Below, in pieces: positions 1-40,682 of a DNA stretch of 40,682 bases. The stretch is from the NCBI GenBank assembly GCA_022561635.1, contig JADFQV010000015.1, forward strand, positions 1 to 40,682. Reading direction: 5' to 3'. The translations under genes were made by a program, and so were the position numbers. This DNA is from Chloroflexota bacterium (GTDB lineage: Bacteria; Chloroflexota; Dehalococcoidia; SM23-28-2; RBG-16-64-32). The stretch's first letter is position 1. Each line of letters begins with the position of its first letter. The notes beneath the pieces were generated by a model. That model worked only from the letters and a program-made list of their open reading frames with translations, had not been told where the DNA came from and did not search any database.

Positions 1-377
1 AGGTGGCAGAGGCTGGTCTTGCCGTCTGTGCCGGTGACGCCGATGACCTTGAGGCGCTTCGCCGGGTAGCCGTGGAAGGCGGCGGCGAGCTGTGCCAGGC
101 CGCGGCGTGTGTCCGGCAGGACGAGGAGGTCTGCGCCACCGCCCTCGATCAGGGGCCGCCAGAGGGCTTCGCGGTCTTCCTGGACGGCGACGGCTTGAGC
201 GCCGGCGTCGAGGGCGCGGGCGAGGTAGGCGTGGCCGTCGACGGTGAGGCCGGGGACGGCGACGAAGAGGGCGCCGGGCCGGGACTGCCGCGAGTCCTGT
301 TCGATGGCGGTGACTTCGACTTCGCCGTCGCCGATGAGGACGGCGCCGGTGAGGCGAGCGAGTTCGGAGAGGCGCAT
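1..377 (-). CDS. murE: UDP-N-acetylmuramyl-tripeptide synthetase (MurE), N-terminal part, truncated by window edge
   Basis: Reverse-strand reading from ATG at 377: MRLSELARLTGAVLIGDGEVEVTAIEQDSRQSRPGALFVAVPGLTVDGHAYL...KVIGVTGTDGKTSLCH; Mur ligase N-domain plus the GVTGTDGKT P-loop. Absent from the ORF track because it has no stop inside the window. Confidence 0.9.
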   Translation of the reverse strand, partial: MRLSELARLTGAVLIGDGEVEVTAIEQDSRQSRPGALFVAVPGLTVDGHAYLARALDAGAQAVAVQEDREALWRPLIEGGGADLLVLPDTRRGLAQLAAAFHGYPAKRLKVIGVTGTDGKTSLCH

Positions 378-423
378 GAGTTAACGATAAACGGCGGACG
401 CCGCCGCCGCGAGTGTCAGGAGT

Positions 424-780
424 AGTCCAGCAGGCCTGTAGGCCGAGTTCTGTATCCGCCAGAGGCGGACGGTGACCATCAATCTAGGGCTCCGGTTACC
501 CGAAGCCTCAAGCAGCCAACCCGAGGGTCTGGGTCGGGCACCCTTAGCGCCCTCCTATTTGGCCTTGCTCCGCGCGGGGTTTGGCCGGCCGCCGGCTCTC
601 ACCGACGCCGGTGGGCTCTTACCCCACCATTTCACCCTTACCGCGATCGCTCGCGGCGGTATGTTTCTGTGCCACTTTCCGTCGGGTCGCCCCGCCTGGG
701 AGTTACCCAGCGCGCTGCCCGATTGGAGCTCGGACCTTCCTCCCCGACAAGTCGGGGCGGCCACCCGGCCTACTGGACTA
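424..780 (-). ncRNA. rnpB: RNase P RNA, bacterial type A
   Basis: Reverse strand contains GAGGAAGGTCCGAGCTCC, CACAGAAACATACCGCC, GGTAAGGGTGAAATGGTGGGGTAAGAGCCCACCG and a GGATACAGAACTCGGCCTACAGGCCTGCTGGACTACT 3' end, all diagnostic of RNase P RNA. Confidence 0.95.
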
Positions 781-827
781 CGCCTTATTCTAGCAGTGAT
801 CGGCTGGGGCGCGAGGACGCTAGGGCG

Positions 828-1238
828 CTAGGGCGGTCCGGAGTCGAGGGCCAGGTTGGCGAGCTGGTCGGCGCGCTTGTTCTGTTCGCGCGGCACGTGG
901 GTGACCTTGAAGCTCTCGAACTGACGCCTCAGCTCGACGACGCGCTCGAAGAACGGGCGCAGGCGGGCGTTGCGGACACGGTAACGGAACTCCAGCTGGC
1001 GCACGATGAGCTGGGAGTCCATGCGCAGGTCGACTGAGCCACCGCCGAGGCCCAGAGCGGCTTCGAGGCCGGCGATGACGGCCTGGTATTCGGCTTCGTT
1101 GTTGGTGGCCCGCCCGAGGCGACGGGAGACCGTGTGTACCTCCTTGCCAGCGGAGTCGTAGACTACGGCGCCGATGGAAGAAGGACCGGGGTTGCCGCGG
1201 GAGGCGCCGTCTGTGAAGACCGTCCAGGTGGCGGTCAC
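828..1238 (-). CDS. rnhA: Ribonuclease HI family protein
   Basis: VFTDGASRGNPGPSSIGAVVYD...NNEAEYQAVIAGLEAAL...DSQLIVRQL...VPREQNKRADQLANLAL. Confidence 0.93.
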   Translation of the reverse strand: MTATWTVFTDGASRGNPGPSSIGAVVYDSAGKEVHTVSRRLGRATNNEAEYQAVIAGLEAALGLGGGSVDLRMDSQLIVRQLEFRYRVRNARLRPFFERVVELRRQFESFKVTHVPREQNKRADQLANLALDSGPP

Positions 1239-1241
1239 AGG

Positions 1242-2627
1242 CTAGGACTTAAACGTCAGCTCGACGCCGTCGTCGCGAACCGTGATGCGGTCGACGACCT
1301 CGCGCAGGTGTTCTTGCTTGACCGTGAACTCCATGGACTGCCACTCGGTGCGCAGGCTGTTGACCACTTCCTCGCGGTGGCGGCGAATCTCGCCCTCGGT
1401 CTCGTACTGCTCGGCGATGCGCTGGGTGGCGACGAGGCGGTCTTCGATCTGGAGCTGCTCGACGGCGATCGCCTGGGCCATCGCCTGGGCTTTCTCGGGG
1501 TTGATTTGGCCGCCGGCAGCGGCGTCCAGGTACCCTTCGAGGCGTTTGTCCAGGCGGCGTATCTTGTCCCGTAGGCGCGTCATCTGGGCCTGGAGGTCGG
1601 CCTTGCTGCCGGTGCCGTTGGCGGCGTCGGCAAGCGAGGCCGCGCGCAGCGACTCGCTCACTTCCTCTTCGAGCACTTCGGCGCGCCTGGTGTGGTAGTC
1701 GCAAAGGCTGCGGTTGGTCCGCGACTCACACTGGTAGTAGCGGTACTGCGCGGTCTTTTCGGAGCCGTCGGCGCGGCGCCATTTCTGCTTGCGGGTGACG
1801 CCGATCATCTTGTTGCCGCAGTAGCCGCAGAGGGTGATTCCGGAGAGAAGGAACGGCGACACCTGGCGCTGCGTGCTGCTGGGCCGGCGCTGGTCCAACC
1901 GCTCCTGCACCCGCCGGAAGTCCTCCTGCGAGATCAGTGGAGCGTGGCTGGCCGGCACGCGCACGCCGAAGCGTGAGTATGTGCCTACGTAGGCGCGGTT
2001 GCGAAGGATGTCGCGGACCGTGACCATGCTCCAGAGGCCGCCGCGACGAGTGTGGAAGTCCTCTTCGTTGAGGCGGCGGGCGATGCGGCGGATGCCGAGG
2101 CCGTCCTTGAGGTAGAGCCGATAGATGTAGCGGACGACGGAGCCTTCCTCCGGCACGACGACGAGGCGGCGGCGCGGGCCGACGCGGTAGCCGTACGGCG
2201 GCCGGCCGAGCGCCTCGCCCCTGACGGCCTTCTTGCGCATCGCTGCTTTGACGCGGTCGCCGAGGCCACCGTTGGAGCGGAGCTTCGACCAGGCGTCGAG
2301 GAACTCGCCGGAGAGGTCGGCGCCGGTGGCGATGCTGACGATGGGGACGCCGACGGTGGAGAGTTGGAAGTAGCGGCGGGCGGCGTCGTTGTGACCGTCG
2401 CCCAGCGTGGCGAGATCGGGCACGACGACGACGAGGAACCCCTGCGAGCCCTGCTGCCGCGCGAACTCCAGGAGCTGACGGAAGCCGGGATTTTCGCCGT
2501 TGCGGTCGGCGTCGAGGAAGGTGGCAGCGGCCTCGAAGCCGTTGTCGCTGCAGAACTGGATGAACGCCTCGCTCTGTTCGGCGAGGGAGCGCCTCTTCGA
2601 TTCGCGGAAGTAGCCGATCGCTCTCAT
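1242..2627 (-). CDS. Large serine recombinase family protein (resolvase N-domain, Recombinase domain, Zn-ribbon, coiled coil); catalytic site looks degenerate
   Basis: Start set at ATG 2627 (MRAIGYFRESKRRSLAEQSEAF); ALGRPPYGYRVGP...IYRLYLKDGLGIRRIARRLNEEDFHTRRGGLWSMVTVRDILRNRAYVGTYSRFG = Recombinase domain; LCGYCGNKM...CESRTNRSLCDYH = recombinase Zn-ribbon; C-terminal coiled coil. The longer 575-aa ORF overlaps the upstream gene and its N-terminal extension is low-complexity. Confidence 0.88.
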   Translation of the reverse strand: MRAIGYFRESKRRSLAEQSEAFIQFCSDNGFEAAATFLDADRNGENPGFRQLLEFARQQGSQGFLVVVVPDLATLGDGHNDAARRYFQLSTVGVPIVSIATGADLSGEFLDAWSKLRSNGGLGDRVKAAMRKKAVRGEALGRPPYGYRVGPRRRLVVVPEEGSVVRYIYRLYLKDGLGIRRIARRLNEEDFHTRRGGLWSMVTVRDILRNRAYVGTYSRFGVRVPASHAPLISQEDFRRVQERLDQRRPSSTQRQVSPFLLSGITLCGYCGNKMIGVTRKQKWRRADGSEKTAQYRYYQCESRTNRSLCDYHTRRAEVLEEEVSESLRAASLADAANGTGSKADLQAQMTRLRDKIRRLDKRLEGYLDAAAGGQINPEKAQAMAQAIAVEQLQIEDRLVATQRIAEQYETEGEIRRHREEVVNSLRTEWQSMEFTVKQEHLREVVDRITVRDDGVELTFKS

Positions 2628-2628
2628 G

Positions 2629-3345
2629 TCAGACGTAGACCAGGATGCGCTCGCAGCTGACGCACTGGACGAGCTCTGCGGGGTTGCGGGCCTTCTGGAC
2701 GATGTTGCGGGGCAGGGTGATGCGGCAGCCCTGGCACATGCCGCGCTCGACGGTGGCCACGGCGGAACCGTCGCGGCGTTCGCGCAGGATGTCGTAAAGA
2801 CTGAGCCAGGCGCGATCGGTGGCGCCGCTCTGTTCTTCGCGGACGGCGCGCAGGCGCTCGATCTCCGGTTCAAGTTCCGCCCTCTCCGCTTGCAGGTGGG
2901 CCTGGGCGGCCTTCCAGCGCGCTTCGATGTCGGCGAGGGCCGCCTGGATCTGGGCCTTCGCCGCCTCACTGTCCTCGGTCTGCTGGAGGCCGGCGAGGAA
3001 AGCGTCTTCGCGGGTGCTGAGGTTGCTTTTTAGTGACTCAAGATCGGCGCTGAAGTCGGAGAGTTCTCTGGAGTCGGTAATTTCGCCGCTGTAGAGCTTG
3101 GCCTCGACGGTGCCGACTTTGGCTCGTACTTCGTCGGCCTCAAACTCAAGGTCCGACTGCTCGGACTTGAGCTGACGCAGGAATTCGGCCGCCGCTTCGA
3201 GCCAGTCGCGTGCTGAGGTTAGCTCCACGGTTTCCCCGAGTTGGTTCTCGGTTTCCTCCAGGCGCGAGCGGGCAGAGTCCAGGGCGATATCGGTCTCCTG
3301 GAGCGCGAAAAGGTCGGCAGCGACGGTCATTATTTGCGAGGACAT
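2629..3345 (-). CDS. C4-type zinc ribbon coiled-coil protein (zf-RING_7 family)
   Basis: Long coiled coil then CQGCRITLPRNIVQKARNPAELVQCVSCERILVYV. Confidence 0.9.
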   Translation of the reverse strand: MSSQIMTVAADLFALQETDIALDSARSRLEETENQLGETVELTSARDWLEAAAEFLRQLKSEQSDLEFEADEVRAKVGTVEAKLYSGEITDSRELSDFSADLESLKSNLSTREDAFLAGLQQTEDSEAAKAQIQAALADIEARWKAAQAHLQAERAELEPEIERLRAVREEQSGATDRAWLSLYDILRERRDGSAVATVERGMCQGCRITLPRNIVQKARNPAELVQCVSCERILVYV

Positions 3346-3473
3346 CCGGGTTGGGGCGGGCTGTTGTGGACAACCCTGCGGGCGGATTATAGACTCGGCC
3401 TGTATTCGATTGCAACCGTCGTCTCGCGACGCGGAGGCCCTTCTTTCCCAGAGACTTTAGCGAGGCTCCTTTC

Positions 3474-3998
3474 ATGCAACTTCACGTTCTTCAAGACCTG
3501 CGCCGCAGGCTGGGCAGCGTCAGCGAATGCGAGCTGGAGGAGGAGCGAGTCGTCGCCGGCGACCTCGTTCTGCACGACCTGCGCGGCACGGTGAGCCTGC
3601 TGCGCACGGATCGCGGCCTGCTGGCGACGATGGACGCGACAGCGAAACTGGAAGAGAGCTGTTCGCGCTGCTTGGCCGGCGTTCTGGCCGCAGTGGAGGT
3701 CCACTTTCAGGAGGAGTACGTGCCGCTGGTGGACGCGGACACAGGCGCGCGCATCTACCGGGCGGAGGATGATGAAGCTTTCAGCATCGATTTGGAGTTC
3801 TGGCTCGATTTGCGGGAGGGGCTGCGGCAATATATCCTCATGAGTGAGCCAAGGCCCCTTTGCAGGGAAGATTGCGCTGGCCTCTGCGCCCGCTGTGGAG
3901 CGGACCTCAACGTGGGGCCGTGCGAATGCCGGCCCGAGACAGACGAGAGACGGGACGCGCTGGCGGAGCTCAAGCAGAAGATGGACGAAGGGAAGTAA
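3474..3998 (+). CDS. yceD: DUF177 / YceD family protein
   Basis: CSRCLAGVLAAVEVHFQEEYVP...LREGLRQYILMSEPRPLCREDCAGLCARCGADLN; directly upstream of rpmF, the usual position. Confidence 0.92.
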   Translation: MQLHVLQDLRRRLGSVSECELEEERVVAGDLVLHDLRGTVSLLRTDRGLLATMDATAKLEESCSRCLAGVLAAVEVHFQEEYVPLVDADTGARIYRAEDDEAFSIDLEFWLDLREGLRQYILMSEPRPLCREDCAGLCARCGADLNVGPCECRPETDERRDALAELKQKMDEGK

Positions 3999-3999
3999 C

Positions 4000-4194
4000 G
4001 TGGCACCGCTACCAAAGAAGAAACGATCAGTATCGCGCAAGAGGCGTCACCGGACGCACATCGCCGCGACGATTCCGCACCTGATTGTGTGTACCCAATG
4101 CCACAGCCCAAAGCGCTCGCACATGGCCTGTGCGGTGTGCGGGACCTACAACGGCCGGCAGGTGCTGGACGTGGCCCGCGAGCCGACCGTCTAG
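4000..4194 (+). CDS. rpmF: 50S ribosomal protein L32
   Basis: GTG start at 4000 gives 64 aa VAPLPKKKRSVSRKRRHRTH...LIVCTQCHSPKRSHMACAVCGTYNGRQVLDV; the ORF track start at 3844 overlaps yceD. Confidence 0.92.
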   Translation: MAPLPKKKRSVSRKRRHRTHIAATIPHLIVCTQCHSPKRSHMACAVCGTYNGRQVLDVAREPTV

Positions 4195-4212
4195 GCCAGC
4201 CTTGCTGCGTGA

Positions 4213-4218
4213 TATACT
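4213..4218 (+). promoter_or_regulatory. Candidate -10 box TATACT, 9 nt before ATG 4228 (leaderless-type spacing)
   Basis: TATACT-cggctggct-ATG; no recognisable -35. Confidence 0.45.
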
Positions 4219-4227
4219 CGGCTGGCT

Positions 4228-4422
4228 ATGAGACGCGGATTTCTTTACATACTGCCCCCGCTTAGCCTGCTGCTGGCCGCCGCCGCCGCGATGACCTACT
4301 TCGTCTGGTGGGACGCCACGCACTGCGCCTTTTGCCGTACGCGCCTCGATGAGTTTGCCCGCTGCCCCAATCCGGACTGCACCTTCGGCAGGCTGACGCG
4401 CGAACAAGACCTCAGCGAGTAA
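4228..4422 (+). CDS. Small single-pass membrane protein with Cys-rich (zinc-ribbon-like) tail
   Basis: MRRGFLYILPPLSLLLAAAAAMTYFVWWDATHCAFCRTRLDEFARCPNPDCTFG; hydrophobic N-terminus plus CxxC and CxxxxC. Confidence 0.7.
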   Translation: MRRGFLYILPPLSLLLAAAAAMTYFVWWDATHCAFCRTRLDEFARCPNPDCTFGRLTREQDLSE

Positions 4423-4434
4423 CGCTATCGCCGT

Positions 4435-5406
4435 ATGAACGAGGCGAAGTCACCCTCACGGCTCACGGCAGACCGCTTGCTTCAGCTACCCATCGACCCG
4501 GAGCTGGCACTTCTATTCCCCGGACAGGGCTCGCAGAAAGTGGGCATGGGCCGGAGCGCGGCAGAATCGTCGCAGACGGCGGCCGGAACCCTCGCCGAGG
4601 CAAACGAGGCGCTGGGGTTCGATCTCTCGCACCTCTGCTTTGAGGGGCCCGAAGATCGCCTGAGAGAGACGGCCAACACCCAGCCGGCGATCCTGGCGGC
4701 ATCGGTGGCCATCCTCGCCGCGGGGCTGGACGCGGGCACGATCAAGCGCCGGCCGGCGCTGGTGGCCGGACACAGCCTGGGCGAGTATTCGGCGCTGGTC
4801 GCAGCCGGTTCGCTGGAGTTCGGCGCGGCGATGCGCCTGGTCCGTGAACGCGGGCGGCTGATGGACGAGGCCGGACAAGCGTCGCCGGGCACGATGGCGG
4901 CGATCGTCGGCCTGGACGAAGCGACGGTCGAAGGGATCTGTCGCGAGTCCGGCGCCGAGGTGGCGAACTACAACGCCGCGACACAGACAGTCGTCGGTGG
5001 CGGGCCGCAAGCCGTCGAGCGGGCGTGCGCACTGGCGAAGGAGCACGGCGGTCGCGGACTGCCGGTGAGAGTGTCGGGGGCGTTTCACACATCGCTAATG
5101 GAACCGGCGGCGAAGGCCTTCGCAGAGCTGCTGGCCGAGGCCGAAGTTGCAGAGCCGCTGATCCCGGTCGTCGGCAACGTCAGTGGCGAGACTCTGGCCT
5201 CTGCCGCGGACGTCCGCGCGGACCTGGAGCAGCAGATCAGGCGACCGGTGCGCTGGCACCAGTCGGTCGATGCTATGACCGCCGCGGGCGTACGGCGAGC
5301 CGTCGAAGTGGGGCCGGGCAAGGTGCTGACGGCGCAACTCAAGCGCAGTCACCCCAGCCTTGACGCGCGGCCGATCGAAGAGATTTCGGAGACAGCCAAT
5401 GTTTGA
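4435..5406 (+). CDS. fabD: Malonyl-CoA:ACP transacylase
   Basis: LALLFPGQGSQKVGMG, VAGHSLGEYSALVAAG, SGAFHTSLM, VGPGKVLT. Confidence 0.95.
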   Translation: MNEAKSPSRLTADRLLQLPIDPELALLFPGQGSQKVGMGRSAAESSQTAAGTLAEANEALGFDLSHLCFEGPEDRLRETANTQPAILAASVAILAAGLDAGTIKRRPALVAGHSLGEYSALVAAGSLEFGAAMRLVRERGRLMDEAGQASPGTMAAIVGLDEATVEGICRESGAEVANYNAATQTVVGGGPQAVERACALAKEHGGRGLPVRVSGAFHTSLMEPAAKAFAELLAEAEVAEPLIPVVGNVSGETLASAADVRADLEQQIRRPVRWHQSVDAMTAAGVRRAVEVGPGKVLTAQLKRSHPSLDARPIEEISETANV

Positions 5407-6145
5407 CCTGTCCGGCAAGGCAGCGTTGGTAACCGGCGGCTCGCGGGGGATTGGACGCTCGATCTGCACACAGCTCGCCGAGCAGGGCGCCGCCGTGGCG
5501 ATCAACTACAAGCAGAGCGCTGACCAGGCGGAAGACCTGCGCCAGAAGATCGAGACCGCCGGCGGCCAGGCGATCACCGTCCGTGCCGACGTGCGCAAGC
5601 CCGAAGACGTTGAGCGGATGGTTAAAGAGACGGTGGCCGGGCTGGGACGGCTCGACGTGCTGGTAAACAACGCCGGGTTCAACCGCGACACACTAATCCT
5701 GCGCATGTCGCTGGCCGACTGGGACGAAGTGATGGAGTTAAACTTGCGCGCGGTGTTTCTGTGCACGAAGGCGGTGCTGCGGACGATGATGAAGCAGCGC
5801 TGGGGCCGGGTGATAAACATCGGCAGCGTGTCAGGGCTGGCAGGCAACGTCGGGCAGGCGAACTACGCCGCGGCGAAGGCCGGGCTGGTGGGCTTTACGC
5901 GGGCCGTGGCCCGCGAGATGGGCTCGCGCAACGTGACGGCGAACCTGGTGATGCCGGGGCTGGTGATAACGGAGCTGACGAAGGACATTCGCCAAGAGAT
6001 CGTCGACGGCGTGAAGCAACGCCTGCTGGTGGACCGCATGGGGAAGCCGGAGGATATCTCGGCGTGCGTCGTCTATTTGGCGTCGGACGAAGCAGAGTAC
6101 GTCACGGGTCAGGTGCTGTCGGTGGACGGCGGGCTGGGGCTCTAG
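5399..6145 (+). CDS. fabG: 3-oxoacyl-ACP reductase
   Basis: SDR: LVTGGSRGIGRSIC, NNAGFNRD, YAAAKAGLVGFTRAVARE; ATG 5399 overlaps the fabD stop. Confidence 0.93.
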   Translation: MFDLSGKAALVTGGSRGIGRSICTQLAEQGAAVAINYKQSADQAEDLRQKIETAGGQAITVRADVRKPEDVERMVKETVAGLGRLDVLVNNAGFNRDTLILRMSLADWDEVMELNLRAVFLCTKAVLRTMMKQRWGRVINIGSVSGLAGNVGQANYAAAKAGLVGFTRAVAREMGSRNVTANLVMPGLVITELTKDIRQEIVDGVKQRLLVDRMGKPEDISACVVYLASDEAEYVTGQVLSVDGGLGL

Positions 6146-6147
6146 GG

Positions 6148-6567
6148 ATGGCCGGTAAGAGGCGCACGTCCCGGGTGATCGCCCTGCAGTCGCTGTTCGA
6201 GTTGGACACCGTGGGCCACGAGCCGGCCGAGTGCGTAGCGCGCATCGCGAAGGAAGCCTCGGCAGCGAAAGAGATCACAGCCTATGCCCTTGAGCTGGTG
6301 AACGGCGTGATCGAGAACCGACAGCGGATCAACGAGATTATCGAGGAGACGGCCCCGGCCTGGCCACTGGACCAGATCGCCGCGACGGACCGGAATATCC
6401 TGCGCCTTGCGATATACGAAATCGTCATCGATAATAAGGTGCCAATGCGAGCCGCCATAAACGAAGCAGTTGAGTTGGCCAAGGAATACGGCGGCGATAA
6501 TTCCCCCAGATTTGTAAACGGCGTCCTCGGTTCAGTGAGTGCGCTAGTCACAGCTGACCGAGGCTAA
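6148..6567 (+). CDS. nusB: Transcription antitermination factor NusB
   Basis: MAGKRRTSRVIALQSLFELD...DQIAATDRNILRLAIYEIV...AINEAVELAKEYGGDNSPRFVNGVLGSV. Confidence 0.93.
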   Translation: MAGKRRTSRVIALQSLFELDTVGHEPAECVARIAKEASAAKEITAYALELVNGVIENRQRINEIIEETAPAWPLDQIAATDRNILRLAIYEIVIDNKVPMRAAINEAVELAKEYGGDNSPRFVNGVLGSVSALVTADRG

Positions 6568-6579
6568 GGAGGTACCTGC

Positions 6580-6840
6580 GTGGCAACCGTTTTCGAGAGA
6601 GTACAGAAGATCATCGCCGAGCAACTCGGCGTCGAAGATTCGGAGATCAAGCCGGAGACGTCGTTCGTCGACGATCTGAACGCTGACTCCCTGGACCTGG
6701 TCGAGCTGATCATGTCGCTGGAGGAAGAGTTCAGCGAAGAAGGCCGGACGGTGGAGATCTCGGACGAGGACGCTGAGAAGATCCTTCGTGTACAGGACGC
6801 AGTGAGCTACATCGAAAAGCAGGGCGGATCAGGGAGCTGA
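6580..6840 (+). CDS. acpP: Acyl carrier protein (GTG start)
   Basis: [51 protein letters not shown] phosphopantetheine site. Confidence 0.96.
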
Positions 6841-6870
6841 CGGGCCCGGCAGCGAACGCCGGGACAGTGT

Positions 6871-6890
6871 CCCCCGCCTGAGGGCGGGGG
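6871..6890 (+). terminator. GC-rich hairpin CCCCCGCC-TGAG-GGCGGGGG after acpP
   Basis: Perfect 8-bp GC stem followed by only a weak T-rich stretch (atttgt). Confidence 0.5.
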
Positions 6891-6922
6891 ATTTGTCGTA
6901 TCCTACGTAGAGGACGGAGAGG

Positions 6923-7321
6923 ATGAACTTTCTCGGTATCGGACTGCCCGAAATCGTGCTTATCTCCCTGATCGCCGTGGTCGTGCTCGGACCGGAGCGT
7001 TTCCCGGAGGCAGCGGTGCAGGTGGCGCGCGCGATCAAATGGCTGCGTGGCTACGCTACGGAGAACACCCGCGACTTGCGACACGAGTTCGCGGAGCTGA
7101 CGCGCGAGTACGAGGAGATGCGGGAGGAGCTGGATGAGGTGCGGCAAGCTGTGAGTAGCGGAATCTCCGTGGCCAGTGATGAGCTCAACAAGGTCATCAA
7201 AGAGACGAAACCCGCCCTCGAGGCGGCCCGGCCGGATCGCCTCGCCGGTGACAACGAACCGATCATCGAACCCGGCGGCGAGCTGCCACCCGAGCCGGAC
7301 CGCTCCGACAACGGAGCGTAG
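6923..7321 (+). CDS. tatB: Twin-arginine translocase subunit TatA/TatB
   Basis: MNFLGIGLPEIVLISLIAVVVLGPERFPEAAVQVARAIKWLRG; upstream of tatC. Confidence 0.88.
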   Translation: MNFLGIGLPEIVLISLIAVVVLGPERFPEAAVQVARAIKWLRGYATENTRDLRHEFAELTREYEEMREELDEVRQAVSSGISVASDELNKVIKETKPALEAARPDRLAGDNEPIIEPGGELPPEPDRSDNGA

Positions 7322-7348
7322 CTGGAGGCCGCTGGCCCCAGGCAGACG

Positions 7349-8131
7349 ATGACTCGCAGCAGTACAGCAGAGCCGACTGCACCGACCCCTGATGAGGAGC
7401 GCGGCGATAAGAACCTGACGATCGTCGAGCACCTAAAGGAGTTGCGCTACCGGGTGATGATGGCCTCGATCGGCGTGGTCCTCGGGCTGGTGATCTCGGC
7501 CTTCTTCGCGGCCGACTTCATCCTCTGGCTGGAGGAGCCAGCGAAGGAGCAGCACCCCGGCCTGCAACTGCAGTTCATCGAGCCGTTCGAGAACTTTGTA
7601 ACGTACTTCCGCGTGGCGCTGCTGGGCGGTCTCATCCTTGGCATGCCGATGATCGTCTACCACGGGCTGCGCTTCGTGACGCCAGCCCTGCACCCGACTG
7701 AACGCAAGTGGCTGTACGGTACGGTAGTAGGCGCGACGTTGCTGTTCCTGAGCGGCGTGGCGTTTGCCTACTACATAGCGCTGCCGCCGGCGCTGGACTT
7801 CCTGCTGAACTTCAACAACGACCTGGCGGAGCCGAATCTCCGTATTGGGAGTTATGTCGACTTCGTGACGCGGCTGCTCTTCTGGACGGGCGTCTCGTTC
7901 GAAACGCCGATGATCGTCATGTTCCTGGCCCGGGTCGGCCTCGTGAGCCCAGCCCAGCTGATTCGGTGGTGGCGTCTTTCGATCGTGGCGGCTTTCATCG
8001 TGGCGGCGATCGTCACGCCATCGATCGACCCGATAACGCAATCGCTTGTGGCGGGTCCGATCATCGTGCTCTATTTCTTTGGGATCGGGCTGGCGGTGAT
8101 CGTGCAGCCGAAGCGCCCGCCGAAGCCTTAG
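7349..8131 (+). CDS. tatC: Twin-arginine translocase subunit TatC
   Basis: IVEHLKELRYRVMMASIGVVLG...FIEPFENFVTYFRVALLGGLILGMPMIVYHGLRFVTPAL, six hydrophobic segments. Confidence 0.95.
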   Translation: MTRSSTAEPTAPTPDEERGDKNLTIVEHLKELRYRVMMASIGVVLGLVISAFFAADFILWLEEPAKEQHPGLQLQFIEPFENFVTYFRVALLGGLILGMPMIVYHGLRFVTPALHPTERKWLYGTVVGATLLFLSGVAFAYYIALPPALDFLLNFNNDLAEPNLRIGSYVDFVTRLLFWTGVSFETPMIVMFLARVGLVSPAQLIRWWRLSIVAAFIVAAIVTPSIDPITQSLVAGPIIVLYFFGIGLAVIVQPKRPPKP

Positions 8132-8138
8132 CAGCGGT

Positions 8139-8167
8139 TTGACCAGCAGATAGGCCGCGCGTATCAT
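8139..8167 (+). promoter_or_regulatory. Sigma70-type promoter TTGACC-N17-TATCAT upstream of udg
   Basis: -35 TTGACC 8139-8144, 17-nt spacer, -10 TATCAT 8162-8167, then 8 nt to GTG 8176. Confidence 0.65.
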
Positions 8168-8175
8168 CGGCGATA

Positions 8176-8790
8176 GTGACAGAGCTTGAGGCCCTCTACA
8201 CGAAGATCATCACGTGTGAGTCCTGCAACCTCTGCAAAACACGCACTCATGCGGTCCCCGGCGAAGGCGCTGAGGACGCTGAAATTATGTTCGTCGGCGA
8301 GGGGCCGGGGTATCACGAGGATCAGCAGGGACGCCCGTTCATCGGCCCGGCCGGCAAGTTTCTGGACGAGCTGCTCGATTCGATCAATCTGACCCGGTCT
8401 GACGTCTACATCTGCAACGTCGTCAAGTGCCGCCCGCCCAGCAACCGGGACCCGATCCCGGAAGAGGTGGACGCCTGCCGCCCGTTCCTGCTGCGCCAGA
8501 TCGAGCTGATTAACCCGAAGCTGATCGTGACGCTGGGACGCTTTTCGCTCTCCTGGTTCTTCCCCCGCGACGCGATCGGAAAAGTGCGCGGAACTCTGCG
8601 CCAGCTGGGTGGACGCCACTACTATCACGTCTATCATCCGGCGGCGGCGCTGCACAACGGCAATCTGAGGCAGGTCATCCTTGACGACTTTGCGAAGATC
8701 CCGCTGGCGCTTGAGAAGCTACGCGAAGACGCGCCGCTGGTGGCGGCGGCGACGGTGCCTGATTCCGTAGAACAGGGGCGGCTCTTCTAG
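8176..8790 (+). CDS. udg: Uracil-DNA glycosylase, type 4/5-like (Fe-S)
   Basis: CESCNLCKTRTHAVPGEG...IMFVGEGPGYHEDQQGRPFIGPAGKFLDELL...CNVVKCRPPSNRDP; HPAAALHN. Confidence 0.92.
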   Translation: MTELEALYTKIITCESCNLCKTRTHAVPGEGAEDAEIMFVGEGPGYHEDQQGRPFIGPAGKFLDELLDSINLTRSDVYICNVVKCRPPSNRDPIPEEVDACRPFLLRQIELINPKLIVTLGRFSLSWFFPRDAIGKVRGTLRQLGGRHYYHVYHPAAALHNGNLRQVILDDFAKIPLALEKLREDAPLVAAATVPDSVEQGRLF

Positions 8791-8793
8791 CAT

Positions 8794-10461
8794 ATGGCGC
8801 AGAAGTTGCGGGTAATCCCGTTCGGTGGCCTGGGTGAGATCGGCAAGAACATGCTGGCCCTGGAGACGAACGAGGACATGATTCTGATCGACTCCGGGCT
8901 GATGTTCCCGGAGGCGGACATGCTGGGCGTCGACCTCGTGATCCCGGACGTCACCTACGTCAAGGAGCGCCTGAAGAAGCTGCGGGGCATCCTCATCACG
9001 CACGGCCACGAGGACCACGTCGGCGCCCTGCCATACGTGCTGCCAGCGCTGCGTGCGCCCGACGGGCAGTTGCCGCCCGTTTACTGCACGCCACTGACGC
9101 ACGGCCTGATCACGGTGAAGCTGGAAGAGCACAAGCTGCTGAAGAAGGCGAATCTGAAGATGGTCGAGCCAGGAGACACGGTGAAGTTCGGCAACATGTC
9201 GGCGGAATGGATCCACACCACGCACAGCATTCCGGACTCGACGTCGATCGCCATCAAGACACCGCTGGGCACCGTCTTCCACACGGGAGACTTCAAGTTC
9301 GACCACACGCCGGTGATGGGCGGTCCGCCGGACCTGATGCGCATCGCTCAGATCGGGCAGGAGGGCGTCCTCCTGCTGCTGTCAGACTCGACCTACGCCG
9401 ACACTGAAGGCTACACGCCCTCGGAGAGGCATATCGCGGACACGCTAGACCGCATTATGGCGACGGCGGACGGGCGCGTGATCGTTGCCACGTTCGCATC
9501 GTTGATCTCGCGGGTGCAGCAGGTGATCGACGCGGCGGAGAACAACGGCCGCCGTGTGTTCGTGACCGGCCGAAGCATGATGAACAACATGCGAATGGCG
9601 CTGGACCAAGACTACATCCGCGCCGCGGACGACCCGCTGCAACCGCTGGACCGCATGCGAAAGTTGAATCCACGCGAGGTCGTGCTTCTGACGACGGGCG
9701 CGCAGGGCGAGCCGACGTCGGCGCTGGTGCGGATGGCGAACCGAGACCACCGGCACATCGATATCGTGCCGGGAGACACGGTCGTGTTCTCGTCTTCGGC
9801 GATTCCGGGCAACGAGCAGCTGATCAACAGGACTATCAACAACCTTCACCGGCTGGGCGCGCACGTGCTCTTCGGCCGCGAGGCGAACGTGCATGTGCGC
9901 GGCCACGCGGCGCAGGAAGAGCTGAAGCTGATGATTAGCCTGGTGCAGCCGGAGTACTTCGTGCCGGTGCACGGGGAGTACCGCCACATGGTGATGCATT
10001 CACACCTGGCACGCTCGATGGGCATTCCGCCGGATAACGTCTTCACGATGGAGGATGGCGACGTGCTGGAGATCGACCGCCACGGGGCGCGCCCCGCAGG
10101 GCAGATTCCGGCGGATTACGTATACGTGGACGGGCTGGCGGTGGGCGTCGACAACGTCGTGCTGCGCGATCGCCAGAGGCTTTCAGACGACGGTGTAATC
10201 ATCGCGATCGTATCTATCGACAGGCATACGGGTAAACCAATTGGCCGCCCGGACGTTGTATCTAAAGGATTTATAGAAGCTGATATGTCAGAGAGCCTGA
10301 TGGAGAGGGCCCGCGATGTCGTCGAAGAGGCGCTTGCGGGTCAGGAGCACGTGGCCGACCGGGCGGACTTTAACGCCCGGGTGCATGAGGCGTTGTCCCG
10401 CTTCCTCTACAAGGAGACGCGGCGCCGGCCGATGATCCTACCGTTCAGCGTGGAGATCTAG
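8794..10461 (+). CDS. rnj: Ribonuclease J
   Basis: VIPFGGLGEIGKNMLALE...LITHGHEDHVGALPYVLP...VHVRGHAAQEELKLMISLVQPEYFVPVHGEYRHM. Confidence 0.95.
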   Translation: MAQKLRVIPFGGLGEIGKNMLALETNEDMILIDSGLMFPEADMLGVDLVIPDVTYVKERLKKLRGILITHGHEDHVGALPYVLPALRAPDGQLPPVYCTPLTHGLITVKLEEHKLLKKANLKMVEPGDTVKFGNMSAEWIHTTHSIPDSTSIAIKTPLGTVFHTGDFKFDHTPVMGGPPDLMRIAQIGQEGVLLLLSDSTYADTEGYTPSERHIADTLDRIMATADGRVIVATFASLISRVQQVIDAAENNGRRVFVTGRSMMNNMRMALDQDYIRAADDPLQPLDRMRKLNPREVVLLTTGAQGEPTSALVRMANRDHRHIDIVPGDTVVFSSSAIPGNEQLINRTINNLHRLGAHVLFGREANVHVRGHAAQEELKLMISLVQPEYFVPVHGEYRHMVMHSHLARSMGIPPDNVFTMEDGDVLEIDRHGARPAGQIPADYVYVDGLAVGVDNVVLRDRQRLSDDGVIIAIVSIDRHTGKPIGRPDVVSKGFIEADMSESLMERARDVVEEALAGQEHVADRADFNARVHEALSRFLYKETRRRPMILPFSVEI

Positions 10462-10470
10462 CAGCCGCCT

Positions 10471-12930
10471 ATGTCTGTTAGAACGAAGCGGCGGACTTCG
10501 CGCCGCGCCTCATCCTATCGTCCGCGGTCCAGCCCGACCGGCAAGCGCAGCCGAAAGTCATCCGGCCGCGGCCCTTCGAGGGACATACGGCTGATAGCAG
10601 CGGTGGCTGGCGTGGTCATTGGCGTGATCCTCATCTTCGCCTTCCTCGACCCGCTCGTCAGCGGGTCGGAGGCAGTCCTGCGCACGCTCGGCATCGGCGT
10701 CGTCCTCGTGGCCGCTGTCGCCGCCGCGGATCTCCTCGTTGCCAGGCGCCGGCCTGAGCTGAGAGTGAGCCTCCTGCGCACGATCCTCGGCGCCAACATG
10801 CTCGCGCTTTTCGTCCTCGGCATCGGTGGGTTCTTCAAGCCGGACTGGTCGATCGGAGAGGTGCATTTCGCGGAGGTGTCGACCGGCGGCAACCTGGGGA
10901 AGCTCTTTGCCGGCAGCTTCGCCGGCGGCGCAGGGTGGATCACTATCGGCATCATGGGGGCTTCGCTCGTGTGGCCCACGAGGGCGCGGCAGGTCGTTGT
11001 CGGCGCTCTCGAGGGGCTAAAGTGGGTGGTCTCGCTGGAGCTTCCGCAGCGGACGTGGCGCGGACTGCGATCGTTCTTCGCGTCTTTGGTGCCGCAGGGC
11101 GAAGACGAGTTCGAGAAGCAGATGCAAGAAGAGCCTTACGTACCGCAGCTGGATGAAGAGTGGCAGGAGACGCCGCCAGAGGTCGTCGAAGAGGCGGAGG
11201 AAGAAGCGGAGCCCGTCGAAGCGGCACCCGAGCCCGGCTCCGAGGTGCTGATAACGGCGGAGCCCGAGGAAGAAAAGGCCGGCTACCAGCGCACGCTGCC
11301 CATGGGCCGGCCGTCGGGCCGTGGCTGGGAGCTGCCGCCGCTGGGCGATCTGGCCGAAGCGGCCGAGTTGGAGATACGCCCGGTCGACAACGAGGCGCGG
11401 TCGCGGCTGATCGTTGAGACGCTGGCGTCGTTCGGCGTCGACTCACGCGTGGTGTCGATCAGCCAGGGGCCGACGGTGACGCAGTTCGGCGTCGAGCCGG
11501 GATGGGACATCAAAACACGGCGAGTAATCGTGCGCGACGAGAACGGCAAGCAGGTCATAGACAAGGACGGCAAGCCGGTCTCGCGCACGGAAGTGACGTC
11601 CAAAACGCGGGTGCGGGTGAACAAGGTAACGACCCTGGCAAACGACCTGGCGCTGGCGCTGGCGGCGCCGACTATCCGCATCGAGGCGCCGGTCCCCGGG
11701 AAGCCGATCATCGGCATCGAGGTGCCCAACAACACGTCGTCGCTGGTCTCGCTGCGCAGCGTGATCGAGAGCGCGGCGTTCACGAAGGCGAATGCGAAGA
11801 CGAAGATCGCGATCGCGCTGGGCAAGGGCGTCTCCGGTGAACCAGTGGCAGCCGACCTTTCGAAGATGCCGCACCTGCTGATCGCCGGCGCGACGGGCAG
11901 CGGCAAGAGCGTCTGCATCAACTCCATCATCGCCTGCTTCCTCCTCCACAACACGCCGGAGGAGCTGCGGCTCGTCCTCGTCGACCCGAAGCGCGTCGAG
12001 CTATCGACGTTCAAAAACATCCCGCACCTGGCGTTCTCGAAGGTGATTACGGACGTCGAAGAGGTGCCGGGCGTACTGCAGGCGGTGATCCACGAGATGG
12101 AGAGCCGCTACCGGCGTTTCGCCGAAATTGGCGTGCGAAACCTTGAGGCTCACAACAAGAGCCCGCGAGCGACGCACAAACTGGCGCACTGGGTCGTGAT
12201 CATTGACGAGCTTGCCGACCTGATGATGTCGTCGCCGTACGAGGTGGAGCGCCAGATCTGCCGCCTCGCGCAGCTGGCGAGAGCGACCGGCATCCACCTG
12301 ATCATCGCGACGCAGCGGCCGTCTGTCGACGTGGTGACGGGGCTGATCAAGGCGAACTTCCCGACGCGGATCGCCTTCGCGGTCTCCTCGCAGGTGGACT
12401 CGCGCACGATCATCGACACGGCGGGCGCCGATAAGCTGCTGGGCAAGGGCGACATGCTCTTCATGCCGACGGACGCGGCCAAGCCGAAGCGCATCCAGGG
12501 CTCTTTCGTCTCCGACCAGGAGATCGAGAAGATCGTCGACTGGTGGTCCAACGACCGCTTCCGGCACCTGGCTCCGGACAAGCTGGACCATCTGCTGGAA
12601 GCCGAGGACGAGGACAAGGACGGATCGCCGGCGGAAGACGACCCCTTGTACACAGCCGCGAAGGAGCTGGCGATCCAGCACTCACGCGTCTCCACGTCGC
12701 TCTTGCAGCGGCGGCTGCACGTGGGCTATCCGCGCGCCGCCCGCCTGATAGACATCCTAGAGGACGAGGGCGTCGTTGGGCCGTCCGAGTCCGGTCAGTC
12801 GCGCCAGGTGCTCATCACGGCGGAGGAAGAGGACGAGCCCGACGAGGGAAGCGCCGAAGAGACGCCAGCCGATACGGGCCAGGCGGACGAAGACACGCCG
12901 ACGCTCGGCGACGAAGACCGGTTCGAGTAG
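10471..12930 (+). CDS. ftsK: DNA translocase FtsK/SpoIIIE
   Basis: N-terminal TM segments; HLLIAGATGSGKSVCINSII, DPKRVELSTFKNIPHL, IIDELADLMM, ATQRPSVDVVTGLIKANFPTRIAF; C-terminal gamma winged helix. Confidence 0.96.
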   Translation: MSVRTKRRTSRRASSYRPRSSPTGKRSRKSSGRGPSRDIRLIAAVAGVVIGVILIFAFLDPLVSGSEAVLRTLGIGVVLVAAVAAADLLVARRRPELRVSLLRTILGANMLALFVLGIGGFFKPDWSIGEVHFAEVSTGGNLGKLFAGSFAGGAGWITIGIMGASLVWPTRARQVVVGALEGLKWVVSLELPQRTWRGLRSFFASLVPQGEDEFEKQMQEEPYVPQLDEEWQETPPEVVEEAEEEAEPVEAAPEPGSEVLITAEPEEEKAGYQRTLPMGRPSGRGWELPPLGDLAEAAELEIRPVDNEARSRLIVETLASFGVDSRVVSISQGPTVTQFGVEPGWDIKTRRVIVRDENGKQVIDKDGKPVSRTEVTSKTRVRVNKVTTLANDLALALAAPTIRIEAPVPGKPIIGIEVPNNTSSLVSLRSVIESAAFTKANAKTKIAIALGKGVSGEPVAADLSKMPHLLIAGATGSGKSVCINSIIACFLLHNTPEELRLVLVDPKRVELSTFKNIPHLAFSKVITDVEEVPGVLQAVIHEMESRYRRFAEIGVRNLEAHNKSPRATHKLAHWVVIIDELADLMMSSPYEVERQICRLAQLARATGIHLIIATQRPSVDVVTGLIKANFPTRIAFAVSSQVDSRTIIDTAGADKLLGKGDMLFMPTDAAKPKRIQGSFVSDQEIEKIVDWWSNDRFRHLAPDKLDHLLEAEDEDKDGSPAEDDPLYTAAKELAIQHSRVSTSLLQRRLHVGYPRAARLIDILEDEGVVGPSESGQSRQVLITAEEEDEPDEGSAEETPADTGQADEDTPTLGDEDRFE

Positions 12931-13020
12931 CCGGCACAGGCCTCCACGACATCGCGGCGCCCAGCTTGACGCCGGTGTTATCCTTGAAGTAAGCCTAACG
13001 AAATGGAGGATGAAGTAGTG

Positions 13021-13095
13021 ATGAGAATTCACGCGACCTTCAAACGGCTTCAAGTTGACAAGGTGAGGCCCTTCGCGCAAGACGCCTGGAAGTAA
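13021..13095 (+). CDS. Candidate small ORF (24 aa) in the ftsK-terminator gap
   Basis: GGAGG at 13005-13009, then MRIHATFKRLQVDKVRPFAQDAWK; TATCCT at 12979-12984 upstream and a strong terminator downstream. Confidence 0.3.
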   Translation: MRIHATFKRLQVDKVRPFAQDAWK

Positions 13096-13205
13096 CAGGC
13101 GCGCGGAGGCAGGCCACCCCGCGGATCGGCCAGCTATTAGAGGCCACGCTGCCTATCGGTGCGAGATGCGCCGCGAAGTGCCGAATGCGGGCCAACGAGA
13201 GAACG

Positions 13206-13236
13206 AAAAGCCCCCCGACATGTCGGGGGGCTTTTT
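13206..13236. terminator. Intrinsic bidirectional terminator AAAAGCCCCCCGACATGTCGGGGGGCTTTTT
   Basis: Perfect inverted repeat with T-tract, between ftsK region (+) and GNAT gene (-). Confidence 0.9.
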
Positions 13237-13595
13237 CATTGCGCCAAGTCTTTGCGCATGAAGATCTCGCGAGAGTCCTGACCGAGATCGCTGAGGGCGC
13301 CGATGAGGCGAAAGCCGAGGGCGCGGTGGAAGCGCAAGGAACGGTCGTTGGTCTCTTCGGTGGAGCTGAGCCAGAACTCGCAGCCGCGCCGCGTGAGATC
13401 GGCTTCGACGCGAGCGTAGAGGGCGCGGCCGACGCCCGTTCGTTGGTGGGGCGGGCGCACGCGGACGAAAACGCAGAGTGGAATGTGATCCCACAGCCAC
13501 TCCCAGCGCAAGTAGCCCACGACTTCTTTGCCCTCGAGCGCCACGGCCACGCGGCCGCCCTCGATGGCCTGTTCCAGGACGGCTTTCTCGCTCAC
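13236..13595 (-). CDS. GNAT-family N-acetyltransferase
   Basis: VFVRVRPPHQRTGVGRALYARVEADL...NDRSLRFHRALGFRLIG. Confidence 0.85.
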   Translation of the reverse strand: MSEKAVLEQAIEGGRVAVALEGKEVVGYLRWEWLWDHIPLCVFVRVRPPHQRTGVGRALYARVEADLTRRGCEFWLSSTEETNDRSLRFHRALGFRLIGALSDLGQDSREIFMRKDLAQ

Positions 13596-13676
13596 GGGCC
13601 ACTCAAGTGAGCGGTCGACGTCCCGGATAGCGGGAATGCCGGCGAGGGTCGCCGGGCGGACGTCCTGCTCCTGCCG

Positions 13677-15773
13677 CTACTTTCGCGGGCGGGTGCGGTT
13701 GTGGCCGCGGCGCGGGGCGGGGCTGCCGGTGTTGCGCATGGCGGAGAGGATGCTGAGGCCCTCTTCGTCGCCGACGAGTTCGCGGCGCAGTTCGACGACG
13801 CGGTCGCGGAGTAGCGCCGCCTTCTCGAATTCGAGGTTCTTGGCGGCGGTCTTCATCTGCTTGTCGAGGTCCTTGATCAGCCGCGCCAGCTCATCCTTGG
13901 GAATGTCGCCGACCTTGTACTCTTCGCTCTCCTCGGCCACCTGCTTGATGTGGTCGGTGATGTCGCGGATCGCCTTCTGGATGCCCTCAGGCTGGATGTT
14001 GTGCTCGGCGTTGTAGGCCTCCTGGATCTTGCGCCGGCGCCCAACCTCGGTGATCGCCCGGCGCATCGAGTCGGTCATCGTGTCGGCGTACATGATGACC
14101 GAGCCGTTGATGTTGCGGGCGGCGCGGCCCATCGTCTGGATCAGCGACCAGGCGGAGCGCAGGAAGCCCTCCTTGTCGGCGTCGAGGATGACGACGAGGC
14201 TCACCTCCGGCAGGTCGAGCCCTTCGCGCAGCAGGTTGATGCCGACGATGACGTCGTAGACGCCGAGGCGCAGGTCGCGCAGGATCTCGACGCGCTCGAA
14301 CGTCTGCACCTCCGAATGAAGATAGTGGCTCTTGACGCCCATCTCCATCAGGTAGTCGGCGAGGTCCTCGGCCATCTTCTTCGTGAGCGTGGTGACGAGC
14401 ACGCGCTCCTTGCGTTCGGCGCGCTGGCGGATCTCGTCCAGCAGGTCGTCGATCTGGCCCTTCGTCGGCCGCACGTCGACCTGTGGGTCGACGAGGCCGG
14501 TCGGACGGATGATCTGCTCGACGGTCTGCTCGCTCATTTCGGCCTCCCACGGGCCGGGCGTGGCCGAGACGTAGATCGTCTGGTTGAGGTGAGAGAGGAA
14601 CTCGTGGAAGTTGAGCGGCCGGTTGTCGAGCGCGGAAGGCAGGCGGAAGCCGAAGTCGACGAGCGTCTGCTTGCGGCGGATGTCGCCGTGGTACATACCG
14701 CGGATCTGCGGAATCGCCTGGTGCGACTCGTCGATGAAGAGGAGGAAGTCGTCGGGGAAGTAGTCCATCAGAGTCCAGGGGATACTGCCGGCCTCGCGGC
14801 GGGCGAGATGACGTGAGTAGTTCTCGATGCCGGAGCAGTATCCCTGCTCGCGCAGGCACTCGATGTCGTAGCGGGTGCGCTCGACGATGCGCTGGGCCTC
14901 GAGGAGCTGGCCCTTGTCGAGGAGCCACTGGTGACGCTCCGTGAGTTCAGCTTCGATGTCCACGATGGCGGCGTCCATCTTGTCCTGCGAGGTGACGAAG
15001 TGTTTGGCGGGGTAGATGTCGACGGTGTCCATCTCGGTGAGCACCTCGCCGGTGAGCGGATCGAGCTGGAGGATGCGCTCCACTTCGTCGCCGAAGTAGT
15101 CGATGCGCACGGCGAGTTCCTCGTAGGCCGGCAAGATGGTGAGGCTATCGCCGCGCAGGCGGAAGCGGCCGCGGACGAGGTTCTGGTCGTTGCGCTCGTA
15201 CTGCATGTCGACGAGGCGGCGCAGGGCGCGCTGGCGGTTGCTGGTCTCGCCGACGCGGAAGTGGAGGACGAAGTTGTAGTATTCGCTGGGCTCGCCGAGG
15301 CCGTAGATGCAGGAAACGGAGGCGACGATGACGACGTCTCGCCGCTCGAAGAGCGAGCGGGTGGCGGCGTGGCGGAGCTTGTCGATCTCCTCGTTGATGT
15401 CGGCGTCCTTGGCGATGTAGGTGTCGGTGCGGGGAATGTAGGCTTCCGGCTGGTAGTAGTCGTAGTAGGAGACGAAGTACTCGACGGCGTTTTCGGGGAA
15501 GAAGTCGCGGAACTCGGAGTAAAGCTGCGCCGCCAGCGTCTTGTTGGGCGAGATGACGAGCGTCGGCCGGCTGTAGCGGGCGATGACGTTGGCCATCGTG
15601 AACGTCTTGCCGGAGCCGGTGACGCCGAGCAGCGTCTGGTGCTTCTTGCCGTCGCGCAGGCCGGACTCCAGCATCCCGACGGCCTCCGGCTGATCGCCGG
15701 TCATCTGGAAGTCAGAGCTGAGGACGAACGGCTTCTCCGCAGGCGTAACGGTGATATGCCGGTCAACGGTCAC
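13677..15773 (-). CDS. uvrB: Excinuclease ABC subunit B
   Basis: [80 protein letters not shown] start. Confidence 0.97.
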
Positions 15774-15781
15774 AGCCTAGT

Positions 15782-15994
15782 TCAGCATTTCCGGCACCGC
15801 TCCGTCCGCGTTCGTCGCAGTGAACGAGCCTGTGAGAAAGCGTCAGCCTCTGAATCGAATGGCCCGTGCCACTTGCCGTTCTTCCCAGATGCCCCATCGC
15901 GAACGCCTCGACCGGATTTGCAGAAGGCACACTGGGAGCGATGAATGAGGGCTTTGTCCGGTCGCACCGTCCAGTTCTCGTAAATCCACCACAT
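15782..15994 (-). CDS. Small Cys-rich hypothetical protein upstream of uvrB
   Basis: MWWIYENWTVRPDKALIHRSQCAFCKSGRGVRDG...GKWHGPFDSEADAFSQARSL...RCRKC; matches my memory of a short conserved family (WWxYENW...CxxCxxG...WHGPFxxxxxA). Confidence 0.7.
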   Translation of the reverse strand: MWWIYENWTVRPDKALIHRSQCAFCKSGRGVRDGASGKNGKWHGPFDSEADAFSQARSLRRTRTERCRKC

Positions 15995-16071
15995 ATCACG
16001 ATCAATTGTAGCAGCGCCCCTGACAGCGCCATGTCAGGGGGTGAGGCGCCGACTGATATGCTCCTGTCACG

Positions 16072-16563
16072 ATGTCCACCAGAGCGCCGAAGAAGACGCA
16101 GGCCGTTCGCCTGCTGGAGTCGAAGAGGATCACGCACCGGGTGGCGGTCTACGACGACGCGGGCGAGTTCCATACGGGCGAGGAGGCACCGGCGCTCATC
16201 GGGGCGCCGGTGGAGACCGTCTACAAAACGCTCGTCGTGCTGCGCGACCCACCGGCCGGACGGCCGATGCTGTTGATCGTTCCGGTGGCCAGGCAGGCGA
16301 ACCTGAAGACGCTGGCTGCGGCGCTGGGCGAGAAGCGGCTGCGGATGGCAACTCAGAGAGAGGCGGAGACGTTGACGGGCATGCAGGCCGGCGGCATTTC
16401 GGCGCTGGCTGTGCCGGCCGGTCGCTTCGACGTCCTGATCGACGAGGCGGCACGGTCGCTGGAGATGATCCACGTCAGCGCCGGCGCGCGCGGGATGGAC
16501 GTCGAGCTGGCGGTGGCCGACCTCGTGCGGCTGACAGACGCGAGCTATACGATGGCGACTTAG
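16072..16563 (+). CDS. ybaK: YbaK/EbsC-type aminoacyl-tRNA deacylase
   Basis: TQAVRLLESKRITHRVAVYDD...ETVYKTLVVL...NLKTLAAALGEKRLRMATQREAETLTGMQAGGISALAV. Confidence 0.9.
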   Translation: MSTRAPKKTQAVRLLESKRITHRVAVYDDAGEFHTGEEAPALIGAPVETVYKTLVVLRDPPAGRPMLLIVPVARQANLKTLAAALGEKRLRMATQREAETLTGMQAGGISALAVPAGRFDVLIDEAARSLEMIHVSAGARGMDVELAVADLVRLTDASYTMAT

Positions 16564-16572
16564 GAGGATGCG

Positions 16573-16875
16573 ATGTTTGTAGCGATGAACAACTTCAAGG
16601 TGAACGCAGGCCGCGAGGACGATTTCGAGAAGCAGTGGCGCGAACGTGAGACGTTCCTCGAGGGCGTCCCCGGCTTCGTGGAGTTCATGCTGCTGAAGAG
16701 CGACAAGACCGGCGACTACATCAGCCACACGACGTGGAAGGACCGGCAGTCGTTCATGGACTGGACGCAGAGCGAGGCGTTCGCCAAGGGCCACCGCCAG
16801 GGGTCGGTCGCCGGCGTGCTGGAGGGGCCACCGGTGATCGGTCTGTTCGAGGCGGTGCTGGTGGCGACGGCCTAG
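16573..16875 (+). CDS. Antibiotic biosynthesis monooxygenase-fold protein, IsdG/HmoB-like heme oxygenase candidate
   Basis: MFVAMNNFKVNAGREDDFEKQWRER...SHTTWKDRQSFMDWTQSEAFAKGH; N...W...H arrangement as in IsdG enzymes. Confidence 0.8.
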   Translation: MFVAMNNFKVNAGREDDFEKQWRERETFLEGVPGFVEFMLLKSDKTGDYISHTTWKDRQSFMDWTQSEAFAKGHRQGSVAGVLEGPPVIGLFEAVLVATA

Positions 16876-17690
16876 GCCTGGTTGAAGCGCGGCTCGCGCT
16901 TCTCGATGAAGGCGCGCACGAACTCCTTGTGCGCCGGGCCCTTCTGGATGCGGACTAGCGTCCGGTTCTCTTCCGCCACGACGGCGTCGATGTCCTGCTC
17001 GACCATGTGACGGTGGATCATGCGCTTGCCCTCGATCACACATTCAAGTGGGTTGGCGGCGATCATATTGGCGACGCTCATCGCCTCGTCCATCAGGCGG
17101 TCGGGCGCGACGACGTCGTTGACGAGGCCCATCTGTACGGCCTCCTCGGCCTCGATGATGCGCGCGGTGAGGACGAGGTCGAGCGCGTTGGGCAGGCCGA
17201 CGATCTGCGCGAGATAGGTCGTGCTGGCCACCTCCGGCGTGATGCCGACGCGGATGAAGCGCATCGAGAAGCGGGCCTTCTCGGAGGCGATGCGGATGTC
17301 CATCGGCAGGGTCATCGTGAGCCCGACGCCGATGGATGCGCCGTTGACAGCGGCGATCAGGGGCTTGGAGCGGCGAAGGAAGGCGGCGAGGTGCTCTTCG
17401 CGGCGGGGCGGCGGGTCGGGATCGCTGCGCTGGCCGTTGCCGGACTCGCGGTTCTCGATGCTGCGGTTGAAGCCTTTGACGTCGGCGCCGGCGCAGAAGC
17501 CGCGCCCAGCGCCGGTGACGACGATGGCGCCGACGCCCGGATCCTGGTTACAGGCCTCGATGGCGTCGATGATCTCGTCGCCCATGGCGTAAGTCCAGGC
17601 GTTCAGCCTATCGGGCCGGTTGAGCGTGATCAGGCCGACGCGGTCTCGCTGCTCGAAGAGAATGTACTCGTAAGATTTGGCGTTCACCAT
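16872..17690 (-). CDS. Enoyl-CoA hydratase/isomerase family protein
   Basis: Start at ATG 17690: MVNAKSYEYILFEQRDRVGLITLNRPDRLNAW...VVTGAGRGFCAGADVKG...NGASIGVGLTMTLPMDIRIASEKARF. Confidence 0.92.
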   Translation of the reverse strand: MVNAKSYEYILFEQRDRVGLITLNRPDRLNAWTYAMGDEIIDAIEACNQDPGVGAIVVTGAGRGFCAGADVKGFNRSIENRESGNGQRSDPDPPPRREEHLAAFLRRSKPLIAAVNGASIGVGLTMTLPMDIRIASEKARFSMRFIRVGITPEVASTTYLAQIVGLPNALDLVLTARIIEAEEAVQMGLVNDVVAPDRLMDEAMSVANMIAANPLECVIEGKRMIHRHMVEQDIDAVVAEENRTLVRIQKGPAHKEFVRAFIEKREPRFNQA

Positions 17691-17784
17691 GGGCGCCTCC
17701 TTCAGCTTGCGGGGCGATGATAGTGCGCGTGGCGGCGATTGACAAGTGCCCTGTTGCGCCGGGCAGAGTAATCTCGGCGGACGG

Positions 17785-18180
17785 TCAGGCCCAGAAGTCC
17801 TCGACGTGGTCGAGGTCCCAGACGAACTCCGTGAACTCAACGGCCACGCCGTCGCGAATCTGGACACGCAGGGCCGTCGGATTGTGGAGACGCTTGCCGT
17901 TGCGCTGGCCGCGGCCGGTGAAGAGGACGACAGCGTTGTCGTCGCTGGCGGTGACATCTTCGAGTTCGAGGGCGAAGGTGCCGTCGGTGAGCACCATCAC
18001 CCGCGTGAGGAAGGCGACGATGGCATCGCGGCCCCGGTGCTCGCCGGCGAGTTGACCGCGGCGACCGGGAAAGCGCCAGACAGCGTCGTCGGCTATAGCC
18101 GCCTGGATGGCGGCAACGTCGCGGCTGCCGAGCGCCTCGAAGAGAGCCCGGACAAGAGCGGCGTTGGCGTGCTGTGGCAT
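17785..18180 (-). CDS. SnoaL/NTF2-like protein
   Basis: LVRALFEALGSRDVAAIQAAIADDAVWRFPGRRGQLAGEHRGRDAIVAFL. Confidence 0.8.
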   Translation of the reverse strand: MPQHANAALVRALFEALGSRDVAAIQAAIADDAVWRFPGRRGQLAGEHRGRDAIVAFLTRVMVLTDGTFALELEDVTASDDNAVVLFTGRGQRNGKRLHNPTALRVQIRDGVAVEFTEFVWDLDHVEDFWA

Positions 18181-18296
18181 GGCAAGAGGATAAGCGTGGG
18201 GTAGGCGCGGAACAAGGCGGCTGGCGGGTGGCGATCGGGGTGCTGGGAATAGGCCCGTTTGCGCCGTTCTGCGGGCGATTCAGGGCGTCGCGAGAG

Positions 18297-18302
18297 TATA
18301 AT
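18297..18302 (+). promoter_or_regulatory. Consensus -10 box TATAAT
   Basis: gcgagagTATAATatggag, about 37 nt upstream of ATG 18339. Confidence 0.6.
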
Positions 18303-18338
18303 ATGGAGATGGATATTGTACCTAGTATGGATGGGTAG

Positions 18339-19706
18339 ATGGTAACGAAGCACTCAGTGAACGAGGACCGTGTCTACTACAACTTCGACGGGCAGATGCC
18401 GCCGGTCACCCTCGAAGACGAAGCCGCGCCGCTGCCGGTCACGGACGTCGAACCGAAGCTACTGACCGATACGACGCTGCGCGACGGTGCGCAGGACGCC
18501 CGCTTCGCGTTCTTCCCCAACGAGGCGCGCCTCAAATACGTCGACCTGCTGCACCTGCTGGACAACGGCAGCGGCCGCATTCACGCGATCGAGACGTTCA
18601 TCTACCAGAAGCGAGACCTGTGGGTGCTGGAGAAGCTGCTGGAACGCGGCTACGAGTACCCGCAGATCACGACCTGGATCCGCGCCAACCCGAAGGACGT
18701 CAAGGAGCTTTACGCGGCGACGGAAGGCCGCATCAAAGAGACGGGCATGCTGGCGTCGGCATCGGACCACCACATCTTCGACAAGCTGGGCTTCCGCACG
18801 AAGGCGGAAGCGATCGAGAAGTATCTGAAGCCGATCATGACGGCGCTGGATCACGACATTACGCCGCGGGTACATCTGGAAGACGCGACGCGCGCCGACA
18901 TCTACGGCTGGGTGATCCCGTTCATCCAGACGGTGCTGGACCACACCGAGGGCCGCGCCAAGTTCCGCATCTGCGACACGATCGGCTGGGGCATCCCGGA
19001 CGCTCACGCGGCGATGCCGCAGGGCATCCCGAAGCTGGTCTCGACGCTCTACCGCGAGACGGGCGCGGAGCTGGAGTTCCACGGTCACAACGACTTCGGC
19101 GTGGCGACGGCGAACTCGATCGCCGCCTGGCGCTACGGCTGCCGCAAGGTGAACGTGGCGTTCGCGGGGCTGGGTGAGCGCACCGGCAATACGTCGCTGG
19201 AGCAGATGCTGCTCAGCTACATCCGCCTCTACGGTGACCCGGGCTTCGACCTCACCATCCTGCCTCAGATGAGGGCGCTGGTGGAGGAGTCGCTGACGGG
19301 CGTCGCCCTCAACGCGCCGGTGATCGGTGAGGTGTTCACGACGCAGGCCGGCATCCACCAGGCAGGCCTGGAGCGCCAGGCTGACGCCCCGGGGGGGCTG
19401 ATCTACCTGGCGTACGATCCGGCGCTCGTCGGCAGCGAAGGCGCTGAACGGCACCTCGTGGGCGCGCTGAGCGGTTCCGAGGGCATCGTGGCGATTCTCA
19501 ACGAAGAGGCGGAGAAGCGCGGCGTGGAGCAGCGGTTCTCGTCGATGAGCCGAGTCGTCAAGGAGATCTACGACCGCGTGCAGGAAGCCTACGACGGCCG
19601 CTATGACGAGGCGAGCGACCGCTGGGTGGACTACCGCGAGGGGTTCTTCAAGCCGGACGAGATCTGGCAGATCGCGGCCGAATCGCTCGGCCTGGACAAG
19701 GAGTAG
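18339..19706 (+). CDS. DRE-TIM metallolyase (2-isopropylmalate/homocitrate synthase-like)
   Basis: LLTDTTLRDGAQDARFAFF...ICDTIGWGIPDA...LEFHGHNDFGVATANSIAAWRYGCRKVNVAFAGLGERTGNTSLEQ...HQAGLERQ. Confidence 0.8.
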   Translation: MVTKHSVNEDRVYYNFDGQMPPVTLEDEAAPLPVTDVEPKLLTDTTLRDGAQDARFAFFPNEARLKYVDLLHLLDNGSGRIHAIETFIYQKRDLWVLEKLLERGYEYPQITTWIRANPKDVKELYAATEGRIKETGMLASASDHHIFDKLGFRTKAEAIEKYLKPIMTALDHDITPRVHLEDATRADIYGWVIPFIQTVLDHTEGRAKFRICDTIGWGIPDAHAAMPQGIPKLVSTLYRETGAELEFHGHNDFGVATANSIAAWRYGCRKVNVAFAGLGERTGNTSLEQMLLSYIRLYGDPGFDLTILPQMRALVEESLTGVALNAPVIGEVFTTQAGIHQAGLERQADAPGGLIYLAYDPALVGSEGAERHLVGALSGSEGIVAILNEEAEKRGVEQRFSSMSRVVKEIYDRVQEAYDGRYDEASDRWVDYREGFFKPDEIWQIAAESLGLDKE

Positions 19707-19736
19707 CGCCCGGAGCCGCCCGCTCGAGAGGCTGAG

Positions 19737-20918
19737 ATGAAACGCCGATACGCCGAAATCGCCGGTTGGGGGATGTATGTGCCGCCGCGCGTCGTGCCGA
19801 ACGACACGTTCGTGACGATGGGGCTGGACACGACCGACGAGTGGATCTCCTCTCGCACGGGAATCGAGCGCCGCCGCGTCGTAGGAGCGGACGAGGCGAC
19901 GTCTGACATGGCGACGAAGGCCGCGGTGCAGGCGATGGCCGTGGCCGGCCTGCACTCCGGAGACATTGACCTGGTTATCGTAGCGACGTGCACGCCGGAC
20001 CATGTGATGCCGGCAACAGCTTCCATAGTGCAGGACCGCCTGGGGATGCTGAACGCCGGCGCGATGGACTTGAACGCCGCTTGCTCTGGCTTCGTCTACG
20101 CGCTGTCCACGGGTGCGGCGCTGATTGAGTCGGGCCGCGCCAAGCACGTGCTGGTGATCGGCGCGGACGAGCTTTCGATCTACCTTGACTGGAAGGACCG
20201 CAGTACGTGCGTGCTCTTCGGAGACGGCGCGGGCGCGGTCGTGCTGAGCAGGGCGAAGGAGCCGGGGATCATGGCCTCGACGACGGGTTCGGACGGCTCA
20301 GGCGCCGGACTCCTGACGATCAAGGGAGCGTCGCGACGGCGGGCAAGCAGCAACGGCGCCCCCGGCGGATCAGCCAACGGCACTGAAGAAGCCCCGAACG
20401 GTGAGGCTACTGTCACCGAGGACGGCTACTTAACGATGAACGGCGCACAGATCTTCCGCTGGGCGACGCAGATCATGCCACGCGCGGCGGAAGAAGTGAT
20501 GGCGTCCTCCGGACTGAAGCCTGAGGATATCTCGCTGTTTATCCCGCACCAGGCCAACGATCGCATCATGAAGGCGAGCGCCAAGCGGTTGGGACTGCCA
20601 CCGGAGAAGGTTTTCTCTAACGTGCGCGAGTACGGGAACACGAGCGCAGCGTCGATCCCGATAGCGCTGTGCGAGGCGCTGAGCACCGGACGGGTGGACG
20701 TCGGGGACTATGTGGTGCTGAGCAGCTTTGGGGCCGGCCTGACATGGGCGGCGCTGGCGCTGCGCTGGTCGGTACCGATCCCCAGCCACGTGGGGCCGTG
20801 GAAGCCGATCCGGCGGCAGGTCGAGTCCCGCATGGCGGCCGTACGGTCTGTGCTGCGGCGCGGTGAACGCTCAGTGCGCACGCGGATCGATAAAACGCTC
20901 GGCAAGAGCGAAGACTAG
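19737..20918 (+). CDS. fabH: Beta-ketoacyl-ACP synthase III
   Basis: TTDEWISSRTGIERRRVV, DLNAACSGFVYALSTG, FIPHQANDRIMKASAKRLGL, YGNTSAASIPIAL, GAGLTWAALALRW. Confidence 0.92.
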   Translation: MKRRYAEIAGWGMYVPPRVVPNDTFVTMGLDTTDEWISSRTGIERRRVVGADEATSDMATKAAVQAMAVAGLHSGDIDLVIVATCTPDHVMPATASIVQDRLGMLNAGAMDLNAACSGFVYALSTGAALIESGRAKHVLVIGADELSIYLDWKDRSTCVLFGDGAGAVVLSRAKEPGIMASTTGSDGSGAGLLTIKGASRRRASSNGAPGGSANGTEEAPNGEATVTEDGYLTMNGAQIFRWATQIMPRAAEEVMASSGLKPEDISLFIPHQANDRIMKASAKRLGLPPEKVFSNVREYGNTSAASIPIALCEALSTGRVDVGDYVVLSSFGAGLTWAALALRWSVPIPSHVGPWKPIRRQVESRMAAVRSVLRRGERSVRTRIDKTLGKSED

Positions 20919-23065
20919 CGCTTGCGCGCGGCAAACTCTTTGTGGCCGCCCCACTTGTGCAGGAAGCGGTAGAAGTTGCGCTTGCTCAGGCGCTCGCGCT
21001 CGTCAGGGGGCGTTGCCAGCCACTCAACGTGGTCGTGACGAATGACGGGCAGGTCTGTGTCGATGACGGCGCGGTAGCCGTGGCTGCGGATGGCGTAGCT
21101 GAAGTCGAGGTCAAGGTGCCGATAGAAGCGGAATTTTTCGTCCAGCAGGCCGACCTTTCGGAGCACGTCGCGGCGGAACGCCATGAGATAGCCCTCAACC
21201 GCGTCGACATCGCCGGACGACTCCGCTTCGTCGAAGCTGCGCATATCGTCGGTGACGACGCCCCAGCGGCCGGCGACGCCGATCGTCTCGTCCTCGAGTA
21301 GCGGGCGGAGCGCGGCGAAGAGATCGCCCGTAACCTCGACGCTGGTGTCGAGGATGACGAGGCAGCGGCCGCGCGCCTGGCGAAGCGCCACGTTGCGGCC
21401 GGCAGCGCTGCCCAGGAAGTGGTCGGCACGGAAGAAGCGCAGCTGCTCGTCGTCAGCCGTGGCATCGTCCCCCAGCGGCTCGCACTCCTCCACGAAGCCG
21501 TTGTCGACCACGATCACCTCGCCCGCGTCGCCGAGCCAGGCCCGGGCCGAAGAGACACAGCGCTGAAGCTCCTCACAGCCGCGCCGGGCGACGATAGCGA
21601 CCGTGAAGTCGAGGTCTGGGGTCTCGTCCAGGCGCGAGCTGACGTCCGCGCTGGAAGCAAGGTTGCCGTCGTCGTGCTTCCAGGCCGGGATCGGCAGCAC
21701 GGTGGTGCCAGGCCGGTCGTCGCGCACCTCCAGCCCCATGTCGGTGATGCGATCGCGGATGCCATCGGCGGCGCCCCAGTGGCTGGCCCTGCGGTGTTCG
21801 TGGCGCTCACGTATCAGTTTGGCAACCTCGTCGGTCACTGGCGGCACGGGTGGCGCCGTGGCCAGATCGAGACCGAGGAGGCGGTCGAAGTCCATGAGCA
21901 GCTCTCGCTTGATGGCGCCGGGCAGACGTGAGCGGGCGACGCTCCAGGCGACGGCGAGGGCGGCCGGGATGTTGAGACCGTCGCGGGCGGCGGCCCAGAA
22001 GGCGGCGCGCAGCTTGTCGCCCTCGGCGCGGGCCTTCTTGGTCAGGCGGCCGCTGGGGCCGTGCGTGGCGGCGCGCAGGCGGTTGAGGCCGCGCTGGGCG
22101 GCGCGAAGGGAAGACGGTGTGAAGTTGAGGCGCGTCCCGTAGTGGGCGTTGGCGCAGAGGTAGCGGAAAGCGAGCGGGTCGAAGCCGCGGCGCTGGAGGT
22201 CTGAGATGAGGTAGACGTTGCCGGTGGACTTGGCCATCTTGACGCCGTCGACGAGCAGGTGCTGGCCGTGCACCCAGCGACGGACGTGCTGATGGCCGAG
22301 TACAGACTCGCTCTGGGCGATCTCATCCTCGTGGTGCGGGAAGATGTTGTCGACGCCGCCGGTATGGAAGTCGATCTCGTCGCCCAGAACCGAGGCGACG
22401 ATGGCGGAGCATTCAATGTGCCAGCCGGGGAAGCCGTCGCCCCAGGGGCTCTCCCATTTCAGCGCGCGGCCGGGCTCGGCGGCCTTCCAGAGGGCGAAGT
22501 CGCGAGGGTCGCGCTTGAGCGGGTCGGGTTCGGCCCGGTCGCCCTCCTGCAGGTCTTCCGACTGCTGATGAGAGAGCTTGCCGTAGCCGGGAAAGCTGCC
22601 GACGCTGAAGTAGACGTTGCCGCCGGCCTCGTAGGCGCAGGAGGAGTCGACGAGCGCTTTCACCATCTCGACCATCGCCGGGACGTACTCTGTCGCCTTC
22701 GGGAAGTCGCCGGCGGGAAGGATGTTCAGCTTCGCCTCGTCTTCGAGGAAGGCGTCGGTGTAAAAGCGGGCGATCTCCGCGGCCGGCTTGCCTTCAGCGC
22801 GGGCGGCGACGATGATCCGGTCCTCTTCTTGAGCGAGCTGGCCCGCGCGCATGTGGCCGACGTCTGTGATGTTCTTGACGTGGTGCACTGTGTATCCATC
22901 CGCTTCCAGCAGGCGGCGCAGCCAGTCTGCCATGAGGTACGAGCGCAGGTTGCCGATGTGGGCGTAGCGGTAGACGGTGGGCCCGCACGAGTAGAGGCTG
23001 ACGTGCCCCGATTGAAGCGGAGCAAACTCCTCTTTCTTGCGGGTCAGCGTGTCGTAAATGCGCAT
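20915..23065 (-). CDS. cysS: Cysteinyl-tRNA synthetase fused to C-terminal family-2 glycosyltransferase (about 716 aa)
   Basis: CysRS: MRIYDTLTRKKEEFAPL...SCGPTVYRYAHIGNLRSYLMADWLRR, GWHIECSAI, HTGGVDNIFPHHEDEIAQSE, KMAKSTGN, C-terminal AADGIRDRITDMGLEVRDDRPGT. GT2: DFTVAIVARRGCEELQRCVSSARAWLGDAGEVIVVDNG...GSAAGRNVALRQARGRCLVILDTS...VEGYLMAFRRDVLRKVGLLDEKFRFYRHLDLDFSYAIRSHGYR. One frame, no internal stop. Confidence 0.9.
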   Translation of the reverse strand: MRIYDTLTRKKEEFAPLQSGHVSLYSCGPTVYRYAHIGNLRSYLMADWLRRLLEADGYTVHHVKNITDVGHMRAGQLAQEEDRIIVAARAEGKPAAEIARFYTDAFLEDEAKLNILPAGDFPKATEYVPAMVEMVKALVDSSCAYEAGGNVYFSVGSFPGYGKLSHQQSEDLQEGDRAEPDPLKRDPRDFALWKAAEPGRALKWESPWGDGFPGWHIECSAIVASVLGDEIDFHTGGVDNIFPHHEDEIAQSESVLGHQHVRRWVHGQHLLVDGVKMAKSTGNVYLISDLQRRGFDPLAFRYLCANAHYGTRLNFTPSSLRAAQRGLNRLRAATHGPSGRLTKKARAEGDKLRAAFWAAARDGLNIPAALAVAWSVARSRLPGAIKRELLMDFDRLLGLDLATAPPVPPVTDEVAKLIRERHEHRRASHWGAADGIRDRITDMGLEVRDDRPGTTVLPIPAWKHDDGNLASSADVSSRLDETPDLDFTVAIVARRGCEELQRCVSSARAWLGDAGEVIVVDNGFVEECEPLGDDATADDEQLRFFRADHFLGSAAGRNVALRQARGRCLVILDTSVEVTGDLFAALRPLLEDETIGVAGRWGVVTDDMRSFDEAESSGDVDAVEGYLMAFRRDVLRKVGLLDEKFRFYRHLDLDFSYAIRSHGYRAVIDTDLPVIRHDHVEWLATPPDERERLSKRNFYRFLHKWGGHKEFAARKR

Positions 23066-23108
23066 GGCCGGGCGTTCGGAGCGCTCACGGCGCCCCTCAA
23101 GTGATCTC

Positions 23109-23339
23109 TCAACCGTGTTCGCCGTCCCACCCCAGTTCGACGCGGCCGTCCTCCCAAATGATGATGGGGACAGCCATGGCGTAGTCGAGCGCCTCTTCCC
23201 ACCAGTCGGCGTTCTCGTCCACGCGGCGCTCTTCGAAGTCGACTCCACGGTCGCGGAGAGCGACGAGGGCCTTGTCGCTGACTTCGCAGTTTTTCAGGGT
23301 GTAGACGGTGACGGACACGGGCGATTCCTTCCGGGACAA
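23109..23339 (-). CDS. Glutaredoxin-like protein with single active-site Cys (CEVS)
   Basis: VTVYTLKNCEVSDKALVALRDRGVDFEERRVDEN...AVPIIIWEDGRVELGW; thioredoxin-fold order with cis-Pro-like VP. Confidence 0.75.
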   Translation of the reverse strand: MSRKESPVSVTVYTLKNCEVSDKALVALRDRGVDFEERRVDENADWWEEALDYAMAVPIIIWEDGRVELGWDGEHG

Positions 23340-23352
23340 TCTTAGCAGGCCA

Positions 23353-24744
23353 TCAGACCTTCATGTGCTTCCATTTGCCCCGACGGAACCTGAAAAACAT
23401 GATCGCGGCCCGAACGTTGATGTCGGCGATGGCGGCCAGCCAGGCGCCCGGTACCCCCAGACCGAAGGTGATCGCCAGGAGGTAGGCAGGGATGAGCCGC
23501 ACGATCCACGTACAGCCAGCCATTATGTAAAGAACGGCGCGGGTGTCGCCGGCCCCGCGCAGGCTGCCCGACAGCGAGAGGCTGATGGCGAGGCCTGGCA
23601 GCGCGAAGGCGAAGATAAACATCGTCTGGCGAGCGATGTCGACCACGGCGTCTGAGTTCTCGCCGCCGACGAAGATGGAGGTGATCTGGCCGCCGAGAGT
23701 CATGAGGATGACGGCGACCACACTCATGAACACAAGCGAATAGCGCATCGTCATGTAGGAGGCCTTCTCGGCGAGGTCCGGGCGCTTGGCGCCCAACGTT
23801 TGGCCGACGATCGCCGAGGTCGCAATACTGAGCGCGAAGCCGATGTTGAAGGTGAGCGTCTGCATCGCCAGTGTGACGCCGTGGGCGGCCAGCGCCGTCG
23901 TGCCGAGCGAGGCGATGATGCGCGTGTAGATCATGAAGGCGACGTTGAACTGCGCCTGCTCCAGGCCCGCGGGCACACCAACGTTGAGGATGCGCCCAGC
24001 ATCAGCACGGTTGAAAGCGCCCCCCCGGAAGGGGATCCAGCTGAGCGAACGGCGACCGGACATGAGCACGCCGGCGACGAGGACGGCGCCGACCATGCCG
24101 GCGATCGTGAAGCCGACCCCGGAGCCCAGCACTTCCAGCTCCGGGAACGGGCCCGAGCCGTTGATCAGGACGAAAGAAGCGAAAGCGTTGACGACGTTGA
24201 TCAGCAGGCCGACGACCATCGGTGAGCGGGTGTCGCCGGCGCCCTGCTGGGCGGCGTTGCCGGCGAAGACGAAGGAGAAGAACGGCAGGCCGAAGGCGAG
24301 CCCATGCAGGTAGTCGGTGCCTTCAGCCTGGGCCGCGGGTTCGGCGCCGAGCACGCCCAGCATCCAGCCGCCGAAGACCAGCATCAAGACCATCATGATC
24401 AGGCCCCAGACGACGGCCAGCACGAGTATCGTCTGCATGACCTTCGAGGCGTCGCGGGACTCGCCGCTGCCGACGAGTCGGGCGACAACAGCCGTGGCGC
24501 CAACGCCGATGGCGATCATGCCGCTCATGGAGAGCCAGAGCAGGAGGCCGGCCAGGCGCACGCCGGCGAGCGCGTCTTCGCCCAGGTGACCGACGAGCGC
24601 GGTGTCTACGAGCTGGACCATGGCGAAGCTCGCCTGCTGGACGACGACCGGCCAGGCCAGTCGAATGATCGAACCGCGGAGGTCCTTCTCGTCGATCAGC
24701 GCCGGGGCAGCGTTAGCGGGGGACCGAGAAGAGTCGTCAGACAT
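23353..24744 (-). CDS. MATE family efflux transporter
   Basis: RLAWPVVVQQASFAMVQLVDTALVGHLGEDALAGVRLA...GAGDTRSPMVVGLLINVVNAFASFVLING; about 12 TM segments. Confidence 0.92.
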   Translation of the reverse strand: MSDDSSRSPANAAPALIDEKDLRGSIIRLAWPVVVQQASFAMVQLVDTALVGHLGEDALAGVRLAGLLLWLSMSGMIAIGVGATAVVARLVGSGESRDASKVMQTILVLAVVWGLIMMVLMLVFGGWMLGVLGAEPAAQAEGTDYLHGLAFGLPFFSFVFAGNAAQQGAGDTRSPMVVGLLINVVNAFASFVLINGSGPFPELEVLGSGVGFTIAGMVGAVLVAGVLMSGRRSLSWIPFRGGAFNRADAGRILNVGVPAGLEQAQFNVAFMIYTRIIASLGTTALAAHGVTLAMQTLTFNIGFALSIATSAIVGQTLGAKRPDLAEKASYMTMRYSLVFMSVVAVILMTLGGQITSIFVGGENSDAVVDIARQTMFIFAFALPGLAISLSLSGSLRGAGDTRAVLYIMAGCTWIVRLIPAYLLAITFGLGVPGAWLAAIADINVRAAIMFFRFRRGKWKHMKV

Positions 24745-24891
24745 GGTTTGGGGGGAATAAAGGCTCGAAATCTCAGGTTAGGGCATGGCAGTGTTAGCCG
24801 GAAGCCGCCGCCGGCCGGCGGAGTGTGACGCAACTCACGCCCGTCTGGGCCGTCTGTAGTTGAGAGAATCAAGAAGACCCGGAGGCCGACT

Positions 24892-25731
24892 GTGCGTCTA
24901 GTGAAATCGTCAGATGAGATCGCCGCCATCCAGTCGCTGTACTCGCGCGCCCACTTCCTGGGCGTGCGCCAGTTGGCCGTGTACTTCGAGACGACGGCGG
25001 AGGCGATCCGAGAGCTACTGCCACCGCCCCTTGAGCCAGCACACGATCCTCTGGGCGCGGTTGTGTTCACTGAGATCGGCAACTCCAACTGCATGGGAGC
25101 GTTCAACGGCGGCGGCGTCTTCCTCCGTGCGCGCTACCAGGACATCACCGGGCACTACTGCATCGCCGCGCCGCGCTCGACAGTCGAAGCGGTGACCGTG
25201 GGGCGGGAGATATTCGGCGAGCCGACGAAGCTGGCGAGAGTCGTGTTCGAGACGACGAACGAGCACGTCTGGGGCCACGCCGAAAGGCACTCGGTCCGCT
25301 TCTTGAGCGCGCGCGGCCGCTACGATGCCGACGCAGCGCCGGGCCGCGAGGAGTTCTCCAGCTTCCAGTTCAAGTTTCTGCACCGCAGCGACGGCGCCGG
25401 CTTCGACTGCCCACCGCGGCTCATCCACGTGACCTCGACGCTCAATGCGACCAGCACCAGACGCGGCCGCGGCGAGCTGGTCTTCCGCGAGTCGCCGCAC
25501 GACCCGCTGGCCGACATTCCGGTGCGCCAGGTGGTTGAGGCGGTCTACAGCGAGGGGCAATCGTACGCCAGCACCCACGTCCTCTGTGAGGTTGATGCGG
25601 AGGCGTTCTTGCCCTACTCGTTCGCGCGAAACGACGCTCTCGACCTGGTGGCCGAGAGCAGCGTCCTTCACGGCCAGGCGTCCCGGACGACCACGGACGG
25701 TCGCGGCCAGTGGCGAAAAGTCGGCGAGTAA
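24892..25731 (+). CDS. Acetoacetate decarboxylase family protein (GTG start)
   Basis: VRQLAVYFETTAEAIRELLPPPLEP...FLRARYQDITGHYCIAAPRSTVEAVTVGREIFGEPTKLARV. Confidence 0.82.
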   Translation: MRLVKSSDEIAAIQSLYSRAHFLGVRQLAVYFETTAEAIRELLPPPLEPAHDPLGAVVFTEIGNSNCMGAFNGGGVFLRARYQDITGHYCIAAPRSTVEAVTVGREIFGEPTKLARVVFETTNEHVWGHAERHSVRFLSARGRYDADAAPGREEFSSFQFKFLHRSDGAGFDCPPRLIHVTSTLNATSTRRGRGELVFRESPHDPLADIPVRQVVEAVYSEGQSYASTHVLCEVDAEAFLPYSFARNDALDLVAESSVLHGQASRTTTDGRGQWRKVGE

Positions 25732-25767
25732 CGCCTCGCCGGTGCTTGCCCTTCCGCTCCGCTCGTG

Positions 25768-25773
25768 TATCCT
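25768..25773 (+). promoter_or_regulatory. Candidate -10 box TATCCT, 9 nt before GTG 25783
   Basis: TTGCCC (25746-25751)-N16-TATCCT-N9-GTG. Confidence 0.5.
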
Positions 25774-25782
25774 CGTGCCGGA

Positions 25783-27051
25783 GTGTCACCTGATCCCGAC
25801 TTCGTAACGCTGCCCGCATCGCGCCTGCCGGTGGTCGCGCGTCCTGACGTGCTGGTCGTCGGCGGCGGCTCGGCTGGCGTATCAGCGGCCGTGGCGGCGG
25901 CGCGGGCGGGCGCCGAGACGTGGCTGATCGAGCGTTTCAGCTACACAGGCGGCCTGGCGACGGGCGGCATGATCATCCTTCTGCTGACGCTGGACGACGG
26001 CGCGGGCAAGCAGGCGGTAGCGGGGCTTTGCCAGGAGATGGTCGAGCGCATGGAGCGGCGCGGCGGTGTCTGGTATCCGCCGCGGGAGCAGTGGGACGAC
26101 CCGGACCCGGCGCTGGTCGAGCACTGCCGTCGCTGGGGGCTCGTCTGGGGCAGCGCACCGCACCGCGTCCGCTACTCGGTGGCGTTCGACCCCTACGCCT
26201 TCATCTTCGCCGCCGACGAGATGCTGCGGGAGGCCGGTGTGCGCGTGCTTTACCAGACGTGGGCCTGCGAGCCGCTGCTGGAGGACGGACGGATCGCGGC
26301 GGTGGTGGTGCAGAACAAGTCCGGCAGGCAGGCGATCGTGCCTCGCGTCGTGGTCGATACGACGGGCGACGGCGACGTGTTCGCAGCGGCCGGTGAGCCG
26401 TTCGAGACGGAGCGCGTGCACCCGTGGCTGTGGTTCGAGATGGGCGGCGTGGGTGACATCGAGAAGGCGTTGGAGGCGGGCGGGCTGTTCTTCCGGACGA
26501 CGGGCCGTGACCGCGCGCTCGTGCCCTGGGGCGGCGAAGCACGTGTGCGCGAGAAGATCGACGCGACGGATCCGGCGGAGGTGTCGGCGGCGCTGGCCGA
26601 GTGCCGGCGCATGGTCGAAGAGGAGGCGGCGCGGCTGCGCAGGGACGCGCCGGGCTTCGAGGACGCTTACATCTCGCTGATGGCGGACCAGCTGGGGATC
26701 ACCGAATCGCGGCGCTTGCAGGGACGCCACGTCATGGTGCGGGACGACCTGAACCGCCGCTTCGACGACACGATCGCGCGCACTGGCCACTGGACGAAGT
26801 ACGACTGCGTCTACAACATCCCGTACGGCTCGCTGCTAACGCGGGGAACGGCGAACCTGCTCGCCGCCGGCCGCTGCATCTCGGTCGATCACCGGGTGAA
26901 CCACGCGACGAAGGAGATCCCGGCGTGCATGGCGACGGGACAGGCGGCTGGCATCGCCGCGGCGCTGGGGGCCGAGGGTCGTGACGCAACGAAGGTGGAC
27001 GTGGCGACGCTGCAGAAACGGCTGCGGGACGCCGGCGCGATCCTGGAGTGA
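25783..27051 (+). CDS. FAD-dependent oxidoreductase
   Basis: PDVLVVGGGSAGVSAAVAAARAGAETWLIERFSYTGGLATGG...DTTGDGDVFAAAGEPFE...NLLAAGRCISVDHRVNHATKEIPACMATGQAAGIAAAL. In-frame GTG 25783 preferred over ATG-less 25765. Confidence 0.88.
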   Translation: MSPDPDFVTLPASRLPVVARPDVLVVGGGSAGVSAAVAAARAGAETWLIERFSYTGGLATGGMIILLLTLDDGAGKQAVAGLCQEMVERMERRGGVWYPPREQWDDPDPALVEHCRRWGLVWGSAPHRVRYSVAFDPYAFIFAADEMLREAGVRVLYQTWACEPLLEDGRIAAVVVQNKSGRQAIVPRVVVDTTGDGDVFAAAGEPFETERVHPWLWFEMGGVGDIEKALEAGGLFFRTTGRDRALVPWGGEARVREKIDATDPAEVSAALAECRRMVEEEAARLRRDAPGFEDAYISLMADQLGITESRRLQGRHVMVRDDLNRRFDDTIARTGHWTKYDCVYNIPYGSLLTRGTANLLAAGRCISVDHRVNHATKEIPACMATGQAAGIAAALGAEGRDATKVDVATLQKRLRDAGAILE

Positions 27052-27131
27052 CGTCGGGCGGCTAGTCGGCCATTCGGGCGTGTTAGACTGCCCGAGGAAA
27101 TCGACAATCGTTTACCGACGAGGGGGGAATC

Positions 27132-27967
27132 GTGGCTTACTGCTCCGCCTGCGGGCAACAAGTTGAAGAGTCGGCGCTCTTTTGTTCGAAGTGTGGCGCT
27201 GACCTCAACCAAGCATCATCCGCTGAACCAACTCCTCCCGAACCGGACGACTCTCGGCGAGTTCTGGATGTCCCAGAGCCGCCACCTTGGCTCGGCTGGC
27301 TGGCGGTACCTGCGGCTCTTGCCTTCTACGTGGTGGGCATCGGCCTCTATTGTGTGGGGCGTACCGTCGAGGAAAGCACGACGGATTCGGGGCCGGCACG
27401 GAGCTTGCGCCGTCCACGCAGATTGGGTTGGCCACCTTCGGATGGAGCCTCGCTCTCTTCGTCCCCATCCTGAACTGGTACGCCCTCGTTCACCTGCCCA
27501 CCATGTGGTACAAGCATGGGCTGGTGGTGGGAGCGTCGAGCGACACATCTCCCTCTGCCTTCTTCACGTCCGTCTACGGTTTCGTCGTTGTCCTCGCAAC
27601 AGCGGCCTTATTGGCAGGAGGGGTGCTGATCTCCAACAGCCTGTCCGACGGAGAAGGTCAGGCGGCTCGGGTCGCCGATTCGACAGCCCCCGCGGATGCG
27701 ACCCGCTCGCCCCGACCAGAGCCGACCGAATATAGGCTTCGTCTTACGGCAACTGAGGCCGAAGCGAAGGCGAAGGCCCACTTCCTTAGCAGGAACGTCG
27801 GTGATGCGACTGGCACAACGCTTGCAACTATACTCGGGACAACCTGCGAAGCACTGGATTTCAACGAAAATGCTTTAGCATGCATCGTCCTTTGCACAGT
27901 CCCCGAGATCAATATCCAGTTCACCTACGGCGTGGATGACCGCACGGGCCGAGTCGAGAGTAGATGA
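27132..27967 (+). pseudogene. Zinc-ribbon membrane protein with apparent frameshift (frame of 27132 ORF joins frame of 27287 ORF near 27360-27400)
   Basis: Frame A: MAYCSACGQQVEESALFCSKCGADLN...WLAVPAALAFYVVGIGLYCVG; frame B: FGAGTELAPSTQIGLATFGWSLALFVPILNWYALVHLPTMWYKHG... plus a further TM and C-terminal domain. Confidence 0.6.
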
Positions 27968-27971
27968 TCAC

Positions 27972-28003
27972 CGTCGGTCGGGGGGTACAGTCCCCTGCCG
28001 ACG
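27972..28003. terminator. Hairpin CGTCGG-tc-GGGG...CCCC-tg-CCGACG between convergent genes
   Basis: Inverted repeat; no T-tract. Confidence 0.35.
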
Positions 28004-28018
28004 CAACGGGCGTGGCGG

Positions 28019-28432
28019 CTAGTCGGCGAGCTTCTGGTCGGCTTCGCGGAGGCGGCGGACGAGCACCGGCAGCATGCTGAGGGCGATCTGCGGGCGGTTC
28101 TTGAGTTCGGCGGTGAAGTCCCAGCGGGTCATCGCCAGAAGCTCGCTGTCCTCCACGGCGCGGACGGTGGCGGAGCGAGGGAAGCCCTCAAAGAGCGCCA
28201 TCTCACCGAAGAAGTCGCCGGGGCCGTAGGTGGCGAGCGTCTTGCCCTGGCGCTCTACCTCCAGCTTGCCGCTGGAGACGACGAAGAAGCCGGCGGCCTG
28301 GTCGTTTTCCTCGATCACCGCGTCGCCAGCCTTGATGGTGCGCTCGACCATCAGCTTGGCGAGCCGCGACAGGTCGCCGCGACCGAGTTCAGAGAAGATC
28401 GGAACGCTCTTTAGCAGGTCCTCGCGGCCCAT
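28019..28432 (-). CDS. Stand-alone cyclic nucleotide-binding domain protein
   Basis: LLKSVPIFSELGRGDLSRLAKLM...AGFFVVSSGKLEVERQGKTLATYGPGDFFGEMALFEGFPRSATVRAVEDSELL; no HTH after the cNMP domain. Confidence 0.88.
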   Translation of the reverse strand: MGREDLLKSVPIFSELGRGDLSRLAKLMVERTIKAGDAVIEENDQAAGFFVVSSGKLEVERQGKTLATYGPGDFFGEMALFEGFPRSATVRAVEDSELLAMTRWDFTAELKNRPQIALSMLPVLVRRLREADQKLAD

Positions 28433-28528
28433 ATGGCTGTCCTCCGCTTCGTGATTACGTTCTAAGTGCGCCCACTGTAATCAGTTTGCGCGCGGCGCGT
28501 CAACAGACAACGCTCCGGCGGGGTCAGA

Positions 28529-28975
28529 TCAGCCACCGCCTGCGGGCGTGCGGGGGAGGATAATCGTGGCCTCGCCGGGCGTCGCGATGCCCTCGCGATC
28601 GTTCTCGGCCCAGACGTCGAGGAAGACGAGCGCTGCGCCGTCCGCTTCCTTCTTGGCGGTTACCTTGCCGCGACAGACCATCGTGTCGCCCGGCCGGTAC
28701 TGGCGGCGCATCTCGAAGGCCAGGCGCTTGAGGAAGCCGGCGTCGCCCATCCAGTCCGTAATCAGGCGCACGAGGGCGGCCTGGACGAAGCCGGTGTTCA
28801 TGAAGACGTCCTCGTGGCCGGCCTTGCGGGCGAAGGCGGGATCGAAGTGCACGGGATACCAGTCCTGCGCGCCGCTGGCCTGCAGAAAGAGGCGCTTTAC
28901 ATTTATGTCGAGTGATATCTCGGGCAGTTCGTCGCCCACGGCCACTTCGTCCCAGTAGACCTGCTGTCGCTTCAT
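28529..28975 (-). CDS. MaoC-like dehydratase
   Basis: YWDEVAVGDELPEISLDINVKRLFLQASGAQDWYPVHFDPAFARKAGHEDVFMNTGFVQAALVRLITDWMG; start at ATG 28975. Confidence 0.85.
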   Translation of the reverse strand: MKRQQVYWDEVAVGDELPEISLDINVKRLFLQASGAQDWYPVHFDPAFARKAGHEDVFMNTGFVQAALVRLITDWMGDAGFLKRLAFEMRRQYRPGDTMVCRGKVTAKKEADGAALVFLDVWAENDREGIATPGEATIILPRTPAGGG

Positions 28976-29481
28976 GGGTTCGCGTTCGCCGCCGCCACTT
29001 CTTCCGGTGTGCGGTGGATGAGGAGCGTGTTGCGGACGACGCAGACCTCTTCGTCGCGCTGGTTCGTGATGATCGCCTCGGCGACGATCCAGACGGCCTC
29101 GGGGTCGATCGTGATGCCCTTCTGGAAGACGTCGGCGATGCGGCGAACGACGGAGAGATGATCGCCGACCTTGATGTGGGCAGACCACTCGACTTCCTGG
29201 CTCATGTTGACGATGCGCTTGCCGGGTGTGGGCACGACCGGGAAGAGCGGCTCGAAGACGGCGGGCCAGGGGCCGAGGCTGGCGAAGTAGTGCGCGAGCC
29301 AACCCGACGGCGGGCAAAGGGCCCCGCCTTCGTGCTCCGGGTCGATGAATAGGGGGTTGTTGTCCTCCACCATGTGGCAGTGGCGGCGAATGGGGTCGTG
29401 CTCGACGGGGTAGCGGCCGCGGGTCTTCGCCGTCTCGAAGCCGATGTACTTTCGGCGCACCTCTTCGATGTCGTAGGCCAT
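28972..29481 (-). CDS. MaoC-like dehydratase, N-terminal-type (FAS1-like) subunit
   Basis: YIGFETAKTRGRYPVEHDPIRRHCHMVEDNNPLFIDPEHE...LCPPSGWLAHYF; 4-nt overlap with the next MaoC gene. Confidence 0.83.
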   Translation of the reverse strand: MAYDIEEVRRKYIGFETAKTRGRYPVEHDPIRRHCHMVEDNNPLFIDPEHEGGALCPPSGWLAHYFASLGPWPAVFEPLFPVVPTPGKRIVNMSQEVEWSAHIKVGDHLSVVRRIADVFQKGITIDPEAVWIVAEAIITNQRDEEVCVVRNTLLIHRTPEEVAAANANP

Positions 29482-29484
29482 CGC

Positions 29485-30282
29485 TCAGGCGGGCGCGGCG
29501 GCGTGGACGCGGTCGAGGAATCCGGAGAGGGTGCGGTTGAACTCGGCGGGCGTCTCCATGGCGGGGCCGTGCCCGGCGCCGGCGATGATCACGAGCTCGC
29601 TGCCGGGGACCCTCGCCTGCATCTCCCGGGATGGCTGGAGGAACGGCTCGTCGTTCTCGCCGCAGACGATGAGCGTCGGCACAGTGAGGGAGGCGAGGCG
29701 GTCGAGAAGCGACTGTCGGTTCTCCATCGCCAGGCTGCCACCGATGTAGGCGTCGACCGAAGTCATCACGAACTGCTCCCGCCAGAGCCGAAGGAAGGTG
29801 GGATCAGCAGCGCGCGGGTCACCCTTCGAGCGCAGGTCGAACGCCGCCTCGATGCCCTCCGCGCGAGCGGTCTGCCGCAGCGTCTCCTTCTGGGACTCGG
29901 AGCCGGTGATCGCGGCCGCCGCGGTATCGACCAGGATTAGCGCGCGCACGAGCTGCGGGTGGTCGAGGATGACGTGCTGGGAGATCATCCCACCCATTGA
30001 GTGACCGACGAGATAGCACTCCTCGATGCCGATCTCGCGGATGGCTGTGTAGGCGACCGCGGCCATGTTGGGGAGCGCGTAGAAGGCGGTGTCAGTGGGC
30101 CCCTCGGACTGACCGTGGCCGGGGAGATCGATGGAGATGCAGCGGAAGCGGTCGCGGAGGGCGGGGACGGTGAGCGCCCAGTTGCGAGTGCTGCCGGTGT
30201 ATCCGTGAAGGAAGACGATGGGAAAGCCGTCTCCGACGTCACGATAGTGGATCTTCAGGCCGTTCACGGTCACTTCGGGCAT
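29485..30282 (-). CDS. Alpha/beta hydrolase
   Basis: IVFLHGYTGSTRNWALTVPAL, CYLVGHSMGGMISQHV, LIVCGENDEPF, GAGHGPAMETP. Confidence 0.9.
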   Translation of the reverse strand: MPEVTVNGLKIHYRDVGDGFPIVFLHGYTGSTRNWALTVPALRDRFRCISIDLPGHGQSEGPTDTAFYALPNMAAVAYTAIREIGIEECYLVGHSMGGMISQHVILDHPQLVRALILVDTAAAAITGSESQKETLRQTARAEGIEAAFDLRSKGDPRAADPTFLRLWREQFVMTSVDAYIGGSLAMENRQSLLDRLASLTVPTLIVCGENDEPFLQPSREMQARVPGSELVIIAGAGHGPAMETPAEFNRTLSGFLDRVHAAAPA

Positions 30283-30341
30283 CTCAGCACCTCCTGGCGG
30301 GCGAGTATATCACCGGCGCGGCTAAGGTATCCTCAAGTGGC

Positions 30342-30575
30342 ATGAAGATCACGGTGGAGCTGCAGGGGTACCTGGACCAGTACGCGCCGGGCGAGGACGC
30401 GACGTTCTCCTACGAGGTGGCCGCCGGCGCGACCGTCGGCGATGTGCTGGAGCGGCTGGAGATCAGCGAAGAGCTGGCGGCGGCCGTGATCGTGGGCGGC
30501 GAGGCGACTGACAGGGAGCGGACGCTGGCGGAGGGGGACCGCCTGACGCTCATGCCACCGCTGGCCGGCGGCTGA
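30342..30575 (+). CDS. MoaD/ThiS family sulfur-carrier protein
   Basis: MKITVELQGYLDQYAPG...GATVGDVLERLEI...DGDRLTLMPPLAGG-type C-terminus (EGDRLTLMPPLAGG). Confidence 0.85.
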   Translation: MKITVELQGYLDQYAPGEDATFSYEVAAGATVGDVLERLEISEELAAAVIVGGEATDRERTLAEGDRLTLMPPLAGG

Positions 30576-30599
30576 TCGAGGCGCTGCGCCGAGCACCAG

Positions 30600-30655
30600 T
30601 TGACATCGCGCCGCAGCTTCGGCATGCTGCAGTTGCAACGACTCGCATTTGCAAC
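30600..30655 (+). promoter_or_regulatory. Promoter TTGACA-N17-CATGCT with palindrome GTTGCAA-N10-TTGCAAC over the predicted TSS (candidate Fur-family operator)
   Basis: -35 30600-30605; -10 30623-30628; half sites 30632-30638 and 30649-30655; GGAGG RBS 30656-30660; ATG 30666. Confidence 0.65.
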
Positions 30656-30665
30656 GGAGGGCGTC

Positions 30666-31094
30666 ATGGCCTGCGAAAACGAAACGGCCGTCGTACTGAG
30701 GGAAGCGGGACAGAAGGTTACCCCGCAGCGCGTGCACATCCTCTGTGAGGTCCGCCACGCCGGCGTTCACATCACCGCCTCGCGGCTCATCGACGAGTTG
30801 CGCGTGTCCCACCCGTTCATCGACGCCTCGACCGTCTATCGCACGCTGGCGTCGGCGGCGGACCTGGGGCTGGTCTACGAAACCGATATGGGCTCGGGCG
30901 AAAGCGAGTTCGAGTGGGTGGGCAAGGACCGGCACCATCACTTGATCTGCCGCAGCTGTGGCGACGTGGAATCGCTGGACAACAGCTACCTTGACGGCAT
31001 GGCTACGCTGCTCTACGAAGAGGCCGGCTTTCAGGCTGACCTCGGTCACTTCGCGATCTTCGGCGTCTGCAAAGGCTGCCAGACGAAAGCCTAG
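30666..31094 (+). CDS. Fur-family transcriptional regulator
   Basis: VLREAGQKVTPQRVHILCEV...IDASTVYRTLASAADLGLVYE...KDRHHHLICRSCGDVESLD...FAIFGVCKGC. ORF-track TTG start at 30600 is the -35 element. Confidence 0.92.
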   Translation: MACENETAVVLREAGQKVTPQRVHILCEVRHAGVHITASRLIDELRVSHPFIDASTVYRTLASAADLGLVYETDMGSGESEFEWVGKDRHHHLICRSCGDVESLDNSYLDGMATLLYEEAGFQADLGHFAIFGVCKGCQTKA

Positions 31095-31102
31095 GCCGCA
31101 CC

Positions 31103-32137
31103 ATGATCCCCGCAGACGCACTGCCAGTCCTGTCCATCGTGGGCTCAGTGGGCATAACCAGCGCGGCGCTGGCGCTCGGCCTGCGCCACGGCATCGACTG
31201 GGACCACATCGCGGCGATCACGGACATCACGAGCACGACTGCTGAGCTGCCCGACTCCGAGAAGTGGCTGACGGGCGAGCCCGGCGTGATGCTTACGGAC
31301 GAGTCGCATCACTCGATCGGCCACAGCCACGGCGGGACGGACACGGCCGTGGTCGCCGCGACAGCTGTGGCCGCCGGTCACGACCCGGCGCATATCCACG
31401 CTGAGAAGGCCCGAAAGAGCGCAAACGGCCGAAACGGACAGCTGAGCGCCGTGACGGGGTTCGTCAGCAAGCAGCGGTCGGCGCTGTGGCTGGGCGGACT
31501 CTATGCGCTCGGCCACGGCGGCGTCGTCTTCGCGCTGGGCGTGGCGGCGATCCTGGCGCGCGGCTTCCTGCCGGACTGGATCGACCCGGTGATGGAGCGG
31601 GTGGTCGGCGTGACCCTGATAATGCTCTCGATCTACCTCTTTTACGCGATCTATCGCTTCTTCCGCTCTGGCGAGGAGGTGCGCCTGCGAAGCCGCTGGA
31701 TGCTGGTCTTCTCGGGCGCCCGCAACGCCTACGAGGGTGTCCGCGCCCGCGTCTTCGGCAAGCCGCGAAAGCACGTGCACGCGCAGCAGCAGTACGGCGC
31801 GAAGACGGCGCTGGGGATCGGCGCGATCCACGGCATCGGGGCGGAGACCGGCACGCAGGTGCTCCTGATCACAACGGCCGTCGGCGCGTCCAGTCAGGCC
31901 GCCGGCGTGGTCGCCCTGCTGGCGTTCATCGTCGGCCTGCTGATCTCGAACACCGTGATCACGGTGGTGAGCACGGTCACGGTCGTCTCCAGTTCGCGGC
32001 GGCAGTGGATATACGTGGCGGCGGGCGGGATCGCGGCGGTGTTCAGCCTCGTGGTGGGCGTGCTGTTCCTGGCGCAGGCGAGCGACCTACTGCCGGACCT
32101 GGACAGCCTCGTCAGCTGGATCGGCGGCCCGGACTAG
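31103..32137 (+). CDS. Nickel/cobalt transporter family protein (NiCoT-like)
   Basis: LGLRHGIDWDHIAAITDITS (HX4DH signature), His-rich loop HHSIGHSHGG...HDPAHIHAE, multiple TM segments. Confidence 0.85.
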   Translation: MIPADALPVLSIVGSVGITSAALALGLRHGIDWDHIAAITDITSTTAELPDSEKWLTGEPGVMLTDESHHSIGHSHGGTDTAVVAATAVAAGHDPAHIHAEKARKSANGRNGQLSAVTGFVSKQRSALWLGGLYALGHGGVVFALGVAAILARGFLPDWIDPVMERVVGVTLIMLSIYLFYAIYRFFRSGEEVRLRSRWMLVFSGARNAYEGVRARVFGKPRKHVHAQQQYGAKTALGIGAIHGIGAETGTQVLLITTAVGASSQAAGVVALLAFIVGLLISNTVITVVSTVTVVSSSRRQWIYVAAGGIAAVFSLVVGVLFLAQASDLLPDLDSLVSWIGGPD

Positions 32138-32220
32138 CGGCTAGACGGCGACGCTGACAGGACGAGAACGCCTTTTGACAGAGGAGGAGGAACCGTTCAG
32201 GCTCCTAGGAGGTGGTGCAA

Positions 32221-32715
32221 GTGAACCGAAAGCTCTTGTCGACGCTGATGGTTGGGTCGCTGGCGGTGATAGCACTGATTGTGATAGCGGCCATCGTTCT
32301 GACCAGCCGCAGCACCCAAACGGAGGCCGACACGTTGATCGCCGGGGTGCCAATAGACGAACTGGCTGAGATGGGCTTTATCCTCAAGGAAGCGCCCGCC
32401 GACTCGTCGATCTCCTTCGACAGAGAGGCAGCTATCGCTCTGTCCACGCGCGAACACGAGAACGCTAGGCTGCTTGACTCTGCGCTGGTGTCGTTCCGCA
32501 CGGACCAAGGCGTCCTGGCGAAAGAACGGCTGGCCTGGGCGGTGGCCCTCGACCCGCTGACGGTTGACGCTGAACCCAGGTTTGGCCCTCTTCCCAACAA
32601 CCTGGAGAACCCCGACCTCGAAACGGCGGGGGAGGTCAAGTACCAGATCGGATTCTGGGATGCCCAGACGGGTGAACTTCTCGTCTCGGTCAGCGTGGCG
32701 TCGCTGCCGGAGTGA
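32221..32715 (+). CDS. Hypothetical single-TM protein
   Basis: AGGAGGT 7 nt before GTG 32221; VNRKLLSTLMVGSLAVIALIVIAAIVLTSRS then soluble domain. Confidence 0.6.
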   Translation: MNRKLLSTLMVGSLAVIALIVIAAIVLTSRSTQTEADTLIAGVPIDELAEMGFILKEAPADSSISFDREAAIALSTREHENARLLDSALVSFRTDQGVLAKERLAWAVALDPLTVDAEPRFGPLPNNLENPDLETAGEVKYQIGFWDAQTGELLVSVSVASLPE

Positions 32716-32727
32716 GGACGTCGTCGG

Positions 32728-33039
32728 CTAGACTGAGACGCTGATGTCGTCGCCGTCGATCTGCACTTCGTAGGTCGGCAGCGGCTTGTCCGGCGGCGGG
32801 CCGACGACCTCACCGGTGGCAGCGTTGAACTGGCCGGCGTGGAAAGGGCACTCGATAATGCCGCCCTCGAGGAGGACTCCCTCACCCATCGGGCCCTGGC
32901 GGTGCGTGCACTCGTTGCTGAAGCAGACGATCTTGCCGTCGATGTTGGCGAGCACGACTTCCTTGTCGCCGACCTCGACGATCTTCATCTCGCCCGGCGA
33001 TACCTCGCTGGCGCTGGCCACTCGTACGAATTCCGGCAT
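32728..33039 (-). CDS. Rieske [2Fe-2S] domain protein
   Basis: CTHRQGPMGEGVLLEGGIIECPFHAGQFNAATGEVVGPP; start ATG 33039. Confidence 0.92.
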   Translation of the reverse strand: MPEFVRVASASEVSPGEMKIVEVGDKEVVLANIDGKIVCFSNECTHRQGPMGEGVLLEGGIIECPFHAGQFNAATGEVVGPPPDKPLPTYEVQIDGDDISVSV

Positions 33040-33096
33040 TGGTGTCCCTCCTGGTAGGCGTCTGGGGTAGGTTCGTGGATAAGATACCATCTGGCG

Positions 33097-33125
33097 TTGC
33101 CGGGATTGGCCTGCGCTGCTAACAT
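33097..33125 (+). promoter_or_regulatory. Candidate pyr operon promoter TTGCCG-N17-TAACAT
   Basis: -35 33097-33102, 17 nt, -10 33120-33125. Confidence 0.55.
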
Positions 33126-33150
33126 TAGTGAGGCGAAACCGTCCTAACAA

Positions 33151-33195
33151 TCGAGACCTTTAATGCGGTCCTGCGAGGCCGCCAAGGGAGATCGA
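33151..33195 (+). promoter_or_regulatory. PyrR-binding anti-antiterminator hairpin
   Basis: TCCTGCGAGG (33169-33178) fits UCCNGNGAGG exactly, closed by GCGG/CCGC, with lower CCTT/AAGG and TCGA/TCGA stems. Confidence 0.85.
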
Positions 33196-33250
33196 GTTGA
33201 CGTACGCTTACGTCCCGGCCAACCGCATACGATACCGGCTGACGCGCGAT

Positions 33251-34825
<1,575 letters not shown>

Positions 34826-34829
<4 letters not shown>

Positions 34830-36130
34830 GTGACATCACGGTCCGTGGCGGGCGCGTGCTGGACCCGGCGAACGGCTTCGACGCCGTCGCAGACGTGGTC
34901 GTACGCAAGGGGGTCGTGGTGGAGCTGGCGAAGCCCGGTGGGAAAGCGAGCGGCGAGACGATCGACGCAGCCGGGCTCGTCGTCTGTCCGGGGTTCGTCG
35001 ACATACACGCACACCTGCGCGAGCCCGGCTTCGAGCACAAAGAGACGATCGCGACGGGCACGCAAGCGGCGGCGCGCGGCGGCTTCACGACCGTCTGCGC
35101 GATGCCCAACACTGAGCCGGCGACGGATTCCGCGGGCGCCGTCGAGTTCATCCTGCGCACAGCGGCCGCCAAGGGCGTCGTGCGCGTGCTGCCGATCGGC
35201 TGCGTGACCAAGGGCCGCGCGGGCCACGAGCTGGCGGAGCTGTCCGAACTGGCGGACGCTGGCGTGGTGGCCTTCAGCGACGACGGCGCGCCCGTGACGG
35301 ACGCCGCGCTGATGCGCCGCGCGCTCGAGTACGCCGGCATGCTCCAGACGCCCGTCATAGACCACGCCGAGGAGCCCGCGCTGGCAGCCGGCGGCGTGAT
35401 GCACGAAGGCTGGGTCTCGACTCGGCTCGGGCTGCGAGGCGTACCGGCAGCGGCCGAAGAGACGGCGGTGGCGCGCGACATCGCCCTCGCCGAGACGACC
35501 GGATCGCGCGTGCACATCGCGCACATCAGCACGGCGGGATCGGTGGAGCTAGTGCGCGCGGCGAAGGCCCGCGGCCTGCCGGTGACGGCCGAGGTGACGC
35601 CGCACCACCTGACGCTGACGCACGAGGCGGTGCTGACCGGGCCGAGCGAAGGTGGGGCGTTGGCCTACGACACGAACGCCAAGGTGAACCCACCGCTTCG
35701 CACGCCCGAGGACGTGGCGGCCTGCGTGGCGGGGCTGCTCGACGCAACGATCGACTGCATCGCGACCGATCACGCGCCGCACGCGACGCAGGACAAGCTC
35801 TGCGAGTTCGACGCCGCGGCGATGGGCATCAGCGGTCTGGAGACGGCGCTGGCGCTCTGCCTGACGGCGATCCCGTTGGAAGCGGCGGTGGAGCGGCTGA
35901 CGATCGCGCCAGCGACGACGCTGGAGCTGGCGCGGCACGTGCCGGGGATCGGCTCGCTGTCGAAGGGCGCGCCGGGCGACGTTGTGATCATCGACCCGGA
36001 GGCGGAGTGGACGGTGGAGCCGGAGACGTTCGCGAGCCTGGGCAAGAACACGCCGCTGGCCGGCCGCACGCTCAAGGGCCGCGTGGTGGCGACGGTGTAC
36101 GGCGGGAAGGTTGTGTACGATGCCCGCTAA
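34826..36130 (+). CDS. pyrC: Dihydroorotase
   Basis: VCPGFVDIHAHLREPGFEHKETIATGTQAAARGGFTTVCAMPNTEP...CIATDHAPHA; ATG 34826 overlaps the pyrB stop. Confidence 0.95.
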
Positions 36131-37211
36131 ACCCGCGCAGCTCGTGCTTGAAGACGGCTCCGTGTTTCGCGGCGAGTCGTTCGGGGCGGACGTCGTCTCG
36201 ACGGGCGAGGTGGTGTTCTCGACGGCTATGACGGGGTACCAGGAGATGCTCACGGACCCGTCGTTCGCGGGGCAGGTGCTGGTGCTGACGTACCCGCTGG
36301 CCGGCAACTACGGGATCAACGCCGAGGACGTCGAGTCGAAGCGCATCCAGGTCGCCGGGCTCGTCGTGCACGAGGCCTGCGACGCGCCCTCGCACTGGCG
36401 CTCCACGCAGACGCTGGGCGAGTACCTGGCGTCGGAGAACGTGCCGGGGATCGCCGGCGTCGACACGCGCGCGCTCACCCGCAAGCTGCGCACGGCCGGC
36501 GTGATGATGGGCGCGATGACGAGCGACGAAACGCCGGATGAGGCGCTGGCCCGTCTGAGATCGGCGCCAAAGTACGGCGACGTGGACCTCGTGCGCGGCG
36601 TCAGCACGGACGAGCCGTATGAGTGGGAGTCGGACGAGCCCCAGCGCCACGTCGTGGTGGTGGACGACGGAGTGAAGTACAACATCATGCGCCTGCTGGC
36701 CGACCGCGGCTGCCGCGTGACGGCGCTGCCGCCGGACGCCGACGCGGAGACGATCCTGGCGCTCTCGCCGGACGGCATCCTGTTCTCGCCGGGGCCGGGC
36801 GACCCGAAGTTCCTCGACTACCAGGTGGCGACGGTGCGTTCGCTGATCGGCAAGGCGCCGATTCTGGGCATCTGCCTGGGCCACCAGGTGCTGGGGCGGG
36901 CGTTCGGCGCGGAGACGTTCAAGCTGAAGTTCGGGCACCGCGGCGCCAACCACCCGGTGCAGGACGTGGCGACCGGCCGCGTCCACATCACGGCGCAGAA
37001 CCACGGCTACGCGGTCGATCCCGACGGCCTGTCGAGCGATATCGAGGTCTCGCAGGTGCACCTGAACGACGGCACGTGCGAGGGTCTGCGGCACCGCAGC
37101 GAGCCGGTGATCTCGATCCAGTACCACTCGGAGGCCTCGCCGGGGCCGCTGGACAACGTTTACGTGTTCGACCGCTTCGTGCAGATGATGGAGGAGGCGA
37201 GCCATGGCTGA
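36120..37211 (+). CDS. carA: Carbamoyl-phosphate synthase small subunit
   Basis: LVLEDGSVFRGESFGAD...VFSTAMTGYQEMLTDPSFAGQVL...ILGICLGHQVLGRAFGA...FGHRGANHPVQD. Confidence 0.96.
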   Translation: MPAKPAQLVLEDGSVFRGESFGADVVSTGEVVFSTAMTGYQEMLTDPSFAGQVLVLTYPLAGNYGINAEDVESKRIQVAGLVVHEACDAPSHWRSTQTLGEYLASENVPGIAGVDTRALTRKLRTAGVMMGAMTSDETPDEALARLRSAPKYGDVDLVRGVSTDEPYEWESDEPQRHVVVVDDGVKYNIMRLLADRGCRVTALPPDADAETILALSPDGILFSPGPGDPKFLDYQVATVRSLIGKAPILGICLGHQVLGRAFGAETFKLKFGHRGANHPVQDVATGRVHITAQNHGYAVDPDGLSSDIEVSQVHLNDGTCEGLRHRSEPVISIQYHSEASPGPLDNVYVFDRFVQMMEEASHG

Positions 37212-37659
37212 TCCAACGTACAGGCAGGCCACGGAGGACGACGCCGTCGGTATCGCGGCGGTGGGGACCGCCGTCTGGGAGGAGCTGGGCTCCGGCAGCG
37301 GGCTGCCCGGCGCGCCGACGGCCGAGGGCGTCGTGGCGCGGATGAAGGAGCTGGGCGACCGCGGCGGCGTGTTCGTCTGCGCGGAAGACGAGTCGATCTG
37401 CGGCTTTGCGGGCGTGCAGCCGGACGTGAACCACCCCACGGAGGCGGTGCTGGGCGTGTGGCTGTTGGCGGAGACGCGGGGCAAGGGCTACGGCCGCGAG
37501 CTGGCGGTGGCGGGGACGGACTGGGCGCGCGAGGCGGGGTACAAGAGCCTGCGCGGGACGATCCCGGACGGGAACGAGCCGGCGCTGTCGTTCTTCGGGG
37601 ACTTTGCGAGCATGGCGCAGATCGTGGGCCAGGGCATGGAGTACGAGCTGCCGCTGTGA
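37204..37659 (+). CDS. GNAT-family N-acetyltransferase
   Basis: YRQATEDDAVGIAAVGTAVWEEL...LGVWLLAETRGKGYGRELAVAGTDWAREAGYKSLRGTIPDGNEPALSFF; overlaps the carA 3' end by 8 nt. Confidence 0.85.
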   Translation: MADPTYRQATEDDAVGIAAVGTAVWEELGSGSGLPGAPTAEGVVARMKELGDRGGVFVCAEDESICGFAGVQPDVNHPTEAVLGVWLLAETRGKGYGRELAVAGTDWAREAGYKSLRGTIPDGNEPALSFFGDFASMAQIVGQGMEYELPL

Positions 37660-38207
37660 GTGAGCCTGACAAGGTCCTCGGCTGGCTTCGTTCAGCGCGG
37701 CTGGAAATCGGCACCTTTGACCAGACCACGTACCGCCAAGATCGCTGGGTGCGCTGGCACAATGAGATGCGTTCTACCCTGCGCAACGTCTTCGGAGAGG
37801 ATTCCCACGAATACAAGGAGTACGGTGGCGTCTCCGGTTGGGGAAGGCCCATTGCCGGCTTCGGCCAAGCCGAGATCGACGCGAAGTCTGAACGGAAGTT
37901 CAACGAGATTCTTAGCGCTATTCGCGGATGGCTCGAAGCGCTGATTCTTCAAGTCGAGCGATTCGGCATCAAGTCATCCGACGAACCGCACGAGTCGGAC
38001 GAATCCTCGCCAGTAGAGCCTAGCGACAAAGCCTCGGCTCCGTGGCGCTACCTAGTCACGAGTCCCGTGTTCCTCGTAGAGAAATCAGTCGGACTCCTCA
38101 TTGACGGGTGGGGATGGTGCACAGAGAATAAGGGCATTTCGGCGCTATTCGGGGTAACCATGCTAGTCGCAGCAGTCCTTACCATCGCCGGAGTAATCAA
38201 ACTGTGA
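37656..38207 (+). CDS. Hypothetical protein, soluble N-terminal domain plus C-terminal TM
   Basis: GTG 37656 overlaps the preceding stop (GTGA): [58 protein letters not shown]...[23 protein letters not shown]. Confidence 0.75.
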
Positions 38208-40682
38208 CTCACCCCAAGCCCAACAAAGTCCTCATCATCGGGTCGGGGCCGATCGTTATTGGGCAGGCGGCGGAGTTTGATTACTCCGGGTCGCAGGCGT
38301 GCCGGTCGTTGCGGGAGGAGGGCGTGCACACGGTGCTCGTCAACTCCAACCCGGCGACGATCATGACCGACGAGGGGATCGCCGACACGATCTACATCGA
38401 GCCGCTGACGGTGCCCGTGCTGGAGCGCATCATCGAGCGCGAGAAGCCGGACGGACTGCTGCCGACGCTGGGCGGGCAGACGGGGCTAAACCTCGCCGTG
38501 GCGCTGGCCGACGCCGGCGTGCTGGAGAAGTACGACCTGCCCTCGCTGGGGACGCCGATCGAGACGATCCGCACGGCCGAGGACCGCGCCCTCTTCGGCA
38601 AGCTGCTGGAGGAGATCGGTGAGCCCGTGCCGGAGAGCGCGACGGTGACGACGATGGAGGAGGCGCGTGAGGCCGCGAAGGAGATCGGCCTGCCGCTGGT
38701 GGTGCGTCCCGCTTACACGCTGGGCGGCACGGGCGGCGGCATCGTGCAGACGCGCGACGAGCTGGAGCTGATCGTGCGCGGCGGGCTGGCGGCATCGCCG
38801 ATCGACCAGGTGCTGCTGGAGCGCTACCTCCGAGGCTGGAAAGAGATCGAGTACGAGGTGATGCGCGACGGCGCCGACAACTGCATCACCGTCTGCAACA
38901 TGGAGAACATCGACCCGATGGGCGTGCACACGGGCGACTCGATCGTCGTCGCGCCCAGCCAGACGCTGCCGGACAAGGAATACCAGATGCTGCGCTCGGC
39001 GTCGCTCAAGATCATCCGGGCGCTGGGCATCGAGGGCGGCTGCAACATCCAGTTCGCGCTGGCGCCGCGGCGGGAGATCGCCGACTGGGAGCCGCGGGAC
39101 GACGGCCTGCCACCGTACTACGTGATCGAGGTCAACCCGCGCGTGTCACGCAGCTCTGCGCTGGCCTCGAAGGCGACAGGCTACCCGATCGCGCGGGTGG
39201 CGGCGAAGATCGCCATCGGCAAGACGCTGGACGAGATCCCGAACCTCGTGACGGGCAAGACGACGGCCGCGTTCGAGCCGGCGCTGGACTACTGCGTGGT
39301 CAAGATCCCGCGCTGGCCGTTCGACAAGTTCCCGCTGGGCGAGCGCCGCACGGGGACGCAGATGAAGTCGACCGGCGAGGTGATGGCGATCGGCCGCACG
39401 TTCGAGGCGGCGCTGGGGAAGGCGGTGCGCTCGCTGGAGTTCGGCGGGCGCTCGCTGCTGTGGGAGGACCCGGCCTGGCGCGACATCGACCCCCGCGACT
39501 ACGTGGCGATCCCGACGGACGAGCGGCTGTGGGCCGTGCTGGCGTCGCTGCGGCGCGGCGCGACGGTCGACGAACTGTCGGGCCTGTCGGGGATCGACCC
39601 GTGGTTCCTGACGAAGATGCGCCACATCGTCGAGGTTGAGCAACGGCTGCTCAACGAAACGCTGACGCCAGACCTGATGCGCGAGGCGAAGCGCACCGGT
39701 CTCTCCGACGAGATCATCGGCACGCTGGCCGACCGGCTGCCGGAGCAGGTCCGCGACCTGCGCATGGAATGGGACGTGCGGCCCGTCTACAAAACGGTGG
39801 ACACCTGCGCCGCGGAGTTCGAGGCCGAGACGCCGTACTTCTACTCCACCTACCCTTCGGCTCCGGCTGGCGGCGGGCCCGGGACAGTCGCCGCAGAGAA
39901 CGAGGCGCCGGCGCTAACCGGGGAAAGGGCGCTGGTCATCGGCAGCGGGCCGATCCGCATCGGGCAGGGGATCGAGTTCGACTACTCGGCCGTGCACGCG
40001 GCCTGGGCGCTGCGGGAGGCGGGGGTCGGCGCGATCATGGCCAACTCCAACCCCGAGACCGTCTCGACCGACTTCGATACGAGCGACCGCCTCTACTTCG
40101 AGCCGCTGGACGAAGAGGGCGTGCGCGATCTGCTGGAGAACGAGTCGGAGAACGGCTCGGGCCCGGCAAGTGCGCCGTCTTCGATCGTGCAGTTCGGCGG
40201 ACAGACGGGGGTGAACCTGGCGACGCCCCTGGCGCGGGCCAACTTCCCGATCCTCGGCTCGAGCGCGGAGACGATCGACCTGGCGGAGGACCGCCGGCGT
40301 TTCGAAGACTTGCTGCAGCGCCTCGACATCCCGCAGCCGCCGGGAGCGGGCGTGTTGACGGTCGAGGAGGCGTTGCAGACGGCACAGCTGATCGGCTACC
40401 CGGTGCTCGTGCGGCCGAGCTACGTGCTGGGCGGGCGAGCGATGGAGATCGTACAGAACGCGACCGATCTCGTGCGTTATGTCGCGGAGGCGTCGAAGAT
40501 CTCTCCCGGCAAGCCGGTGCTGATCGATAAGTACATGGCGGGCATCGAGGCGGAGGTCGACGCGATCTGCGATGGTGAGGGCGGCACGCTCATCCCCGGC
40601 ATCATGAAGCACATCGAGCGCGCCGGCGTGCACTCGGGCGACTCGATGGCGGTCTACCCGGCCGTCGGTCTGACGGAGGACG
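38204..40682 (+). CDS. carB: Carbamoyl-phosphate synthase large subunit, truncated by window edge
   Basis: GTG 38204 (GTGA overlap): [34 protein letters not shown]...[23 protein letters not shown]...second synthetase repeat [20 protein letters not shown]. Absent from the ORF track (no stop in window). Confidence 0.97.

Follow-up and report, generated by a model that had tools for sequence, protein, structure and literature searches.

A cysteinyl-tRNA synthetase paralogue fused to a GT2-family glycosyltransferase in Chloroflexota, a candidate tRNA(Cys)-directed enzyme

What would a cysteinyl-tRNA synthetase (CysRS) do with a glycosyltransferase (GT) at its C-terminus? This question is raised by a gene in a 40,682-nucleotide contig of a Chloroflexota bacterium (the whole stretch analyzed, hereafter the window), which the initial annotation had read as an in-frame fusion of CysRS to a family 2 glycosyltransferase (GT2). 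A single 716-aa open frame was found on the minus strand at 20915-23065, all motifs quoted in that annotation were recovered in its translation, and the following features were defined.

20915-23065, minus strand: CysRS-CysS_C-GT2 fusion gene, 716 aa plus stop, an open frame from ATG at 23065 to the stop at 20915-20917
22094-23026, minus strand: CysRS catalytic domain (PF01406), aa 14-324, E 1.4e-95 (Pfam)
21713-21844, minus strand: CysS_C (PF23493) anticodon-binding hairpin, aa 408-451, 26 bits versus a cut-off of 23 (Pfam)
21617-21700, minus strand: linker from CysS_C to the GT with a conserved SSxDVxS motif (alignments); pLDDT is lower here in the model
20918-21616, minus strand: GT-A/GT2 domain (PF00535; Pfam aa 489-613, 42.3 bits versus a cut-off of 23.3; AlphaFold model)
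21341-21352, minus strand: LDTS at the DxD position of the GT (active-site readout, aligned family members)
21110-21112, minus strand: Asp652 (FYRHLDLD), putative catalytic base, assigned by motif and found in 95 of 97 family members

The convergent KAS III gene (19737-20918, plus strand) shares four bases (20915-20918) with the fusion gene at the stop codons.

Composition of the fusion protein

The CysRS half, previously judged complete by its motifs, scored 416 bits against the TIGR00435 cysS equivalog cut-off of 340, and the CGPTV, HIGN, WHIEC, HHEDE and KMAKS motifs are all present in addition to CysS_C. Among 41 aligned homologous fusions, the Zn-ligand positions are invariant and the HIGH/KMSKS-type signature motifs are invariant or nearly so. 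The protein therefore has the same catalytic, Zn, HIGH/KMSKS and anticodon-binding elements as the ordinary CysRS described by TIGR00435, from which it differs in being a paralogue in most carriers and in having a C-terminal GT2 domain.

The GT-A/GT2 features proposed for the C-terminal part were also borne out: PF00535 matched above its cut-off, and the nearest PDB structures to the AlphaFold model (pLDDT 90) are GT-A enzymes, namely polypeptide GalNAc-transferases, WrtF and AvpGT, so that the fold as modelled is GT-A. At the active site, R632, N697, G552 and N558 are nearly invariant over the 97 proteins. The first Asp of the DxD is kept in most family members; the second is never among the common residues, being replaced by S, N, G, H or C, and the window has DxS. 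In addition, the nucleotide-binding (NDP) Asp521 is lost, with Ala in its place, in 11 of the 20 proteins outside Ktedonobacteria that have the GT without a synthetase (standalone proteins, described below). Sugar transfer is uncertain because of these two replacements, and catalysis by the GT appears plausible but unconventional from the aligned residues.

The fusion is widespread in Chloroflexota

The fusion is real, old and widespread in Chloroflexota. Its intact architecture occurs in about 60 distinct loci, Thermogemmatispora isolates included, and homologues with the same two domains were recovered across the order and the phylum. Within the set of 60 relatives and the own genome, full or near-full fusions were found across the whole family, as well as in three other families of its order and three additional families of the class; most of the genomes searched in this order contain the two-part ORF, 49-95% identical over its full length or nearly so. 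Scanning GTDB genomes with the GT half, by an exact-peptide search that gives a lower bound, identified at least 56 loci, mostly in Chloroflexota and again including Thermogemmatispora isolates, while the GT unit was found in about 124 of 400 Chloroflexota genomes (E <= 1e-30; counted by hand from the match listing). Matches in MAGs beyond the phylum, one in Nitrospinota (L096) and one in Actinobacteria (L121), may reflect transfer or mis-binning, and a plasmid search reported one record with at least 80% query coverage. The Thermogemmatispora fusions (L101:3540-5942) carry a histidine-rich C-terminal tail (GHDHPYHLEGTHSH...).

An assembly artefact at the junction, considered in the initial annotation, is rejected because the identical ORF architecture is present in isolates and in dozens of independent MAGs. 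The frame is broken once in each of three MAG loci (G003, G006 and G018, the last, L054, between aa 501 and 538), and in none of these three were clean separate genes for the two halves seen. Both halves are under purifying selection, with pairwise dN/dS among close relatives of 0.05-0.24 for the CysRS and 0.08-0.21 for the GT. A CysRS tree of 106 rows placed every fusion in one clade (SH-aLRT 98); three unlabelled rows within it correspond to a copy at a contig end and two copies with frame breaks. Near this clade, in a branching order drawn open, are the ordinary CysRS of Ktedonobacteria, the second CysRS of soil Chloroflexi that have a standalone GT, and one gene of genome G039; the latter genome has two unfused CysRS genes in tandem (L053:3075-4439 and 4448-5830), the second being nearer the fusion clade. 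The initial remark that a characterized CysRS-GT2 fusion was not known to the annotator agrees with our search of the open literature, in which no description of a CysRS-GT fusion or of a [CysS_C]-[GT2] protein was found.

A synthetase paralogue and a hairpin-glycosyltransferase unit

The suggestion that the GT is tethered to a housekeeping synthetase probably does not hold. A second cysS was found: most fusion carriers among the relatives searched have an ordinary, separate CysRS, and the own genome (84% complete) has a CysRS fragment at a contig edge (C22:259-687, matching CysRS residues 318-454). A housekeeping cysS with a GT tail is thus rejected for the relatives, the corresponding evidence in the own genome being the contig-edge fragment, and the fusion is probably a paralogous CysRS, as judged from sequence. 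Many fusion-bearing genomes also have an MshC-like paralogue. That of the own genome (G000:C25:15074-16279; L001, L066) is unfused, scored 356 bits for TIGR03447, below the cut-off of 485, and also passed the TIGR00435 cut-off; no mycothiol genes were recognized in its immediate neighbourhood. At about 390-430 aa the MshC-like paralogues are too short to carry CysS_C, which was not detected in the one scanned; if they work as MshC does, they would require no tRNA.

The GT domain was also found without the CysRS catalytic domain in Chloroflexota, and in 32 of 32 such standalone proteins the CysS_C hairpin lies N-terminal to it. These genes, typically of about 290-370 aa, occur in Ktedonobacteraceae and in four other families (f65, f72, f75 and f77), and several Ktedonobacteraceae have a full fusion at another genomic locus as well. 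Genome G358, a single contig of 11.3 Mb, contains a standalone unit but no fusion, alongside a CysRS of 478 aa and an MshC-sized paralogue of 397 aa; G289 and G380 each have a standalone unit and one CysRS, with no fused CysRS. This indicates that the GT unit is independent of a fused catalytic domain. Judging from these alignments, the hairpin is common to nearly all architectures (among fused proteins, L117 is without CysS_C, and L223, L225 and L226 have a shortened one), and the synthetase catalytic domain is present in some architectures only. Since every standalone GT keeps CysS_C, the conserved unit is [tRNA-Cys anticodon-binding hairpin]-[GT2], and its existence makes tRNA(Cys), and not free cysteine, the likelier target. 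The GT tree is unrooted and compatible with either gain or loss of the catalytic domain.

Six of the 50 hairpin columns are invariant in the 32 standalone proteins (E. coli CysRS R423, R427, A435, D436, G446 and D451), and each of these proteins has an aromatic residue at position 432; these counts were taken from an unbiased alignment, a regular-expression search for the hairpin having favoured the motif. R423, R427, W432, D436 and D451 correspond to R421, R425, W430, D434 and D449 in the window, and equivalents of R427, D436 and D451 were found in 61 of 62 fused proteins. We take the conserved positions to include anticodon contacts of the E. coli CysRS-tRNA complex (1U0B); residue-level CysRS anticodon contacts were not found in the open literature searched. 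Ordinary CysRSs keep the identical positions, so conservation does not separate folding from tRNA binding, and the conserved residues may have a structural role. In three pairs of standalone proteins, CysS_C has a dN/dS of 0-0.05. Pfam matched CysS_C in five standalone proteins, with a score above the cut-off for L214 and below it for the other four. Across 23 genomes, all matches above the cut-off fell in CysRS, CysRS-GT or CysS_C-GT genes, the gene type being judged by ORF length and position, which is not the distribution expected of a promiscuous linker.

One ordinary tRNA-Cys gene was found in the own genome, with a GCA anticodon, A37 and U73, of which GCA and U73 are known CysRS identity elements (PMC9976931). 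A dedicated second tRNA-Cys was not seen with a single search pattern that could miss variants, and most genomes had one tRNA-Cys. Three genomes gave two pattern matches: G074 has two tRNA-Cys genes according to ARAGORN, and the second match in G358 and in G084 is not a tRNA.

A candidate tRNA(Cys)-directed enzyme and competing explanations

The fusion, its conservation, the ordinary CysRS alongside in most carriers and the retention of the anticodon-recognition positions are shown by the sequences, and the GT-A fold by the model. The reading that we prefer, with a probability of roughly 0.4, is a tRNA(Cys)-directed [CysS_C]-[GT2] enzyme that in many lineages is fused to a dedicated CysRS paralogue. 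Its functional core would be [CysS_C]-[GT2], with the hairpin gripping the GCA anticodon of tRNA(Cys). The GT-A domain follows the hairpin by about 30 residues, which would place it near the anticodon arm, and may act on tRNA(Cys), most likely at this arm, or on its cargo; tRNA binding, the site acted on and the transfer of a sugar are what we infer. In many lineages, including that of the window, joining this core to a dedicated CysRS duplicate would bring charging and the second reaction onto one polypeptide. More tentatively, these proteins could be a widespread and so far undescribed family of RNA-directed glycosyltransferases of Chloroflexota, in which the CysRS hairpin finds tRNA(Cys), a sugar is put onto the tRNA or its cysteine, and, in many lineages, fusion to a private CysRS couples the reaction to charging.

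ErdS, a synthetase relative, is fused to DUF2156. The partner in the window is a PF00535 GT-A domain and not an MprF/DUF2156 lipid aminoacyl-transferase, so the protein differs both from LysX (LysRS-MprF), in which the synthetase carries a fused second enzyme whose substrate is the aminoacyl-tRNA made by LysX, and from ErdS, an AspRS paralogue with a lipid product (PMC9437257). CysRS* of Desulfobacterales, a second CysRS devoid of the anticodon-binding domain and partnered with a special tRNA (PMC9437257), differs from the fusion, which keeps this domain in genomes where mostly one ordinary tRNA-Cys was found. Also related in concept are GluQ-RS (YadB), a synthetase-derived anticodon modifier (PMC9437257), and QTMAN/QTGAL, which add a sugar to an anticodon nucleoside (PMC12518689), although these act on different tRNAs and have a different protein architecture. 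None of the conceptual relatives LysX, MshC and GluQ-RS has a glycosyltransferase; MshC and GluQ-RS are synthetase relatives whose roles lie outside translation (PMC9437257).

Best placed among the alternatives, if still unlikely, is a GT that is dead or regulatory, serving as a nucleotide-sugar sensor or scaffold that tunes a second CysRS under certain conditions. The DxD, degenerate throughout the family, and the loss of Asp521 in some members are in its favour; the near invariance of D652, R632, N697, G552 and N558, together with low dN/dS, argues against it, and in the standalone form there is no synthetase on the same polypeptide that could be regulated.

The genes beside the fusion bear on another alternative. 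Two neighbours were conserved on the 5′ side.

23109-23318, minus strand: 69-aa glutaredoxin-like gene, directly 5′ of the fusion, a conserved neighbour in Dehalococcoidia fusion loci
23353-24744, minus strand: MATE transporter, a conserved 5′ neighbour in related genomes

The glutaredoxin-like protein has CEVS and not CPxC at its active site; CPTC, CPTS and CEVS occur in relatives, with the gene order kept. In other Chloroflexota groups, a gene recognized by eye as S51 peptidase/cyanophycinase-like directly adjoins the fusion (L052:8225-8944, L206:2528-3211, L226:4045-4698 and five other loci), so that the conserved neighbours depend on the class, being glutaredoxin in Dehalococcoidia and the S51-like peptidase in other classes. 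No tRNA-modification gene was recognized among the conserved neighbours of the fusion and standalone loci examined. The glutaredoxin and S51-like genes hint at thiol or peptide metabolism and thereby keep alive the initial idea of coupling cysteine activation to sugar chemistry, in which Cys would be activated by the CysRS half and a sugar acceptor provided or consumed by the GT half, yielding a mycothiol-like thiol or a cysteinyl-glycoconjugate. MshC, a CysRS relative that ligates Cys to an amino sugar, is a precedent (PMC9437257). The idea survives as an improbable alternative; identity with MshC does not, since the fusion scored 223 bits against the TIGR03447 cut-off of 485 and, unlike MshC, retains an anticodon-binding domain. 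Many of these genomes already have the separate MshC-like gene, beside which mycothiol genes were not recognized locally, and the GT unit exists without a fused Cys-activating domain.

Slightly less credible still is an auxiliary CysRS with an incidental GT that makes ordinary surface glycans, the standalone CysS_C being a relic left by loss of the catalytic domain. Auxiliary synthetase duplicates have precedents (PMC9437257), such a loss is compatible with the unrooted GT tree, and a mannose-1-phosphate guanylyltransferase-like gene adjoins two standalone copies; yet a relic would be expected to decay, while the recognition positions of CysS_C are invariant with the low dN/dS given above, and the neighbourhoods examined contain no obvious glycan clusters. 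The guanylyltransferase-like gene, recognized by eye, lies upstream of standalone CysS_C-GT genes (L107:3287-4351 and its counterpart in L110) and is a possible hint at GDP-mannose as donor. The least probable explanation, that the GT takes as its substrate the cysteine already attached to tRNA(Cys) and alters it, perhaps by S-glycosylation, ahead of its use elsewhere, would account for the CysRS fusion and the conserved tRNA-gripping positions, but no downstream user gene was identified in the neighbourhoods examined, and in the known CysRS complex a long distance separates the acceptor end from the anticodon.

Chemistry outside translation, including lipid aminoacylation, mycothiol and modified queuosine, has come to light repeatedly through fused or duplicated synthetases. 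The near-constant association of this GT with the hairpin that binds the tRNA-Cys anticodon points to an enzyme, so far undescribed, that acts on cysteine tRNA. If the preferred, tRNA(Cys)-directed reading is true, it would mean that bacteria glycosylate a tRNA or couple a sugar reaction to Cys-tRNA, either of which would be directly testable in cultured Thermogemmatispora.
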